From contig NZ_RJJW01000001.1 in the NCBI RefSeq assembly GCF_003781945.1, positions 95,142-159,141 of the forward strand: DNA of 64,000 nt. Direction: 5' to 3'. Origin of the DNA: Halorubrum sp. CSM-61 (GTDB lineage: Archaea; Halobacteriota; Halobacteria; Halobacteriales; Haloferacaceae). Position 1 is the stretch's first letter; each line of letters starts with the position of its first letter. A program made the position numbers and the translations under genes. This document shows, one piece after another, positions 1 through 64,000 of the stretch. The notes under the pieces are model-generated. The model ran no database searches and was not told where the DNA came from. It was given only the letters and a program-made list of their open reading frames with translations.

Positions 1-219
1 CGCTGTGGGCGGCGCAGGGGACGCAAGCACCGCAACGAGGGAGCGAACACCGTGAGCGACCGAGTGAGGCGCGCAGCGAGCGTGCGCCGTCCACAGCGGC
101 TGGGGCTTTGGAAGTGTTCACCCCAGAGTGGTCGATCACTTATAAACAGCCGACAGCAACGCCACTCGATCGCTTATAAACAACCACTCCACCATATCGA
201 TATACCCACTCCCGCTATC
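1..219 (+). repeat. Copy A of four-copy structured non-coding element (left part cut by window edge)
   Basis: Right part of an element found again at 36889-37424, 51093-51533 (inverted) and 63174-63613. Positions 1-16 pair with 83-98 as a long stem. The single difference from full complementarity (GTGGGC against GTCCAC) gives a G·U pair in RNA. Two TTATAAA boxes follow, and the right terminal inverted repeat ATACCCACTCCCGCTATC lies at 202-219. No plausible protein is encoded. Positions 220-329 are a spacer with nothing recognised. Confidence 0.85.
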
Positions 220-329
220 GATCAAAAAGGACCGTTCAGCGATCGATCATCTCGGCGGGAAAGGGTTGGAAAAAACGGAGTTCAGCCGAGGCGAAAAAGC
301 GTGTTCGTTCGTCCGGTATCGACGCGTCG

Positions 330-608
330 TTAGCTTCGGGTGAAGCGGTACTCGACCGTGCCCAGTCCCGGGAGGCTCACGCGGCCGACCGTCTCGCGGT
401 CGACGTGGCGGGCGAGCGAGCGCGCGAAGATCGCGAGCGCGACGACGCCGGTCAGAGCGGCGAGCGAGGCGAGCGGGTACGCGGCCACGAGAACGCCCAG
501 AGCGATGAGCGCGAGGAACGCGAGCGAGCCGCGGACGCTGCCGGCGGGCGAGGCGTTGGGCCCCGGCGATCGACCGGCGGCCGGGAGTCCGTCTTTCATC
601 GGTTGCAT
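330..608 (-). CDS. Small two-helix membrane protein, unknown function
   Basis: A 92-residue protein. Residues 1-25 are polar and Pro/Gly-rich. Two hydrophobic helices follow at about 27-45 and 48-64, then a short charged tail rich in Arg (RSLARHVDRETVGRVSLPG). No family is recognised. The start is supported by a T-rich TATA-like box at 631-639, about 27 nt upstream, which implies a leaderless transcript. It is probably a membrane protein with a cytoplasmic C-terminal tail. It stands alone next to repeat copy A. Confidence 0.6.
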   Translation of the reverse strand: MQPMKDGLPAAGRSPGPNASPAGSVRGSLAFLALIALGVLVAAYPLASLAALTGVVALAIFARSLARHVDRETVGRVSLPGLGTVEYRFTRS

Positions 609-630
609 GGATACGGGTAGGAGACGGGTC

Positions 631-640
631 GATAAAAAAC
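631..640 (-). promoter_or_regulatory. TATA-like box for the 330-608 gene
   Basis: On the minus strand this reads GTTTTTTATC, centred about 27 nt upstream of the ATG at 608, which is the usual haloarchaeal leaderless arrangement. The 641-885 stretch beyond is AT-rich near 640-680 (CATATTACAAATATG) and contains no gene I can support. Confidence 0.5.
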
Positions 641-885
641 TTTCATATTACAAATATGTTTTGAGAATAGTTCACACACGACACTCATCCAGACGGTCTA
701 AAACGGTCGTTAATGCGGTGTAACTGTTGGCATGGTAGCTGTTCGTACACTCGTAACAGATCTAGTAAGTGTGCCGCGCTCGGAGGTTATCGAGGCCGAA
801 ATCCGGTCCGAGGTGAGGGCGGAACGAAACCGATCCCACGTCGGCGATCGGAGGGCTTCTCTCGCTCGCTCGCCACGGTTCGTCC

Positions 886-1290
886 ATGACCACGAGTCCG
901 GCGGCCGGCGGACGAGGGAACGCCCCCTACTGGACGACGGTCCTCGTCGCCGCGCTGTACCTGCCGGCGTCGATCGTCGCCCGCGCGCTCGCCGACCCGG
1001 CGTACGCGGCCGGGCGGCGGGGCGTGCCCCGAGCGATCGTCGACGCGGCGGGCACCGTCCCAGCGATCGCCGTCGCCGGGGCGCTGTGGCTCACGGTCGC
1101 CGGCGGGTTCCTGTACGCCTTCGCCGCGGAGCTCGACGCGATGCGAACCCGGACCGCGTGGTCGCCGCCGGACAGGGGATACCTGATCCTCGCGGCCGGC
1201 TCCCTGCTGGCGCACCCGATTACGGGGGTTCCCTTCCTGTTCCTGCTCGTGCCCGGGTACACGCTTCACCGCGGGCTGCGAGTCAGATAA
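886..1290 (+). CDS. Hypothetical integral membrane protein
   Basis: A 134-residue protein with hydrophobic segments at about 16-33, 55-82 and 99-127, separated by short Arg/Pro loops. This predicts three or four membrane helices. Codon use is typical of the window (GC-rich third positions). No characterised family is recognised. It is monocistronic between the repeat-flanked small gene and the winged-helix gene. Function is unknown. Confidence 0.6.
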   Translation: MTTSPAAGGRGNAPYWTTVLVAALYLPASIVARALADPAYAAGRRGVPRAIVDAAGTVPAIAVAGALWLTVAGGFLYAFAAELDAMRTRTAWSPPDRGYLILAAGSLLAHPITGVPFLFLLVPGYTLHRGLRVR

Positions 1291-1361
1291 CGGGACGTCG
1301 TCGACGCCCGCGGCCCGTACTTTTATTTCGACGCAATACGTCACGTAGATACGAACAGTCA

Positions 1362-1664
1362 ATGTCAGTGACACACCACACACCCTCCGAGGGAACGGAG
1401 ACGCTCTCGACGCCGGATCGACGCCGAGTCATCGCCGGGCTCGCGGACGAGACGGTCGAGACGGTCGCGGACCTGCGGGTTCGCGGACGAGTCGACGAGA
1501 TCGCCGACGAGCTCCGCGAGATCCACCTCCCCGCCCTCGAAGCGGCCGGGTACATCGAGTGGGACCGGGAGGAGGGGACGATCGAGCCCGGACCGAACTT
1601 CGAGGAAGCGGCCGAGCACATCGACGACCTCCCGAACCCGGACGGGGAGCCCGCCGACGACTGA
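1362..1664 (+). CDS. Winged-helix DNA-binding protein, DUF7344-like
   Basis: A 100-residue acidic protein. It starts with a disordered tail, then a helix-rich wH domain at about 17-75. The motif HLPALEAAGYIEWD matches the 'HLPKLEEAGVIDYD' signature that closes this haloarchaeal winged-helix family. An acidic tail rich in Glu/Asp follows. The start was chosen because TTTTATTT at 1321-1328 lies about 35 nt upstream; a longer in-frame reading to 732 is out of character with the family length. Likely a small transcriptional regulator. Target unknown. Confidence 0.75.
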   Translation: MSVTHHTPSEGTETLSTPDRRRVIAGLADETVETVADLRVRGRVDEIADELREIHLPALEAAGYIEWDREEGTIEPGPNFEEAAEHIDDLPNPDGEPADD

Positions 1665-1758
1665 CCCCGTCGGCGCGGGGGTCGCGCCCGTCTCACCGAA
1701 TCCCTCCGCGTCGCGCCCGAGACGTTTTTACGCCCCGGCGGGCGACCCCAGACATCGC

Positions 1759-2679
1759 ATGGCCGAGCCGATACTGAAGTGGGCCGGGGGGAAGCGGCAG
1801 CTCCTCGACGAGCTGTACGCCCGGTTCCCGGCGGCGTACGGCCGTTACCACGAGCCGTTCCTCGGCGGCGGCGCGGTGTTCTTCGACCTGGAACCGCCGG
1901 ACGCGACGCTTAACGACGCGAACCCGCGGCTGGTGAACTTCTACGAGCGGGTGCGCGACGAGCCAGAGGCCCTGATCGAGCGGCTGGAGTCCTTCGACGA
2001 CCCCGAGGCCGACCCGGATCCGGACCTCCCGTACGCCGACGAGACGGTCCGCGGCCGCGACGTGGAGAGCTACTACTACCAGCAGCGCGCGCGGTTCAAT
2101 AAGCGTCCGTACGAGGGCGAGTTCGACCCCGTAGAGGAGGCCGCGCTCCTCTTGTACCTCAACCGCACCTGCTACAACGGGCTCTACCGCGAGAACGCCG
2201 ACGGCGGGTTCAACGTCCCCGTGGGTCGGTACGCGAACCCCGACTGGGTCCAGCGCGAGCGGATCCGGCGCGCGAGCGACGCGCTCGCGGACGCGACGAT
2301 CCGCAACGGCGACTTCGGGTACGTCCTCGACGCCGCGGATCCGGGCGATCTGGTCTACTTCGATCCCCCCTACGAGCCGATGAGCGCGACCGCGAGCTTC
2401 AACGAGTACAGCGCCGAGGGGTTCGACCGCGAGGACCAGCGCCGGCTGCTCGACGTCGCGGCCGCGCTCGACGAGGCGGGCGTGTGGGTCGTCCTCTCGA
2501 ACAGCGGCGTGATGTACGAGCCGTACGCGGAGGCGGGCTTCCGCGTCGAGATCGAAGGGGCGACCCGCGCGATCAACAGCGACGCGGGGAACCGCGACGA
2601 GGTCGACGAGATCGTCGCCACCAACGTGCCGCCGGGGGAGCGGCGCGAGGCCGGACAGCGCGACCTCGCGGAGTTCTGA
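1759..2679 (+). CDS. dam: DNA adenine N6-methyltransferase (Dam/D12 class)
   Basis: A 306-residue enzyme that transfers methyl groups from SAM to adenine N6 in duplex DNA. Visible D12-class motifs are KWAGGKRQLL (residues 7-16), the SAM-binding EPFLGGGAVFF (32-42), and the catalytic DPPY (202-205). Length fits full Dam/MjaIII-type enzymes. A T-rich box at 1725-1730 lies about 30 nt before the ATG. No restriction endonuclase lies beside it, so it looks like an orphan methylase. GATC is the likely target from the family, but the sequence alone cannot prove it. Confidence 0.85.
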   Translation: MAEPILKWAGGKRQLLDELYARFPAAYGRYHEPFLGGGAVFFDLEPPDATLNDANPRLVNFYERVRDEPEALIERLESFDDPEADPDPDLPYADETVRGRDVESYYYQQRARFNKRPYEGEFDPVEEAALLLYLNRTCYNGLYRENADGGFNVPVGRYANPDWVQRERIRRASDALADATIRNGDFGYVLDAADPGDLVYFDPPYEPMSATASFNEYSAEGFDREDQRRLLDVAAALDEAGVWVVLSNSGVMYEPYAEAGFRVEIEGATRAINSDAGNRDEVDEIVATNVPPGERREAGQRDLAEF

Positions 2680-2716
2680 GGGGCGGGCTTTTTGTTCCCC
2701 ATCGCGAGCGACCGCA

Positions 2717-2737
2717 GAGGGCGGGCTTTTTGCCCTC
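2717..2737 (+). terminator. Short hairpin with T5 loop between dam and the stress gene
   Basis: GAGGGC at 2717-2722 pairs with GCCCTC at 2732-2737 around a loop containing TTTTT (2727-2731). A similar GGCGGGCTTTTTG occurs just before it at about 2681-2693. The tracts could end dam transcription. The second T5 also sits about 28 nt before the ATG at 2757 and could serve as that gene's TATA element. The role is ambiguous. Confidence 0.35.
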
Positions 2738-2756
2738 CCCCGCCGACGACCCGGGT

Positions 2757-3206
2757 ATGACCGATCTCGACATCGACCTCGTCCTCGTGTCCGTGGACGG
2801 CAGCGAGGAGTCCCACGAGGCGGTCGACTACGCGATCGCCGTCGCCGCCGAGTACGGCGCGAGCGTCCACGCCTTATACGTGCTCGACGAGGACGTGGTC
2901 CGCGCCATCGACCACGGCGTGGTCGACGAGAGCGACGTGGCCGACGACACCGAGGCGTTCACCGACTCCGTGGCGCGGCGCGCGGAGGCGGCCGGCGTCT
3001 CCCACAGCAACTCCATCGCCTACGGGTTCTCCACGACGGTGAAGACGGTCCACCCCGGCAGCGTCGTGCTCGACACCGCGGAGGAGCTCGAGTCGGACTT
3101 CATCGTCGTCCCGCGCGAGCCCGTCTCCGGCGACCCCGGCGAGGTGCTCGGGAAGGCGGCCGAGTACGTCCTCCTGTACGCCAGCCAGCCCGTGCTGTCC
3201 GTCTGA
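2757..3206 (+). CDS. Universal stress protein (UspA family)
   Basis: A 149-residue single Usp domain beginning LVLVSVDGSEESHEAVDYAI, the usual first strand and helix of the family. It ends with a strand typical of UspA folds (YASQPVLSV). The canonical GxxG(9x)G(S/T) ATP loop is weak: IVVPREPVSGDPGEVLGKAAEYV keeps only part of it, so ATP binding is uncertain. Its stop overlaps the next start (TGATG at 3204-3208), so it is probably co-translated with the downstream membrane protein. Cytoplasmic. Confidence 0.8.
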   Translation: MTDLDIDLVLVSVDGSEESHEAVDYAIAVAAEYGASVHALYVLDEDVVRAIDHGVVDESDVADDTEAFTDSVARRAEAAGVSHSNSIAYGFSTTVKTVHPGSVVLDTAEELESDFIVVPREPVSGDPGEVLGKAAEYVLLYASQPVLSV

Positions 3207-4021
3207 TGGCCGGCGGTCTCCCCTTCCTGCCGGCGGGAACGACGCTGCCGCCCGCGCCGTACCTGGTCGCCGTCCTGCTCGCGACCGCCGGGATCGTCGC
3301 CGCGCTCCGCCGGCGGCGCCCGCGAGTCACCGGCCGTCGCGTGCTCGCGCTCGCCCCGTGGATGGCGCTCGGCTCGGCGGCCCACGTCCTCTACGTCGTC
3401 GACGCGCTCCCGCCGCTCCTCTCCCCGCTCGCCGGCTCGCCGACCGTCTACCTCACGGTGGGGTCGATCGCGGGAGCGGCGTGGCTCGCCGCCGACGCCG
3501 CCCGCCCGGACCGGGTGGCGGAGACACTCGCGGTCGCCGGCGCGCTCTGCCTCGTCCCGGTCGTCGCGGTCGCGGTCTCGACCGGGCTCTCGCCGGCGGG
3601 CGCGCGCTGGTCGACGATTGCGCTCGCGCTCACGGTACCGATCGCCGGCGCCGTCTGGCTCGGCCTGACGCGGCTCCGGCCCGAGACCGCGATCACCGGC
3701 GGCGTCGGCGCGCTCGCGGTGTTCGGTCACGCGCTCGACGGCGTCTCGACCGCGGTGGGGACGACCCAGCTCGGCTTCGGCGAGCGGACGCCGGTCTCGC
3801 GGATCCTGCTGGAGCTCGGCGGCCTCCCGTCGCTCCCGGTGCTCGGCGAGGGGTGGCTGTTCCTGCTCGTGAAGCTCGCGGTCGCGAGCGCCGTCGTCTG
3901 GCTCTTCGCGGCGTACGTCCGGGAGACGCCCGCCGAGGGGTACCTCCTGCTCGGGTTCGTGGCCGCCGTCGGGCTCGGCCCCGCGGCGCACAACCTGCTG
4001 CTGTTCGCGGTCGCCGGGTGA
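3206..4021 (+). CDS. DUF63-family membrane protein
   Basis: A 271-residue polytopic membrane protein with about eight hydrophobic segments. It resembles archaeal DUF63 proteins, for example PWMALGSAAHVLYVVDALPP followed by GSPTVYLT, and a later HALDGVSTAVGT segment. It overlaps the stress gene by one base, which suggests an operon. DUF63 function is not established. Start position and length agree with the family. Confidence 0.7.
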   Translation: MAGGLPFLPAGTTLPPAPYLVAVLLATAGIVAALRRRRPRVTGRRVLALAPWMALGSAAHVLYVVDALPPLLSPLAGSPTVYLTVGSIAGAAWLAADAARPDRVAETLAVAGALCLVPVVAVAVSTGLSPAGARWSTIALALTVPIAGAVWLGLTRLRPETAITGGVGALAVFGHALDGVSTAVGTTQLGFGERTPVSRILLELGGLPSLPVLGEGWLFLLVKLAVASAVVWLFAAYVRETPAEGYLLLGFVAAVGLGPAAHNLLLFAVAG

Positions 4022-4035
4022 GGAACGGGGCTGGA

Positions 4036-4518
4036 TCAGATGACCGCCAGCGCGAACGCGACGGTGACGCCGGCGAGCAGGACGGCCTGTACGAACGCGC
4101 TGGCGAGGGCGCCGACGACCGCGTAGGTCGCCTGCCGAGCGGCCTCGCGCGTGTCGCCGTCGCGTTCGTTCAGCGCGGCGAGGAAGACGGTGCCGCCCAG
4201 TCCGACGACGAGCCCGATCGGGCCGAGCGGGATCAGGAGCGCGATCCCCACCAGCGTCCCGACGACGACGGTCCGGGTCGAGGCACCGCCGATCCGCCCG
4301 GAGACCATTCCCGACGCGAGGTCCGCGGCGGAGGCCAGAAGCGAGACGAGAACGAGCGCGAGCAGCACGGCGAGGCCCGGCTCTGTGAAGCCGGTGGTGT
4401 ACGCGTACCCGACGACGGTCAGCGACGCGAGGACGCCGCCCGGCACGAGCGGGACGAACGAGCTGGCCGTCCAGACGACGAGCAGCGCGATCGCCAGTCC
4501 GGCCGCGAGAGAGGCCAT
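4036..4518 (-). CDS. DUF456-family membrane protein
   Basis: A 160-residue protein with an early FVPLVPGGVLA motif, helices, then a Gly-rich central loop (SGMVSGRIGGASTRTVV) and PLGPIGLVVGLGG, in the order typical of DUF456 membrane proteins. Four to five membrane helices are expected. It is convergent with the DUF63 gene (15 nt gap). The charged stretch NERDGDTREAARQ lies before the last helix. Function in the family is unknown. Confidence 0.7.
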   Translation of the reverse strand: MASLAAGLAIALLVVWTASSFVPLVPGGVLASLTVVGYAYTTGFTEPGLAVLLALVLVSLLASAADLASGMVSGRIGGASTRTVVVGTLVGIALLIPLGPIGLVVGLGGTVFLAALNERDGDTREAARQATYAVVGALASAFVQAVLLAGVTVAFALAVI

Positions 4519-4591
4519 ACGAACCGGACGCTACGCGCGCTGAAAACACTTCACCTCGATCGACCCGGCGGGGGCGGGTCCGCCGCCGACG

Positions 4592-5173
4592 TCAGTCTTC
4601 TTCCTCGACGACTTCCGGGTCCTCGATGGCCGACTGCAGCGAGTCGAGCCCGTTCACCCACTCGGAGACGAGCCCGTACTCTAAGTCCTCGACGAGGTCG
4701 ATGTCGAGGACCTCGCCGTCGATGACCCGGGTGCCGGCCTGCACGACGTAGCCGAGCGCGGCGTCGAGGTCGTCGTCGGCCTCGGCGTCGGCGGCCGCGC
4801 GCACGAACTCGCTCACGTCGCCCTCGACGACGCCGCCGACGACGTACTCCTCGGCCGCGTAGAAGACGGGGACGAGCGAGGTCTGGACGCCGTCGATCAG
4901 CATGACCTTGTCCTCGTCGTCGAACTCCACGTCGGCGAGCACGATGTCGCGGACGTCGCGGATCTCCTCGACCGCGCGGTCCTCGTCGATGCGCCCGTCG
5001 TCGAGCGCCGCGAGCACCTTCACGATCGCGATCGCGGCGTCGTCCTGAAGGTTCAAGAGGAGCCGCGCGGAGTCCTCGTTCTCGGGGTCTAAATCCTCTT
5101 CTTCGAGCCTGTCGAGCCAGTTTTGCCACCGTTCGTCGGTATAGAACGTTTCGACGGCGTCGTCGTCGGTCAT
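4592..5173 (-). CDS. DUF2150-family acidic cytoplasmic protein
   Basis: A 193-residue very acidic protein opening MTDDDAVETFYTDERWQNWLDRLEEE, a sequence characteristic of haloarchaeal DUF2150. It appears all-helical with no membrane segment. The ATG at 5173 was chosen over one nine codons upstream because family members start close to 'ETFY..ERW'. It lies downstream of the TatD-like gene on the same strand, but a 150-nt repeat-containing gap separates them. Function unknown. Confidence 0.7.
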   Translation of the reverse strand: MTDDDAVETFYTDERWQNWLDRLEEEDLDPENEDSARLLLNLQDDAAIAIVKVLAALDDGRIDEDRAVEEIRDVRDIVLADVEFDDEDKVMLIDGVQTSLVPVFYAAEEYVVGGVVEGDVSEFVRAAADAEADDDLDAALGYVVQAGTRVIDGEVLDIDLVEDLEYGLVSEWVNGLDSLQSAIEDPEVVEEED

Positions 5174-5269
5174 GTCCCGTACGTCGCCCGGACTACTCAA
5201 ATGCCTTTCCTATCGATCGCCGAGAGAGAGGACGTCTCACCCGCTCGACGGCGGGATTCGGGCGACGCG

Positions 5270-5325
5270 ACTCGGGCGCCGCGACGCGGGCGGCGAGATT
5301 CGGGCGCCGCGACGCGGGCGGCGAC
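5270..5325. repeat. 28-bp direct repeat, two tandem copies, between two minus-strand genes
   Basis: The unit beginning TCGGGCGCCGCGACGCGGGC occurs twice in tandem at period 28, immediately after the stop codon of the TatD-like gene. A shorter related piece (GATTCGGGCGACGCGA) precedes it at about 5255. It is GC-rich slippage-type DNA with no coding sense. Confidence 0.6.
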
Positions 5326-6183
5326 TCACGCCTCCCGATCCAGCGTCGCCTCGGTGTCGATCCCGTAGACCGCGCGGGGAGTCTCGACGTGAGCCGTGCG
5401 GACCGCGTCGTCGTACCCCTCCTCCAGCAGCCAGCGGACGCGGCGCGGGACGGTCTTCGGACCCATCACCATCCCCGGCTTCTCCGGGTCGTCGACGAAG
5501 TCGGTCTCCATCAGGAACGGCTCGCCCGCCTCCGCCGCGCGCTCCAGCCGGTCCTTCTCGCTCATGACGCTCGGGGTCGGGCCCGCGAGCCGCCCCTCCG
5601 CGTAGTGTTTCACGACGTTCGTCGGGTCGAGCCCGGACTCCTCGGCGACGGCGGCCAGATCGGTGAGGTCCTCGCTCGCCTCGGTGTGCAGTTGGACGGC
5701 GCAGTCGAGCGCGGCGCCCAGCTCGAACGCGCGCCGCGTCACGGCGTTCGAGGCGTCCCAGACCGCGTCGCTCACGTCGTAGTGCGGGCGGCCCGACTTG
5801 AGCGCGAGCGCGTCGCCGTCGGCGACGAACTCGCTCGCGACCTCCAGCCCCCCGCACATCAGGTCGCGGGCGTCTTCGGGTGAGAGCCCCCGCTCGTCGA
5901 CGAGCCGGCTGATCAGGCCGGGGTGAACGCCGAGCACCGGCCACGCCCGCCCCGGGAGGACCTCGTTCGCGTCCGCGACCGCGTCGAGCGTCTCCTCGAA
6001 GACCGGCCGGAAGTCGGCGGGCTCGTCGGGCTCGACCCCGAGGTGCCACGACGGTTTGTTCACCACGAGCAGGTGGGTACCGCCGAGCCGGACGAAGTCC
6101 TCGACGGCGTCGGTCCCGCGGCCGTGACGCGGGTCGAGGTGGAGGTGATTATCGAGCACCGGCGTGTCGAGGTCGTCGGTCAT
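5326..6183 (-). CDS. TatD-related metal-dependent hydrolase
   Basis: A 285-residue amidohydrolase-fold protein. The N-terminal HxH pair is in LDNHLHLDPRHG (His13, His15). Later metal-site candidates are VQLHTEA, VVKHYAEG and LMETDFVDDP. This pattern matches archaeal TatD-related proteins (PF01026), which are candidate metal-dependent nucleases or hydrolases. The substrate cannot be read from sequence. A clear TATA box (GTTTATAACC on the minus strand) lies about 29 nt upstream, so the gene is probably leaderless. Confidence 0.8.
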   Translation of the reverse strand: MTDDLDTPVLDNHLHLDPRHGRGTDAVEDFVRLGGTHLLVVNKPSWHLGVEPDEPADFRPVFEETLDAVADANEVLPGRAWPVLGVHPGLISRLVDERGLSPEDARDLMCGGLEVASEFVADGDALALKSGRPHYDVSDAVWDASNAVTRRAFELGAALDCAVQLHTEASEDLTDLAAVAEESGLDPTNVVKHYAEGRLAGPTPSVMSEKDRLERAAEAGEPFLMETDFVDDPEKPGMVMGPKTVPRRVRWLLEEGYDDAVRTAHVETPRAVYGIDTEATLDREA

Positions 6184-6207
6184 GCGTGAGGGAGGGGCCG
6201 GGCGACG

Positions 6208-6217
6208 GTTATAAACA
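6208..6217 (-). promoter_or_regulatory. TATA box of the TatD-like gene
   Basis: On the minus strand this reads GTTTATAACC, centred 29 nt upstream of the ATG at 6183. It is one of the clearest leaderless promoters in the window. Confidence 0.6.
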
Positions 6218-6270
6218 ACGGCTGCGGGCGTCGCGGCGTCGCGGCATCGCGATCCCCGCCGAGTGCCGCC

Positions 6271-6321
6271 GGTAGCGCTCAGTCGCCGGTAGCGCTCAGT
6301 CGCCGGTAGCGCTCAGTCGCC
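6271..6321. repeat. Three tandem 17-bp repeats covering the methyltransferase stop codon
   Basis: The unit GGTAGCGCTCAGTCGCC starts at 6271, 6288 and 6305. Read on the minus strand each copy carries GGCGACTGA, so the true stop codon at 6313-6315 is followed by two further copies of the gene's last codons out of phase. This looks like slippage duplication of the 3' end. Confidence 0.8.
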
Positions 6322-7167
6322 GCCGGGCGCGCGGTACAGGAGGTCGTACTGGTGCGCGACGTAGGTGAGCTCGCCGTCGCGTAACTGCCCGCGCCGGGAT
6401 TCGACCCAGTCGTCGCCGCGGTCGACGTCGGCGTCCGCGAGCGCGTCGGCGACGAACTCGAGGATCCGTCCGAGGAAGTACGACTCGTCGGCGAGGTAGT
6501 CGCTCCCCCGGGGGCGGACGATCCAGTCGGAACTCGCCATCGCGAGGAGCGTCCCCGCTCGCCGTCGACACAGGTCGGCGAGGTGGCGCCCCGCGCGGAC
6601 GTCCCGACCGGGTCGGGCGTCGATGGCCGCGTGGTACGCCCGTTCGGCCGCGCGGTCGGCCGGGTGGTCCGGCTGGAAGATGGTCCCGCCGTCGAAGGTT
6701 ATCGGGAGGTACGCGAGCCCGCCGGGTCGGAGCGCCGATTCGGCGGCGTCGATCAGCGCTTCGGGATCGACGAGGTCGGCGAACGCCTGCGCGACGACGA
6801 GGTCGACCCCCGATTCCGCGCGGAGCGCCGCGAGCGCGTCGCCCGTCTCGAAGGCGGCGGTCAGGTCCCCCACCGAGACCGTTCCGTTGGCGACTCGCGC
6901 GTCGTACCCGCGGCGACGCAGCTCCCGGGGTCGCACGGCCCGAGCGAACTCGACGACGCCGGGGTCGCTGTCGACGCCGCGGTACGTCGCGGCGTCGACG
7001 CCCCACTCGAGCAGGGTCGGGACGGTGACGCCGGTCCCGCAGCCCGCCTCGACGACGCGCGGCGCCTCGGGGAGCGCGGCGAGCAGCCGGTCGCGCACCC
7101 GCGGCGAGCGGGCGCGCTCGTCGACCGACCGCTTGGCCTCCAGGTACCGCGTCGCCGCGTGGTTCAT
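6313..7167 (-). CDS. Class I SAM-dependent methyltransferase
   Basis: A 284-residue protein with motif I VVEAGCGTGVTVPTLL (residues 38-53), an acidic motif II (YRGVDSDPGVVEFAR) and a post-motif VDLVVAQAFADLVD, then SALRPGGLAYLPITFD. This is a complete Rossmann methyltransferase. The start at 7167 overlaps the PTPS-like stop by 4 nt (ATGA), so it is translationally coupled. It ends the minus-strand arfA cluster. The substrate is unknown; the context suggests a pterin/flavin-type or lipid-linked small molecule, which is inference. Confidence 0.8.
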   Translation of the reverse strand: MNHAATRYLEAKRSVDERARSPRVRDRLLAALPEAPRVVEAGCGTGVTVPTLLEWGVDAATYRGVDSDPGVVEFARAVRPRELRRRGYDARVANGTVSVGDLTAAFETGDALAALRAESGVDLVVAQAFADLVDPEALIDAAESALRPGGLAYLPITFDGGTIFQPDHPADRAAERAYHAAIDARPGRDVRAGRHLADLCRRRAGTLLAMASSDWIVRPRGSDYLADESYFLGRILEFVADALADADVDRGDDWVESRRGQLRDGELTYVAHQYDLLYRAPGGD

Positions 7168-7568
7168 CGGTCGAGCGCGCGGCGGTGGCTGGCCCACGCG
7201 GAGTCGTCCTCCCAGACCCGGACGACGAGCTCCTCGGGGTTCGGATCGTCCATCGCGGCGGCGACCCGATCGCCGAACAGCCTCGCGAAGTGCTCGACGC
7301 TCGGATTCAGCCCCTCGAACTCCGGGAGGTCGTTCAACAGCGCGTCCCGATACCGCTCCTCGAGGTCGTCCAAGATCGACTCGACGGCGTCGATATCGAC
7401 GAGGTAGCCGTACTCGCCGAGTTCGGGGCCGGCGAAGCGGACCTCCGCGGTAAACCGGTGGCTGTGGACCTCTCCCTCCGGCGGCTCCGGATCCGGAACC
7501 GTGAGGTAGTGCTGTGCGACGAACTCGCGCGTGACGGTCAGTCGGTACGGGTAGTGGGGGTCTGTCAT
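7164..7568 (-). CDS. 6-pyruvoyl-tetrahydropterin synthase-like (PTPS) family protein
   Basis: A 134-residue protein. The zinc site is visible as His20 (VAQHYLTV) plus His35 and His37 (EVHSH). The C-terminal half has LNDLPEFEGLNPSVEHFARLF, the usual PTPS/QueD 'PT.EN.A' region. The catalytic Cys four residues before the HxH is replaced by Glu31, an arrangement known from PTPS-III enzymes, which make 6-hydroxymethyl-dihydropterin instead. It is therefore unlikely to be a QueD enzyme. It is coupled to the methyltransferase and follows the MDR dehydrogenase (76 nt). Confidence 0.8.
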   Translation of the reverse strand: MTDPHYPYRLTVTREFVAQHYLTVPDPEPPEGEVHSHRFTAEVRFAGPELGEYGYLVDIDAVESILDDLEERYRDALLNDLPEFEGLNPSVEHFARLFGDRVAAAMDDPNPEELVVRVWEDDSAWASHRRALDR

Positions 7569-7644
7569 GGTCGGTGTATGGCGCTTCGATGACCGGTGCG
7601 ATCTCGGTTCGATGGCCGGTGCGGTCTCGGCCGATACCGGTCGA

Positions 7645-8652
7645 TCAGTCGTAGGTGAGCAGCACCTGCAGGGGGTCGTCAGTCCGCTCGTGGAGCAGTC
7701 GGTAGGCCGTCTCGGCCTCGTCGAAGGGGACGCGGTGGGTCACGAGCGAGTCGAGGTCGAGGTCACCGAAACGCGACAGCGCGGTGTCCATCCGACGGCC
7801 CTTCGTCCACCGGCCGCGGGTCTCCGGGGCGAGCGTGCTGACCTGGCTGGACTCGACGGCGACGCGGCCGCGGTGGAAGTCGGTTCCCAACTCGACCGTC
7901 GCCTCCTTCTCGCCGTACCACGACCCGACGACGACGCGCCCGTCGTACCCCGCCGCGTCGATCGCGCCGTCGAGCGTTTCCGGGTGGCCGGACAGCTCGT
8001 AGACGAGGTCCGCCCCTCCGGGCTCGGGCCAGTCGGCGACGAGGCCGTCGACCTCGTCCGGCCGGACCGCGCGGTCTGCGCCCATGTCGACGGCGCGCTC
8101 GCGGCGCGAGGCGATGGGATCGACGGCGACGAGCCGGTCCAGCGGGAACGACGACAGGACGCCGACGGTGCAGAGCCCGATGACCCCGGCGCCGAAGACG
8201 ACGACGCGCTCGCCGATCCGGGGGCGGCCGTCGAGGGCGAGCGAGGTCGCCGTCTCGACCGAGGGGGCCATGGCCATCGCCTCGGCGCTCACCCCGATCG
8301 GAACGGGGACGAGCGCGTCCGTCGCCGCCGCGAACCGCGACTCGTGGGGGTTGAACGCGAAGACGGTGCGGTCGAGCCACTCGTCGGCGACGGCGTCCCC
8401 GGTGGCGATCACGTCGCCGACGGCCGCGTACCCGTACTTCACCGGATACGAGAGGTCGCTGTCGAGCGCCTCCAGCGTCTCGTCGGCGGGGACGTCGGTC
8501 GGCGCCTCGCCGCGGTAGATGAGCAGTTCGGTCCCCGAGCTGATCGCCGAGACCCGCGTCTCGACGACGACCTCGTCGGCCGACGGCTCGACGGGCGTCC
8601 GCCGTCGGTCCACGGTTCGCGGTCCGGTGAAGTACAGCGACGTGCGGTCCAT
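7645..8652 (-). CDS. Zinc-type medium-chain dehydrogenase (MDR family)
   Basis: A 335-residue MDR oxidoreductase. The N-terminal GroES-like domain ends at about 130. The nucleotide-binding motif VVVFGAGVIGLCTVGVLSSF is at about 150-170, followed by an acidic residue (AVDPIASRRERA) that suggests NAD(H). The classic Cys/His zinc ligands of alcohol dehydrogenases are not obvious; instead it has GTELLIYRGEAP. This resembles the BchC/sorbitol-dehydrogenase-like branch. The start overlaps the arfA stop by one base (TGATG), so the two are co-translated. Substrate unknown. Confidence 0.8.
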   Translation of the reverse strand: MDRTSLYFTGPRTVDRRRTPVEPSADEVVVETRVSAISSGTELLIYRGEAPTDVPADETLEALDSDLSYPVKYGYAAVGDVIATGDAVADEWLDRTVFAFNPHESRFAAATDALVPVPIGVSAEAMAMAPSVETATSLALDGRPRIGERVVVFGAGVIGLCTVGVLSSFPLDRLVAVDPIASRRERAVDMGADRAVRPDEVDGLVADWPEPGGADLVYELSGHPETLDGAIDAAGYDGRVVVGSWYGEKEATVELGTDFHRGRVAVESSQVSTLAPETRGRWTKGRRMDTALSRFGDLDLDSLVTHRVPFDEAETAYRLLHERTDDPLQVLLTYD

Positions 8653-9434
8653 CAGTCGTCGGCGCTCACCCCGTCGAGGCCCTGGACGCGCGTCCCGGTC
8701 TCTCGGCAGACTTCGAGGGCCTCCTTGGCCCCCTGACCGGCCTCGTGGGCCGTTTCGCCGCGGCCGATCCCGACCTGTAACTCGGTTCCGGTCGCCTCGC
8801 GGACCCGCGAGACGGCGCGATCGAACGCGCCCGCGTCCAGGTCGGGACAGACGGCGATCACGTTGTCGCCGCCGACGAAGTGAGCGATGCTCTCGTGCGC
8901 GTCGCGCAGGTGGGTCGCGAGCTCCAGCGTCGCCCGCCGGACGGCGAGCGTCGCGTCGACGGCGTTCTCGCGGTCGGTGAGCGACCCGGTCGCGTCGATC
9001 ACGTCGAAGTGCGCCACGGTCACGCCCTCGCGGGCGTCCGCGACGGCGTCCGCCTCGCCCGACGCGAACGCCTCGCGGCGGTCGGCCGACTGCGCGCTCC
9101 CGGCGGCCTGGAGCCGATCGCTCGCGAGGCCGAGCGCCGCGACCGGGGTGGCCGCGCGGCCGACGCCGACGCTGACCGTCACCGGGTAGCGGTTCCGGAC
9201 GCGCCGCTGGAACCGGCGGTGGCTCTCCGTGTCGCGGCCATTTGTCACGGCGACCATGTTGTCGAATCGGTTGTAGAACGCGTAGCCGTCCCGCTCGCCG
9301 ACGAACGAGGCGAAGTCGGCGTACAGGTCGGCCTGAAGCGACTGGAGGTCGGTCTCCCGACGGACGCTCGGCGTGACCGTCCACGGTCCGTACTCGTCGA
9401 TCTGGACGAGCGCCATTTGTATCGCGTCTGTCAC
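8652..9434 (-). CDS. arfA: GTP cyclohydrolase III (archaeal riboflavin/F420 precursor pathway)
   Basis: A 260-residue protein. It converts GTP to 2-amino-5-formylamino-6-ribosylaminopyrimidinone phosphate, the first step of the archaeal route to riboflavin and F420. Family signatures are VQIDEYGPWTVTP near the start, FYNRFDNMVAVTNG, and in the second half HFVGGDNVIAVCPD, i.e. two related cyclase-like halves. The start is taken as GTG at 9434; an ATG at 9416 would shorten it by six residues. It lies in a minus-strand cluster with PTPS-like, MDR and methyltransferase genes. Confidence 0.88.
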   Translation of the reverse strand: MTDAIQMALVQIDEYGPWTVTPSVRRETDLQSLQADLYADFASFVGERDGYAFYNRFDNMVAVTNGRDTESHRRFQRRVRNRYPVTVSVGVGRAATPVAALGLASDRLQAAGSAQSADRREAFASGEADAVADAREGVTVAHFDVIDATGSLTDRENAVDATLAVRRATLELATHLRDAHESIAHFVGGDNVIAVCPDLDAGAFDRAVSRVREATGTELQVGIGRGETAHEAGQGAKEALEVCRETGTRVQGLDGVSADD

Positions 9435-9491
9435 TGAATACGGATCATGGGGGTTGCTACCCCATTACTGTTCGGGCCGTTCGCGCGGGAC

Positions 9492-10346
9492 TCAACCGTC
9501 GTCGTCGCCCGACGACAGGCGGCCCGAGACGACGAGGTAGTCCCGGGCGAACACCGCGAGCGACGGAGCGAGAACGACGGCCGCGAGCGGTCGCAGGGTC
9601 GCGGCCGGCAGGACCGGCGCGAGGGCGACCGAGATGAACGCCATCTGGACGCCGGCCAGCGGGCGACGGACCGCGCTCGGCGGGAGGTCGTACACCGGTC
9701 GCTCGCGGGCGCGGCGGTAGCCGCGCCCGGCCTTGAACAGGTAGCGAGCGGCCGACAGCGACAGGTACCAGACCGGGAGGCGGCCCCAGACGACGGCGAC
9801 GACCGGCGCGACCAGGAACCCGAGCGTGTCGACGGCCATGTCGAGTCTCGCGCCGAGGACCGTCGTGCGGCCGCGCCGCCGCGCGACGGCGCCGTCCGCG
9901 AGGTCCAGCACGCAGCCGGTCCCGTAGCAGACGGCGGGCAACCAGGCCACCCGGCCCGCCGGTTCGACGGCCGCGAAGCCCGCGATCGCCGCGAACAGCC
10001 CGCCGCGGGCGACCGTCACGCCGTTCGCGACGCCGAGCGTGGCGTACGATCGCGGGCGTTCGACCTCGGTAACCGACCCTTCCTCGCTCGCCCCCGCCGC
10101 CGCGTCGCGACGGTTCGCATCGTGGTGGTTCGCGTCGAGGTGACGCCGGCAGAACCAGACGACGAACCCGCCGGCCGCGGCGGTCGGGACCGCCCACTGG
10201 ACCGCGGCGCTGTCGGTCGGTCCGGGCAGCCGCGGTAGCGCGGGCGACGCGTCGAGGGCGACGCCGACGGCGATCAGCGCCGCCGCCAGCGCGACGGTGA
10301 CGCCGCGCCACTGTCGGCGCAGCCGCGGTGACCGCCCGTCGGTCAT
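9492..10346 (-). CDS. CDP-alcohol phosphatidyltransferase
   Basis: A 284-residue membrane enzyme with the CDP-alcohol signature DLADGAVARRRGRTTVLGAR followed by LDMAVD, i.e. D..DG..AR........G...D...D. The family joins a CDP-activated lipid or alcohol to another alcohol with loss of CMP. The N-terminal 80 residues contain two extra hydrophobic segments and a polar His/Asp-rich linker (HLDANHHDANRRDAAAG), so it is longer than the 200-residue core. The start overlaps the stop of the upstream oxidoreductase fusion by 4 nt (ATGA). The acceptor is unknown. Confidence 0.82.
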   Translation of the reverse strand: MTDGRSPRLRRQWRGVTVALAAALIAVGVALDASPALPRLPGPTDSAAVQWAVPTAAAGGFVVWFCRRHLDANHHDANRRDAAAGASEEGSVTEVERPRSYATLGVANGVTVARGGLFAAIAGFAAVEPAGRVAWLPAVCYGTGCVLDLADGAVARRRGRTTVLGARLDMAVDTLGFLVAPVVAVVWGRLPVWYLSLSAARYLFKAGRGYRRARERPVYDLPPSAVRRPLAGVQMAFISVALAPVLPAATLRPLAAVVLAPSLAVFARDYLVVSGRLSSGDDDG

Positions 10347-12373
10347 CGTTCGAAATCGGGGTCGGCCAGCGACGCGAGACGCCCGCGATCCGCCGTCGAG
10401 AGATCGACACGCGTTGCCCCCAGGTTCTCGGCGACGTGCCCGAGATCGTTGCTCGCCGGGATCGGGACGACGCCGCGGTCGACCTGCCAAGCGAGCGCGA
10501 CCTGCGCCGGGGTGGCGCCGCGGTCGGCGGCGACCTCGCGCAGAATCGGTTCGTCGAGGAGTCCGGGCGCCGAGAGCGGGGAGTGCGCCACGACGCGGAT
10601 CCCCCGCTCGTGACACCACTCGACGAGCTCCCGCCGGGGCAGATACGGGTGCGACTCGACCTGGACGACCGCCGGGAGGACGTCGGCCGTCGCCGCGATG
10701 CGTTCGAGCTGGTCGACGTCGACGTTGCAGACGCCAATCGTCCGCGCGAGGCCGCGCTCGTGAACCTCCTCCAGCCGCGCCCACGTCTCCGTCAGGGACG
10801 CGTCGACCGTCTCCGGGTCGCCGTCGTCGTCCGTGGGGAACGCCAGCGCCTCCTGCTCCGCCGGGGGTCGGTCGGCCAAGTTCCGCAAGGGGCCCTGGTA
10901 CGCCCAGGCGGTCGGCCAGTGGAGCATGTAGCAGTCGAGGGCGTCGACGCCGAGGGCCTCGAGGGTCCCCTCGCACGCCTCCGCCACGTGTTCGTGGTTC
11001 GTGTTCCAGACCTTGCTCGCGAGGAACAGCCCCTCGCGGTCCGGGCTTCCGGGCGCGTCGAGCAGGTCGCCGATCCGCGCTTCGTTGCCGTACAGCTCGG
11101 CGGAGTCCAGCAGTCGGTATCCGGCGTCCAGCGCGGTCGCGACCGAGTCCATGCGGTCGACGTACTCGCCGTCGCGGTACCGAGAGCAGCCGAACCCGAC
11201 GGGCGGGAGCATGACCGCCGCCGCGCGGGACGCGCCGTCTCCCGCCGCGCGGGACGCGCCCTCGCCCGCCGTGCCGGCCGTCCCCCCGCGACGGGCGGAC
11301 GACCGGTCGAGGCGGGGTCGGACCGGCGGCGGAGAGAGGTCGGGGGAGGCGACCCCGTGCGCGTCGACGGTCGCGGGCCCGCCGTCCGCGGCCGCGGACT
11401 CGACGGCGTTGCAGACGGCGACGACGTGGGCCGACCGCCGCGCGCTCGCGACCGGCCGGCGGCCGGACGCCACGGCGGCCGCGACGCGCGCTGGCCCGTC
11501 GACGTACCGTCTCTCCCGTCGCGGCGCCGGGTGCGGCGCGTCGACGTATTCGCGGCCGTTACCTCCCACTCTCACGGTGTCGGAGTCGGCGGCGAGCGCG
11601 CCGCTGTCCGCGAGGTAGATCGACCCGTCGTCGCCGTGGAGTTCGAGGCTGTTGAACTCGCGGCTCCGGTGGGGCGCGTACAGGCTCGCGGTGAGGCGGA
11701 CCGTCGGCCCGGCCCGGAACTCCAGCGTGGCTTCGACGTGGCTGTCTCGTTCCGGCGTCTCGGTCTCGCGGTCGGGCCAGGGAGCGAGCCCGTCCGCGAC
11801 TCTGACGCGTCCGACCGGTCCGAACCAAGAGACGAGGCAGTTCAGCGGGTAGACGGCGCCGTCGTACAGCGGCCCGACCGCCAGGAACGACGCCGGGTCG
11901 TCGTGCCACTCCGTGACCCGGCCGACGTGCGCGTGAGCGTAGCCGAGGCGGACCGGTCCGAGTCGCCCGTCGCCGAGCAGCCAGCGGGCGTGACGCTGCG
12001 CGTCGCAGCGGTGGTTGATCGGCGCGCAGGCCAGCGCCAGCCCGCGGCGTTCGGCGGTCGCGACGAGGTCGGCGGCCTCCTCGGCGTCGAGCGCGAGCGG
12101 CTTCTCGCTGAAGACGTGCCTGTCGGCCCGAAGGGCTCGTCGGCTCACCGACGCGTGGGCGCCGTGGCTCGTCAGGTTGACCACGAGGGGCGCCTCGACC
12201 TCGGCGAGCATCGCGCCGAGGTCCGCGTAGGCCGTCGCGTCGTGACGGTCCGCGAGGTCGTGCGCCCGGCCGGCGTCCAAGTCACACACCGCCGTCAGTT
12301 CCAGCCGCGACCCGTCGATCCCGGCCGCGTACCGGCGCGCGACCGAACCGGCGCCGACGAATGCGCATTCCAT
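10343..12373 (-). CDS. Gfo/Idh/MocA oxidoreductase fused to aldo/keto reductase
   Basis: A 676-residue fusion. Residues 1-340 form a Gfo/Idh/MocA protein: the NAD(P) motif FVGAGSVARRYAAG at 5-18, the EKP motif in HVFSEKPLALDAEEA near 90, and a C-terminal sheet domain. A low-complexity linker (about 345-387, with repeated GASRAA) leads to an aldo/keto reductase from Met388 (MLPPVGFGCSRY) with the catalytic Asp/Tyr in LLDSAELYGN, Lys in FLASKVW and His in YMLHWPT. A T-rich box (CTTTTGTC) at about 12399 lies 27 nt upstream, so this gene probably heads the minus-strand operon. Substrates are unknown. Confidence 0.85.
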   Translation of the reverse strand: MECAFVGAGSVARRYAAGIDGSRLELTAVCDLDAGRAHDLADRHDATAYADLGAMLAEVEAPLVVNLTSHGAHASVSRRALRADRHVFSEKPLALDAEEAADLVATAERRGLALACAPINHRCDAQRHARWLLGDGRLGPVRLGYAHAHVGRVTEWHDDPASFLAVGPLYDGAVYPLNCLVSWFGPVGRVRVADGLAPWPDRETETPERDSHVEATLEFRAGPTVRLTASLYAPHRSREFNSLELHGDDGSIYLADSGALAADSDTVRVGGNGREYVDAPHPAPRRERRYVDGPARVAAAVASGRRPVASARRSAHVVAVCNAVESAAADGGPATVDAHGVASPDLSPPPVRPRLDRSSARRGGTAGTAGEGASRAAGDGASRAAAVMLPPVGFGCSRYRDGEYVDRMDSVATALDAGYRLLDSAELYGNEARIGDLLDAPGSPDREGLFLASKVWNTNHEHVAEACEGTLEALGVDALDCYMLHWPTAWAYQGPLRNLADRPPAEQEALAFPTDDDGDPETVDASLTETWARLEEVHERGLARTIGVCNVDVDQLERIAATADVLPAVVQVESHPYLPRRELVEWCHERGIRVVAHSPLSAPGLLDEPILREVAADRGATPAQVALAWQVDRGVVPIPASNDLGHVAENLGATRVDLSTADRGRLASLADPDFER

Positions 12374-12443
12374 TGGCGGACCTTCGGCTAGACCGACAAA
12401 AGCGTACGGGAGGGATTAACACGAGGTAGCCCGTAATCGGTCC

Positions 12444-13559
12444 ATGGCTCGGGTGGCGGTGTTGCACAACACGCTCGACTTCCAGGGGGGCGCCGACGCC
12501 GTCTGCCTCGCGACCTGCGAGGCGCTCGCGTCCGCGCACGACGTGACCCTCGTCACCGCCTCCGAGACGGAGCCCGCGGCCCTGGCCGACCGGTTCGGCT
12601 ACGACCTCGACGGCGTGACGGTCCGCGTGCCGCCCGCCGGGCGGGCGGTCGCCCGGGCGCTGTCGGCCGCGGCCCCTCGGGTCGGACCGCAGCTGGCGGC
12701 TCGGAGCGCCTTCCTGCAGCGCTCGTTCGAGCGGATCGCCGACCGGTTCGACGTCGCGGTCAGCACCGCGAACGAACTCGACCTCCCGGTCCCGTCGGTC
12801 CAGTACGTCCACTACCCGCAGTTCCGGCTCGATCGGCTCCCCGACGGGGACCCCGGTCGCCTCGACCGGCTCTGGAGTCGCCTGTCCGCGCCCTCTGACG
12901 CCGCGCTCGCGGGTCCGGACGTGACGCTGCTCGCGAACTCCGCGTGGACCGCCGCCGTCGTCGACCGACTCTACGGCGCGCGCCCCGCGGTCGTCCACCC
13001 GCCCGTCGACCCCGTCGAGTGCGACACGGCGTGGGAGGACCGCGAGAAGGGGATCGTCGCGGTCGGTCGCCTCGCGCCCGATAAACGACTGCTCGACGCG
13101 ATCCGCATCGTCGACGGGGTCCGCGAGCGCGGTCACCGCGTCCACCTCCACGTCGTCGGGTCGGCGCCGCGAGCCTACCGCGACTACGCCGCCCGGATCG
13201 CGGCCGCGGCCGCCGAGCGACCGCACGTCACCGTCGAGCGAGACGTCGACCGCGATCGGCTGGAGACGCTCCTGTGTACGCATCGCTACGGGCTCAACAC
13301 GAAACCGGAGGAGCACTTCGGGATGTCCGTCGCCGAGTACGTCGCGGCGGGGATGGTCGCGTTCGCCCCCGACAGCGGCGGCCAGCGCGAGGTACTCGAC
13401 GAGCGCGGGGACCGCCTGTTCGACTCCGTCTCCGACGCCGCGGATCTCGTGAGCAAGGCGGCGAGCGAGGGCGAACCGCCGTCGACCGCCCGCGACCGGT
13501 TCGCCCGCGACCGCTTCGGCGCGGCGCTCCGCGACGCCGTAAACCGAACCGTGGATTGA
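12444..13559 (+). CDS. Glycosyltransferase family 4 (GT-B fold)
   Basis: A 371-residue protein. The N-terminal half begins VAVLHNTLDFQGGADAVCLATCEAL, the acceptor-domain start of GT4 enzymes. The C-terminal donor half contains GIVAVGRLAPDKRLLDAIRIV and the E-x7-E type motif EEHFGMSVAEYVAAG, followed by AFAPDSGGQREVL. It transfers a sugar from a nucleotide or lipid donor; the donor and acceptor cannot be told. It is divergent from the fusion oxidoreductase with a 70-nt shared promoter region, and may act with the cluster. Confidence 0.85.
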   Translation: MARVAVLHNTLDFQGGADAVCLATCEALASAHDVTLVTASETEPAALADRFGYDLDGVTVRVPPAGRAVARALSAAAPRVGPQLAARSAFLQRSFERIADRFDVAVSTANELDLPVPSVQYVHYPQFRLDRLPDGDPGRLDRLWSRLSAPSDAALAGPDVTLLANSAWTAAVVDRLYGARPAVVHPPVDPVECDTAWEDREKGIVAVGRLAPDKRLLDAIRIVDGVRERGHRVHLHVVGSAPRAYRDYAARIAAAAAERPHVTVERDVDRDRLETLLCTHRYGLNTKPEEHFGMSVAEYVAAGMVAFAPDSGGQREVLDERGDRLFDSVSDAADLVSKAASEGEPPSTARDRFARDRFGAALRDAVNRTVD

Positions 13560-13584
13560 ATAGACGCGTGCACCATAGGCCTCT

Positions 13585-13953
13585 ATGTCAAACAATATCA
13601 CGACCCAGTCGCGCGTCGAAACCGGATCGCTGTCGAGGCTGCATCTGATCGGAATCCTGCTGGCGGGGGTCTCCGGGGTGTTGCACCTCTACCTGGGCGC
13701 GCTCTTCGTCCCGAGCCCGATGGGGATATCGTTCGTCGTCGCCGGGATCGGCTTTCTGGCCGGTTGCGCGGCCGTCGTCGCGAACTACCGGCGGCCCCTC
13801 GTGTACCTCCTCGGGATCCCGTTCACGCTGGGGCAGGTCGTCGCCTGGTACGTCGTCAACGCGCCGGACTTCTCGGCGCTCGGGTACGTCGATAAGGCCG
13901 CACAGATCGGGCTGATCGCGGTGCTCGTGGTGCTCTACCGGCGCGAGTCCTGA
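13585..13953 (+). CDS. Small four-helix membrane protein, unknown
   Basis: A 122-residue protein with hydrophobic helices at about 21-40, 45-67, 72-91 and 104-118 separated by short loops (VVANYRRPLVYLLG). The N-terminal 18 residues are polar. It starts 25 nt after the glycosyltransferase stop, so it is probably co-transcribed. I recognise it only as a haloarchaeal conserved hypothetical type. Confidence 0.6.
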   Translation: MSNNITTQSRVETGSLSRLHLIGILLAGVSGVLHLYLGALFVPSPMGISFVVAGIGFLAGCAAVVANYRRPLVYLLGIPFTLGQVVAWYVVNAPDFSALGYVDKAAQIGLIAVLVVLYRRES

Positions 13954-13995
13954 TCCCGTCGCAACTCTGTCGGCGCGGGGAGGGCCGATAGGGCG

Positions 13996-14520
13996 CTACC
14001 GATCGGCCTCGTCTCGGTCCGAGCACGGCTCGGGCCGCCGGGGCGGCGGGTCCCACAGCTCTCGGAGCGGACGGCCCGAGCGGACCGCCCGCAAGAGGGA
14101 CACACCGACGACCGCCCAGAAGACGCATTCGAGGACGAACGACGGGGACCAGAGGTAGTAGACGAGGAACTCGCCCGGCGGCATCGCGAGCGGGTCCGGC
14201 GGGACGACGAGGGGCCAGCCGAGGAACAGCGCGTCGCCGGGGCGACCGTTGAGGACGACGTGGAGGGCGTCGAGGAACAGGTGCGAGCCCCACCCGACGG
14301 CGACCGCCCGACCGGCCGGGGACGCGAGCGCGACCGCGACGGCCGCCGGCGCGAGCAGCGCCGTGTGTCCCACTGTGTGATACAGGTCGACGACCCCGAG
14401 CGTGGCGAGCGGCTTGTCGACGAGGTCCGGGAGGGCGGCGCCGACGACGAGCCACGGGGCGGACAGCCGCGACCACCGGCCGAGGAGCGCCGCGGCGGCG
14501 AGGTGCGTCGGGAATAACAT
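13996..14520 (-). CDS. Membrane-bound metal-dependent hydrolase-like protein (YdjM/DUF457 type)
   Basis: A 174-residue protein. The start at MLFPTHLAAAALLGRWSR places the conserved T-H pair at the very N-terminus, as in YdjM/LexA-binding hydrolase-like proteins. Conserved elements follow: GAALPDLVDKPL (acidic ligand), YHTVGHTAL (His pair) and GWGSHLFLDALHV (His/Asp). These are membrane-spanning segments with a likely metal site. An upstream in-frame ATG (14547) would add nine residues but is less family-like. The enzymatic activity is not established for the family. Confidence 0.72.
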   Translation of the reverse strand: MLFPTHLAAAALLGRWSRLSAPWLVVGAALPDLVDKPLATLGVVDLYHTVGHTALLAPAAVAVALASPAGRAVAVGWGSHLFLDALHVVLNGRPGDALFLGWPLVVPPDPLAMPPGEFLVYYLWSPSFVLECVFWAVVGVSLLRAVRSGRPLRELWDPPPRRPEPCSDRDEADR

Positions 14521-14618
14521 GGCGAACGGTAGGCTTACAGCACTCATCTCTCTTCCGCCGATCCCCGGCGGCGGGCGTCTCGGCTACACGATCGCGCGTT
14601 CGACGACGCCCGCGACGG

Positions 14619-15020
14619 CTACTCCGTCCCGGAGTCCTCGCCGTCGCCGTCCCGACCGGTCACCTTCCGGATACACGAGGAGCCGAAGGGGCCGAGTTCG
14701 CCGGCGTCGAGTTTCACGAAGTGACCGGTCGAGATCGTCGTCCCGCAGCGGCGGCACTCGAACGAACCCTCGCGCCGGACCACTTGGCTCTCGTAGTTCA
14801 CGTACGTCCCGCCGCGTCGGACCCGGAGGCGGGCGTCCTCGCGCTCGACGACGCCGCGCTTCTCGGCGGCGTCGAGGATCTCGCGGGTGAGCGAGGGGCT
14901 CGTCGTCACCGTCTCGATCCGGTCGATCGCGTCCGGCAGCGCCAGCTCCTCGTGTTCGAGGTGGGCCAACAGCTCGACGCCGAGCTCCAGCTTCTCCTCG
15001 CGCGAGGCCGGCTCGTTCAC
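14619..15020 (-). CDS. DUF5830-like zinc-binding protein
   Basis: A 133-residue protein starting at GTG (VNEPASREEKLELGVELL). The start was chosen because CTTAAGG at about 15047 lies 28-30 nt upstream; an earlier ATG at 15095 would add 25 basic residues. The N-terminal part is helical. The C-terminal part carries FECRRCGTTISTGHFV and SSCIRKVTGR, a CxxC...H...C site that may bind zinc. It is divergent from pus10 (gap 116 nt). Function is unknown; a nucleic-acid role is possible. Confidence 0.65.
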   Translation of the reverse strand: MNEPASREEKLELGVELLAHLEHEELALPDAIDRIETVTTSPSLTREILDAAEKRGVVEREDARLRVRRGGTYVNYESQVVRREGSFECRRCGTTISTGHFVKLDAGELGPFGSSCIRKVTGRDGDGEDSGTE

Positions 15021-15136
15021 GCCCGGCGAAACGACGCGGACCGCCTTAAGTCGGCCGGGAGCCCGCCGAGCGTCACGCAGCACTGGGCCGCTCACGATGT
15101 AGTAAGACAGTTACCACGGGGGACGCTGGGGACCGT

Positions 15137-16420
15137 ATGGACGTACTCGATGTCGCGGCGCGGGCGACCGCGACGGGGCCGGTGTGCGACGCGTGTCTCG
15201 GCCGCCTCGTCGCCGACCGGAGCTTCGGGCTGTCGAACGCGGACCGGGGGTCGGCGCTGCGGACCGCGCTCGCGCTGCGCGACGACGAGGACCACGAGCC
15301 GGTCGAAACGGCCGACTGCTGGGTCTGCCAGGGGCGCTGTACCGAGTTCGACGAGTGGGCCGAACGCGCCGCGGAGGCGGTCGAAGGGGTCGAGTTCGCC
15401 ACCTACAACGTCGGCACCCGCCCCCCGCCGCTGATCGAGGAGAACGAGGCGCTGCTCCGCGAGGAGGCCGGGCTCGACGACGACGCGGGCGAGCCGTTCA
15501 AATCGGAGTTCAACCGGGAGGTCGGCAAGCGGGTCGGCCGGCTCACGGACGCGGAGGTCTCCTTCGACCGGCCGGACGTGCAGTTCACGATCGATCTGGC
15601 CGAGGACGCGATCGACGCGAAGGTGAACTCCACGTTCGTGTACGGCCGGTATAAGAAACTGGAGCGCGACATCCCCCAGACCGAGTGGCCCTGCCGGGAG
15701 TGCAAGGGCTCGGGGCGGCAGGGCGCGGACCCCTGCGACCACTGCGGCGGCTCCGGCTACCTCTACGACGACAGCGTCGAGGAGTACACCGCGCCGATCG
15801 TCGAGGACGTGATGGACGGCACGGAGGCGACGTTCCACGGCGCGGGCCGCGAGGACGTGGACGCTTTGATGCTCGGCACCGGGCGCCCGTTCGTGGTCGA
15901 GGTCGAGGAGCCGCGTCGCCGTCGGGTCGACACCGACCGGCTGCAGCGCGACGTCAACGCGTTCGCCGACGGCGCCGTCGAGGTCGAGGGGCTCCGGCTC
16001 GCGACGTACGACACCGTCGAGCGCGTGAAGGAGCACGACGCCGCAAAGCGCTACCGCGCGCAGGTGGCGTTCGACGCCGACGTGGACGCCGACGCGCTCG
16101 CGGACGCGATCGCGGAGCTGGAGGGGACGACCGTCGAGCAGTACACCCCGAACCGGGTGGACCACCGGCGCGCGAGCATGACGCGCGAGCGCGACGTGTA
16201 CGAGGCGACCGCCGAACTCGACGACCCGCGCCGCGCGACCGTCGAGATCCGCGGCGCCGGCGGGCTCTACATCAAGGAGCTGATCTCCGGCGACGAGGGC
16301 CGGACGGAGCCGAGCCTCGCCGGCCTGCTCGGCGTCGGGGCCGAGGTCACCGCGCTCGACGTGGTCGCCGTCGAGGGCGAATCGGAGCCGTTCGAGCGCG
16401 AGGAGTTCTTCCGGGACTGA
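15137..16420 (+). CDS. pus10: tRNA pseudouridine(54/55) synthase Pus10
   Basis: A 427-residue enzyme that converts U54 and U55 of the tRNA T-loop to pseudouridine in archaea. The N-terminal zinc-binding part has CDAC (17-20) and CWVC with a later RCT. The central THUMP-like region ends in FVYGRYKKLERDIPQTEWPC. Next comes a Cys-rich CRECKGSG...CDHCGGSG knuckle, then the catalytic segment GREDVDALMLGTGRPFVVEV with the expected Asp. The C-terminal PUS fold ends GLLGVGAEVTALDVVAVEG. Length agrees with archaeal Pus10. Confidence 0.93.
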   Translation: MDVLDVAARATATGPVCDACLGRLVADRSFGLSNADRGSALRTALALRDDEDHEPVETADCWVCQGRCTEFDEWAERAAEAVEGVEFATYNVGTRPPPLIEENEALLREEAGLDDDAGEPFKSEFNREVGKRVGRLTDAEVSFDRPDVQFTIDLAEDAIDAKVNSTFVYGRYKKLERDIPQTEWPCRECKGSGRQGADPCDHCGGSGYLYDDSVEEYTAPIVEDVMDGTEATFHGAGREDVDALMLGTGRPFVVEVEEPRRRRVDTDRLQRDVNAFADGAVEVEGLRLATYDTVERVKEHDAAKRYRAQVAFDADVDADALADAIAELEGTTVEQYTPNRVDHRRASMTRERDVYEATAELDDPRRATVEIRGAGGLYIKELISGDEGRTEPSLAGLLGVGAEVTALDVVAVEGESEPFEREEFFRD

Positions 16421-16474
16421 CACGTCCGGTTCGCGACCAACGGGATTTATCAGACGCACGTCTGACGGTAAGGC

Positions 16475-17176
16475 ATGAACGGGAGCGACGCCGACGAGGG
16501 GAGCGGGGGCGGCGGAGCGACTGACGCGGGGGTCGACGGCGAGCCGAGTTCGGGCGACGCGACCGCCGGAACCGCGGGGCCCGACGCCGCGGTCGGCGAG
16601 CCGATCGTCGGGTCCGCCGTGGCGGAGGCGGTCTCGGCGGCGCCGGCCGCGGCCGACGCGACGCTGGAAGGCGCCGACCGCGCGGCCCGCCCGGACCGCG
16701 TCTCCTCGGTCCTCGTCGCCGTCGGACCGGGACCGCACTCGGGGGCGACCGTCGACGTGGCGCGGGAGATCGCGGACGCGACCGACGCGTGGCTCGAGCT
16801 GTTCCACGTCGTCCCCACCGACGACGCCCTCGCCGACGGCTCGGCGGGAACGGGGGAGAGCGACGCCGGAGACGCTCGACCCGAGGCCGGCGACCGCGAC
16901 GAGTACGCCGCGGCCGGGGAACGCCTCCTCGACGCCGCCCGCGACCGCCTCGGCGGGTTCGACCGGGCCGACCGCTGGCTCGTCGAGGACCGGTCGGCCG
17001 CGGGCGCGATCGTCGAGCAGTCCCCGTACTACGACCTCGTCGTCGTCGGCGCCCCCACGACGGGGACCGTCGGGCGCTTCGTCTTCGGCTCCACGACAGA
17101 CACGGTGGTCGACGACGCCGAGGTCCCCGTCGTCGTCGTCGAGGGAGACGGCGAGGCCGCCCTCGACGCGGCGTAG
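16475..17176 (+). CDS. Universal stress protein with long acidic N-terminal extension
   Basis: A 233-residue protein. Residues 1-74 are low-complexity Gly/Ala/Asp, unusual for Usp. The Usp domain runs from SVLVAVGPGPHSGATVDVAR to the end, with the ATP-loop pattern GAPTTGTVGRFVFGST and final strand VPVVVVEG. It is interrupted by another acidic insertion (about 127-147). A TTTAT box at 16444-16448 lies 29 nt upstream of the ATG, so the transcript is probably leaderless. Confidence 0.82.
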   Translation: MNGSDADEGSGGGGATDAGVDGEPSSGDATAGTAGPDAAVGEPIVGSAVAEAVSAAPAAADATLEGADRAARPDRVSSVLVAVGPGPHSGATVDVAREIADATDAWLELFHVVPTDDALADGSAGTGESDAGDARPEAGDRDEYAAAGERLLDAARDRLGGFDRADRWLVEDRSAAGAIVEQSPYYDLVVVGAPTTGTVGRFVFGSTTDTVVDDAEVPVVVVEGDGEAALDAA

Positions 17177-17200
17177 GTCCGGCGAGGTCCGATCGTCCCG

Positions 17201-17257
17201 CCCGCGCCATCCGAGAAGGCGCCCGCGCCACCCGAGAAGGCCCCCCGAGAAGGCCCC
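17201..17257. repeat. Degenerate 21-bp tandem repeat after the stress gene
   Basis: The unit CCCGCGCCAYCCGAGAAGGC occurs at 17201 and 17222, with a shortened third copy (CCCCGAGAAGGCC) after 17242. It is non-coding, in the spacer before the Lrp gene. It may be part of the stress gene's 3' end. Confidence 0.6.
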
Positions 17258-17329
17258 CGTCCGCTCGGCGTTTCCAGGAGTTCCACCCGATATACAACCA
17301 TAAAGTGGCTATGCCACGGAGTCCCCGGT

Positions 17330-17818
17330 ATGGCCGACGAAGCGATCGACGACGTTGACAGGGCGATCCTGTACGCGTTACAGCAGGACGCCCGAAACAG
17401 CTCGTCCGGAGACATCGCGGAGCGAACCGGCACGTCGGACAGCACCGTCCGCAAGCGCATCCAGCGCCTCGAGTCCGACGGGGTGATCAAGGGATACAGC
17501 GCCGAGGTCGACTACCAGCGGTCGGGGTATCCGCTCCGGATGCTGCTCTACTGCACCGCGTCGATCCCCGAGCGCGGCGAGCTGATCCCGGAGATCCTCG
17601 AGATCGACGGCGTCGTCTCGGTCCAGGAGCTTGTCACCGGCGAGCAGAACCTCCTCGTGACGGTGGTCGGCGAGTCGGACGACGACATCACGCCCGTGGC
17701 ACAGGAGCTGCTCGACATGGGGCTCACCGTCGCCGACGAGGTCCTCGTGCGGAGCCACGAGACGACGCCGTTCGGGACGTTCGACGCCGAGACCGACTCG
17801 GATTCATCCCCGCGCTGA
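17330..17818 (+). CDS. Lrp/AsnC-family transcriptional regulator
   Basis: A 162-residue protein. The HTH lies at about 7-55 (DDVDRAILYALQQDARNSSS, then GDIAERTGTSDSTVRKRIQRLE), followed by the RAM-type domain with VVSVQELVTGEQNLLVTVVG. The family binds DNA as dimers or octamers and often senses amino acids. A TATA-like ATAAAG at 17300-17305 lies 27 nt before the ATG. The C-terminal 20 residues are acidic. Its target cannot be read from the sequence. Confidence 0.88.
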   Translation: MADEAIDDVDRAILYALQQDARNSSSGDIAERTGTSDSTVRKRIQRLESDGVIKGYSAEVDYQRSGYPLRMLLYCTASIPERGELIPEILEIDGVVSVQELVTGEQNLLVTVVGESDDDITPVAQELLDMGLTVADEVLVRSHETTPFGTFDAETDSDSSPR

Positions 17819-17861
17819 AGCGCGAGGCTTTCTCCTCGGTTCCCCGTAACCCGCGGTCGTG

Positions 17862-18878
17862 TTATATGACGACGCGGTCGACGTCGAGCGCGCTCGCGCG
17901 TCGGACGACCGCCCGCACCGGGTCCTCGGTGTCGGCCAGGTTGTTCGAGGCGCCGTCGAGGACGACGAGGGCCGCCCGGCGACCGGGCTCGATGACGCCG
18001 CAGTCGAGCCCCGCGATCTCGGCGCCGGCGGCGGTCGCCATCCGGAGCACCTCCCGGTCGGTCACGTCGAACCGCTTCGCCGCGTCCGCCATCTCGCGGA
18101 ACATCGACGGGGAGTTCAACATGACGTTGTCCGTGCCGAGCGCGACCGTCGTGTGATCGAGCAGCTCGCGGATGGGCGGGTCGCCGACGCCGAGGACGGT
18201 GTTCGCGCGCGGACACACGGCGATCGGCACCGACTGCTCCGCGACGCGGTCGAGGTGCTCCGCCTCGGCGTGTACCATGTGGACGAGCAGGTCCGGGTCC
18301 AGGTCGAGCGCGGGGTGGATGTCGGTCGCGTTCGGCTCGCCGGCGTGGATGGCGAAGGGAACGCCGCGGTCCGCGCACGCGGCGCGCTCCTCGTCGAACC
18401 GGTCGTCGTTCGCGCCGGACGCGCCGTACCCGTCGGCGACGTCGAGGACGGCGGGGCCGTCGCTCCCGAAAATGAACGGGTCGACGTCGACGGGCGCCGC
18501 CGCCTCGCGGAGCGCCCGCGCTCCGGACGCCCCGTTCTCGCGGAAGTCCAGACAGGATATCGTGCCCGTCTGCCGCATGAACTCGAGCGTTCGGCGCATC
18601 GCCGACACGAGCTCGGCGCGGTCGGCAGCCGCCAGCCGTCGGTGTTTCAGGCTCTCCGGCGGCGCCACCGCCTCGTCGAGCGACAGCCCGACGGCCGCTT
18701 CCTTCGCGACGGAGTCCCCCAAGTGCGTGTGCGCGTTGACGAACGCGGGCACGACGATGTCGGTCGACTCCGTATCGGCCTCCTCGACGGCCTCGATCCG
18801 GCCGTCCTCGACGACGAGCCGGCCGCGCGTCGGCTCGAACGACTCCCCGGCGAGGACGGTACCCGTTATCTCCTCCAT
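17862..18878 (-). CDS. Amidohydrolase-family deaminase
   Basis: A 338-residue metal-dependent hydrolase. Metal and catalytic signatures are VNAHTHLGDS (HxH), a central AIHAGE, HMVHAEAEH, and LGTDNVMLNSP with the late Asp. The layout is that of the cytosine/adenosine deaminase-like amidohydrolases acting on nucleoside-like or ring-amino substrates. The C-terminal composite sheet returns (IEPGRRAALVVLDG). It is divergent from dabB across a 480-nt polypyrimidine-rich region. A CATATCG box lies about 26 nt upstream. Substrate unknown. Confidence 0.82.
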   Translation of the reverse strand: MEEITGTVLAGESFEPTRGRLVVEDGRIEAVEEADTESTDIVVPAFVNAHTHLGDSVAKEAAVGLSLDEAVAPPESLKHRRLAAADRAELVSAMRRTLEFMRQTGTISCLDFRENGASGARALREAAAPVDVDPFIFGSDGPAVLDVADGYGASGANDDRFDEERAACADRGVPFAIHAGEPNATDIHPALDLDPDLLVHMVHAEAEHLDRVAEQSVPIAVCPRANTVLGVGDPPIRELLDHTTVALGTDNVMLNSPSMFREMADAAKRFDVTDREVLRMATAAGAEIAGLDCGVIEPGRRAALVVLDGASNNLADTEDPVRAVVRRASALDVDRVVI

Positions 18879-19026
18879 ACCGACACTGCGGATCGGAGAA
18901 CGATATGGTTTTCTGAACGCGGATATCGAACGCTCCGTGAACTCGATGGGGTTCGGCAGCGGATCGGCCGCGGAAACGTCGCTCCAGTTCTCTCCGTCGG
19001 ACTTTCGGCCGCGCTCTCCCCTCTAA

Positions 19027-19203
19027 CCCCCCTCCCTCTCCCCCCCTTCTCCTCTCCACTCTCTCTTCCTTCTCTTCTCCCCCCTTTCCTCCTTCTCCTC
19101 CTTCTCCTCTCCACTCTCTCTTCCTTCTCTTCTCCCCCCTTTCCTCCTTCTCCTCCTTCTCCTCTCCACTCTCTCCTCCTTCTCCTCCCTCCCCTTTCCT
19201 CCC
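19027..19203. repeat. Polypyrimidine tract built from a 55-bp tandem repeat
   Basis: About 175 nt of almost pure C/T on the plus strand. The landmark CCTCTCCACTCTCTC recurs at 19051, 19106 and 19161, a period of exactly 55 bp, with unit composition CTTCCTTCTCTTCTCCCCCC and CTCCTTCTCCTCCTTCT. It lies in the 18879-19361 gap between the divergent amidohydrolase and dabB genes. The rest of that gap is AT-rich (19205-19275) and carries no gene. Confidence 0.9.
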
Positions 19204-19204
19204 A

Positions 19205-19361
19205 GTCGATAATTATAATGTTCTATAATGCGGTTATATCGAACGTTTTGTGAAGATAAACAGATTTAATACACAATCTGTTCTCTAAGTGGAGTAGAGA
19301 CGACCAGTACCGGCCCGACGAGCTCGCGTCGGCTGCCGAGGGTGGTCGCACGGACTGAACG
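19205..19361 (+). promoter_or_regulatory. AT-rich leader and promoter region of dabBA
   Basis: After the polypyrimidine block the composition switches to AT-rich (ATAATTATAATG, GGTTATATCG, AGATTTAATACAC). Candidate TATA elements are ATTATAATG at about 19211-19219 and TTTAATA at about 19263-19269. Either one implies a leader of 65-120 nt, so unlike most genes here dabB would not be leaderless. Confidence 0.4.
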
Positions 19362-20864
19362 ATGGCAGGACGCACCTCGAAACAGACGGTCGGAGCGCTC
19401 CCGGACGCGACGGCGGACTCGCCGTTCGCGCCCGTCGCACTCACGTGGCTCGTGTGGTCGCTGTTCGCCGCGAGCCTCGCGGCCCTCGTCGCCCGAGTCC
19501 GACTCGGGTTCGCCCCGGAGCTCCCCGGCGTGTTCGCCGTCGACGGACTGACCGTCCTGCTGTGGGTCGTCGTCGCCTTCTTCGCCGGCGTCGTCCTCAG
19601 CTACTCGCGCCGCTACATGGCGGGAGACGCCCACGAGACGGAGTTTTCCCTCGCCGTGTCCGGGTTCGCGGCGATCGTGATGACGCTCGTCGCGGCCGAC
19701 CACGTCGTCCTGTTCGGGCTCCTGTGGCTGGCGATGGGCCTCGTGATGGCGGAGCTGATCGGCACCGTCGACGAGTGGGAGCAGGCGCGGACGGCCGCGT
19801 CGGTCGCCCGGCGGTACTTCGTCGCCAGCAGCGCGCTCCTCGGCGTCGCGCTGGCGGCGCTCTGGTGGGCGACCGGCGCGACGACGATATCCGGCGTCGC
19901 CGCGAACGCCGACGCCCTCGGCGGTCCGGTGTGGCTCGTCGCCGCCGTCGCGCTCGTGCTCGCGGCGATGATCCAGTCCGCCTTGGTCCCGTTCCACGGC
20001 TGGCTGCTCTCCTCGATGACCGCCCCGACGCCCGCGTCGGCGCTGATGCACGCCGGGTTCGTCAACGCGGGCGGGGTTCTCCTGCTCCGGTTCGCGCCCG
20101 TCGTCACCGTCGACGGCACACTCATGCTCGCGATCGTCGCGGTCGGCGCGACCAGCGCCCTCCTCGGAAAGCTCCTCAAGGCCACCCGCCCGGACGTGAA
20201 GAGCAAGCTCGCCTGCTCGACGGTGGGGCAGATGGGATTCATGATCATGCAGGCCGGGCTCGGGTTCTTCGGGGCCGCGATCACCCACCTCGTCCTGCAC
20301 GGGTTCTACAAGGCGTACCACTTCCTCGGTGCGGGCGGCGAGGTCGAGCGGACGACCCCGGGGAAGAAGGCGGGACGCTCGACCGGCGGTTCCGGCCTCG
20401 TCGACGTCGTCGTGACGCTGGCGACCGGGCTGGCGGGCGGCGCGGCCTTCGTCCTGCTGACGGGGAAGGGAGCGAGCGCCGACACCGGGCTCCTGCTCGC
20501 CCTGTTCGTGACGTTCACGACCCTCCACGCGGCGCGCGGCACGGTCCGGAACGCGTCGCTTCCGGCGTCGGTCCGCTACGGCGCGGTCCCACTCGTGTTC
20601 CTCCCGGCCATCGCCGTGTACGCGCTCGTCTACGAGGCGATCTCGGCGGTCCTGTCCGGGCTTCCGGTCGTCACGGCCCCGACCGAACTGAGCGCGCTCC
20701 ACGCCCTCGTGGCCGCCGTCTTCCTCGCCGCGTACGTCGCGATCGAGGCGGGCGTCCACGAGCGCAGCCGGCGGCTCTACGTCGCGCTGCTGAACGCGGG
20801 CCAGCCCTCGCCCGACACCCTGCTGACGAACGCGGAGGAGTACGACGACGGAGGAGTCCAATGA
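19362..20864 (+). CDS. dabB: DabB-type proton-conducting membrane subunit (inorganic carbon uptake)
   Basis: A 500-residue NuoL/MrpA-like membrane protein with about 13-14 helices. The proton-antiporter core is clear: LWLAMGLVMAELIG, then HGWLLSSMTAPTPASALMHAG, and VLHGFYKAYHFLGAG with conserved Lys and His. In DabAB complexes this subunit passes protons to drive CO2 hydration or trapping by DabA. The identification rests on the gene pair: its stop overlaps the dabA start by 4 nt (ATGA). It is shorter than NuoL (about 600 residues), consistent with DabB. Confidence 0.85.
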   Translation: MAGRTSKQTVGALPDATADSPFAPVALTWLVWSLFAASLAALVARVRLGFAPELPGVFAVDGLTVLLWVVVAFFAGVVLSYSRRYMAGDAHETEFSLAVSGFAAIVMTLVAADHVVLFGLLWLAMGLVMAELIGTVDEWEQARTAASVARRYFVASSALLGVALAALWWATGATTISGVAANADALGGPVWLVAAVALVLAAMIQSALVPFHGWLLSSMTAPTPASALMHAGFVNAGGVLLLRFAPVVTVDGTLMLAIVAVGATSALLGKLLKATRPDVKSKLACSTVGQMGFMIMQAGLGFFGAAITHLVLHGFYKAYHFLGAGGEVERTTPGKKAGRSTGGSGLVDVVVTLATGLAGGAAFVLLTGKGASADTGLLLALFVTFTTLHAARGTVRNASLPASVRYGAVPLVFLPAIAVYALVYEAISAVLSGLPVVTAPTELSALHALVAAVFLAAYVAIEAGVHERSRRLYVALLNAGQPSPDTLLTNAEEYDDGGVQ

Positions 20865-23338
20865 GCACCGAATCCACCATCGACGACGCGACCATCCAAG
20901 ACGGCATCGACAGCGCGGCGAAGACGGTCGGCTCGGTCTGGCCGATCCACTCGTTCGTGACGGCCAACCCCCTCTCGGGGTTCGAGGACGTGCCGTTCGG
21001 CGAGGCGGTGACGCAGGCGGCCGACCTACTCGGCGGCCGCGGTTACCCGAGCTGCGAGACGTTCCGCGCGGCGCTCGACGACGGGCGGATCGACCGCGAG
21101 ACGCTCGAGTCGGAGCTCGCCGACCGCGGCTACGACGCCGATCCGGAGGCCCTGATCGAGCGTCTGGACGCTGACACCGAGCCGGAGACGCCGGATCGCG
21201 AGGCCGACGCCGACGCCGAGCGGGTCGACCGCGTGCTGACGAAGTGGCTGTCGGCCTTCCTCGACGAGGGACACGCCAAGTGGTCGATGCCGAACCGCGA
21301 CGAGGGGTTCTACGCCGCCTTCCGCGGGGTGGCCGCACACGATAGCGAGATCCCCGACGGGGTCGCCGAGTCGCTCCCCGAGAGCCCGATCGAGGCCATC
21401 GAGGACGCCTTGGAGTCGTACCCGGAGAGCCAGCGGGTGCCCGTCTTCGAGGAGCAGCTGGCGGCGCTTCCGGGATGGACCGGCCTCGTCAAGCAGCGCG
21501 TCGACGACGAGGGGGCGTGGCAGTCGGCCCACCCGATCACGCTGGCGGACTACCTCGCGGTCCGGCTCGCGCTCTGCGACGGGTTCGGGGTCGACGTCGA
21601 GCCGTCCGTCGGTCCCGGCACCGCCGACCTCGACCCGGCCGACGAGATCGCCGAGGCGTTCCTGAGCGCGTGGGAGGCGAGCTACCGGTCCGCGGTCGTC
21701 GACCGCGTCGCCGCCGAGAGCCGGGAGCTGGCCGACGAGCGGTCTGCGGTCGAGAGCGGGGACTCCGGTCGGCCCGACGCGCAGCTGGTGTTCTGTATCG
21801 ACACCCGCTCGGAGGTGATCCGGCGTCACGTCGAGGCGACGGGCGACTACGAGACCCACGGCTACGCCGGCTTCTTCGGCGTCCCGATGGAGTATCAGGG
21901 GTACGACGCGGAGGCGTCGGTCGACGCCTGTCCGCCCATCCTCGACGCGCAGCACCGGGTCAGCGAGGTCCCGACCGACGGGGGCGCCAAAGAGCGTCAC
22001 GACCGGTGGTCGAGCGTCCGCGAGGCCGCGGGCGAGGTGGTCTCGAAGCTGAAGACGAACCCCGCCAGCGCCTTCGGCTTCGTCGAGAACGCCGGGAGCG
22101 GCTACGGGCTGGCGCTCGCGGCCCGCACGCTCGTGCCCGGCCGCGTCCGCGATCTGTTGACCACCGCCGACGACGCGGCGCCCGACGGACGCGAGTTCTG
22201 CGAGCCGACCGTTCAGCACCAGCACACCCACGCCGACGGGCTCCCGGTGGGCCTGACCCGCGAGGAGAAGGTCGAGTACGCCGCGACCGCCTTCGAGCTG
22301 ATGGGGTGGACGGAGTTCGGTCGGCTCGTCGTGTTCACGGGCCACGCGAGCGAGACGGCGAACAACCCCTACGACTCCAGCCTCGACTGCGGCGCGTGCG
22401 CCGGCAGCCCCGGCGGCCCGAACGCCCGCGTCTTGGCCGAGATCTGCGCCGACCCCGACGTGCGGGCGGCGCTGCGCGACCGCGGCTTCGAGATCCCCGA
22501 GGACACCGTCTTCCTCGCCGGCGAGCACAACACGACGACCGACGAGATCGAGGTCTACGGCGACGCGCCCGAGAGCCACGCTGACGACCTCGACCGGCTG
22601 CGCGCCGACCTCGACATCGCCCGCGAGAACGCGACCGCCGAGCGCGTCGAGTCGATGGGCGGCGACCCGTCTGAGGGCGTCGCCGAGGCCGAGCGTCGCG
22701 CCGCCGACTGGGCCGAGACGCGTCCCGAGTGGGGGCTGGCGGGCAACGCCGGCTTCGTCGTCGGTCCGCGCGAGCTGACGAGCGACCTCGACCTCGACGG
22801 CCGCGCGTTCCTCCACTCGTACGACTGGTCGACCGACCCCGAGGGCGACGCGCTGGAGGGGATCCTCGCGGGGCCGATGGTCGTCACCCAGTGGATCAAC
22901 GCCCAGTACTACTTCTCGACCGTCGACAACGCGGTTTACGGGAGCGGGTCGAAGGTGACGCAGAACCCCGTCGGCAACGTCGGCGTCTACCAGGGCAACG
23001 GCGGCGACCTGATGACCGGCCTCCCGCTCCAGTCGCTGATGGCCGCCGCGGACGAGCCGTACCACCAGCCGCTCCGGCTCTCGACGGTCGTCCACGCGCC
23101 GGTCGAGCGCGTCACCGACGCCCTGGCCGGCCTCGAGGAGGTCGTCCAACTGCTGGACAACGACTGGCTCTCGCTGACGGTCGTCGACCCGACGCGGGAG
23201 CACCGCGCGTTCGAGTACGAGCGCGACTTGGCGTGGCGGCCGCTCTCCGAGTCGTCCGCCCCCGAGCCGGAGTCGCCGGAACCGGAGGCGCCGACCGCTC
23301 CCGAGCGCGAGCCCGCGCCCGCGACCGCGGACGACTGA
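20861..23338 (+). CDS. dabA: DabA zinc subunit of inorganic carbon accumulating complex (DUF2309)
   Basis: An 825-residue cytoplasmic protein of the DUF2309/UPF0753 family. The beta-carbonic-anhydrase-like zinc site is intact: Cys312 and Asp314 in FCIDTRSE, His495 in FTGHASETANNPY, and Cys510 in SLDCGACAGSPGG. The 15-residue His-Cys spacing is the one reported for DabA. The family hydrates or traps CO2 as bicarbonate when paired with DabB. The last 40 residues are a Pro/Glu-rich tail. It is translationally coupled to dabB, and the trp operon begins 128 nt downstream. Confidence 0.88.
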   Translation: MSTESTIDDATIQDGIDSAAKTVGSVWPIHSFVTANPLSGFEDVPFGEAVTQAADLLGGRGYPSCETFRAALDDGRIDRETLESELADRGYDADPEALIERLDADTEPETPDREADADAERVDRVLTKWLSAFLDEGHAKWSMPNRDEGFYAAFRGVAAHDSEIPDGVAESLPESPIEAIEDALESYPESQRVPVFEEQLAALPGWTGLVKQRVDDEGAWQSAHPITLADYLAVRLALCDGFGVDVEPSVGPGTADLDPADEIAEAFLSAWEASYRSAVVDRVAAESRELADERSAVESGDSGRPDAQLVFCIDTRSEVIRRHVEATGDYETHGYAGFFGVPMEYQGYDAEASVDACPPILDAQHRVSEVPTDGGAKERHDRWSSVREAAGEVVSKLKTNPASAFGFVENAGSGYGLALAARTLVPGRVRDLLTTADDAAPDGREFCEPTVQHQHTHADGLPVGLTREEKVEYAATAFELMGWTEFGRLVVFTGHASETANNPYDSSLDCGACAGSPGGPNARVLAEICADPDVRAALRDRGFEIPEDTVFLAGEHNTTTDEIEVYGDAPESHADDLDRLRADLDIARENATAERVESMGGDPSEGVAEAERRAADWAETRPEWGLAGNAGFVVGPRELTSDLDLDGRAFLHSYDWSTDPEGDALEGILAGPMVVTQWINAQYYFSTVDNAVYGSGSKVTQNPVGNVGVYQGNGGDLMTGLPLQSLMAAADEPYHQPLRLSTVVHAPVERVTDALAGLEEVVQLLDNDWLSLTVVDPTREHRAFEYERDLAWRPLSESSAPEPESPEPEAPTAPEREPAPATADD

Positions 23339-23407
23339 TACGGTCTCAAGATTTCTCGTCCCGCGATCTTCCTCGCCGCGTGCTATCGGTTCGCAGGCCG
23401 GCGACAG

Positions 23408-23414
23408 CGTTATA
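23408..23414 (+). promoter_or_regulatory. TATA-like box of the trp operon
   Basis: GTTATA with its following bases lies about 55 nt before the trpD ATG. It would place transcription start near 23437-23440, between the second and third TGTACA sites. Confidence 0.45.
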
Positions 23415-23464
23415 CCGATGTACATACTTGTACATCACAACGCGAAACACTACATCGGTGTACA
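23414..23464 (+). promoter_or_regulatory. Three TGTACA palindromes (TRP-box-like operators) before trpD
   Basis: TGTACA occurs at 23419-23424, 23429-23434 and 23459-23464, with spacings of 10 and 30 bp, i.e. on one helical face. The outer two are part of a longer inverted repeat, ACCGATGTA (23414-23422) and TACATCGGT (23451-23459). The trpD ATG is at 23467. TGTACA is the consensus of the TRP box bound by the archaeal repressor TrpY of Methanothermobacter. The placement overlaps the presumed start site, which suits repression. Confidence 0.65.
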
Positions 23465-23466
23465 CA

Positions 23467-24531
23467 ATGAATATCAACGACACGGTCGAGCACGTGACGG
23501 AGGGGGCGGATCTGACGGTCGACGAGGCGCGCGAGGCCGCGCGGCTCGTCTTCGAGGAGGCGACCGAGGCGCAGATCGGCGCGCTGCTCGCCGCGCTCCG
23601 CGCGAAGGGTGAGACCGAGGCGGAGATCGCGGGGTTCGCACAGGGGATGCGCGACGCCGCCCGGACGATCGAGCCCGACCGGGAGCCGCTCGTCGACACC
23701 TGCGGGACCGGCGGCGACGACTACGACACGATCAACGTCTCGACGACGAGCGCGATCGTCGCGGCGGGCGCGGGCGTGCCGATCGCCAAGCACGGCAACT
23801 ACTCGGTGTCCTCCTCCTCCGGGAGCGCCGACGTGCTGGAGGTCGCGGGCGCCGACGTGGAGGCCGAGCCGCCGGCGGTCGAGGAGGCGATCGAGGACGA
23901 CGGGATCGGGTTCATGCTCGCGCCCGTCTTCCACCCGGCGATGAAGGCCGTCATCGGCCCGCGCAAGGAGCTCGGGATGCGGACGATCTTCAACGTGCTC
24001 GGCCCGCTCACGAACCCCGCGGGCGCCGACGCGCAGGTGCTCGGCGTGTACGACCCGGATCTCGTCCCCCTCATCGCGCGGTCGCTCGCGCACATGCCCG
24101 TCGAGCGCGCCCTCGTCGTTCACGGCGCGGGGATGGACGAGATCGGGATCCATTCGGAGACGGTCGCCGCCGAGGTCGAGGGCGACGAGGTGCGGGAGTT
24201 CACGATTACGCCCGAGGACTTAGGGCTCGACCGTGCCCCGATCGAGGACGTCGCGGGCGGGACGCCCGAAGAGAACGCCGCCGACCTGCGGGGGATCGTC
24301 GACGGCTCCGTGACGGGCCCCAAACGCGACCTCATCCTCGCGAACGCCGGCGCGGCGATCTACGTCGCCGGCGAGGCCGACACGCTGGCGGCGGGCGTCG
24401 AGCGCGCGGCCGACGCGATCGACTCCGGCGCGGCCGCGACGAAATTCGCGGCGCTGTGCGGCGACGGGGAGGCGGCCGAGGGCGGCGAAGCGGCCGTCTC
24501 GACGACCGCCGCCCCGGAGGACGACGACTGA
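23467..24531 (+). CDS. trpD: Anthranilate phosphoribosyltransferase
   Basis: A 354-residue enzyme that joins anthranilate to PRPP in tryptophan synthesis. The PRPP-binding signature DTCGTGGDDYDTINVST, the KHGNYSVSSSSGSADVLE loop and the MKAVIGPRKELGMRTIFNVL anthranilate-site segment are all present. The last 20 residues are an acidic tail. It is first gene of trpDFEG; its stop overlaps the trpF start by one base (TGATG). Regulation is probably by the TGTACA sites just upstream. Confidence 0.95.
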   Translation: MNINDTVEHVTEGADLTVDEAREAARLVFEEATEAQIGALLAALRAKGETEAEIAGFAQGMRDAARTIEPDREPLVDTCGTGGDDYDTINVSTTSAIVAAGAGVPIAKHGNYSVSSSSGSADVLEVAGADVEAEPPAVEEAIEDDGIGFMLAPVFHPAMKAVIGPRKELGMRTIFNVLGPLTNPAGADAQVLGVYDPDLVPLIARSLAHMPVERALVVHGAGMDEIGIHSETVAAEVEGDEVREFTITPEDLGLDRAPIEDVAGGTPEENAADLRGIVDGSVTGPKRDLILANAGAAIYVAGEADTLAAGVERAADAIDSGAAATKFAALCGDGEAAEGGEAAVSTTAAPEDDD

Positions 24532-25175
24532 TGGCGCGGGTGAAGATCTGCGGGCTCACGCGCGGCGCGGACCTCCGGGCCGCGGTCGACGCCGGCGCCG
24601 ACGCGGTGGGCGTCATCTCCGAGGTACCGGTCGACACCCCTCGCGAGGTCGACCCGGCGACGGCGGCGGAGCTGCTCGCCGACGTGCCGCCGTTCGTCAC
24701 CGCGACGCTCGTCACCATGCCCGAGTCGGCCGAGCGCGCGGTCGAGCTCCTGCGGACGGTCACGCCGGACGCCGTCCAGCTCCACGGCGAGTGGACGCCC
24801 GACGAGATCCGATTCATTCGCGCGGAGACCGAGCGGAAGGTGCTGCTCGCGGTCGACGCCGACGACCCGGCGCGCGCCGAGGAGTTCGACCGGGTCGTCG
24901 ACGCGCTCGTGATCGACTCGACCGACGACTCCGGCGCGGGCGGGACCGGCGAGACCCACGACTGGGAGCGGGCCGGCGACCTCGCCGACCGGCTCACCTC
25001 GCCGGTGGTCCTCGCCGGCGGGCTGACGGCCGACACCGTCGCCGAGGCGGTCCGCGCCGCCGACCCGTTCGCGGTCGACGTGGCCTCCGGCGTCGAGCTG
25101 TCCGACGGGCGGAAGGACCACAACGCGGTGGCCCGGTTCGTGGCGAACGCGGGCCGGGAGATGGAGCTGGCATGA
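24531..25175 (+). CDS. trpF: Phosphoribosylanthranilate isomerase
   Basis: A 214-residue TIM-barrel enzyme for the Amadori rearrangement of phosphoribosylanthranilate. The general base Cys is in VKICGLTRGADL near the start, and the acid Asp is in the strand LVIDSTDDSG. The phosphate-binding loops VVLAGGLTADTV and VDVASGVELSDGRKD are present. Its stop overlaps the trpE start by 4 nt. Codon use matches the operon. Confidence 0.95.
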   Translation: MARVKICGLTRGADLRAAVDAGADAVGVISEVPVDTPREVDPATAAELLADVPPFVTATLVTMPESAERAVELLRTVTPDAVQLHGEWTPDEIRFIRAETERKVLLAVDADDPARAEEFDRVVDALVIDSTDDSGAGGTGETHDWERAGDLADRLTSPVVLAGGLTADTVAEAVRAADPFAVDVASGVELSDGRKDHNAVARFVANAGREMELA

Positions 25176-26890
25176 CCGACCGCGACGACGCCGGAGAGGC
25201 CGATTCCGCGGGATCGGTCGACCCAGTTCTCGACCGCTCGAAGGCCGAGTTCGTCGAGCTCGCGGCCGACGCCGAGAGGCCGGTCGTGGTCCGCGCGTCC
25301 GCGTCGCTGGACGCCGACGTGACTCCCCTCGCGGCGTACGCGACGCTGGTTGGCGAGGGGCCGTACGGGTTCCTCTTAGAGTCCGGCGAGAAGGTCGCCT
25401 CCAGCGACCCCGACGGGGCGTTCACCGCCGACGGCGACGCCGACAAACACGCGCGCTACTCGTTCGTCGGCTACGACCCCGAGGCGATCGTCTCGGTCCA
25501 CCCCGACCGGACGGACGTGACGCGATTGGGTCCGGCGGCGGAGTTCGTCGGGAACGAGTCCGGAGGCGATCTGGGCCCCGACGCCGGCGACGCGATCGAC
25601 CGGATCCGCGCGGCGTTCCCGGACGTGAGCCTGCGCGGCTTCCCCGACACGGACCGGCAGATCCTCTCCGGGGGCTTCGTCGGCTTCCTCGCGTACGAGG
25701 CCGTCTACGACCTCTGGCTAGAGGAGGTCGGCGTCGACCGCCCCGAGACCGAGTTCCCGGACGCCGAGTTCGCGTTAACGACCCGGACCGTCGTCTTCGA
25801 CGACAAGGAGGGGACCGTCGAACTCGTCTTCACCCCCGTCGTCGGCGTCGACGACGACCCCGCGGTCGTCTACGACGACCTCGTGAGCGAGGCGGAGCGG
25901 GTCGGCGCCGAGCTCCGCGAGGCCGCGCCGCCGGAACCGGACGGGATCCGCGTGGACGACGAGTCCGCCGACCCCCGCGACGAGTACGAGGAGGCGGTTC
26001 GGACCGCCAAGCGGCACGTCCTCGACGGCGACATCTACCAGGGCGTGATCTCGCGGAGCCGCGAGCTCCGCGGCGAGGTCGACTCGCTGGGGCTGTACGC
26101 GGCGCTCCGCGAGGTGAACCCCTCGCCGTACATGTACGTCCTGCGCCACGACGACCGCAGCATCGTCGGCGCGAGCCCCGAGACGCTGGTGTCGGTGCGG
26201 GGCGACCGGGTCGTCTCGAACCCGATCGCGGGCACCTGTCCCCGCGGGACGAGCCCGGTCGAGGACCGCCGACTCGCGGGCGAGATGCTCGCGGACGGGA
26301 AGGAGCGCGCCGAGCACACGATGTTGGTCGACCTCGCGCGCAACGACGTGCGGCGCGTCTCGGAGGCGGGCTCCGTCCGCGTCGAGGAGTTCATGAACGT
26401 GCTGAAGTACAGCCACGTCCAGCACATCGAGTCGACCGTGACGGGGACGCTTTCGAGCGACGCCGACGCCTTCGACGCGACCCGCGCGACGTTCCCGGCC
26501 GGCACCCTCACGGGCGCGCCGAAGGTGCGCGCGATGGAGATCATCGAGGCGCTGGAGACGACCCCGCGGGAGGCGTACGGCGGCGGCGTCGGCTACTACG
26601 CGTGGACCGGCGACGCCGACTTCGCCATCGTGATCCGGACGGCGACGCTCGACGAGTCGCCGCCGGGCGCGAGCGACCCGGACGAGACCGCGGTGACCGT
26701 CCGCGCCGGCGCGGGGCTCGTCGCCGACTCCGACCCGGCCGCCGAGTACGAGGAGACCGAACAGAAGATGGACGGCGTGTTGACCGCGATCGACCGGATC
26801 CGGGAAGACGGCGGGGGCGACGGCGACCACTCCTCGTCCGCCGACGCCGCGGACGACCCCCTTCCGGCCGGCACGGAGGTCGACGAATGA
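25172..26890 (+). CDS. trpE: Anthranilate synthase component I
   Basis: A 572-residue chorismate-using enzyme. The N-terminal domain has LLESGEK near residue 68, part of the tryptophan feedback site in TrpE proteins. The C-terminal chorismate-binding domain has GDIYQGVISRSREL, NPSPYMYVLR, SNPIAGTCPRG, the RAEHTMLVDLARND stretch and FPAGTLTGAPKVRAME. An acidic tail of about 30 residues follows. It works with TrpG, whose start overlaps its stop by 4 nt. Confidence 0.95.
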   Translation: MTDRDDAGEADSAGSVDPVLDRSKAEFVELAADAERPVVVRASASLDADVTPLAAYATLVGEGPYGFLLESGEKVASSDPDGAFTADGDADKHARYSFVGYDPEAIVSVHPDRTDVTRLGPAAEFVGNESGGDLGPDAGDAIDRIRAAFPDVSLRGFPDTDRQILSGGFVGFLAYEAVYDLWLEEVGVDRPETEFPDAEFALTTRTVVFDDKEGTVELVFTPVVGVDDDPAVVYDDLVSEAERVGAELREAAPPEPDGIRVDDESADPRDEYEEAVRTAKRHVLDGDIYQGVISRSRELRGEVDSLGLYAALREVNPSPYMYVLRHDDRSIVGASPETLVSVRGDRVVSNPIAGTCPRGTSPVEDRRLAGEMLADGKERAEHTMLVDLARNDVRRVSEAGSVRVEEFMNVLKYSHVQHIESTVTGTLSSDADAFDATRATFPAGTLTGAPKVRAMEIIEALETTPREAYGGGVGYYAWTGDADFAIVIRTATLDESPPGASDPDETAVTVRAGAGLVADSDPAAEYEETEQKMDGVLTAIDRIREDGGGDGDHSSSADAADDPLPAGTEVDE

Positions 26891-27495
26891 GGGTCGTCGT
26901 CGTCGACAACTTCGACTCGTTCACGTACAACCTCGTCGAGTACGTCTCCGACCAGCCGCTCGGCGGCGAAGGGGCGGACATCGAGGAGATCGACGTCGAG
27001 GTGTTCAAGAACACCGCGTCGCTGGCGGAGATCCGGGACGCCGACCCCGACGCGATCCTCGTCAGCCCCGGCCCCGGCCACCCGAAGAACGAGCGCGACG
27101 TGGGCGTGACGATGCCGGTGTTGCGGAACCTCTCCCCCGAGGTGCCGACGCTCGGCGTCTGTCTCGGCCTCGAGGCCGCCGTCTACGAGTACGGCGGGAC
27201 GGTCGGCCACGCCCCCGAACCGATCCACGGCAAGGCGTTCCCCGTCGACCACGGCGGCGAGGGGGTGTTCGCCGGGCTCGATCAGGGGTTCCGCGCCGGG
27301 CGCTACCACTCGCTGGTCGCCACCGAGGTCCCCGACGGCTTCGAGGTGACCGCGACCACGGACCACGAGGGCGAGGCGATCGTGATGGGGATCCGCCACC
27401 GCGAGCACCCGATCGAGGCGGTGCAGTTCCACCCGGAGAGCGTGCTGACCGCGGCGGGCCACGACCTGATCTCGAACTTCCTCGCGTCGGTTTGA
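26887..27495 (+). CDS. trpG: Anthranilate synthase glutamine amidotransferase component
   Basis: A 202-residue class I glutaminase that supplies ammonia to TrpE. The nucleophile Cys is in LGVCLGLEAA and the His/Glu pair is in VQFHPESVLT. The two residues usually His-Gln after CLG are Leu-Glu here, while the triad itself is complete. The DNFDSFTYNLVEY start and the SPGPGHPKN oxyanion strand are typical. It is last gene of the overlapping trpDFEG operon. Confidence 0.93.
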   Translation: MRVVVVDNFDSFTYNLVEYVSDQPLGGEGADIEEIDVEVFKNTASLAEIRDADPDAILVSPGPGHPKNERDVGVTMPVLRNLSPEVPTLGVCLGLEAAVYEYGGTVGHAPEPIHGKAFPVDHGGEGVFAGLDQGFRAGRYHSLVATEVPDGFEVTATTDHEGEAIVMGIRHREHPIEAVQFHPESVLTAAGHDLISNFLASV

Positions 27496-27526
27496 ACGGG
27501 GGCGCGCCGCCGCTCCGTCCCCGGCG

Positions 27527-28219
27527 TCACTCCGACTCGTCGTTCCCCACGGCGTCCGCGCCGCTGGGCAGTTTGTCGGTCCCGTCCGAGTCGTCCGCCA
27601 CCCGTCCCTCTCCGTCCTCCGCGTCCTCCGCGTCTCGCCCCGCGAGCCCGACGAGGTGGCCGATCTCGGGGAGGATCACCTCGTCGACGCCGAGGCGGAC
27701 CGCGTTCTCGGAGCCGGGCAGACAGAAGACGGGCGTGGCGGAGACGACGCCCGCGATCGCCCGCGTGCCGACCGTGCGCGTCCCGATCTCCTCGTAGGAG
27801 AGCCGGCGGAACAGCTCGCCGAATCCCGGGAGCGTCTTGGCGAACACGCCCCTCACGGCCTCGGGAGTCACGTCGTCGGGCGTCACCCCCGTTCCGCCGG
27901 TGGTCACGACCGCGTCGGTGTCCTTCCGGCGCGCGAGCCGGTCGACGGTTCCCTGCACGCTGTCGTACTCGTCGGGGACGAGCTCGCGGACGGCGACCTC
28001 GTGGCCGGCCTCTTCGAACGCCGAGACGAGGTACTCGCCGGAGGGGTCGTCGTCCAGCGACCGCGAGGAGGACACCGTCACGACGCCGAAGGCGACGGAA
28101 TCGACGTCGTGATCGTGGTGGTCGTGGTGGTCGTGGTGATCGTGAGTGCCGTGAGTGCCGTCGTCGTGGTCGGGATCGTCGTGGTGACCGTGATGGTGAT
28201 CGCTGCCGTCGTCGCTCAT
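27527..28219 (-). CDS. moaB: Molybdopterin biosynthesis protein MoaB with His/Asp-rich N-terminal tail
   Basis: A 230-residue protein. The MoaB/MogA fold (about 42-195) adenylates molybdopterin before metal insertion. Signatures are VVTTGGTGVTPDDVTPEA and PVFCLPGSENAVRLG. Residues 8-38 are almost entirely His, Asp and Gly (HHHGHHDD, HDHHDHHDHHDHD), a likely metal-binding extension not needed by the family. The C-terminal tail is acidic. It is convergent with trpG (32 nt). A GTTTTGAC box lies about 29 nt upstream of the ATG. Confidence 0.9.
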   Translation of the reverse strand: MSDDGSDHHHGHHDDPDHDDGTHGTHDHHDHHDHHDHDVDSVAFGVVTVSSSRSLDDDPSGEYLVSAFEEAGHEVAVRELVPDEYDSVQGTVDRLARRKDTDAVVTTGGTGVTPDDVTPEAVRGVFAKTLPGFGELFRRLSYEEIGTRTVGTRAIAGVVSATPVFCLPGSENAVRLGVDEVILPEIGHLVGLAGRDAEDAEDGEGRVADDSDGTDKLPSGADAVGNDESE

Positions 28220-28293
28220 GGCCGATCGTTCGGCGGGGACGGTCAAAACACCCGGCGGTCTCGGCGAGTAGGCGGGACTGTAGGGTCGGCGCG

Positions 28294-28710
28294 CTAGGGC
28301 CAGTCGTCGCGCGAGGTGTCTTGGGTGGATTCGGCCTCGGACTCGCCGCTCGCGAGGGTCCAGCCCGCGGCGTCGGCCGCGTCCTCGACGTGGAGGAACT
28401 CCCAGCCGGTCGCCTCGGCGAGCGCCTCGTCGTCCTCGTCGACGCCGACGAACACGTGTCGATCCGTGTCGAACTGCTGGGCGATGTTCTCTAAGCTCTC
28501 CTCGACGCCGCGCGGTCCCGAGAAGAAGTCCTGCCGCACGCGGTGCTTGCGGGTGAAGTTCGTGACGACGTAGGTCGGCTTCTCGCTGACGACGCCGACG
28601 TACTCCGTCCACTGTCGGGCGTTGTTGAACACGTCGTTGGGGTCCGCGAGGGCCTTCAACGCCTCCAGCTCGAACGCCAGCGTCATGTCGGTAGATCCGC
28701 CACTGTCCAT
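28294..28710 (-). CDS. Haloarchaeal conserved protein (DUF7124-like)
   Basis: A 138-residue acidic soluble protein: LAFELEALKALADPNDVFNNARQW, then YVGVVSEKPTYVVTNFTRKHRVRQDFFSGPRG, then a segment HVFVGVDEDDEALAEATGWEFLHVEDAA. It looks like an alpha/beta domain with a disordered Ser/Glu tail. The likely start is ATG at 28710, with an alternative at 28686. I recognise it as a haloarchaeal conserved family only; no function is known. Confidence 0.6.
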   Translation of the reverse strand: MDSGGSTDMTLAFELEALKALADPNDVFNNARQWTEYVGVVSEKPTYVVTNFTRKHRVRQDFFSGPRGVEESLENIAQQFDTDRHVFVGVDEDDEALAEATGWEFLHVEDAADAAGWTLASGESEAESTQDTSRDDWP

Positions 28711-28834
28711 GGATCGGTGTTCTCGCGGCGGGCGAAAACAACTTCGCTTCCGCGACCGCCCGCGTTCCGCGGAAAACGGGCGGCGAGCGAGACGACGGCT
28801 CCGCGACCACCAGATACCTCACCGAATCCCCGAC

Positions 28835-29050
28835 TCAGCGCGCGCGGACCTCGTAGTAGTCGGTGAACTTCACCACGTCGCCGTCGTCGAGGTCGTCGGC
28901 CTCCGGCGCCGTCCGCGGTCGCCCGGCGAGCTCGCGGACTGTCACCTGCGTCTCCTCGCCGAGCTCGTCGTAGTGGCGGACCCGTGCGTCCGCCGGAATG
29001 ATACCCGTTCGTCGGAGCCGCATCCGTCTGTTCGACTCTCGGAGTGACAT
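28835..29050 (-). CDS. Small conserved haloarchaeal protein, unknown
   Basis: A 71-residue protein. It begins with a basic segment (MSLRESNRRMRLRRTGIIPADA), then an acidic middle and YYEVRAR at the end, probably a small beta domain. The ATG at 29050 is favoured over an upstream one at 29107 because GTTTATC at 29075-29081 sits 28 nt upstream, which implies a leaderless mRNA. No family is assigned. Confidence 0.55.
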   Translation of the reverse strand: MSLRESNRRMRLRRTGIIPADARVRHYDELGEETQVTVRELAGRPRTAPEADDLDDGDVVKFTDYYEVRAR

Positions 29051-29183
29051 ACGGTAACATACACCATTATTCGTGATAAACTTGTCGCCGGTGGGTGTCT
29101 CGAGCACGGCGGATCGCGGTCACAAGTCGTCGAGAAGAACGCTGCCGGCCGAGACAAGGGGAGCGGGGAGCGTCGAGGGACGG

Positions 29184-30425
29184 CTACTGCTGTTCGGTCG
29201 CGGCCGCGAGGTCGTCGACGGAGAAGCCGGGCTCCATCAGGAGGTCCGTCTGGTCGCTCACGTCGCGGCCCTCGCGCATCAGCTGTTTGAACGCCGACTG
29301 CGGCGAGAGGTCGCCGATGAGCACGCCGCCGACGACCTTGCCGTCCTTCAGCGCGACGCGACGCCATTCGCCTTCGGCCGTGGTCGCCTCGACCGACTCG
29401 TCGCCGATCGTCGGGTGGCCGAAGGAGAGGAACGGGAAGTCGAAGTGGGTGATCGAGTACGAGGAGACCCACTCGAACTCGTCGCTGCCGTACTCGAGCA
29501 TGTTGCGGGCGGCGATCGTCCCCTGCTCTTTGGCCGACCCCCACGAGCCGTTCTTCGCCTGCTCGCCGAGGACCAGGTCGTTGAACGTGGTGATGTCGCC
29601 CGCGGCGTACACGTTGTCGACGGTGGTGCGCATGAACTCGTCGACGACGATCCCGTTCTCCGTCTCGATCGACGTGTCCTCGACGAGCTCGGTGTTGAAG
29701 TTCAGCCCGATGGCGACGCCCGCGAAGTCGCACTCGTAGCGCTCGCCGTTCGGGTCGACCGCGGCCTCGACGTGGCCGTCGTCGTCGACCTCGAAGTGAT
29801 CGACGCCGGAGTCGAAGACGGGATCGACGCCGCGCTCGCGCATCGCCTCGTGCATGATCTCCGCGCCCTCCTCGGAGAGCGCGTAGCGCCACCAGGCGTC
29901 GCCGCGCATCAGGTACTTCGCCTCGACGTCCTGCGCGCCGCAGATGGCCGCGAAGTCGATCCCCAAGAGGCCGGCCCCGACGATGACGGCCCGTTCGGCG
30001 TCCTCGACGCTCTCCTTGATGTTGCGGGCGTCTTGGAACGTCCAGAAGTGGTGAATCCCGTCGGCGTCGGAGTTGTCGACCGGGAGCTGCTGCGGGGTGC
30101 CACCGACCGCGAGGAGGAGGGAGTCGTACTCGAACGTCTCCCCCTCGTGGGTGTGGACCGCGTCGTTCGCGACGTCGATGTCGACGACGACCGTGTTGAG
30201 CCGGAGGTCGACGTCGTGGTCGTCGTACCACGATTCCTGATGGATCGAGATCGGGGCCTCGGGGAGCTTCCCCTTCGCGTACTCCTTGATCAGGATCCGG
30301 TTGTAGAGGGACTCACCCTCGTCCGTGAGAACCGTGATCTCGGCGTCGGGGGCTTCCTGGCGGAGCGTCTCGGCCGCCGACGCGCCCGCGATACCGTCAC
30401 CGATGATCACGTACGAATCGCTCAT
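29184..30425 (-). CDS. FAD-dependent NAD(P)H oxidoreductase (rubredoxin/nitrite-reductase-like)
   Basis: A 413-residue flavoprotein. The FAD motif is YVIIGDGIAGASAAETLR at 5-22. The NAD motif is RAVIVGAGLLGIDFAAICG near 142-160. The second FAD motif NVYAAGDITTFNDLV precedes the C-terminal domain. The redox CxxC of disulphide reductases is absent, so it belongs to the ferredoxin/rubredoxin/nitrite reductase-like branch that moves electrons between NAD(P)H and a small carrier. It is monocistronic, with ACATTAACC about 25 nt upstream. Confidence 0.82.
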   Translation of the reverse strand: MSDSYVIIGDGIAGASAAETLRQEAPDAEITVLTDEGESLYNRILIKEYAKGKLPEAPISIHQESWYDDHDVDLRLNTVVVDIDVANDAVHTHEGETFEYDSLLLAVGGTPQQLPVDNSDADGIHHFWTFQDARNIKESVEDAERAVIVGAGLLGIDFAAICGAQDVEAKYLMRGDAWWRYALSEEGAEIMHEAMRERGVDPVFDSGVDHFEVDDDGHVEAAVDPNGERYECDFAGVAIGLNFNTELVEDTSIETENGIVVDEFMRTTVDNVYAAGDITTFNDLVLGEQAKNGSWGSAKEQGTIAARNMLEYGSDEFEWVSSYSITHFDFPFLSFGHPTIGDESVEATTAEGEWRRVALKDGKVVGGVLIGDLSPQSAFKQLMREGRDVSDQTDLLMEPGFSVDDLAAATEQQ

Positions 30426-30599
30426 ACGCGGGCGTTCGGATTCATGGTTAATGTGGGTTGTCATCCGCGTGCGAAGCCGTGCTACACTCCCGCAAAGCCG
30501 GGTCGAGGACGCGATCGACGACCGATCCGCGCGAGCCCGAGGGATCGAGAAGCGCTCGCCTCGCCACAGATTCAAGGTCGTCGCCACCCAACCGACCCC

Positions 30600-31196
30600 A
30601 TGAAGATCCGGCAGAACATCCGCCACTGGGCCGCCAAGAAGGCGTTGACGACGCCGGTCGTCGGCGACGTGGCGAACGACAAGCTCGTCGACCTCCACAC
30701 GAGCATCTTCCTCAACAAGGCCGACGAGGACCGCCGCGAGGAGCGCCGCGACCACCTCGACAGCTTCTTCGACGCGACGATGGACGCCTACGTCGCCGCC
30801 CTGGAAGCCGGCTTTCCGGAGGCGGAGGCCCGCGAGATCACCCACGTGCAGGCCAACTTCGACTTCTTCAATCACGGCTGGACGGAGATGATGGAGATCC
30901 CGGGCGACGAGCTGGAACAGCACTACCGCCGCTACGAGTCCTTCTTCGGCGAACACGGGATCACGATCGACGACCCGCTCGGCGAGTTCGTCCCCGCGGG
31001 AGGCGTCGTCGAGGCCCCCGAAACGCCCGAGAAGCTTGAGACGCCGGAGTACGAGAACGCGCGGGCCGGCTTCGCCGACGACGTGTACGTCGAGACCGAC
31101 GACGGGGAGACGGTCGCCGGCGGCGACCGGGAGGAGCCGGACGAGGTCGACCCGTCCGCCGCGCCGGGGCTCGACGACGACGAGGCGAGCGCCTGA
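30600..31196 (+). CDS. DUF6149-like haloarchaeal protein
   Basis: A 198-residue soluble acidic protein. It begins MKIRQNIRHWAAKKALTTPVVGDVAN, followed by a helical body (LHTSIFLNKADEDRREERRDHLDSFFD) and HVQANFDFFNHGWTEMMEIP. An intrinsically disordered acidic tail runs from about residue 130. It is divergent from the FAD oxidoreductase. I recognise it as a haloarchaea-restricted family; function unknown. Confidence 0.62.
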   Translation: MKIRQNIRHWAAKKALTTPVVGDVANDKLVDLHTSIFLNKADEDRREERRDHLDSFFDATMDAYVAALEAGFPEAEAREITHVQANFDFFNHGWTEMMEIPGDELEQHYRRYESFFGEHGITIDDPLGEFVPAGGVVEAPETPEKLETPEYENARAGFADDVYVETDDGETVAGGDREEPDEVDPSAAPGLDDDEASA

Positions 31197-31250
31197 TCGG
31201 GAGTCCGCGGGCCGGACACGGACCGGTCGCGTTCGGACTCGCCGGCCACG

Positions 31251-31256
31251 TTTATA
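31251..31256 (+). promoter_or_regulatory. TATA box (TTTATA) of the AI-2E-type permease gene
   Basis: TTTATA centred 27 nt upstream of the ATG at 31280 gives a textbook leaderless haloarchaeal promoter. Confidence 0.65.
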
Positions 31257-31279
31257 CGTCGACGGCGCGACCGGCCGAC

Positions 31280-32320
31280 ATGAACCGCGGGCAATCGTTC
31301 CTGCTCCTCCTCATCGGCTCGGTCGCGCTCCTGACGCTCTTCGTCATCAGTCCGTTCGTCGAGTACGTCATCGCCTCCGCGATCCTCGCGTACGTCCTCT
31401 ACCCGTTCCACGTGCGGCTCTCGCGGCGGTTCCGGGGGGTGCTCTCCGACCGGCTCCGCGAGTCGCTGTCGCGCCGAGTGGGCAATATGCTGTCCGCGCT
31501 CTTTTTAATCCTCTCGTCGATCGTCGCCGTCATCCTCCCGCTCGGGTACATCTCGTGGGTGTTCGTCCGCGACCTCACGGAGATCGCGCGGGGCGACTCC
31601 GACGTCGACGTCGCGGCCATCGAGGCGGAGATCGCGGCGCTCACCGGCGAACAGGTCGAGGTCGGCGAGGTTCTCGCGACGGCCGGGCAGGCGATCGCCA
31701 ACACGCTGTTCGGCGGCGTCGGGGGGATCGTCACCACCGCGATCCGCGCGTCGGTCGGGCTCTCGCTGGCGCTGTTCTTAGTCTACTACACCCTGCTCGA
31801 CGGGCCGGCGTTCGTGAAGTGGATCCGCCAGACGAGCCCGCTCCCGTCGAACGTCACCGCGGACCTCGTCGACCGCGTCGACGCGATGACCCGCGGGGTC
31901 GTGATCGGTCACATCGTCGTGGCGCTGTTACAGGCGCTGGTCGCGGGCGTCGGGCTCTGGGCGGTCGGGATCCCCAACGTCGTCTTCTGGACGTTCGTGA
32001 TGGCGGTGTTGGCGCTGTTGCCGCTGATCGGGGCGTTCTTCGTCTGGGGGCCGGCGGCGGCGTACCTCGTCGCGGTCGACCAGGTGACCGCGGGGGTGTT
32101 GCTCGCGCTGTACGGCGTGTTCGTGGTCGCGATGGTGGACAACTACGCGCGCCCGATCGTCATCGACCAGCAGGCGCACCTGAACCCGGCGGTGATCCTC
32201 CTCGGGGTGTTCGGGGGGATCTACTCCGTCGGGTTCACCGGGCTGTTCGTCGGTCCCATCGTCATCGGAGTGCTCGCGGCCACGCTGGAGACGTTCCGGG
32301 AGGACTACGACGTGATCTGA
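31280..32320 (+). CDS. AI-2E family transporter (PerM-like permease)
   Basis: A 346-residue polytopic membrane protein. The pattern is typical of the AI-2E/PerM family: a first hydrophobic pair, a charged loop (RFRGVLSDRLRESLSRRVGN), a soluble helical loop at about 108-130, then YYTLLDGPAFVKWIRQTSPLP and the conserved late helices with PLIGAFFVWGPAAAYL and HLNPAVILLGVFGGI. Members export small molecules or act as ion exchangers; the substrate cannot be inferred. The gene is monocistronic. Confidence 0.82.
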   Translation: MNRGQSFLLLLIGSVALLTLFVISPFVEYVIASAILAYVLYPFHVRLSRRFRGVLSDRLRESLSRRVGNMLSALFLILSSIVAVILPLGYISWVFVRDLTEIARGDSDVDVAAIEAEIAALTGEQVEVGEVLATAGQAIANTLFGGVGGIVTTAIRASVGLSLALFLVYYTLLDGPAFVKWIRQTSPLPSNVTADLVDRVDAMTRGVVIGHIVVALLQALVAGVGLWAVGIPNVVFWTFVMAVLALLPLIGAFFVWGPAAAYLVAVDQVTAGVLLALYGVFVVAMVDNYARPIVIDQQAHLNPAVILLGVFGGIYSVGFTGLFVGPIVIGVLAATLETFREDYDVI

Positions 32321-32382
32321 CTCGACGGCGCCGAGCGGCGCGCTGAGGGCCTTTTAAGCCGCTCGCGCGCGTACCGTCAGGC

Positions 32383-32916
32383 ATGACCCCCTCAGCCGCT
32401 GCGCGCCCCTCCAACGGTCGCGACGCCCTCCTCCTCGTCGCCGCCGCGGTCGCGGTCAACCTGATCGGCGCGCTCGGCGTCCCCTTCACCGCCACCGAGA
32501 GCGCGTGGTTCGCCGGGCTCAATCTCCCCGCTTACTACCCGCCGAGCTGGGCGTTCGGCGTCGTGTGGCCGGTCCTGTACGCGCTGATCGGCGCCGCGGC
32601 CGCGCTCGTCTACCTCGGCGGCCGCGAGGGTGACGGACGCGCCGGCGGGTCGGGACGGCTCGCCCGCGCCGCCCGGGTCGCGCTCGGGCTGTTCGCCGTC
32701 CAGCTCGCCGTCAACGTCGCGTGGTCGCCCGTCTTCTGGGGCCTCGAACGCGCCGACCTCGGGCTCGTCGTCCTCGGGATCCTGCTCCCGCTCGTCGTCG
32801 CGACGATCGCCGCGTTCGACCGGGTCGACCGGCGGGCCGCCCTCCTGCTCGTCCCGTACCTCGCGTGGGTCTGCTTCGCGACCGCGCTCAACTACGGGAT
32901 CTGGGCGCTGAACTGA
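32383..32916 (+). CDS. tspO: TspO/MBR family membrane protein
   Basis: A 177-residue five-helix membrane protein. Conserved TspO elements are LPAYYPPSWAFGVVWPVLYALIG, LAVNVAWSPVFWGLERADLG and PYLAWVCFATALNYGIWALN. The family binds tetrapyrroles and related ligands and often responds to light or oxygen. A loop between helices 2 and 3 carries Gly/Arg-rich filler. TTTTAAG at 32352-32358 lies 28 nt upstream of the start. The sequence is complete. Confidence 0.9.
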   Translation: MTPSAAARPSNGRDALLLVAAAVAVNLIGALGVPFTATESAWFAGLNLPAYYPPSWAFGVVWPVLYALIGAAAALVYLGGREGDGRAGGSGRLARAARVALGLFAVQLAVNVAWSPVFWGLERADLGLVVLGILLPLVVATIAAFDRVDRRAALLLVPYLAWVCFATALNYGIWALN

Positions 32917-32947
32917 CGGCGGGGCTCCGCGGCGAGCGGAGGTCCGG

Positions 32948-33556
32948 CTACTCCTCGCCCTCCCCGAGGCGCGCCGCGACGAACTCCCGTTCCACCGGGT
33001 CGAGCTTGCGGTCGGCGTCGCGGAAGGCGCGGAGTCCCGCGCGGTATCGCTCCTCCCCGATATCGCTCCCCGCCGCCGGCTCGTCCGCCGGGCGCTCGAG
33101 CTCCAGCTCGGCGATGCCGGTCTCCTCGCCCGTGTACGCGAAGCCGCACTTCGAGAGCGCCGCGTAGGCGAACGGGTTGTTGACCGCGATCCGCACCCGG
33201 TCGTACCCGTCGGCCGCGAGCCGGGAGACGGTCCGGTCGATCAGCCGCGGGCCGAGCCCCTCCCCGCGACGCGCGGCGTGAACGGTGACGTACCGGAGAC
33301 GACAGCGGTCGGAGTCGGTCCGGTCCGGCGAGAAGGAGACCGCCGCGACCACGTCGTCGTCGAACTCGCTCGCGTCCACGGTCGGCGGGAGGGGATCGTC
33401 CGGCTCCCACTCGGGGACCGCCGGCGAGCCGTCGGGAGTCCGCATCACCGCCTTGCCCGGCGCGCCGACGACGAACTTGCCGGCGTACGCGAACGCTCGG
33501 TAGTCGAGCCGCAGCGTCGCCCCCGAGCCCGGGCCGCCGAGGAACGCGTACTCCAT
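32948..33556 (-). CDS. GNAT-family N-acetyltransferase
   Basis: A 202-residue protein. The GNAT core is seen as a strand RLRYVTVHAARRGEGLGPRLIDRTV, i.e. the acetyl-CoA binding R/Q-x-x-G-x-G/A loop, followed by RIAVNNPFAYAALSKCGFAYTGEE. The last 45 residues are charged and helical. The acceptor substrate is unknown. It is convergent with tspO (gap 31 nt) and divergent from the next methyltransferase gene. Confidence 0.8.
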   Translation of the reverse strand: MEYAFLGGPGSGATLRLDYRAFAYAGKFVVGAPGKAVMRTPDGSPAVPEWEPDDPLPPTVDASEFDDDVVAAVSFSPDRTDSDRCRLRYVTVHAARRGEGLGPRLIDRTVSRLAADGYDRVRIAVNNPFAYAALSKCGFAYTGEETGIAELELERPADEPAAGSDIGEERYRAGLRAFRDADRKLDPVEREFVAARLGEGEE

Positions 33557-33639
33557 GGCGGGCGGTACGGCGCGCCGAGGTAAATGACCGGGGGCTCCGC
33601 GCTGCCGGTTTTTAAGTTCCGTCGCCGCCGATCGCCGCC

Positions 33640-34215
33640 ATGTACGGCCTCGGCGACGTTCGCTTCTTCGACCGGATCGCGCCGCTGTACGACCGCGTCA
33701 TGCCGCCGGCCGACGGCGAGGCGCTGGCCGCGGGGCTCGACCACGCGACCCGCCCGATCGACCGACTGCTCGACGTGGGAGGCGGCTCCGGGCGCGCCGC
33801 TGCCGCGCTGACCGGCCCGGAGATCACCGTCGTCGACGCCTCGCTGGGGATGCTGGCGCGCGCTCGGGAGCACCGCGATCTCTCGGGCGTCGCCGGGGAC
33901 GCGGGGCGACTGCCGTTCCGCGACGGGTCGGTCGACGCCGCGACGGTCGTCGACGCGTTCCACCACCTCTCGGACCAGGCGGCCGCCATCGAGGAGGCCG
34001 CGCGCGTGCTCGCTCCCGGCGGCGCGCTCGTGGTCCGGGAGTTCGACCCGACCCACCCACTGGGGAGGGCCCTCGCCGCGAGCGAGCACGCGATCGGAAT
34101 GGAGTCGCGGTTCCGCACGCCCGCGGACCTCGCCGCCGACCTCGCCGAGGCGGGGTTCGACCCGCGGATCGCCGACCGCGGGTTCGCCTACACGGTCGTC
34201 GGCGTGCGGGAGTGA
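33640..34215 (+). CDS. Class I SAM-dependent methyltransferase (UbiE-like)
   Basis: A 191-residue compact methyltransferase. Motif I is LLDVGGGSGRAAAAL, motif II ITVVDASLGMLARAREH, and the post-motif is LPFRDGSVDAATVVDAFHHL. ARVLAPGGALVVREFD follows. These match small UbiE/Methyltransf_11 proteins. Some archaeal members act on menaquinone or other lipids, but the substrate is not defined here. TTTTTAAG at 33609-33616 lies 27 nt upstream. Confidence 0.82.
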   Translation: MYGLGDVRFFDRIAPLYDRVMPPADGEALAAGLDHATRPIDRLLDVGGGSGRAAAALTGPEITVVDASLGMLARAREHRDLSGVAGDAGRLPFRDGSVDAATVVDAFHHLSDQAAAIEEAARVLAPGGALVVREFDPTHPLGRALAASEHAIGMESRFRTPADLAADLAEAGFDPRIADRGFAYTVVGVRE

Positions 34216-34345
34216 ACGTCGACGAGCGGTCGGCCTCGCAAATCTGTCCGGTGACGGGGACGCCGACGCGACTCGCGTCGGAGCCGACGGTAACACGGGC
34301 CTCGAGTAACAGGGTTATCGGGACCCCGCCGCAATCGGCGATCGA

Positions 34346-35350
34346 ATGGACGACAGATCCGTGCGGACCTCTCGGCGATCGGTGTTGGCTTCGGCGGGCG
34401 CGGCGCTCGCGGCGACGGCCGGCTGTCTCGGGTCGAGCGACGGCGGCGAAGAGCCGGCGGCGTACACGACGCCCGCGGCCGCCGAGTTCGACGGCGTCGT
34501 CGACGGCCAGTGGCTCGAATCGAACCTCGACGACGTGCACCTGCTCGACGCCCGCGACGAGGAGGCGTTCGGCGAGAGCCGGATCCCCGGCGCGTACCAC
34601 TTCCCGGACTCGGAGATGCTGGACACCTACGCCGAGGAGACCGCGGACGGGTTCCAGGTCTCTCCCGAGGCGATCGCGTGGACGCTCTCGGAGGCGGGGA
34701 TCGAGCCCGACGACGACGTGGTGGTGTACGGCGCGGAGGCGAACCTCTGGGAGACGTACGCGGTCTACACGCTCAACGCGCTCGGCCACGAGGGGCAGGT
34801 GAGCCTGCTCGACGGCGGGTTCACCGTCTGGGACGCCGCCGGCGGCGAGACCGTCTCGGAGGAGCCCGAGACGCAGGAGGCCACCTACGAGCCCGATCTG
34901 AACCTCGACGTGGTCGCGACCCGGGAGTTCGTCGCCGACAACGTCGACGAGGACGGCGCCGCGGTCCCGATCCTCGACATGCGCTCGCCCGAGGAGTACT
35001 GGGGCGTCGACGAGCGCGGCGACCTCGACCGGTTCGGCCACGTAACCGGCGCGACCAACCTCAACTTCGTCCAGAGCGTCGACGACGAGGCCGGGCGGCT
35101 CCGCTCGCCCGAGGAGCTGGAGACGCTGTGGATCGACGACGCCGGCCTCTCGGCCGACGAGACGACGATCGCTTACTGTCAGACCGCGATCCGAGCGTCG
35201 GTCGGCTGGTTCGTCCTCGATCAGCTCGGCTTCGAGGACGTCCGCAACTACGAGGGGAGCTGGGCCGACTGGGGCGGCCTCTCGGAGGAGGGCGGCTACT
35301 ACTACACCACCGGTGAGGACACGGGGACGATCGTCGACACCTTCGCGTAG
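34346..35350 (+). CDS. Secreted sulfurtransferase lipoprotein, tandem rhodanese domains
   Basis: A 334-residue protein. Residues 1-27 are a Tat signal (SRRSVLASAG) ending in a lipobox ATAGC, so it is anchored outside the membrane. Two rhodanese domains follow: the first has LLDARDEEAFGESRIPGAYHF; the second has ILDMRSPEEYWG and the active-site loop TIAYCQTAIRASVGWFV with the persulfide Cys. The arrangement is that of thiosulfate/3-mercaptopyruvate sulfurtransferases. A TTATC element lies 29 nt upstream. The extracellular location is unusual but known in haloarchaea. Confidence 0.87.
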   Translation: MDDRSVRTSRRSVLASAGAALAATAGCLGSSDGGEEPAAYTTPAAAEFDGVVDGQWLESNLDDVHLLDARDEEAFGESRIPGAYHFPDSEMLDTYAEETADGFQVSPEAIAWTLSEAGIEPDDDVVVYGAEANLWETYAVYTLNALGHEGQVSLLDGGFTVWDAAGGETVSEEPETQEATYEPDLNLDVVATREFVADNVDEDGAAVPILDMRSPEEYWGVDERGDLDRFGHVTGATNLNFVQSVDDEAGRLRSPEELETLWIDDAGLSADETTIAYCQTAIRASVGWFVLDQLGFEDVRNYEGSWADWGGLSEEGGYYYTTGEDTGTIVDTFA

Positions 35351-35555
35351 GGGATTTCGCCGGGGTATTACCGCCCGTTTTCGGCCGTGATCGCGACCAC
35401 GGCCGGTGCCATCGACCGGTAGTCGATCGAAACGCACTCTGTTCTTTTCCACGTTCATGAGTGGGTGACGTATTCGAATTTAAGATATTCACGTACCTGA
35501 GAATATAAGTAGCCAACCTTGGTTTTTTCATAGCCTGATACTCAATAATAATGAA

Positions 35556-36893
35556 ATGGCTGCGTATGAAGTCGGGTTGCTTATCATCGGCGTCGCGATC
35601 CTGGGGACGGCCATTCTGCCGCGGCTGCTCGAACACCGCCCGCTGTCGTTTCCGATCATCTACGTCGGGTTCGGACTCCTCCTGTTCGGGGTTATTCCCG
35701 GGACGCCGTCCATCGATCCGATCGGGAGTTCCCATCTAACCGAACGGCTCACCGAACTCGTCGTGATCATCTCGCTTATGGGGGCCGGGCTGAAGATCGA
35801 CCGCCCGTTTTCCGTCAAGGGATGGTCCGCGGCGTGGCGGCTGCTCGTCATCGCACTCCCTCTCACGGCCGGGGTGATGGCGGTCCTGGCGTGGGGGGTC
35901 CTCGGCCTGTTGCCGGCCACGGCCATCCTGCTCGGCGCCGTGATCGCGCCGACCGATCCGGTGCTCGCGTCGGACGTCGCGGCGAACGCGCCGCTGACGG
36001 AACTCGAAACGGAGCAGGGCCCGACGCAGCGGGAGGGGACGGTCCGGTTTTCGCTCACCGCCGAGGCCGGCTTCAACGACGGGTTGGCGTTTCCGCTCAC
36101 GAACTTGGCCATCGCGGCGGCCGGGGCGGCGCTCGTGGAGGGAGCGTCTCGGGCCTGGCTGATCGACTGGTTCCTCGTCGACGTCCTCTACAAGATCGCG
36201 GCGGGGGCCGTCCTCGGCTACGTGATCGGCGAGATCACGGGGCGATTTCTGTTCCGGCTGCCCGCGACCGAGAGCGTCGCCGAGATCATAGGAGACGGTC
36301 AGGAGGTGATGGCAGGAGTCGAGGCGCTGGCCGTGACGCTGATCGCGTACGGCGTGACCGAGCTGCTGGGAGGGTACGGCTTCATCGCCGTGTTCGTGGG
36401 GGCGCTGACGCTCAGGCACTTCGAGTGGAAACACGACTACTACGTGGAGCTTCACGACTTCGCCGTCGTCGCCGAACGGCTCCTCATGGCGACGGTTCTC
36501 GTGCTGTTCGGGGGCGCTATCGCCGGGGGACTGTTAGGGCCCTTAACGTGGATCGAAGCGCTGGTCGGGGTGGTCTTTCTCCTGGTAGTTCGACCGGTGG
36601 CCGGGATCCTCAGCTTTGTCGGGACGGCCGCTTCTTGGCCCGAGCGAGCCGTGATCGGGTTCTTCGGCATTCGCGGGATCGGCTCGTTTTACTACCTCTC
36701 TCACGCCTTGGCGGAGTCGTCGTTTCGGGAGATCGAGCTCCTCGTCGCGGCGGACCAGCTCTGGGCCCTCGTCGGATTCATCGTCCTGCTGTCGATCGTC
36801 CTGCACGGAATGAGTGCGAGTCCAGCCATGAACGCCCTCAACCGATGGCAGCAGCGTCAGGAGAGCGAGGAGAGACCGCCTCCCGATCGATAA
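35556..36893 (+). CDS. Cation/proton antiporter (NhaP/CPA type)
   Basis: A 445-residue protein with about 12 membrane helices. Transport-site motifs are GAVIAPTDPVLASDVAANAP and EAGFNDGLAFPLTNLA, the paired Asp elements of CPA antiporters; FFGIRGIGSFYYLSHALAE is near the end. It exchanges Na+ (or K+) for H+ across the membrane. TTTTTTCATAG at 35523-35533 is a likely promoter. The stop codon (36891-36893) lies inside the terminal inverted repeat of repeat copy B, so the natural C-terminus may have been replaced by the element. Confidence 0.87.
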   Translation: MAAYEVGLLIIGVAILGTAILPRLLEHRPLSFPIIYVGFGLLLFGVIPGTPSIDPIGSSHLTERLTELVVIISLMGAGLKIDRPFSVKGWSAAWRLLVIALPLTAGVMAVLAWGVLGLLPATAILLGAVIAPTDPVLASDVAANAPLTELETEQGPTQREGTVRFSLTAEAGFNDGLAFPLTNLAIAAAGAALVEGASRAWLIDWFLVDVLYKIAAGAVLGYVIGEITGRFLFRLPATESVAEIIGDGQEVMAGVEALAVTLIAYGVTELLGGYGFIAVFVGALTLRHFEWKHDYYVELHDFAVVAERLLMATVLVLFGGAIAGGLLGPLTWIEALVGVVFLLVVRPVAGILSFVGTAASWPERAVIGFFGIRGIGSFYYLSHALAESSFREIELLVAADQLWALVGFIVLLSIVLHGMSASPAMNALNRWQQRQESEERPPPDR

Positions 36894-37424
36894 CGGGAGT
36901 GGGTATTGCAGATCGGTGGCGGCGAAACAGTATTTAAACGAGCTACGAGCGACAGCGACGATCGCTTATAAATGACGTGCAGTGGCGTCGCCGGCGGCAG
37001 AGCCGCCGGCTGCAAGAGGCGCGTTGCGCCTCCCTGCGTGCCTCCGAGGCCGCTTCGCGGCCGAGGTGCACGCGCGAGGGAGTCGCTGGCGCTGCTGCGC
37101 CAGCGACAGGGCGAGAGCGAAGCTCTCGCTAGCAACCGGACGTAGTCCGGTGACGAGGCTGGGGAGGTGTGAGGCTGCGGTGCTGAGCGGTCGGGTGGGA
37201 CTCAAAGGGGCAGCCGCTGTGGACGGCGCAGGCGACGCGAGCACCGCAACGAGGGAGCAACGCGACCGAGTGAGGAGCGCGGCGAGCGTGCGCCGCCCTC
37301 ACGGCTGGGGCTTTGCAGGTCTTCACCGCAATACCGTCGATCACTTATAAACAGCCGCCAGCAACACCACTCGATCGCTTATAAACAACCACTCCACCAT
37401 ATCGATATATCCACTCCCGCTATC
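36889..37424 (+). repeat. Copy B of the structured element: longest copy, six-hairpin array, mosaic stem
   Basis: A 536-nt element with terminal inverted repeats GATAACGGGAGTGGGTAT (36889-36906) and ATATCCACTCCCGCTATC (37407-37424). Perfect hairpins in order: 36990-37010, 37016-37032, 37048-37062, 37083-37106, 37111-37129, 37135-37151, each with a 3-4 nt loop. The long stem arms (37212-37230 and 37289-37306) do not match each other: the left resembles copy C and the right resembles copy D. TTATAAA boxes occur at about 36966-36972, 37345-37351 and 37379-37385. No protein is supported. It fills the 36894-37455 gap. Confidence 0.88.
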
Positions 37425-37455
37425 CCTCACCACGGTTCTCGTATCGGTTCGCGAC

Positions 37456-38493
37456 TCAGATCCCGTACGCAACCCGCTCGCCGGTGTCGAGGCCGTTCGC
37501 GAGCGCGGCGTGGAGCCGCCCCTCGCCGGCGACCCAGTCGCCGAGGAGGTACAGCCCCTCGCGACGCGCGGAGTCGACGGGGCCGCGATCGACGCCCCCC
37601 TCGGGTTGGGCGTACCGCCACCCCTGGTGGTCGGTCCAGACCGGGTCCGCGAGGCGGTCGTCGCCGACGACTTCGGCGGCGTGGTCCGCCAGCGCCGCGA
37701 CGTTCTCGGCCGGGTCCGCGTCGTAGCGCTCGACCGACCACTCGTGGTTCGCCTGCACGACGAGCAGGCTCTCGACGTCCGGGACGTGGCCGGGCTTGCA
37801 CTCCTCGCGGGAGACCCACCCGACCGCGTGCTCCTTGTCGGTGTTGACGAGGCCGTAGTAGGGCACGTCGAGCGAGAAGGGGTAGCGTAACACCGCGGTC
37901 CAGACCGTCCGATACGCCACGTCGCCGACCGCGTCGACGAGCGCCTCGCGGACCGGCGAGTCCCACTCCGCGTCTCGGAGGAGCGCCGCGGTCTGGGGCG
38001 CCGGCGGGTTCAACAGGAGGGCGTCGAACGGCCCCCGCGTCTCCCCGTCGGCGTCGTCGACCTCCCACCGGTCGCCGACCCGACGGACCGCCTCGATCCG
38101 CGTCCGGCGGTGGACCGTCGCGTCGGTCCGCCCGAACAGCCGCTTCGCGATCTGCGTGAGCCCCCGCCGGTAGCTCCACTTGTGCTCGTCCGCGTCGCGG
38201 CCGGGCGAGACCTCGCCGTCGGCGTCGAAGACGTGGATCGGCTCGGTCACGTCCACGAGCCCCTCGTCGTCGAGCGTCTCCGTGATCAGCTCGACGACGC
38301 GCTCGTGGTCGGCCTTCAGGTAGTTCGCGCCGTAGTCGTACGTCAGCTCGCCGCGGCGGCGGGTCGCCGCGCGGCCGCAGAGCCCGCCGGACTTCTCGAA
38401 GACCGTCACGTCCGCGTCCGGGACCGCGCCGTCGACGGCGAACGCCGCGGCCGCCGCCCCCGCGCCCGCGCCGACGATACCGATGTGTGTCAC
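37456..38493 (-). CDS. NAD(P)/FAD-dependent amine-oxidase-like protein (renalase-type)
   Basis: A 345-residue flavoprotein. The dinucleotide motif IGIVGAGAGAAAAAFAVDGA is at 4-23. FEKSGGLCGRAATRR lies near 35-47 and YDYGANYLKAD near 52-62, as in renalase/FAD oxidoreductases. The C-terminus has GLYLLGDWVAGEGRLHAALANG, the usual FAD-closing motif. The start is GTG at 38493, supported by ATTAAG at 38517-38522, 27 nt upstream. Substrate unknown. Confidence 0.83.
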   Translation of the reverse strand: MTHIGIVGAGAGAAAAAFAVDGAVPDADVTVFEKSGGLCGRAATRRRGELTYDYGANYLKADHERVVELITETLDDEGLVDVTEPIHVFDADGEVSPGRDADEHKWSYRRGLTQIAKRLFGRTDATVHRRTRIEAVRRVGDRWEVDDADGETRGPFDALLLNPPAPQTAALLRDAEWDSPVREALVDAVGDVAYRTVWTAVLRYPFSLDVPYYGLVNTDKEHAVGWVSREECKPGHVPDVESLLVVQANHEWSVERYDADPAENVAALADHAAEVVGDDRLADPVWTDHQGWRYAQPEGGVDRGPVDSARREGLYLLGDWVAGEGRLHAALANGLDTGERVAYGI

Positions 38494-38568
38494 GGTCGAA
38501 GGCAGGGGACGGAGTCACTTAATCGGTCGCTCGGAACCGGGGTCGATCAGTCTCGGGGCCGGTCAGTC

Positions 38569-39129
38569 TCAGGCGTCGTCGGGACCGACGACCATCACGG
38601 GCGCCGAGGCGCCGCGCTGGACCCGGACCGGGACCGGCTCGGGGTGGACGAGCCGGTCGAGTCCCGTCCGGCGCGCGGAGCCGACGACGATCAGGTCCGC
38701 GTCGTGCGCGTCGGCGAAGTCGAGCACCTGCTCGTAGGGGGTGCCGTAGCGGAACCGCTTCTCCACGTCGACCCCGGCGTCCGCCCCGCGCTCCGCGGCG
38801 TCTTCGACGAGTCGCTCGCCGGTGCGCTCGCGCCGCTCGACGACCACGTCCCACCCCTCGGTGTCGTCGACGACGTACAGCGCGTCGACGGCCGCGCCTT
38901 GGGCCGCCGCGAGGTCGATCCCCGTCTCGACCGCGGCCCGGCCAGCGTCGTCGTCGCGGGTGACCACGAGGACGCGCTCGAAGCGGCCGGCGGCGGGCGA
39001 TTCGGCGGCGGCTGACTCGAGGACAGGTGATTCGGCAGCGGGCGACTCGGCGACGGTCGATTCGGGGACGGACGAGTCGGCGGCGGACGATTCGTGGGTC
39101 GTGTCGGCGGTGTCTCGGTCGGCGGACAT
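38569..39129 (-). CDS. Universal stress protein with pentapeptide-repeat N-terminus
   Basis: A 186-residue protein. Residues 1-45 are a Ser/Glu/Pro/Ala tail made of imperfect AESPA pentapeptides. The Usp domain runs from RVLVVTRDDDAGRAAVETGI to VMVVGPDDA with LIVVGSARRTGLDRLVHPEPV. The full G-2x-G-9x-G(S/T) ATP loop is not clear. ATG at 39129 was chosen; a GTG at 39189 would add 20 residues and is possible. It lies beside the flavoprotein gene on the same strand. Confidence 0.8.
   Translation of the reverse strand: MSADRDTADTTHESSAADSSVPESTVAESPAAESPVLESAAAESPAAGRFERVLVVTRDDDAGRAAVETGIDLAAAQGAAVDALYVVDDTEGWDVVVERRERTGERLVEDAAERGADAGVDVEKRFRYGTPYEQVLDFADAHDADLIVVGSARRTGLDRLVHPEPVPVRVQRGASAPVMVVGPDDA
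38997..39101. repeat. Seven imperfect 15-bp tandem repeats in the stress-protein N-terminus
   Basis: Units such as GCGATTCGGCGGCGG, GTGATTCGGCAGCGG and GCGACTCGGCGACGG follow each other at period 15. They encode AESPA-like pentapeptides on the minus strand. In-frame expansion or contraction would change only the length of a disordered tail. Confidence 0.8.
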
Positions 39130-39506
39130 GAGTTCGTGCTCTCGGCGCCCCGGGTCCGGGACGCCGACGTTCTTGGTTTCACGTTGCACGGGACGCCTCT
39201 TAACGATTTTCGACAGGATAGACGATTATCATTATTCATCCGCAGATACGATCGATCCGTCAAGATTCGGGAGCGATAGATCGGCAAACGATTTCTTCCG
39301 AAACGATGTAGTGAACTATCGTGATAGTGCCTTTCGTCGACGGGGGGGACCCGTTCGGATCCCTGATGAGGGGGCAAGAACCTCCCCGACGGCGCGTTTT
39401 ATTCCCGCGTGCCGACAGCGTCGGAACACGAACCGCCGGTCCGGGGGACGGGCCGGCCTCGCACTCATGACTCACGACACGACCCGACGCGCGACGGACG
39501 GTGAGG
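39130..39506. other. Intergenic region between divergent stress and MFS genes
   Basis: 377 nt with no convincing gene. It is AT-rich at 39205-39320 (GACGATTATCATTATTCATC). A T-rich box TTTTATT at 39397-39403 may drive the MFS gene with a leader of about 80 nt. A 15-codon reading starting at ATG 39468 overlaps the MFS start out of frame; I do not call it a gene. Confidence 0.4.
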
Positions 39507-40829
39507 ATGGCTGACGACGGCGACGGCGTCGATTACGCCGGCCGGGCCGCCGAGATCCTCGGCTTCTCGCGCTGGTGGCAGATCGTCGCCGCGGCGGGGA
39601 TGATGGCGGCGGTGAGCCCCTATCAGTACGTCTGGTCGTCGATCGAACAGCCGCTGGCCGAGAGCCTCGACATCGCCCTGCCGGCGCTCGGCGCGGTGTT
39701 CTCCTTCTACGTCGTCTTCCAGTCGCTCTCGCAGTTCCCGGCCGGGAAGTGGCGCGACAGCCGCGGGCCGGGCGCGCTCACGTTCCTCGCCGCCCTGCTC
39801 GCCGGCGGGGGGTACGTCGGGCTCGCCTACGCGACGGCGCTCTGGCAGCTGTACCTGCTGTACTCGCTGGGCGCGATCGGCGTGGGGATCGTGTATACGG
39901 TCGCGGTCAACACCGCGGTCAAGTGGTTCCCCGACCGGACGGGGCTCACCACCGGGGTCGGGACGATGGCGTTCGCGGGCGGGAGCGCGCTCGTGGTCCC
40001 GTACGTTCGCGCGAACGCCACCGTCGCCGCCTACAGCGACGTGCTCCGGAACGTCGGGCTCGGCATCCTCGTCGTGACGCTCGTCGGCGCGTTCCTCCTC
40101 CGGGACCCGCCCGACGACTGGCTCGGGTTAGACGACGGGGAGGGGGCGGAAAGCGACGACGAAAAGGGCGAGGACCGAAGCGACGACCTCGCCGCGTCGC
40201 TCCGCGGTCGCGCGTACACGACCCGCGAGATGCTCTCGACGTGGCAGTTCTGGCTGCTGTACGCGATGTTCGTCGCGGCCGCCGCCGCCGACCTCGTCGT
40301 CATCGCGAACGTGGTCCGGTTCGCGGAGCAGTTCGGGCTGGCGGCGGTCGTCGCGACCGCGTCGGCGACCCTCCTCCCCGTCGCCGCCGGCGTCTCGCGG
40401 ATGATCCTGGGCGAGGCCTCGGACCGCTTCGACCGCAAGCGGGTGATGGCCGTCTCCTTCGTCTTAGCCGGACTCTTCCGCCTCGCGCTCATCGCGGCGG
40501 GCTCGTCGGGGTCCGGAGTCGCGTTCGTCGCGCTCGTGTTGGGCGCGATGTTCTTCTCCTCGCCGCTGTACGTCTACTTCCCCTCGCTCTTGGCCGACTA
40601 CTACGGGGCGCGGAACTCCTCGGGCAACTACGCGGTCCTCTACACCGCCAAGGTCGGCGGCGGGGTCTTCGCCGGCACCGTGACCGGCTACCTCGTCGCG
40701 ACCGCCGGCTGGGTCCCGACGTTCGCGCTCGGCGGTGGGCTCGCGATCGCCGCGGGGCTGGCGGCACTCCTGCTCCGACCGCCGATCGGGTCGGGGCTGG
40801 AAGCGGACGCGGCTGCCGCGGGCGAGTAG
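39507..40829 (+). CDS. MFS transporter, OFA (oxalate/formate antiporter-like) family
   Basis: A 440-residue carrier with twelve predicted helices in two halves joined by an acidic loop (EGAESDDEKGEDRSDDLAA) at about 213-230. Hallmarks are FQSLSQFPAGKWRDSRGPGALT (motif A region) and GIGVGIVYTVAVNTAVKWFPDRTGLTTG, strongly OFA-like. The family moves small carboxylates in exchange; the true substrate is unknown. ATG at 39507 was preferred to GTG at 39501. Confidence 0.82.
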   Translation: MADDGDGVDYAGRAAEILGFSRWWQIVAAAGMMAAVSPYQYVWSSIEQPLAESLDIALPALGAVFSFYVVFQSLSQFPAGKWRDSRGPGALTFLAALLAGGGYVGLAYATALWQLYLLYSLGAIGVGIVYTVAVNTAVKWFPDRTGLTTGVGTMAFAGGSALVVPYVRANATVAAYSDVLRNVGLGILVVTLVGAFLLRDPPDDWLGLDDGEGAESDDEKGEDRSDDLAASLRGRAYTTREMLSTWQFWLLYAMFVAAAAADLVVIANVVRFAEQFGLAAVVATASATLLPVAAGVSRMILGEASDRFDRKRVMAVSFVLAGLFRLALIAAGSSGSGVAFVALVLGAMFFSSPLYVYFPSLLADYYGARNSSGNYAVLYTAKVGGGVFAGTVTGYLVATAGWVPTFALGGGLAIAAGLAALLLRPPIGSGLEADAAAAGE

Positions 40830-40890
40830 GCTGCGACCCGTCGGTTCGGGCGCCCGAGTCGATCGCCGAACCGCTCGCGCTCTCGGTCGC

Positions 40891-41754
40891 CTACGCCTCG
40901 GCCATCGCGCGTTCGATCCGTCGCTTCAGGTCGTCGAGCCGGTCGCCGACGGCGCCGACCGTCGCCAGTACCGGGTACGTCGCATCGAGGCGCTGGTAGA
41001 GGTACGAGGGAACGTCGACGTCGCCGTCGATCGCGAGGTCGCGCTCGTGGGACGCGAGCTCTCGCTGGCGGCGCGCGGCGATCCGGTCGCAGTCGTCGAT
41101 CAGGGCCTCGGTCCGGGCGCGGTACGCGTCGAGCGTCCCGAACCCGTCCTTCGAGAACTCCGTCCGCGCGGTCGACGCGACCTCGCTCCGGATCGGCGCG
41201 AGCCGGGACGCGGCCCGGTCGACCGACTCCGCCTCCGACTCGACGGTCCGGACGAACCGTTCGCGCTCCTCGATCGCGGTCTCTGCCGCGTCGATCAGGG
41301 ACCGCTTGCACTCGGCGTGGAACCGCGAGCACCGAGTGAGCGCGTACGCGAGCTCGGGGCCGAACTCCTCCGCCACGCTCCGCTCGTAGGTGTCGTCGTA
41401 CTCGACCTCGTAGTGGGGGACGGACATCACCGTCTCGCGGTACGCGTCCCGCACCGCGACGAGTCCGGAGCCGGCCGGCGGCCCCGAGGCGGCGGTTCCG
41501 GCGTGCCCGGCGGGTCCGGCGGGTCCGATCCCCCCGGATCCGCCGGTGGCCCCGATCGGTCCGCGACCGCCCGCGACGGTCCCCGCCCCGCCGTCGGTTC
41601 GGATCGGTTCCGACGGGACGGACGCGACGCGTCCGCGGAAGGTGCGGAGCGCCTCGCGCTCGTCGGCGACGCGCCGGCGCTCGATCCGGACCGCCTCCCC
41701 CGCGTCGTCCAGCAGCTCCGGGCGCCCGTCCGCCGGATCGGTCGTCGTTGCCAT
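40891..41754 (-). CDS. DUF7260-like helical protein with Gly-rich collagen-like insert
   Basis: A 287-residue soluble protein. The N-terminal helix region has ERRRVADEREALRTFRGRVAS. Then a Gly-X-Y style stretch (GPIGATGGSGGIGPAGPAG) runs over about residues 68-98. The helical body follows, with AVRDAYRETVMSVPHYEVEYDDTY and long charged helices to the end. This fits the haloarchaeal DUF7260 group; function unknown. It is convergent with the MFS gene. TTATAAG/GTTTACG boxes lie 27-36 nt upstream. Confidence 0.65.
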   Translation of the reverse strand: MATTTDPADGRPELLDDAGEAVRIERRRVADEREALRTFRGRVASVPSEPIRTDGGAGTVAGGRGPIGATGGSGGIGPAGPAGHAGTAASGPPAGSGLVAVRDAYRETVMSVPHYEVEYDDTYERSVAEEFGPELAYALTRCSRFHAECKRSLIDAAETAIEERERFVRTVESEAESVDRAASRLAPIRSEVASTARTEFSKDGFGTLDAYRARTEALIDDCDRIAARRQRELASHERDLAIDGDVDVPSYLYQRLDATYPVLATVGAVGDRLDDLKRRIERAMAEA

Positions 41755-41907
41755 ACCGCATCGGTCGCGCACGGGGCTCGTAAACGCTTATAATAGAGGT
41801 ACCGGACGCGCGGGACCGGTATTGTGGGCTCAATAGGGGTCCGGAGACGCGTCGGGGTCGCGTCCGACGGGAAACGCACATCCGTGCGCCGACCCTCCGA
41901 TCGGGTA

Positions 41908-42657
41908 ATGGAGGTCGCGTTGATCACGATCGGCGACGAACTGCTCGCGGGCGACACGGTGAACACGAACGCCAACTGGCTCGCCGCGGAGCTGAGCGAC
42001 CGCGGCGTCGCCGTGAAGCGGATCCTCTCCGTGCCCGACGACCGGGCGGTCATCGCGGAGCGGGTCCGGAGCTACGCCGACGCGTTCGACGCCGTGATCG
42101 TCACCGGCGGGCTCGGCGGGACCCCCGACGACGTGACGATGGAGGCGGTCGCCGACGCGTTCGACCGCGAGCTGGCCCCGACCGACCTGACGCGCGAGGC
42201 GGTCGAGCGACGGCTGGCCGAGGTCCGCGAGCGGCTCCCCGACAGCGACGTCGACGTGGACGTCGAGGCCGAGGCGTCGATCCCGACCGGGAGCCGCCCG
42301 CTGCTGAACGATCCCGGGCTCGCGCCGGGGTGCGTGATCGAGGGCGTCTACGTCATGCCGGGAATCCCCGAGGAGTTGAAGGCGATGTTCGGGTCGGTCG
42401 CCGACGAGTTCGCGGGCGACCGGCGGTCGCGGTTCCTCTACACCGTCGAGCCCGAGTCGGACATCGTCCCCGCGCTGGAGACGGCGGGCGAGCGCTTCGA
42501 CGTCGCCGTCGGCTGTTACCCCGACCGCGAGGCGGAGCACAACCGGCTGAAGGTGACCGGGACCGACGGAGGCGCGCTCGACGAGGCGACCGCGTGGCTG
42601 CTGGCGAACGTCGACGCCAGCGAGACGCCGGTGCGGCGCGACTGGGACGGGGAGTGA
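41908..42657 (+). CDS. Molybdopterin-binding domain protein, CinA-like
   Basis: A 249-residue protein. The start MEVALITIGDELLAGDTVNTN is the canonical opening of CinA/MoaB-type domains, followed by DAVIVTGGLGGTPDDVTMEAV and IEGVYVMPGIPEELKAMF. It corresponds to the N-terminal (COG1058) half of CinA only; the nicotinamide-nucleotide amidase half is absent, as in most archaeal versions. Activity is uncertain (pyrophosphatase on ADP-ribose-like nucleotides in some CinA proteins). It is monocistronic. Confidence 0.82.
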   Translation: MEVALITIGDELLAGDTVNTNANWLAAELSDRGVAVKRILSVPDDRAVIAERVRSYADAFDAVIVTGGLGGTPDDVTMEAVADAFDRELAPTDLTREAVERRLAEVRERLPDSDVDVDVEAEASIPTGSRPLLNDPGLAPGCVIEGVYVMPGIPEELKAMFGSVADEFAGDRRSRFLYTVEPESDIVPALETAGERFDVAVGCYPDREAEHNRLKVTGTDGGALDEATAWLLANVDASETPVRRDWDGE

Positions 42658-42885
42658 CGGGCGATTTCGGTTCGGGGCTTTCCGCTCCCGGCGGCGCTGC
42701 GTCGACGCCGGCCGTCCCGGGACTCGTCGTGCCGACGGCACACGCCGCGCTCGTCGCTCTCGGGGACGATCCGAACGTGTGGGACGGATTCTGGACGTTC
42801 TGCCCGGAACTTGTCGACCGGATCGACCGTCAGATCCCGACCGCGCTTTGACACCGTCGGCGAGGGGTCCCGGTTTTTCCCCGCC

Positions 42886-44133
42886 TCACCCGTCCGACAG
42901 CTCCGTCCGCGCGGACCGCCACCCCTCGAAGAACGCGCCCGCCGGGTGGTAGTCGGGCTCGACCCCCGGCGGGTCCTGCGCGACGAGGTCGCCGTCGGCG
43001 TCCGCGGGCAGGCGCTTCTCGTACCAGACGCCCGCCGGCCCGCGGAACAGGTCGGTTCGGACGAGGAACCGTCGGTGCCAGCCCCGGAGCCGGTCGGCCT
43101 CGTCGGCGTCGCCGCGGGCCGCCGCGCGCTCCGCGAGCGCCGCGGACGCGCCGATCGCCTCCGCGAGCGCCCAGCCGTATCGGTCCTCGACGATCGGCGA
43201 CCCGTCCGCCGCGTGGGTGTAGACGAACCCGTTCTCCGACCAGCCGTGGTCGACGGCGGCGTCGAACAGCTCGCGGGCGCGGACGTACCAGTCGGGACTC
43301 CCGGACGCATCGCCCCCGCCCGCTCCGCCCCCGTGCCGGTCGAGCAGCGCGAGCAGCTTCGCCCACTCCGCGTGGTGGCCCGGCTGGTACCCCGGCGGTC
43401 GGAACTGGTGGCGCGGCGCGTCCTCGTTGTACGCGAAGTCGTGCTCCCAGTCCGCCGTGTAGTGTTCCCACAGCAGGCCGTTCGTCTCGGCGGCGAGTTC
43501 GACCGTGATCGCCTTCGCGACGCGACGCGCGCGGTCGAGGCATTGCTCGTCTCCGGTCGCCTCGTAGGCGGCGAGGTACGCCTCGCAGGCGTGCATGTTC
43601 GCGTTCTGACCGCGGTACGGCTCCCGCTCGGTCCAGTCCGCGTCGCAGTCGCTCCGGAAGAGCCCCCGGTCGTCGCGGAAGCGGTCGTCGATCAGCGCGC
43701 GAGTCTCGTCGAGGCCGCGCTCCGCTCCCTCGATCCCGGCGTCCACCGCACGGGCGTACGCCAGCAGGACGAACGCGTGGCCGTACGCCGACCGCGTCCG
43801 GTCGACCGGCTCGCCGTCAGCGTCGACGACGAGGTGATACCCCCCGTCGCCGGCGCGGTGCGCCTCGCGGAGGAACCGCAGGCCGTGTTCGGCGGCGTCG
43901 AGACACCAGTCGGGGCCGTCGGCGAGCGCACCGGTCGCGAAGTTGGCGACCGACCGGCAGGTCGCGACCAGGTGCCGCCGCTCTCCGGCGTACGGGTCCC
44001 CCGTCGTCGGGTGGAGCAGGCGGTAGCCGCGGTCGGCCAGCGCGTCGGGGTACTGCACGCGCAGGACCGAGAGCAGCCGCGCCCGGTGCGATTGCGCTCG
44101 CGTTCGAACCGCCTCGCGCGTCGTCTCGTTCAT
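42886..44133 (-). CDS. N-acylglucosamine 2-epimerase (AGE)-family sugar isomerase
   Basis: A 415-residue protein expected to form an alpha/alpha-six barrel. AGE-family sites are RGQNANMHACEAYLAAYEAT, GYQPGHHAEWAKLLALL with the catalytic His, WSENGFVYTH and RYGWALAEAIGASAAL. The family isomerises mannose, glucose, fructose or N-acyl sugars. The start MNETTREAVRTRAQSH at 44133 is preferred to an upstream ATG at 44154. TTATTACG-type boxes lie about 50 nt upstream. The exact sugar is undetermined. Confidence 0.83.
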   Translation of the reverse strand: MNETTREAVRTRAQSHRARLLSVLRVQYPDALADRGYRLLHPTTGDPYAGERRHLVATCRSVANFATGALADGPDWCLDAAEHGLRFLREAHRAGDGGYHLVVDADGEPVDRTRSAYGHAFVLLAYARAVDAGIEGAERGLDETRALIDDRFRDDRGLFRSDCDADWTEREPYRGQNANMHACEAYLAAYEATGDEQCLDRARRVAKAITVELAAETNGLLWEHYTADWEHDFAYNEDAPRHQFRPPGYQPGHHAEWAKLLALLDRHGGGAGGGDASGSPDWYVRARELFDAAVDHGWSENGFVYTHAADGSPIVEDRYGWALAEAIGASAALAERAAARGDADEADRLRGWHRRFLVRTDLFRGPAGVWYEKRLPADADGDLVAQDPPGVEPDYHPAGAFFEGWRSARTELSDG

Positions 44134-44433
44134 CGGGAGCAATTGGTCCGCCACCCGGTAAAGTTGGTCCGCTCCGGCCGTCGTTTATTACGCTCTTGGC
44201 GAACCCGTTCGGACGCCTTCCCACGGGGTTGGAACGCGAGGAACGATTCAGGGGGCTGGTCCCCTGCGATCGACAACGGGGTCGTCACGCCGTGTCCGCC
44301 GACAAACCGCGACCGCGAACGCCGACGCACGCGCTGATCGAGAGCGGTGGCGCGGGGTCGACGCCGGTCCCTCGGCTGGGAGCCGCACTCGCGGCCGGAG
44401 GCTGACGCAAACGCGATCACCACAACACAAGTT
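44134..44433. other. Intergenic region between AGE and ferredoxin genes
   Basis: 300 nt without a supported gene. The only AT-rich element, CGTTTATTACG at about 44182-44192, could serve either divergent gene. No strong TATA box appears within 40 nt of the ferredoxin ATG, so that mRNA probably has a leader of over 200 nt or an uncharacterised promoter. A 69-codon reading at 44196-44405 has no coding character. Confidence 0.35.
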
Positions 44434-45693
44434 ATGAGCACGGACGAGTCACCACCTCCCGGAGACGACGAGGAACGGAACAGGCGCCTCCTCGACGAGA
44501 CGGAGTACGACACGGAGCTCGGCTTGGAGATGGGCCGCGACGCGCAGCGCGTGTCGGCCGGCGAGCTCTCCGAGCTCGAGTTCTACCGGCGGTACCACGA
44601 CCGCATCGTCGAGGAGTTCGACATCGACGATCGCGAGATCGACCTTCCGGACCCCGACGAGGCCGACCCGGACGACGTGGGCTTCCTCGACCGGATCGGC
44701 TCCGCGCTGCAGGGGATCGACCCCGACGGCGAGGAGTCCCGGCGCTCGGTGATGAAGAAGGGCGCCGCGGCGGCCGGCGCGATGGGGATCGCCGGCTGGG
44801 GAACCGCGCAGAACGCCGCGGGCCAGGGCGACGGAGAAGGAGGCGGCGCCGGCGGCGGCGACGAGGGCGAGGGCACCCGTTGGGGGATGACGATCAACCT
44901 CAACAACTGCGACGGGTGTCTCGCCTGTATGGCCGCGTGCGACCAGGAGCACAACCTCTCGCGCGGGGCCAACTGGATGTACGTCTTCGCCTTCGAGGAC
45001 GAGGGCCAGGGCGACGAGACGAACTTCCTCCCGCGCACCTGCCAGCACTGCACCGACTCCCCGTGTACGAAGGTGTGTCCCGTCGGCGCCCGGCACACCC
45101 GCGAGGAGGACGGCCTGGTGCTCACCGACTACGACATCTGTATCGGCTGTCGGTACTGCGAGGTGTCGTGTCCATACGGCGTCAACTACTTCCAGTGGGG
45201 CGAGCCCGACGTGCCGGAGTCCGAGGTCGACGACGACCACCAGATCGACGATCGCGGCCGATGGGTCGGCTCCCGCCCGCCGGAGGGCGTCATGGGCAAA
45301 TGCACCTTCTGCGTCGACCGGCAGGACGGCCAGATGGGCGAAGACAAGATCGGCACCACCGCCTGCGAGGAGGCGTGCACGATGGACGCGATCCACTTCG
45401 GCGACCTCAACGACCCGGAGAGCCCGCCGAACCAGCACCTCGACGAGTACCGGGAGGGTCAGGACAACGACCTCTCGGAGTTCCCCAACCGCAAGGAGCA
45501 CACGACCTCGACGTTCAAGCTGATGGAGGAGCGCGGCACCGAGCCGAACGTCCGGTTCGTCGGCAACGAACCCTCGCCGCACGCGGAACAGGTGGAGGGC
45601 CCCGTCGCCTACGAGGACATGGGTCTCACCGACGACCGGAAGGAGGTGCTCGACGAGGGGGCGTCCGCGACCCAAGGGGGTGAGAGCGCGTGA
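44434..45693 (+). CDS. Tat-type four-cluster ferredoxin subunit of a CISM membrane complex
   Basis: A 419-residue electron-transfer protein. The N-terminal 105 residues are soluble and acidic. An internal twin-arginine segment (SRRSVMKKGAAAAGAMGIAG) is followed by ferredoxin domains with CDGCLACMAACDQEH, CQHCTDSPCTKVCPVGA, CIGCRYCEVSCPYGV and a CTFCVDR...CEEACTMDAI set, i.e. four 4Fe-4S sites as in PsrB/HybA/DsrO proteins. The Tat motif being 105 residues in suggests membrane-inserted or late signal use. It overlaps the NrfD start by 4 nt. No catalytic molybdopterin subunit is adjacent. Confidence 0.85.
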   Translation: MSTDESPPPGDDEERNRRLLDETEYDTELGLEMGRDAQRVSAGELSELEFYRRYHDRIVEEFDIDDREIDLPDPDEADPDDVGFLDRIGSALQGIDPDGEESRRSVMKKGAAAAGAMGIAGWGTAQNAAGQGDGEGGGAGGGDEGEGTRWGMTINLNNCDGCLACMAACDQEHNLSRGANWMYVFAFEDEGQGDETNFLPRTCQHCTDSPCTKVCPVGARHTREEDGLVLTDYDICIGCRYCEVSCPYGVNYFQWGEPDVPESEVDDDHQIDDRGRWVGSRPPEGVMGKCTFCVDRQDGQMGEDKIGTTACEEACTMDAIHFGDLNDPESPPNQHLDEYREGQDNDLSEFPNRKEHTTSTFKLMEERGTEPNVRFVGNEPSPHAEQVEGPVAYEDMGLTDDRKEVLDEGASATQGGESA

Positions 45694-47015
45694 GCGTCGA
45701 CGTGACGGGCGTCGACCGCGACACGCTCGTCCGGCCGATCCAGACGTTCTCGAAGCGGTACCTCGCCGCGCTGGCGGTGGGGCTCGGCCTGATCGGCGTG
45801 TGGCTGGTCTTCTACTACCAGCAGCTCCGGCACGGGCTGATCGTCACCAACCTCTCCGACTGGGGCTCCGGCGGCGGCGTCCCGTGGGGGCTGTACATCG
45901 GCGCGTTCATCTGGTGGGTCGGCATCGCTCACGGCGGGATCATCCTGTCGGCGGCGGTCCGCCTGCTGGGGATGGACACCTACCAGCCGGTCGCTCGGCT
46001 GGCCGAGCTGTTGACCATCGCGGCGCTGACCTGCGCCGGCCTGTTCATCCTCATCCACGTCGGTCGCCCGGACCGGCTGGTGACGAGCGTGGTCCCCGCG
46101 TGGCCAACCCGCGTCCAGTGGTCGCCGCTGATGTGGGACGTGACCGTCATCACGGCCTACTTCGTGCTGACGGCGACGTACCTCGCCCTGACGATCCGCT
46201 ACGACATCCACCGGCTCCGCGACCGACTGCCGAGCCCGCTCGACCCGCTGTACGACGCGCTGATGGTCGGCTACTCCGAGAAGGAGGACGAGGTCGTCGA
46301 GCGGATGGTCTGGTGGATCGCGTTCGCGATCATCATCATGGCGCCGCTGTTGCTCCACGGGGGGGTGATCCCGTGGCTGTTCGCGCTGCTGCCCTCGATG
46401 GCCGGCTGGGCCGGCGGGGTCCAGGGGCCGTCGTTCCTCTCCATCGCGCTGACCTCCGCGGTCAGCGGGATCATCATCATCGCCGCGGCGTTCCGGTACG
46501 CGTACGGCTGGGACGAGCTCATCCCGGACGCGGTGTTCCGGGGGCTGAGCCAGTGGCTCGGCTTCTTCAGCCTCATCTTCCTGTGGCTGCAGCTCCAGCA
46601 GGTGATCACCGGGATCTTCGCCGCGCCGACGACGCTCCAGCACGCGACCGAGGTGAAGATCGCGACGCCGCTGTACTGGGTCGCGATCGGGCTCGTCGCG
46701 CTCGCCATGCTGTACGCGTTCGCGACGTCGCTGCGCCCGGACCTGTTTGACATCCGGACGATGGTCGCCCTCTCCGTCGGCGTGCTCGCCGGCACCCTCG
46801 CCGAGAAGGTGCTGTTCGTCGTCGAGGGGCTCCAGCACGCGCACTTCGCCCTGTACGACGGGGTCCCCGGCGCGTACGTCCCCTCGCCCACCGAGCTGTC
46901 CGCGCTGCTCGGGACGATCGGGATCGTCGTGCTGTTCTTCCTCGTCGTCTCGAAGGTGATCCCCGTCGTCGAACTGCACGCGATCGAAGACGACCACGAG
47001 GAGGTGAACCCATGA
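45690..47015 (+). CDS. NrfD/PsrC-type quinone-reacting membrane subunit
   Basis: A 441-residue protein with about ten membrane helices and a GTG start in the GTGA overlap with the ferredoxin gene. Characteristic segments are GVPWGLYIGAFIWWVGIAHGGI and RPDRLVTSVVPAWPTRVQWSPLMWDV, seen in NrfD/HybB/DsrP-like subunits. It links the ferredoxin to the membrane quinone pool. Followed at 4-nt overlap by a small membrane gene. The reaction served is unknown. Confidence 0.85.
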   Translation: MSVDVTGVDRDTLVRPIQTFSKRYLAALAVGLGLIGVWLVFYYQQLRHGLIVTNLSDWGSGGGVPWGLYIGAFIWWVGIAHGGIILSAAVRLLGMDTYQPVARLAELLTIAALTCAGLFILIHVGRPDRLVTSVVPAWPTRVQWSPLMWDVTVITAYFVLTATYLALTIRYDIHRLRDRLPSPLDPLYDALMVGYSEKEDEVVERMVWWIAFAIIIMAPLLLHGGVIPWLFALLPSMAGWAGGVQGPSFLSIALTSAVSGIIIIAAAFRYAYGWDELIPDAVFRGLSQWLGFFSLIFLWLQLQQVITGIFAAPTTLQHATEVKIATPLYWVAIGLVALAMLYAFATSLRPDLFDIRTMVALSVGVLAGTLAEKVLFVVEGLQHAHFALYDGVPGAYVPSPTELSALLGTIGIVVLFFLVVSKVIPVVELHAIEDDHEEVNP

Positions 47016-47338
47016 CGCTCGCCGCGACCGCGTTCGCGTCGACCGTGTCCGCGTTCGCGTCGACCGTGTCCGCGGCGGCGTCGACCGCGCTCGCCGCGTC
47101 CCCGGTTCCGCTCGCCAGCTCCCCGGAGTACACGCTGCCGTTCGTCGGCCCCGGGACGTACCTCATCTTCGGGATCGTCCTCGCGCCGGTGTACGCGATG
47201 GTCGCCGCGTGGTTCGTCGGCGACCCGAGCGACCGCGCGAAGGGACTGCTCGGCGTCGGCTACCTCGCCGGCCTGACGACTGTGCTGTGGGGCGGGCTGT
47301 TCGTCGCGACGCTCGTCATCGGGGCGGTGTTCTTCTGA
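47012..47338 (+). CDS. Small membrane protein of the NrfD operon
   Basis: A 108-residue protein. Residues 1-35 are a low-complexity Ala/Ser/Thr repeat (AFASTVSAFASTVSAAAST). Two membrane helices follow: PGTYLIFGIVLAPVYAMVAAW and LLGVGYLAGLTTVLWGGLFVATLVIGAVFF. Its start overlaps NrfD by 4 nt (ATGA), so it is very likely an accessory subunit of the same complex. No family is recognised. The repeated FASTVSA reflects a 21-bp direct duplication near 47026-47070. Confidence 0.65.
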   Translation: MTLAATAFASTVSAFASTVSAAASTALAASPVPLASSPEYTLPFVGPGTYLIFGIVLAPVYAMVAAWFVGDPSDRAKGLLGVGYLAGLTTVLWGGLFVATLVIGAVFF

Positions 47339-47443
47339 ACGCTGCCCTCACCGCCCCCGTCGCTCCCGAGGAACCGCTCGCCGATCAACCGACTACCGAT
47401 CGCCGCTGCGCGACTGACCACACCACCGCCAACCGACACCACC

Positions 47444-48595
47444 ATGACCGACTCAGACACCGACACCGCCACCGAATCCGACCTGCTCGACCGACTCGCG
47501 ACCGTCGAGGACCCGCGCAACGACGACGATATCGTCTCGATGGGCCTCGTGAACGACGTGACCGTCGACGGCGACGCCGCGGAGGTGTCGCTGGCGTTCA
47601 ACGCCCCCTACGCGCCCGCCGAGATCGAGATCGGCGACGCGGTCCGCGAGGTCGTCTCCGACGCCGGTCTCGACCACGATCTCCGCGCGCAGTTCGGCGA
47701 GGAACACGGCTTCGAGGCCGACGTGTTACCCGGCGTCCGCAACGTGATCGCCGTCGCCTCCGGGAAGGGCGGCGTCGGCAAGACCACCGTCGCGTCCAAC
47801 CTCGCGGCGGGGCTCAAGGAGCGCGGCGCCCGCGTCGGAATCTTAGACGCCGACGTGCACGGCCCGAACGTCCCGCGCCTCCTCCCAACCGAGAACGAGC
47901 CGGGCATGCTGCCCGAGGGGGACATCGTCCCGCCGCGCTCGGACGGGGTCATGGTGATGAGCACGGAGCACCTGCTCCCCGACGGCGACGACCCGGCCGT
48001 GCTCCGCGGGCCGATGGTGAACAACGTGATGATGAAGTTCATCAACGACGTGGAGTGGGGCCAGCTCGACTACCTGATCGTCGACCTCCCGCCGGGGACG
48101 GGCGACGCCTCGCTGAACCTGCTCCAGACCCTGCCGATCGCCGGGGTCGTCGTCGTGACGACGCCACAGGAGATGGCGGTGGCGGACGCGCGAAAGGGGC
48201 TCCGGCTGTTCGCGGACCACGACGCGCCCGTCCTCGGCGTCGTCGAGAACATGAGCGCGTTCCGCTGCCCCGAGTGCGGCGACACCCACCGGGTGTTCGG
48301 CGAGGGCGGCGCCGACGAGATTCACGCCGACTACGACGTGCCAGTGGTCGGAACGCTTCCGGTCCACCCGGACTTCGACACGGAGACCGCCGACGGGCCG
48401 ACGGTCCGCGACGACGACAGCCCGGTTCAGGCCGACCTCGAAGCGATGGTCGACGAGGTGGCCGACCGCGTCGGCGAGGTGAACCGCCGGCGGGTCGCGG
48501 AGCGCGTCGGCGAGTGGGAGCGCGACGACGACGAGGGCGACGAGGTCGGCGGAGACCCCGCCGATCGCGTCCCCGCCTGTGCGGAGCCGGAGTAA
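47444..48595 (+). CDS. mrp: Mrp/NBP35-type Fe-S cluster carrier ATPase
   Basis: A 383-residue protein. The N-terminal MIP18/DUF59 domain is at 1-90. The deviant Walker A motif SGKGGVGKTTVASNLA is at about 104-119, with ILDADVHGPNVPRLL and YLIVDLPPGTGDASL. The CxxC pair in FRCPECGDTHRVFG binds the cluster at a dimer interface. The protein assembles and delivers 4Fe-4S clusters. Its position right after the Fe-S operon (106 nt gap) suggests it matures that complex, which is inference. The C-terminal tail is acidic. Confidence 0.9.
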   Translation: MTDSDTDTATESDLLDRLATVEDPRNDDDIVSMGLVNDVTVDGDAAEVSLAFNAPYAPAEIEIGDAVREVVSDAGLDHDLRAQFGEEHGFEADVLPGVRNVIAVASGKGGVGKTTVASNLAAGLKERGARVGILDADVHGPNVPRLLPTENEPGMLPEGDIVPPRSDGVMVMSTEHLLPDGDDPAVLRGPMVNNVMMKFINDVEWGQLDYLIVDLPPGTGDASLNLLQTLPIAGVVVVTTPQEMAVADARKGLRLFADHDAPVLGVVENMSAFRCPECGDTHRVFGEGGADEIHADYDVPVVGTLPVHPDFDTETADGPTVRDDDSPVQADLEAMVDEVADRVGEVNRRRVAERVGEWERDDDEGDEVGGDPADRVPACAEPE

Positions 48596-48639
48596 CCGGC
48601 GTCGACCGTCACGTGTCAATCCGCCCGAAACGCCGCCAC

Positions 48640-49575
48640 TCAGCCCTCACGAAGCGCTCCGGCGAGGTCGTCGGCCACGTCCGCGATCGCCTCGGTCGCC
48701 CGGTCGACATCGCGGAGGGTCATGAAGCCGTGGACCTGGTCCGGGTAGTTCTCGTAGCGCGTCGGCACGCCGTCCCGGACCAGCTGCTCGGCGTACGCCC
48801 GCCCCCCGTCGCGGAGCGGGTCGAACCCCGCCGTGACGACCGTGGCGGGGGCGACGCCGGACACGTCGCCCGCGTTCGTCGGGTCGGCGTACGGGTTGCG
48901 CTCGTGGATCTCGTCGCCGTAGTAACACTCCGAGAACCACTCCAAGTCCGCCTCGTCGAGGACGATCCCGGCGTGCTCCTCGACCGACGGCTGGCCGGGC
49001 TCGACGCCGACGCCGGGGTAGAGAAGCGCCTGATGCGCGATATGGGGGCCGTCGCGCTCGGCGGCCATGAGCGCGGCGACGGCGGCGAGCGCGCCGCCGG
49101 CCGAGTCGCCCGCGACCGCGACTTCTCCGGTTCCCGCGATCGCGTCCGGGTTGTCGGCGGCCCACTCGACCGCCGCGTAGGCGTCCGCGACCGCCGCGGG
49201 GAAGGGGTGTTCGGGCGCGAGCCGGTAGTCGACCGAGAGGACGGCACAGTCGCTCTCCCGCGTGAGGTGGCGGCAGAGCCAGTCGTGGGTGGCGACGCTC
49301 CCGAGCACGAACCCGCCGCCGTGGAAGAACGCGACCGTCGGAAACGGGCCGTCGCCGTCGGGGAGGTACAGCCGGGCGTCGAGGTCGCCGGCCGGTCCGG
49401 GGACCGTCCCGTCCACGGTCTCTCCGACCGCGGGCGGGTTCCGATTTCGGGCCCACATCGCCGGTCGCGTGACCAGTCGCGCGAGCTTCAGCCCCCACCG
49501 GCTGTGCGGCAGCGAGAACCGCTCCTGGCGCTCGACCGCCGCCTTCGCCTGCGGGTCGATCTCGTCCGCGTGCAT
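48640..49575 (-). CDS. Alpha/beta hydrolase, HSL-type esterase/lipase
   Basis: A 311-residue enzyme. The oxyanion-hole motif VAFFHGGGFVLGS is at about 79-91. The nucleophile elbow AVAGDSAGGALAAV contains the Ser, and the acid and base are in GFDPLRDGGRAYAEQL and QVHGF. The HGGG signature marks the hormone-sensitive-lipase family acting on short-chain esters. It is convergent with mrp (44 nt). Cytoplasmic, with no signal peptide. Confidence 0.88.
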   Translation of the reverse strand: MHADEIDPQAKAAVERQERFSLPHSRWGLKLARLVTRPAMWARNRNPPAVGETVDGTVPGPAGDLDARLYLPDGDGPFPTVAFFHGGGFVLGSVATHDWLCRHLTRESDCAVLSVDYRLAPEHPFPAAVADAYAAVEWAADNPDAIAGTGEVAVAGDSAGGALAAVAALMAAERDGPHIAHQALLYPGVGVEPGQPSVEEHAGIVLDEADLEWFSECYYGDEIHERNPYADPTNAGDVSGVAPATVVTAGFDPLRDGGRAYAEQLVRDGVPTRYENYPDQVHGFMTLRDVDRATEAIADVADDLAGALREG

Positions 49576-49705
49576 GGTCGACCCTGTGGCGAGTCGGGAG
49601 TAAGCCTTGGGGGAGAGCGAGTGCGCGCGTCGGATCGTGAGAACCTATTTGACGGCGCGAGCGAACACACCGACACGAACGGTTCGTCGCCTTCCCACGC
49701 CCCCG

Positions 49706-51073
49706 ATGAGCAAGACCCAATCGACCGCCGACCCGAAGGAGGACAGCCCGTTCGAGACGTTCCGACGGTTCTTCGCCTTGGAGCGGGACGTGCTGGTGGT
49801 GTCGCTGGCGATGTTCGCGTTCAGCCTCGGCTTCCAGATGACGAACCGGTTCCTCCCGGAGTACATGGTTGCGCTCGGCGCCTCCGGGTTCGTCGTCGGG
49901 CTGTTCGGGACCTTCGGCAACGTCATCTCCGCGCTGTACCCGTACCCGGGCGGCGCGATCTCCGACCGGATCGGATCGCGGTACGCGCTGACGCTCTTCG
50001 GACTCGTTTCGACCGTCGGTTTCGTCGTCTGGCTCGTCGCGCCGAACGTCGGGGCGTTCGCAGTCGCGGGCGCGACGATCGAGCCGTGGGTCTGGATCTT
50101 CGTCGGCCTGGTGCTCGCGCAGGCGTGGAAGTCGTTCGGCCTCGGCGCGACCTTCGCCGTGGTCAAGCAGGCGACGGACCCCTCGCGGCTGGCGGCGGGG
50201 TTCGCGAGCACGGAGACGTTCCGGCGCACCGCGTTCCTGATCGGGCCCGTCCTCGCCGCGGTCCTTATCGGTCTCCACCCGGCGTTCACGGTGAGCTTCC
50301 GGTACGTGCTCGCGACCGCGGTCGCCTTCGGCGTCGTCGGGACGCTCGTGCAGCACGTCCTCTACGACGCGAGCGGGGACACCGTCGGCGGCGGGCGGTT
50401 CGAGGGCGTCGCCCAGATCCGGCGGGACCTCCGCGAGATGCCCGACCCGCTCCGCCCCCTCCTGATCGGCGACACCCTCGTCCGCTTCGCGAACGGGATG
50501 GTGTACGTCTTCTTCGTGCTCGTCGTCACGCGGATCTTCTCGGTCGGACTGGAGACGACGGTCGGCGTCGGCGGGTTCTCGTACGCCGTCGACCTCTCGC
50601 CGCAGGCGTTCTTCGGCTACCTGCTGGGCGTCGAGATGGTGATCGCGCTGATCACGATGGTCCCCGCGGCGAAGCTGGCCGAGCGGGTCGGGCTCAAGCC
50701 GGTCGTCGCGCTCGGCTTCTTCGTGTACGGCGCGTTCCCAGTCGTCTTAGTCTACGGCCCCGACCTCCTCTCGCCGGTCGTCCCGCTCCAGTGGGCGCTG
50801 GTCCTCGTGTTCGCGTTCTCCGGGCTCCGGTTCGCCGGGCTCCCCTCGCACAAGGCGCTCATCGTCGGTCCCGCGGAACAGGGCGCGAGCGGTCGGGTCA
50901 CCGGGACGTACTACCTGCTGCGGAACACGCTGGTCATCCCGAGCGCGGCGATCGGCGGGTACCTCTGGGACTTCGTCAGCCCGGAGGTCGCCTTCACCGT
51001 CGCCGCCGTGATCGGCGTCGTCGGGACCGGGTACTTCCTCGTCTTCGGCGAGGAGTTCGAGGCGTACGCGTGA
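49706..51073 (+). CDS. MFS transporter
   Basis: A 455-residue carrier with twelve predicted helices. After a polar N-terminus it has RDVLVVSLAMFAFSLGFQMTN, then the motif A-like GGAISDRIGSRYALTLFGLV. The middle loop (DASGDTVGGGRFEGVAQIRR) separates the halves, and the second half has AKLAERVGLKPVVALGF. ATG at 49706 was chosen because the preceding in-frame reading is Arg-rich and not membrane-like. Substrate unknown. Repeat copy C begins 20 nt downstream. Confidence 0.8.
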   Translation: MSKTQSTADPKEDSPFETFRRFFALERDVLVVSLAMFAFSLGFQMTNRFLPEYMVALGASGFVVGLFGTFGNVISALYPYPGGAISDRIGSRYALTLFGLVSTVGFVVWLVAPNVGAFAVAGATIEPWVWIFVGLVLAQAWKSFGLGATFAVVKQATDPSRLAAGFASTETFRRTAFLIGPVLAAVLIGLHPAFTVSFRYVLATAVAFGVVGTLVQHVLYDASGDTVGGGRFEGVAQIRRDLREMPDPLRPLLIGDTLVRFANGMVYVFFVLVVTRIFSVGLETTVGVGGFSYAVDLSPQAFFGYLLGVEMVIALITMVPAAKLAERVGLKPVVALGFFVYGAFPVVLVYGPDLLSPVVPLQWALVLVFAFSGLRFAGLPSHKALIVGPAEQGASGRVTGTYYLLRNTLVIPSAAIGGYLWDFVSPEVAFTVAAVIGVVGTGYFLVFGEEFEAYA

Positions 51074-51092
51074 GATCGGTGCGAGCGTGATG

Positions 51093-51533
51093 GATGACGG
51101 GAGTAGGTATATCGATATGGTGGAGTGGTTGTTTATAAGCGATCGAGTGGTGTTGTTGTCGGCTGTTTTTAAGCGATCGGCGACACTGCGGTGACGGCCT
51201 CCAAAGCCCCAGCCGCTGTGGACGGCGCACGCTCGCTGCGCGCCTCACTCGGTCGCGTTGCTCCCTCGTTGCGGTGCTTACGTCGCCTGCGCCGTCCACA
51301 GCGGCTGCCCCTTTGAGTCCCACCCGACCGCTCAGCACCGCAGCCTCACACCTCCCCAGCCTCGTCGCTGGCGCAGCAGCGCCAGCGACTCCCTCGCGCG
51401 TGCACCTCGGCCGCGAAGCGGCCTCGGAGGCACGCGCCACCGCCTGTCATTTATAAGCGATCGTCGCTGTCGCTCGTAGCTCGTTTAAATACTGTTTCGC
51501 CGCCACCGATCTGCAATACCCACTCCCGGTATC
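51093..51533 (-). repeat. Copy C of the structured element (inverted orientation)
   Basis: A 441-nt element with ends GATGACGGGAGTAGGTAT (51093-51110) and ATACCCACTCCCGGTATC (51516-51533). The long stem is perfect over 19 bp: 51211-51229 with 51288-51306. Two hairpins are perfect: 51365-51374 with 51379-51388, and 51409-51414 with 51418-51423. It lacks four of the hairpins seen in copy B. Orientation is opposite to copies A, B and D. It fills the gap between the MFS and DUF106 genes; nothing else is seen there. Confidence 0.88.
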
Positions 51534-51596
51534 GATAGATCTCGCAGACAGATATCTCCGGCTGGCTGCAAAAACGGTCGAACGGGGAACGGACTC

Positions 51597-52508
51597 TTAC
51601 GACGTCGACGGCGACATCTCGATGTTGAGGCTCTTCTGGACGAGCTGGGTGAACGCCATCGAACACAGGAAGTACCAGACGATCCACATCTGGATCGGGC
51701 CGACGATTCCCGTGTCCCACGTGACGGTGCCGGCGATCGGGACGACGAGTTCCTGTGCGGCGATGGCGGGGTACGCGGCGTCGGAGCCGCGGTAACCGAT
51801 CACCCAGAACATCCAGAGGAACGCCGGGATCGTGAGGAACATGATCCACACCATCGGGCGGAACTGCTCTTTGAACATCCCGAGCTGGTCGCCCATCGCG
51901 TCCATCTGCTCCTCCTGAATGGCGTCGAGCGCCTCCTGGTCGTCGCGCTCCTTCGCCTCCTTGCGGCGGTCCTGGATGTCCTTCATCCGCTCCTGGTACA
52001 CGCTCATCTTCTCCATGTCCATGAGCCCCGCGCGCAGCAGGGTCGAGTACAGCCCCGTCGCGAGCGCGATCACCATGACCACGACGTAGAAGGGAACGAC
52101 GTTGAGAAGCGGCCCCAACACCAGATCGAAGGCGCCGGCGATCGCGTTCCGGACCGGGTTGACGGCGTAGCCGACGAACGCGCCCAGCGTCGCGACCCCG
52201 GCGATCTTGTCCCACTTGGTCCACGAGGTCGTCTCGGGGGTCTCGACGTCGCCGCCGCCGGTCAGGTCGTCGTCGTCCTCCAGCCCGGCCTCGATCCCCT
52301 CTCGGTCCGCCAGCGCGAAGCCGCGCTCGCCGTCGACGAGGACCTCCTTCTCGATGAGCCGACCCCACTGGCCGCTCGTGATCTCGTCGCGGACGTCGAC
52401 CCACTGAACCTCGCCGTCAGCGGCGTTATCGAGGACGACCTCGACCGCGTCTCGCATCTCGCCGTCGCCGCTGACAAGCGAGCGGACTCTCCGTTCGACC
52501 TTGCTCAT
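51597..52508 (-). CDS. DUF106/EMC3-like membrane insertase (archaeal Oxa1/YidC-type)
   Basis: A 303-residue protein. Residues 1-90 form an acidic cytoplasmic domain. A first helix GVATLGAFVGYAVNP follows, then a YVVVMVIALATGLYSTLLRAGL helix, a long charged coiled region (EKMSVYQERMKDIQDRRKEAKERDD), MVWIMFLTIPAFLWMFWVIGY and a last helix WIVWYFLCSMAFTQLV. This is the plan of archaeal DUF106 proteins, relatives of EMC3/TMCO1 and YidC that help insert membrane proteins. TCTTAACC lies 28 nt upstream. It follows adk, its usual haloarchaeal neighbour. Confidence 0.85.
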   Translation of the reverse strand: MSKVERRVRSLVSGDGEMRDAVEVVLDNAADGEVQWVDVRDEITSGQWGRLIEKEVLVDGERGFALADREGIEAGLEDDDDLTGGGDVETPETTSWTKWDKIAGVATLGAFVGYAVNPVRNAIAGAFDLVLGPLLNVVPFYVVVMVIALATGLYSTLLRAGLMDMEKMSVYQERMKDIQDRRKEAKERDDQEALDAIQEEQMDAMGDQLGMFKEQFRPMVWIMFLTIPAFLWMFWVIGYRGSDAAYPAIAAQELVVPIAGTVTWDTGIVGPIQMWIVWYFLCSMAFTQLVQKSLNIEMSPSTS

Positions 52509-52620
52509 TACCGCTCGGTTGTCGGCGGACGGTTAAGAACCTTGCAGGATCGCCGGCGATCGGGTCGCCGTCGAGAATCGGGCGAGAACCGCGAGAAGGC
52601 CGGCCGATCGCGGCCGAACT

Positions 52621-53244
52621 CTACTCGTCGAGAACGCCGCGGATGCGATCGAAGACCTCGTCGGGCGCCGCCTCGCCGTCGATCTCGACGAGGTCGCCCT
52701 CGTCGCGGAAGTGCTCGATGACGGGCTCGGTGTTGTCGTAGAACACCTCGAGCCGCTCGCGGGCGGTCTCCTCGGTGTCGTCGTCGCGCTGGATCAGTTC
52801 GCCGCCGCACTCGTCGCAGACGCCCGGCTCCTCGGGCGGCTGGAAGTCGACGTGGAAGTTCGCGCCGCAGTCGTCACAGACCCGGCGACCGGTGAGCCGG
52901 TCGACGAGCACCTCCTCGTCGACGGCGAGGTAGATCACGGCGTCCAGGTCCGTAATCGAAGAGAGGTACTCCGCCTGATCGAGGTTTCGCGGGTAGCCGT
53001 CGAGCACGAACCCGTCGGCGTCGGCCAGCGCGGCCTCTACGATCTCGTTGACGACCGGGTCGGGGACCAGCTCGCCGGCCTCCATGAACGATCGGGGCGT
53101 GCCGTACTCGGTCTCCATGTCCTTGTTCGCGCGGAGCGCGTCGCCGGTGGTGACGTGTTCGACGCCGTACTCCGCGGCGAGCTTCGCGCTCTGCGTGCCC
53201 TTTCCGGCGCCCGGCGCTCCCAGCAGAAGGATCCGATGACTCAT
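52621..53244 (-). CDS. adk: Adenylate kinase
   Basis: A 207-residue enzyme interconverting ATP + AMP and 2 ADP. The P-loop [10 protein letters not shown] is at 8-17. The NMP domain has [12 protein letters not shown]; the LID begins [17 protein letters not shown] and continues [23 protein letters not shown], a four-Cys zinc LID (CDDC...CDEC). This is the long form. A CCTTTACG box lies 27 nt upstream. The gene order adk-DUF106 is common in haloarchaea next to secY, which is not in this neighbourhood. Confidence 0.95.
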
Positions 53245-53294
53245 ACCCGAGGGCTCTCCCGCCGCACGTAAAGGCTTGAAGATCCCGGCCAACG

Positions 53295-53846
53295 CTACCC
53301 GGCGTCCTCCCCGTCCGCGTTCAGCCGGAGCCCCATCTCCAGTTCGAAGCTCTCGGCGTCGGAGGTCTCGAACCCGATCTTCTTGTACAGCGAGACCGCC
53401 GCTCGGTTCCAGCGCTCGACGGTGAGCCACACCTTCCGGATCCCCTCGGCCTGCCCGTGGCCGAGCAGTCCCCGGATGAGATGCGTGCCGATGCCGGCGC
53501 GCTGGTACTCCTGATGGACGAAGATCGCCAGCTCGTAGGCGTCGTCGTCGGGCACCAGCGTCGCGTGCCCGGCGACCTCGTCGCCGCACCACGCGATCAC
53601 GTTGTAGCAGTCGTCGCCGAGGATCGCGTCCAGCCACTCGCGGATCCGCTCTTCGCCGCCCGGCGGGATCCCCTGCGCGCGGTCGGCCGGATCGAAGGCG
53701 TCGTACATCTCGACGAGCGCCTCGTACCCCTCCTCGGTGTCCTCGTAGGGGCGGACCTCGACGGTGCGCCCCTCCCGATCGGTGAACTCCGTGGGGGGAA
53801 CGGGGAACTCGTCGGCCACCGCCTCCGGGTATCCACGGTCGCTCAT
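53295..53846 (-). CDS. GNAT-family N-acetyltransferase
   Basis: A 183-residue protein. A central strand [28 protein letters not shown] carries the acetyl-CoA loop QRAGIGT, followed by [23 protein letters not shown]. The N-terminus contains [21 protein letters not shown] and an [14 protein letters not shown] segment. Substrate unknown. The start overlaps the stop of the upstream Usp gene (53843-53846), so the two are co-translated. Confidence 0.85.
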
Positions 53847-54211
53847 CTGACCAGCGTGACGGACGTCTTGGCGTTCAACAGGACGAACTCGGCGATGGAC
53901 CCGATCGTGATCTTCCCCATCGGGCTCGTGTGGCCGCCGCCGAGGACGATCTCCTCGAACCCCTCCGTCTCGGCGAGCTCCACGAGCCGACTCCCCGGAT
54001 CGCCCTCGACCAGCCGGACCTCGGCGTCGAGCCCCGCCTCCTCGACCGCCGACTCGGCCCGCTGTACGATCTCGTCCGGATCCACCGACGAGTCCGGGTT
54101 CTCGACCACCGCGACCGTGAGGTCGTCGTCCGCGACCGCCGCGCGCTCGACCGTTCGGTCGAGCGCGCGGAACGAGTCGTCGCTGCCGCCGATCCCGCAA
54201 AGCACCTTCAT
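53843..54211 (-). CDS. Universal stress protein (short)
   Basis: A 122-residue Usp domain beginning [24 protein letters not shown]. The ATP loop is [23 protein letters not shown], matching G-2x-G-9x-G(S), and the final strand is SVTLVR. It is first gene of a two-gene unit with the GNAT enzyme. A TTTTTG box at about 54234-54239 lies 25-27 nt upstream. Confidence 0.87.
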
Positions 54212-54389
54212 ACGTCTCACGTCCGCACCCCGGTACAAAAATGGATCTCCGATCGCGCTCCGAGGCGCTCCCGATCGCCGGCGGCTCTCGGATATCCCCG
54301 CCAGCGACGACGGCGAACCCGTCGAGGCGCTCGCGATCCCCGCGACGCCACCGACAACCCTTTTGTTCGGTGGTGAAGTTACTAACGGC

Positions 54390-55160
54390 ATGAACGAATC
54401 AACCGATCCCGCGTCGGACGAGGGATCGGACGACGCCCCCCGGACCGCGGACGCCGCGGCGGAGGAGTCGGAGCCGGCCGACGAGTCCTCGACGACCGGA
54501 GACGCCGCCAACGACCTCGAAGAGGCCGCGAGTGGCGACACCGCCGACGCCGCCGACGCCACCGACGCCGGGGACGCCACGAGCGACGCCGACGCGGGTG
54601 GGAGCGATCAGGAGCCGGACCAACCGCACGTCCCCCCCGAGATCCGCAAGTACGAGCGGTTCAAGAAGATGGACGGGGCGCGCTACGAGCGCGTCAACGA
54701 GTTCCTCCGCGACCGGACGTACATCACGGCCAGAGAGTGGGCGATCGCACGGCTCTGCGCCGACTTCCGCACCGAGACCGGCGTCGAGATGACGAAGATC
54801 GGCGAGAACCTCCCCGAGCTGGTCCCCTTTATGACCGACACGTACACGCCGCAGGCGGTCAATCAGGCGCGCTACTCCTTCGAGGAGAAGGTGACGAAGG
54901 CGGGAGCGACGTTCCTCTACGGCGCGATGTCCGGCTTCTTCACCGCCGAGGACTTAGACGAGATGATGTACGAGGTGACGGAGGTCGCGAAGTTCCTCCT
55001 CGAGGTCGAGGGCGTCGACCTCGCGGTCGCCGACGAGCTGGAGGCCGAAGACCGGATCAGCGAGGTGATGCGCGAGGTGCGCGCCTCCTCGGCGGACCTC
55101 CGGGGCGAGGAGGTCCGGTGCCCCGAGTGCGGGCACGTCCACGAGCCGAGCGAGGAGTAG
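54390..55160 (+). CDS. DUF5806-like haloarchaeal protein with C-terminal zinc ribbon
   Basis: A 256-residue protein. Residues 1-80 are an Asp/Glu/Ala-rich disordered tail. The conserved body runs from PHVPPEIRKYERFKKMDGARYERVNEFLRD through TYITAREWAIARLCADFRTETG and KIGENLPELVPFM. The end EVRCPECGHVHEPSEE keeps one CxxC-GH zinc-ribbon half. CTTTTG lies 28 nt upstream. It is 2 nt from the histidine kinase gene, so the pair may form an operon. Function unknown. Confidence 0.7.
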   Translation: MNESTDPASDEGSDDAPRTADAAAEESEPADESSTTGDAANDLEEAASGDTADAADATDAGDATSDADAGGSDQEPDQPHVPPEIRKYERFKKMDGARYERVNEFLRDRTYITAREWAIARLCADFRTETGVEMTKIGENLPELVPFMTDTYTPQAVNQARYSFEEKVTKAGATFLYGAMSGFFTAEDLDEMMYEVTEVAKFLLEVEGVDLAVADELEAEDRISEVMREVRASSADLRGEEVRCPECGHVHEPSEE

Positions 55161-55162
55161 CG

Positions 55163-56698
55163 ATGGAGCGATTCCCGGAGGCGTTGGAGGGAATTCCGGA
55201 CGCGGTCGTGATCGTCGACGCCGACGGCGTCGTGCGCGCCGGCAACGGGCGGGTCGAGACGGTCCTCGGGCACGCGCCCGCGGCGGTGGAGGGGACGGAG
55301 TTCGAGACGCTGGTGTACGACCCCGACGAGGGCGCGGCCGGCGAGGAGCTCCACCGCTACGTCGTCGACCCCGAGCCCCGCTCGATGGCGGCGAGCCTGG
55401 ACCTGCACGCGCGGCGGGCCGACGGGAGCGAGGTCCCCGTGACGCTCAGTCTCGGGCCGTTCGACCACGACGGGGAGACGTACCTCGTCGCCACGATCGT
55501 CGACGTGAGAGAGGAGCGCGCCCAGCAGGCCGAGCTCCACCGCCGAACGCGGACGCTGGAGGCCCTCCACGAGGCGACCCAGGACCTGCTGAAGACGACC
55601 GATCGGGAGTTCGCCGCGGAGGCCGCGGTCGAGTACGTGGAGGGGGTGCTCGGCCACCCGATCGCGGCGATCTGGCTGTACGACGAGAAACGGGACCTCC
55701 TCGATCCCGTCGTCTGGACCGACGCGGCCGACGAGCTCGTCGGCGACCATCCGACGTTCGGCCCCGACGGGTCGAGCATCTCCTGGGAGGTGTTCGAGTC
55801 CGGCGATCCGGCGTACGTGGCGGACACGCACGACGACCCCGAGCGGCATAACCCGGACTCGCCGATCCGCAGCGAGCTGATCCTCCCGCTGGGTCGGTAC
55901 GGGCTCATCAACGTCGGGTCCACGGAGCGGGACGCGTTCGACGAGTCGGACCTCGCCGTCGCGCGCCTCTGGGCCGCCACCGTCACGATGGTGTTCGTCC
56001 GGATCGAGCGCGAGCGCCAGCTCCGGGTCCGCGAGCGGGAGATAGCTCGCGAGCGCGACCGTCTGGAGGAGTTCGCCAGCCTCGTCTCCCACGACCTCCG
56101 GAGCCCGCTCAACGTCGCGGCGGGGAACCTCGAGCTGGTCCGCGATCGGCTCCGATCGGAACACGAGGACCTGACCGAGATCGACACCGTCGCCAGCTCG
56201 CTCGACCGGATGGAGGCGCTGGTGGAGGACATGTTGACGCTCGCGCGGCAGGGCGCCGCCATCGACGAGACGGAGCCGGTCTCGCTCGCCGACCTGGCGG
56301 CCGAGTGCTGGGACGGCGTGGACACCGCGGCCGCCGAGATAGCCGTCGGCGACGACCTCCGGTTCCGCGCCGACAGGAGTCGGCTGCGGCAGGCCGTGGA
56401 GAACCTGTTCGCCAACGCGATCGCTCACGCCGGCGACTCGGTCCGCGTCGGGGTCGGCGCCCTCCCCGACGGCGACGGGTTCTACGTCGAGGACGACGGC
56501 CCCGGCATTCCGGACGACCGCCGCCAAGAGGTGTTCGACGCCGGCGTTTCGACCGATCCGGCGGGGACGGGATTCGGACTGAAGATCGTCGCCGAGGTGG
56601 CGGACGCGCACGGGTGGACCCTCGACCTCGCCGACGCCGCCGAGGGCGGCGCGCGGTTCGAGTTCCGGGGGGTCGAGCTCGCGGACGCCGACGCCTGA
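55163..56698 (+). CDS. Soluble PAS-GAF sensor histidine kinase
   Basis: A 511-residue protein. The PAS domain is at 1-120 (IPDAVVIVDADGVVRAGNGR). The GAF domain is at about 135-290 (ATQDLLKTTDREFAAEAAVEYV). HisKA has the phospho-acceptor in FASLVSHDLRSPLNVAAGNLE. HATPase has ENLFANAIAHAGD (N box), VEDDGPGIPDD (G1) and GTGFGLKIV (G2). There is no membrane segment, so it senses a cytoplasmic signal. No response regulator is adjacent. Confidence 0.9.
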   Translation: MERFPEALEGIPDAVVIVDADGVVRAGNGRVETVLGHAPAAVEGTEFETLVYDPDEGAAGEELHRYVVDPEPRSMAASLDLHARRADGSEVPVTLSLGPFDHDGETYLVATIVDVREERAQQAELHRRTRTLEALHEATQDLLKTTDREFAAEAAVEYVEGVLGHPIAAIWLYDEKRDLLDPVVWTDAADELVGDHPTFGPDGSSISWEVFESGDPAYVADTHDDPERHNPDSPIRSELILPLGRYGLINVGSTERDAFDESDLAVARLWAATVTMVFVRIERERQLRVREREIARERDRLEEFASLVSHDLRSPLNVAAGNLELVRDRLRSEHEDLTEIDTVASSLDRMEALVEDMLTLARQGAAIDETEPVSLADLAAECWDGVDTAAAEIAVGDDLRFRADRSRLRQAVENLFANAIAHAGDSVRVGVGALPDGDGFYVEDDGPGIPDDRRQEVFDAGVSTDPAGTGFGLKIVAEVADAHGWTLDLADAAEGGARFEFRGVELADADA

Positions 56699-56737
56699 AG
56701 CGCGGACGCCCGACGTCCGATCCCGCGCGGCGGCGGC

Positions 56738-57625
56738 TCAGATCTCCTCGAACGACGGGAGGTGTCGCGTCGAGACCCCGTCTCCGCCGACCACGACGTC
56801 GACGTTCGGGGCCCGGTCCGCGCTCGGGAGGCCGACTTCGATCCGTCCCTCGCCGGTCACCCCGTCGTCCTCCATGCGAGCGGTCACCCCGTAGGTGCCG
56901 CGCACGTCCGTGACCGACCGCACCTCGACGGCGGTCTCCGGGTCGATCGCGACGTCGACGTCGGCGACCGTCTCGTCGGTCCCGTCCCCGTCCGTCGCTC
57001 GTCGCGTCACGGTCAGCGCGAGCTCTCGCGCCTCCCCGGTGACGTTGAGGAGGCGGACGCCGAGCGGCGGCGACGCGCGCTCGTCGTCGGGGGCGGCGGC
57101 GGCGTCGGAGCCGGTATCGTCTCCCCCGCTCTCGCCGTCTCCCCCGCTCTCGCCGTCTCCCCCGCTCTCGCCGTCTCCCCCGCTCTTGCCGTCTCCCGCG
57201 TCCCGTCGCCGCACGTCCAGCCGGAGGGTCCGGTCCGGCGTCACCAGGTACGGGACCGGATCGCCGAGCAGTTCCCCCACTGAGCGGTCGCCGTCGTCGT
57301 TCTCGTAGTATACCGATCCGGCGTGCTGTGCGGTCGCGTAGTGGTCGTCACCGGAGGCGTGATCGAAGGTCGCGACCGCGTCGATCGACACTTCGACCGC
57401 ACCGTCCGCCGCGTGTCGGTTGTGCGCGCGGACCTCCTCGCAGGCGGCGGCGTACGCCGCGACCGACTCGGGGCCGAGCTCGTCCGGCCGCTCCGGCGGG
57501 TCGCGCTCCGCGACCGCTCCCTCGTCTCCGCTGCCGACGAGGTCCGCACAGCCGGCGAGTCCGCCGCCGACGCCGATCGCCCCGACCGCCCTGCTTGCCC
57601 GCTGGAGGAACGCGCGCCTGTCCAT
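56738..57625 (-). CDS. Tat-exported lipoprotein with GESGGD repeats
   Basis: A 295-residue protein. The Tat motif RRAFLQRASRA is at 3-13 and the lipobox LAGC near residue 26, so it is anchored on the outside. The body has EVSIDAVATFDHASGDDHYA and PYLVTPDRTLRLDV, then a low-complexity block (GESGGD repeated, about residues 148-170), then a beta-rich C-terminal part (LALTVTRRATDG). A CCTTTTGAAC box lies about 27 nt upstream. No enzymatic family is recognised. Confidence 0.75.
   Translation of the reverse strand: MDRRAFLQRASRAVGAIGVGGGLAGCADLVGSGDEGAVAERDPPERPDELGPESVAAYAAACEEVRAHNRHAADGAVEVSIDAVATFDHASGDDHYATAQHAGSVYYENDDGDRSVGELLGDPVPYLVTPDRTLRLDVRRRDAGDGKSGGDGESGGDGESGGDGESGGDDTGSDAAAAPDDERASPPLGVRLLNVTGEARELALTVTRRATDGDGTDETVADVDVAIDPETAVEVRSVTDVRGTYGVTARMEDDGVTGEGRIEVGLPSADRAPNVDVVVGGDGVSTRHLPSFEEI
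57121..57195. repeat. Four tandem 18-bp repeats inside the lipoprotein gene
   Basis: The unit CTCCCCCGCTCTCGCCGT starts at 57121, 57139, 57157 and 57175, the last with one change. It encodes GESGGD hexapeptides on the minus strand. The in-frame length makes it tolerant of copy-number change. Confidence 0.88.
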
Positions 57626-57722
57626 ACGGCCTCTCTACACGGACCGTTCAAAAGGTCAACGAAAGAACAAACTCGCGTTTGTGTGTCGAGAGCGATCAGG
57701 GCCTCCCGGATCGCTCGCGGTC

Positions 57723-58310
57723 CTACGCGTCGAGCTCGTAGTGCGTCACCGCGTCGACGCTCCCGGACGCGTCGCCGGCGTCGGTGTCGAGGACCGCGAC
57801 GCGGAAGGCGTCGTCCGCGCCGTCGACGGGGATCGGGAGCCCACCGGGGTTCACGCGCACCGTCCCGTCGCGCTCCTCGACGCCGTGCGCGTGGGTGTGA
57901 CCGTGGAACACGTAGTCGTAGTCGCCGCAGTCGACGAGGGCGTCGACGACGACCGCGCTCGTCCCGTGCGTGACGGCGACGCTGACGTCGTCGCCGGCCT
58001 GGGAGCCGCCGTCGAACGAGAGCGTTCCCGCCTCGCCGAGGTAGGCGCCGAACGAGTCGACGGTCGACTCGACCGCCCACTCCCCGTCGTTGTTGCCGCG
58101 GACGGCGTAGAAGTCGAAGCCGGCGTCGGCGTCGGAGTCGCTGCCGCCGGCGTCGGGAGCGCCACCGACGTCGAACGGGGTCACGGAGAAGGGCGCGACG
58201 AAGTCGCCGCAGTGGACGACGGCGTCGACGCCCTCGCGGTCGAACAGCGCTACGGCCGCCTCGACGGCGGCGAGGTCGTCGTGGGTGTCGGAGACGATGC
58301 CGATCCGCAT
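57723..58310 (-). CDS. YfcE/MJ0936-type metallophosphoesterase
   Basis: A 195-residue calcineurin-fold phosphoesterase. The metal ligands are visible in GIVSDTHDDL, VVHCGDFV, AVRGNNDGEWA, VTHGTSA and VFHGHTHAHG. The family cleaves phosphodiester or phosphomonoester bonds with Mn2+ or similar; the substrate is not known. ATG at 58310 was chosen (an ATG two codons earlier is possible). A TTTTATAC box at 58336-58345 lies 28-30 nt upstream. Confidence 0.85.
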   Translation of the reverse strand: MRIGIVSDTHDDLAAVEAAVALFDREGVDAVVHCGDFVAPFSVTPFDVGGAPDAGGSDSDADAGFDFYAVRGNNDGEWAVESTVDSFGAYLGEAGTLSFDGGSQAGDDVSVAVTHGTSAVVVDALVDCGDYDYVFHGHTHAHGVEERDGTVRVNPGGLPIPVDGADDAFRVAVLDTDAGDASGSVDAVTHYELDA

Positions 58311-58454
58311 TGTCACCTCGGGGATGGCGCCGCTCGTGTATAAAAGGCGGTCGTCGGCTGCGACCGATCGTCTGTCGCCGTCGACGGCACTCGAACGTAT
58401 ATAAACGAAGCGACCGCCGACCGCGTTCTCAGAGTCCGTGGATCCTGATTCCGG

Positions 58455-58460
58455 TTTATA
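58455..58460 (+). promoter_or_regulatory. TATA box of the multicopper oxidase gene
   Basis: TTTATA centred 28 nt before the ATG at 58485, giving a leaderless promoter. A sequence CGTTCATGTTCG at 58470-58481 between the TATA box and the ATG resembles the palindrome at 60189-60200 (10 of 12 bases). Confidence 0.6.
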
Positions 58461-58484
58461 TGTGTTCCCCGTTCATGTTCGGAT

Positions 58485-59684
58485 ATGACGAGAGACGGCG
58501 ACAACGCCGGTCGGCGCACGGCTTCCAGACGCGGGTTCCTCTCCGCGGCCGCGGCGCTGGGAACGGTCGGGCTCGCGGGCTGTGGCGCCCCGCGCGCTGA
58601 CGCCGGATCGGGCGCGGAGAACGCGGCCGGCGGCGGCGGAGAGGCGGCCGAACAGGTCGAGGAGTGGTCCGGGAGCGACGCCACGGGCGTCGAGACGGAC
58701 CACCCGTACACGTCCCCGCGGACGACGATCGACTTGGACGAGACGGACGGGGCGGTCACGATGTCCACGACCCCGTGTCGCCACAAGTTGCTCGGCGACG
58801 AGACGAAGGGCGGCCCGTGGGAGCTCCCCGAGGTCTGGGCGTGGCAGACGCCGGACACCGACCCGAGCGTCCCCGGCCCCCTGCTCCGCGTCACCGAGGG
58901 CACCGAGCTGGCGATCACCTACGACAACTCGGAGCACAACCGCCCGCACACGTTCCACGTCCACGGGCTCTCGAAGAGCTGGATGGACGACGGCGTCCCG
59001 ACGACGACGGGCCGACAGGTCGCGCCGGGCGAGGAGTACACCTACGAGATCACCGCGAACCAGCCCGGCACCCACCTCTACCACTGTCACTACCAGACGC
59101 AGAACCACCTCGACATGGGGATGTACGGGATCCTCCGCGTCGACCCGGAGGGGTACGAGGCACCCGACAAGGAGGCGTTCATGACGGTCAAAGACTGGGA
59201 CAGCCGGCTGTCGGCGTCGACCGCCGGCGGCGACGTCGACTTCAGCCACCGCGACCGCAACCCGGACGTCTTCACCGTGAACGGGCGGTGCGCGCCGTAC
59301 ACGTTCCACCCCGAGGAGGGATCGCCCCTGATCGTCGAGGAGGGCGATCGGGTGCGGATCCACTACGTCAACGCCGGCTACGAGTCGCACGCGATGCACA
59401 CGCACAACCACGGCTTCACCGTCGTCGAGAAGGACGGGGGCGTCATCCCCGAGTCCGCCCGCCACCGCGAGGACGTGGTCCCCATCGCGCCCGCCGAGCG
59501 CAAGACGATCGAGTTCACCGCCGACGCCGACCCGGGCGTCTACGCGCTCCACTGCCACAAGGTGAACCACGCGATGAACGGCGAGAGCTACCCCGGCGGC
59601 ATGATCGGCGGGATGGTCTACGAGAGCGTCACGGACTCCGAGCAGTTCGCCTCCGTGATGGAGATGGCGGGCTACGAGGGCTGA
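58485..59684 (+). CDS. Two-domain multicopper oxidase, Tat lipoprotein
   Basis: A 399-residue exported copper protein. The Tat signal SRRGFLSAAAALG is followed by the lipobox LAGC. Domain 1 has HTFHVHGLSKSW and the copper motif LYHCHYQTQNHLDMGM; domain 2 has HAMHTHNHGFTVV and YALHCHKVNHAMNG. This is a two-domain multicopper oxidase rather than NirK, whose 'HNVDFH' and 'YHCAP..MVPWH' signatures are missing. It may oxidise copper or an organic reductant outside the cell. Its neighbours MoaD-like and nitric oxide reductase suggest a role around nitrogen oxides or copper supply, which is inference. Confidence 0.82.
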   Translation: MTRDGDNAGRRTASRRGFLSAAAALGTVGLAGCGAPRADAGSGAENAAGGGGEAAEQVEEWSGSDATGVETDHPYTSPRTTIDLDETDGAVTMSTTPCRHKLLGDETKGGPWELPEVWAWQTPDTDPSVPGPLLRVTEGTELAITYDNSEHNRPHTFHVHGLSKSWMDDGVPTTTGRQVAPGEEYTYEITANQPGTHLYHCHYQTQNHLDMGMYGILRVDPEGYEAPDKEAFMTVKDWDSRLSASTAGGDVDFSHRDRNPDVFTVNGRCAPYTFHPEEGSPLIVEEGDRVRIHYVNAGYESHAMHTHNHGFTVVEKDGGVIPESARHREDVVPIAPAERKTIEFTADADPGVYALHCHKVNHAMNGESYPGGMIGGMVYESVTDSEQFASVMEMAGYEG

Positions 59685-59727
59685 GCCCTTTACGTTCGTC
59701 GTCGACGGAACCGGGCCTTTCGCCCGA

Positions 59728-60150
59728 CTAACAGCAGAACATGAACGGGTACACCAGCGCGACCCGGTCGCCGTCTTCGATCTCGGTGTCGAACCCCTTC
59801 TCGTTCTCGTTGAAGTGACCGTTCACGAGGATCCGGGCGTACGCGATCGTCTGCTCGCCGACCGGGTTCTTCGACCACGTTCCCGGCAGCTCCTCGGGCG
59901 TCGGCGCCCAGCCGCTGTGAGTCGACTCCGCCTCGCTCTCCGCGATCAGCATCTCCTGTAGCTCCGGGTACTCCGCGAACAGCTCGTCGAGGAACTCCCG
60001 GAGGGTGTCACCCTCGAACGCGTACTCGAACTCGTACTTCCCGAGCTCCGTCCGGACGTGACCGGTGCACCGCACCGTGACAGTGGTCTCGGCGGTCGTC
60101 TCCGTCGCGCTCTCCGATTCCGCCGGCGTCGCCTCGCTGGTCGTTGGCAT
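59728..60150 (-). CDS. MoaD/ThiS-like beta-grasp protein ending in Cys-Cys
   Basis: A 140-residue protein. A Thr/Glu-rich tail of about 22 residues precedes a ubiquitin-like domain (TVTVRCTGHVRTELGKYEFEY, LREFLDELFAEYPELQEML, ARILVNGHFNENEKGFDTEI, EDGDRVALVYPF). MoaD and ThiS end in Gly-Gly for thiocarboxylation; this one ends FMFCC, so it cannot be activated the usual way. It is divergent from the nitric oxide reductase gene, with a matching palindrome about 45 nt from each start. Function is unknown; a metal- or thiol-based role is possible. Confidence 0.8.
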   Translation of the reverse strand: MPTTSEATPAESESATETTAETTVTVRCTGHVRTELGKYEFEYAFEGDTLREFLDELFAEYPELQEMLIAESEAESTHSGWAPTPEELPGTWSKNPVGEQTIAYARILVNGHFNENEKGFDTEIEDGDRVALVYPFMFCC

Positions 60151-60188
60151 ACCCCTTCGTACGCGGCGGTTTCCGGTAAGCCACGCCG

Positions 60189-60200
60189 CGAACATGTTCG
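60189..60200 (-). promoter_or_regulatory. Palindrome CGAACATGTTCG upstream of the MoaD-like gene
   Basis: A perfect 12-bp palindrome whose centre is about 45 nt from the ATG at 60150, just upstream of a weak TATA-like CTTACCG (60176-60182). Inverted repeats of CGAAC/GTTCG half-sites have been reported at haloarchaeal denitrification promoters under NarO/DmsR-type regulators; the spacing here is 2 nt. Confidence 0.55.
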
Positions 60201-60277
60201 TGTCGCCGGACTCGCGCGGTCGGTAACGATCGATTATTCCGCAACCGACAGCGGTTTCAATTACTGGGAACGGCGTC

Positions 60278-60289
60278 CGAACATGTTGC
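60278..60289 (+). promoter_or_regulatory. Second copy of the palindrome, upstream of the nitric oxide reductase gene
   Basis: CGAACATGTTGC matches the first ten bases of the 60189-60200 palindrome. Its centre is about 45 nt before the ATG at 60329, mirroring the spacing at the divergent gene. No strong TATA box is present, which suits an activator-dependent promoter. Confidence 0.55.
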
Positions 60290-60328
60290 CGCCAAACTGA
60301 TAGTCCGTCTGGGGGCAACGTCGACGTG

Positions 60329-62617
60329 ATGGAGCTGACACGCAAGACGATCGCGAAGGTCATCGTCGCGGCGTTCCTGCTCAACCTGGTCGTGATGGGC
60401 GCCGGGGCGTGGTTCGCGTATCAGGAGGCGCCGCCGATCCCCGAGGAGGTCGTCGGCTCCGACGGCGAGACGATCGCCACCGGGGAGACGGTCCAGGACG
60501 GGAAGGCGGCGTTCCAGCAGTACGGGCTGATGAACCACGGGTCGATACTGGGCAACGGCGCGTACTACGGCGAGGACTACACCGCCGAGACGCTAGAGCT
60601 GAAGACCGAGCACATGCGCGAGTACTACGCGCAAGAGGAGTACGGGGCCGGCTACGACTCGCTCGACTCCTCGGAGCGCGCGGCGGTCGACCAGACCGTC
60701 CGCGACGACCTCGACGAGGCCCACGACGGGAGCGACACCGTGCAGTACTCGGCCGCGGAGGCGTACGCCCACGAACAGGTGCGCGAGACGTACGTCGAGC
60801 GCTACCACGAGGGCGACCACGACCGCGGCGTCCCGGTCGAGATGATCGAGTCGACGGAGGAGGCCCAGGACTTCGCCGACTTCGCGCTGTGGACGGCGTG
60901 GTTCTCACACACCGACCGCCCCGACGGCGACAACTCCTTCACGAACGAGTGGCCCCCCTCGCCGGCCGCCGGCAACGACGCCACCGGCGCCGCGATGACG
61001 TGGAGCGTGATCGCGATGGTACTGCTCGTCGCCGCGGCGGGCGCGGCGATCCTCCTCTACAAGTCGGTGACGCTCCCCGAGCCGTCCGCCGAGGGGATCG
61101 CCGTGCCGGAGCCGGGCGACGTGAGCGTCTTCCCGAGCCAGCGCGCGGCGCTCCGGTTCGTTCCGATCGCCGCCGGGCTGTTCCTAGCGCAGGTGCTGTT
61201 GGGAGGGTTGCTCGCGCACTTCTACATCGAACGGGCCGGGTTCTTCGGGGTCGAGGAGCTGTTCGGGGTCCACATCCTCCAGATCCTGCCCTTCTCGATC
61301 GCGAAGACGTGGCACATCGACCTGGGCATCCTCTGGATCGCGTCGACGTGGCTCGGCGCCGGCCTGTTCCTCCCGCCGCTGCTCACCGGCCACGAGCCGA
61401 AGCGCCAGTCGACGTACGTCAACGTCCTCCTCGGTGCGTTGGTGACCGTCGTCGTCGGCGGGATGGGCGGCATCTGGCTCGGCGCGAACGGCTACTTCGA
61501 CGGTCAGCTGTGGTGGCTCCTCGGCAACGAGGGACTGGAGTATCTCGAAGTCGGGAAGGTGTGGCAGGGCGGCTTACTCGCCGGCTTCGTGCTCTGGGCG
61601 ATCCTCGCGGTCCGGGGGCTCAAGCCGCTCTTAGACCGCGAACCGATCTACGGGCTCGCGCACATGATCCTCTACGCGGGCGGGTCGATCACCCTGCTGT
61701 TCGTCGCCGGCTTCCTCTTTACGCCGTCGACGAACATGGCCGTCACCGAGTTCTGGCGGTGGTGGGTCGTCCACATGTGGGTCGAGGGCGCCTTCGAGTT
61801 CTTCATCGTCGCGATCATCGGACTCACGCTGGTCTCGATGAACCTCCTCACCCGGCGTAGCGCGGAGAAGGCCGTCATGCTACAGGCCCTCCTCGTGATG
61901 GGGACCGGCGTCATCGGCGTCTCGCACCACTACTGGTGGGTCGGGATGCCCGACTACTGGGTCCCGATCGGGAGCGTCTTCTCGACGCTGGAACTGCTGC
62001 CGCTGATCTTCATCCTCTACGAGGCGATCGGGCAGTACCGGGCGATGACCGAGACCGGCGGGTTCCCCTACAAACTCCCCTTCATGTTCATCGTCGCCAG
62101 CGGGGTGTGGAACTTCGTCGGCGCCGGGGTGCTCGGCTTCTTCATCAACCTCCCGCTCATCAACTACTACGAGCACGGCACCTACCTCACCGTGGGACAC
62201 GCCCACGCCGCGATGTTCGGGGCGTTCGGCTTCCTCGCGCTCGGCATGGTGGCGTACATGCTCCAGCTGTCGATCGACCCCGAGCGCTGGGACGGCTCGT
62301 GGCTCCGGGCGTCGTTCTGGCTGTGGAACGTCGGGCTCGCGCTGATGGTGTTCGTCTCGGTGCTCCCCGTCGGCTTCCTCCAGCTGGAGGTCGCGTTCAC
62401 GGAGAGCTACGCCGCGGCGCGCAGCCTCGCGTTCTACAACGGCGATCTCGTCCAGACGCTGTTCTGGGCGCGGCTCCCGGGCGACACCCTGCTCATCCTC
62501 GGGACGGTAGTCTACTTCGCGGACCTGATCCGCAAGCGGTTCGTCCTGCGGAGCTCCGCGGAGGACCCGACGATCGACGACATGGCCGTCGCGGAGGGGG
62601 TCCTCGACGACGACTGA
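60329..62617 (+). CDS. norB: Quinol-dependent nitric oxide reductase (qNOR)
   Basis: A 762-residue membrane enzyme reducing 2 NO to N2O with quinol electrons. It has the N-terminal extracellular domain of the quinol type, without a heme c CxxCH. The catalytic core then shows HILQILPFSIAKTWHIDLGI (heme His), WRWWVVHMWVEGAFEFF with the FeB Glu and His, VIGVSHHYWWVG (FeB His pair) and VGHAHAAMFGAFGFLALG (heme His). It has about 14 helices. ATG at 60329 is chosen; a GTG one codon upstream is possible. It is monocistronic, controlled through the palindrome at 60278. Confidence 0.93.
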   Translation: MELTRKTIAKVIVAAFLLNLVVMGAGAWFAYQEAPPIPEEVVGSDGETIATGETVQDGKAAFQQYGLMNHGSILGNGAYYGEDYTAETLELKTEHMREYYAQEEYGAGYDSLDSSERAAVDQTVRDDLDEAHDGSDTVQYSAAEAYAHEQVRETYVERYHEGDHDRGVPVEMIESTEEAQDFADFALWTAWFSHTDRPDGDNSFTNEWPPSPAAGNDATGAAMTWSVIAMVLLVAAAGAAILLYKSVTLPEPSAEGIAVPEPGDVSVFPSQRAALRFVPIAAGLFLAQVLLGGLLAHFYIERAGFFGVEELFGVHILQILPFSIAKTWHIDLGILWIASTWLGAGLFLPPLLTGHEPKRQSTYVNVLLGALVTVVVGGMGGIWLGANGYFDGQLWWLLGNEGLEYLEVGKVWQGGLLAGFVLWAILAVRGLKPLLDREPIYGLAHMILYAGGSITLLFVAGFLFTPSTNMAVTEFWRWWVVHMWVEGAFEFFIVAIIGLTLVSMNLLTRRSAEKAVMLQALLVMGTGVIGVSHHYWWVGMPDYWVPIGSVFSTLELLPLIFILYEAIGQYRAMTETGGFPYKLPFMFIVASGVWNFVGAGVLGFFINLPLINYYEHGTYLTVGHAHAAMFGAFGFLALGMVAYMLQLSIDPERWDGSWLRASFWLWNVGLALMVFVSVLPVGFLQLEVAFTESYAAARSLAFYNGDLVQTLFWARLPGDTLLILGTVVYFADLIRKRFVLRSSAEDPTIDDMAVAEGVLDDD

Positions 62618-62624
62618 GGGCGGT

Positions 62625-63062
62625 TCACTCGTCGTCGGTCCCCTCGTTCGACCAGTGGTCCGCGTCGGCTGCGATGTCGCGCACCTCCTGTCTGATTCCG
62701 GCGTAGTTGTCGACGACGTTCCCCGCGGTGATGATCCCGACGGGAGTCATTCCCTCGACGACGACGAGCTTCTTCACCCGCTGGGTTCGCATGCGCTCCG
62801 TCGCGGCCCGAAGGGTCTTTCTCGAATTGATCGTCGGAAGCCGTCGCATCGCTTTTCGGACCGGGATCGCCGAGAACGGGTCGTCGGTGACGTACCCGGC
62901 GTGAAGCACGTCGGCTTCGCTGGTAAGTCCCGCCGGCGACCCCTCGTTCGTGACGACCACGCTGCCGACGCGGTTCCGGAGCATCAGATCGGCAGCGTCT
63001 CTGACTGAGGCGCTGACGTCGCAAGTGACGAGTTCGGTCGACATCACCTCCTCTATGAGCAT
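62625..63062 (-). CDS. Two-CBS-domain protein
   Basis: A 145-residue protein made of two CBS motifs: MLIEEVMSTELVTCDVSASVRDAADLM with GSVVVTNEGSPAGLTSEADV, then VRKAMRRLPTINSRKTLRAATERM with KLVVVEGMTPVGIITAGNVV. CBS pairs bind adenine nucleotides and sense energy state. The ATG at 63062 puts the conserved 'V.EVMST' at the expected place. It is convergent with the nitric oxide reductase gene (7 nt apart). Confidence 0.85.
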   Translation of the reverse strand: MLIEEVMSTELVTCDVSASVRDAADLMLRNRVGSVVVTNEGSPAGLTSEADVLHAGYVTDDPFSAIPVRKAMRRLPTINSRKTLRAATERMRTQRVKKLVVVEGMTPVGIITAGNVVDNYAGIRQEVRDIAADADHWSNEGTDDE

Positions 63063-63173
63063 GCACCCCGCTACTCAAGGGGAGCACTTGAGAACGAGGG
63101 TCGGTTCAAACCCTCTTCTTCAGACAGATTCTCCCCTGAAACAGCTAGTCGCTGACGAGTGCTTCTTGAGCAA

Positions 63174-63613
63174 TTGCGGGAGTAATTATTGCAGATCGGT
63201 GGCGGCGAGAGAGTATTAAAACGACCGAGAGCGACGGCGACGATCGCTTATAAATGACGTGCGGTGGCGCGTGCCTCCGAGCGGCCGACAGGCCGCAAGG
63301 AGCACGCGCGAGGGAGCCCGCGGCCGCCTGTGGCGGCCGCGGCGAGGCTGGGGAGGCGTGAGGCGCGGTTGCGGCGTTGTGCGGGTGGGATTCAAAGGGG
63401 CAGCCGTGAGGGCGGCGCAGGCGACGCGAGCACCACAACGAGGGAGCAACGCGACCGAGTGAGGAGCGCGGCGAGCGTGCGCCGCCCTCACGGCTGGGGC
63501 TTTGCAGGTCTTCACCGCAATACCGTCGACCACTTATAAACAGCCGCCAGCAACACCACTCGATCGCTTATAAACAACCGATCAACCAATGTGCTATACC
63601 CACTCCCGTCATC
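63174..63613 (+). repeat. Copy D of the structured element
   Basis: About 440 nt. The left end is degenerate (GCGGGAGTAATTAT, near 63176-63189); the right end is ATACCCACTCCCGTCATC (63596-63613). Long stem: 63402-63419 with 63478-63495, 18 bp perfect. Hairpins: GCGGCC/GGCCGC (63281-63286, 63291-63296) and CCGCGGCCGCC/GGCGGCCGCGG (63318-63328, 63332-63342). All three stems differ in sequence from copy C yet pair fully. It fills most of the 63063-63798 gap; the remainder carries no gene. Confidence 0.88.
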
Positions 63614-63798
63614 AATCAAGAAGCAGGTTCGTTCTCCCGGGAGATTAAAACAATACGTTGTGAAGTGTTCTTCGACACCACCCGAAACAGTGCTCTCCGC
63701 TATTGAGGGGGTCCAACTCCCGTCTCGATCGGCGCGACAGCAATCGTTCGGCCGGGAATCTCGGGACCGCCATCCCAAACGATCGCGTCCGTGGTGGC

Positions 63799-64000
63799 TC
63801 AGGCGTTGGCCTTCCGATCGCGTTTCGGCCGGTCGGTGAGCGGGATGTCGACGTCGATCTCGTCGTACCAGACGACCGGCCGCTTCGCTCGACCGTTCGC
63901 TTCGAGTTCGACGAGGCCGTAGTCGGCGAGCTCGTTCACGTTGTCGAGGACCTCCGGCGGGTTCCGATCGACGAGACGCGCCAGTTCGCGGATGCTCTCC
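63799..64000 (-). CDS. Winged-helix regulator (HVO_A0114-like), N-terminus beyond window
   Basis: C-terminal 66 codons of a gene that runs off the window edge. Visible are a recognition helix and wing, ESIRELARLVDRNPPEVLDN and VNELADYGLVELEANGRAKRP, and the tail VVWYDEIDVDIPLTDR, the ending typical of HVO_A0114-type antitoxin-like regulators. The stop (TGA) is at 63799-63801. It lies next to repeat copy D. Many members partner a small toxin gene; none is visible here. Confidence 0.7.
   Translation of the reverse strand, partial: ESIRELARLVDRNPPEVLDNVNELADYGLVELEANGRAKRPVVWYDEIDVDIPLTDRPKRDRKANA

Follow-up and report, generated by a model that had tools for sequence, protein, structure and literature searches.

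Phased GTAC boxes as a candidate operator of both haloarchaeal tryptophan operons, with a TrpY-family HTH-ACT protein as its most likely reader

The promoters of the two tryptophan operons of haloarchaea were found to carry GTAC-centred boxes on a 10-bp register, and their conservation strongly supports a real operator for both operons. We read these boxes as the operator of a tryptophan-responsive repressor, most likely a single TrpY-family HTH-ACT protein, and assign this reading a probability of about 0.72; TrpY as the binder, tryptophan as the signal and repression as the sign of control are what we infer. Control by TrpY through TRP boxes is known in M. thermautotrophicus. For haloarchaeal tryptophan control the analysis yields a precisely defined operator, two operons as its targets and a single candidate gene, which can be studied in species amenable to genetics such as Haloferax volcanii; it also points to a regulon for an amino acid in which the geometry of the operator was retained across a whole archaeal phylum.

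The window, a stretch of 64,000 nucleotides from Halorubrum sp. CSM-61, contains TGTACA at 23419-23424, 23429-23434 and 23459-23464 (boxes 1, 2 and 4 below), with the start-to-start spacings of 10 and 30 bp that an earlier note on this DNA had reported ahead of trpD. The same note had expected the hexamer to be rare, and dinucleotide shuffles gave 1.36 copies per window; five are present, a number reached in 1 of 100 shuffles, and three of the five fall within 46 bp. Elsewhere in the 3.7-Mb genome, a pair of TGTACA no more than 40 bp apart occurs at a single place. The operon downstream, on the forward strand, had been named trpDFEG, and the profile matches agree: trpD for anthranilate phosphoribosyltransferase (23467..24531, with its start codon at 23467; 411.8 bits), trpE for anthranilate synthase component I (25172..26890; 577.8 bits, over the cut-off) and trpG for component II (26887..27495; 353.6 bits, over the cut-off) were recognized by the curated models TIGR01245, TIGR01820 and NF041322, respectively, and trpF for phosphoribosylanthranilate isomerase (24531..25175) by PF00697 (123.4 bits). 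A TATA-like box, TTATAC, stands at 23410-23415, and transcription is expected to start some 25 bp farther downstream. The boxes had been described as overlapping the presumed start site; boxes 1 and 2 fall in the interval between TTATAC and the start rather than straddling it.

Upstream regions were compared for 80 named haloarchaeal loci with TrpD, which comprise 69 distinct sequences. All 80 loci aligned without gaps over 58 bp, corresponding in the window to a promoter-operator block of trpDFEG at 23403..23460 on the forward strand; the boxes are thus kept ahead of trpD in relatives, a point on which the earlier proposal had been made to depend. The order of conserved parts is GACA, the TATA-like box, (A/G)TGTAC-N6-GTACAT, AA(C/G)(A/G)CG, TACAT(C/T), GGTG and the start codon. 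Averaged over columns, the information was 1.23 bits in the block versus 0.21 in the 40 bp upstream, and 1.05 versus 0.13 bits among 19 representatives of less than 80% identity. The TATA-like box was assigned by position and composition; it reads CTTAAG, GTTAAA and similar in relatives, and its TT is invariant in the 69 distinct sequences. Boxes 1 and 2 (registers 0 and +10) are the left and right halves of the inverted repeat ATGTAC-N6-GTACAT, and each matches TGTACA at no fewer than four of six positions in every locus, with TGTAC kept in 70/80 at box 1 and GTACA in 57/80 at box 2. Register +20 (23439..23444), near the expected start site, has no box (at least four matches to TGTACA in 2/80) and holds the conserved AA(C/G)(A/G)CG, one C of which is invariant (69/69 distinct sequences); this stretch could serve as an initiator or as a second site. 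Box 3 (23449..23456, register +30) lies in the expected 5' leader, has its core TACAT(C/T) at 23451-23456 and reaches at least four of six TGTACA matches in 69/80 loci. Immediately after it stands GGTG (23457..23460; 74/80 loci, 6-8 nt before the ATG in most), a probable Shine-Dalgarno sequence. Box 4 (register +40) is the third TGTACA of the earlier note and is clade-specific: three exact copies occur in only seven of the loci (L013, L014, L015, L016, L019, L021 and L027), two in 36, one in 12 and none in 25.

Exact TGTACA was rejected as the conserved unit on account of the 25 trpD loci from which it is absent altogether. The palindrome TACA-N4-TGTA was also tried as the operator (8 places in the genome versus 3 for the reversed control) and was set aside in favour of the 10-bp register, which accounts better for the alignments. 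All boxes of the window's trpD promoter start on that register (23419, 23429, 23449 and 23459), and over 13 haloarchaeal trpD promoters the box score was 76 at period 10 versus 33-52 at other periods. Judged from the aligned promoters, the conserved unit is a set of degenerate boxes that are centred on GTAC and share a 10-bp register (0, +10 and +30); among the loci sampled the third exact TGTACA is confined to a small Halorubrum clade, and the haloarchaea-wide box at that end is TACAT(C/T). The idea that the operator is the same TGTACA site as in the TrpY system holds for phased boxes of TGTACA type, but neither for the exact hexamer as the conserved unit nor for its third copy. In Halorubrum rubrum YC87, trpD loci with the same promoter were seen on two scaffolds (L069 and L071), which points to a duplication or else to an artefact of the assembly.

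The earlier note had suggested a search for clustered boxes near trpCBA, and a phased element was found at trpC in this genome and in every other haloarchaeal genome examined. In 30 of 30 haloarchaeal genomes, this one included, the trpC promoter element follows the consensus CGCAAGnCTTATGTACAnATnCGTnCGTTAnTGTACAnTAATG, its GTAC centres placed at 0, +10 and +20. A model built from the element sequence alone was matched by every one of 145 haloarchaeal genomes, which represent 50 genera and with few exceptions have a single match each; trpC was encoded beside the match in all 29 loci checked. In the present genome the model scored 47.5 bits at trpC and far lower at the trpD element, and it had no match beyond the two trp operons. 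From these matches we conclude that the two unlinked operons share a dedicated operator. A relaxed inverted-repeat pattern occurred at 232 places in the genome, too many to be interpreted as a wider regulon.

The genome was searched through its ACT-domain proteins for a TrpY-like helix-turn-helix (HTH) gene, as the earlier note had proposed, and one was found. This sole TrpY-family gene (G000:C23:305751-306239, minus strand) encodes an HTH-ACT protein of 166 residues that scored 230.5 bits against TrpY_fam (NF053754; cut-off 180) over residues 2-164; its ACT domain (PF01842) was over the cut-off, and the HTH was placed by the conserved IARE..VDRRVVD.T segment rather than by a structure. A sequence comparison with the PDB gave no convincing relative. 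Exactly one TrpY-family gene is present in each of 30 haloarchaea with the element. Of 296 genomes of the phylum 291 have the family, so that carrying a member is by itself weak evidence. In haloarchaea the trpY gene is linked to neither trpC nor trpD. Its promoters have no phased boxes upstream; box-driven autoregulation was accordingly discarded, and the gene is apparently not autoregulated, unlike that of M. thermautotrophicus. A tie to histidine synthesis is hinted at by its position: in 17 of 30 genomes (L132-L161) the gene follows hisB at a distance of no more than 1.5 kb, several times at only 6-44 bp.

Beyond the haloarchaea, trpE regions were taken from 27 genomes of other families in the phylum. 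Looser boxes phased by 10 bp were found at many of the trp operon heads, covering most methanogen families of the phylum; L207, for example, reads TGTACT-TATACA-TGTACA-TGTACA, each 10 bp from the next. The summed box score over 24 such promoters was 151 at period 10 versus 69-88 at the other periods from 7 to 15. In 19 of the 24 p was at most 0.0055 (first-order shuffles, uncorrected) and in five it was not significant; the operon heads were picked by hand, a few where boxes were already visible, so that single p-values are approximate, and the period comparison is independent of the shuffles. Five outgroup methanogen loci (L222, L226, L227, L230 and L231) share GGTGATGCCGGTGGA at the trpE start, which gives a short overlapping frame, MPV(E/D)W...; this may be a leader peptide or an atypical ribosome-binding site, and Rfam had no match to it.

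The distribution of the boxes was then set against that of TrpY. Both genomes of family f18 have a complete trp operon but neither a full-length TrpY_fam protein nor the boxes. Their trp promoters (L277 and L278, just upstream of trpE) show TGTCA/TGACA-like repeats and no GTAC boxes; these repeats are perhaps a replacement operator. Families f13 and f30 have a putative recognition helix of the form DRKVVxxxI in place of DRRVVDxT, a change that was probably one evolutionary event, and phased boxes are missing from their promoters, none of eight reaching p < 0.02. One f13 genome (G233, 99% complete) has neither TrpY_fam nor trpC, both of which are present in two congeners, suggesting that tryptophan synthesis was lost together with the regulator. 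The earlier suggestion of a TrpY-like repressor, or an equivalent, acting on the boxes gains support from the one TrpY-family gene and from the absence of boxes where the family is lost or changed.

The consensus of the TRP box is reportedly TGTACA, according to papers of the Reeve laboratory. In M. thermautotrophicus TrpY binds TRP boxes and represses trp and itself, the TrpY homolog of T. kodakarensis does not control trp, and the function of the haloarchaeal homologs could not be estimated (PMC6737238). Omission of aromatic amino acids induces both trpCBA and trpDFEG in H. salinarum (PMC4162585). Haloarchaea and M. thermautotrophicus have in common a TrpY-family HTH-ACT gene and TGTACA-type boxes that overlap trp promoters. 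In M. thermautotrophicus, however, a single trpEGCFBAD operon diverges from the self-repressed trpY, whereas haloarchaea have two unlinked operons and a trpY gene elsewhere, in about half of cases near hisB, with a boxless promoter, and their trp boxes are degenerate on a strict 10-bp register. The claim made here is one of functional similarity and protein family membership, not of system identity. Bacterial TrpR is likewise a tryptophan repressor acting at a trp gene promoter, but it has another fold and operator and is not homologous to the HTH-ACT protein.

For the haloarchaeal operons we propose that the ACT domain of TrpY would bind tryptophan and that its HTH would read GTAC in successive major grooves. 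Both arms of ATGTAC-N6-GTACAT, one turn apart and just downstream of the TATA box, would be contacted from one face of the DNA, and further TrpY subunits would lie side by side on the phased boxes farther downstream. When tryptophan is plentiful, entry or escape of RNA polymerase would be blocked and both operons would be repressed. We lean towards a broader reading, in which the tryptophan switch ancestral to the phylum, to which haloarchaea and most methanogens belong, is the 10-bp-phased GTAC operator together with TrpY; it would serve two operons in haloarchaea and would have been lost with the TrpY recognition helix or gene where trp control was rewired. TrpY would then act as an array in phase along the DNA, not as a lone dimer at a single site.

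The main rival, which we consider unlikely, keeps the dedicated trp operator and gives it to another factor, such as the Lrp/AsnC-type LrpA2 or a TrmB paralog. LrpA2 (OE2776F) of H. salinarum shows 14.9-fold induction when aromatic amino acids are left out (PMC4162585), and in Haloarcula hispanica both trp operons are co-regulated and TrmB-dependent without TrmB sites, for which the authors called for additional factors and suggested the paralog HAH_0923 (PMC10817205). Against a change of reader, the phased boxes accompany TrpY of the DRRVVD type across the phylum and are missing where TrpY is lost or changed. The established TrmB motif differs from the trp boxes, which counts against a TrmB paralog, and as to Lrp, the study of that protein in H. 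salinarum mentions neither tryptophan nor trp genes (PMC2894021). It is less probable still that the boxes are an activator site, at which a bound regulator would recruit transcription factors during a shortage of aromatic amino acids. The precedent is Tar (TK0271) of Thermococcus kodakarensis, also a dedicated regulator of archaeal aromatic amino-acid operons, which differs in being an activator and another protein, encoded in the aro operon and acting through TGGACA-N8-TGTCCA (PMC6737238). The conserved haloarchaeal element consists of GTAC boxes spaced 10 bp and is not a site of this type. The short distance from box 1 to the TATA box would fit an activator site, but the boxes lie downstream of the TATA box or overlap it and reach past the expected start site, an arrangement that suits blocking; archaeal activator sites are usually upstream.

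That the conservation reflects an RNA element, a leader structure or attenuator for trpD translation, is very improbable. Conservation does extend to the Shine-Dalgarno region and the start codon, but boxes 1 and 2 are upstream of the expected start site and the trpC promoter has the same boxes with hardly any leader; RNAalifold found no consensus pair in 47 sequences, and the trpD element had no match in Rfam. A chance cluster in an A+T-rich promoter stretch is scarcely credible: intergenic regions are richer in A+T than the genome, yet the boxes are kept in all 80 trpD loci and in 145 trpC promoters with a strict 10-bp period, and conservation drops sharply immediately upstream. The tryptophan-responsive repressor of the TrpY family is the reading that we retain.

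Two genes on the same strand directly upstream of the trpD promoter were also noted in the window. One (19362-20864) encodes a NuoL-like membrane protein, a similarity that was checked; the other, a large gene that ends at 23338, resembles DabA/DUF2309 by eye. Together (19362-23338) they are possibly a DabAB-type pair for inorganic-carbon uptake.
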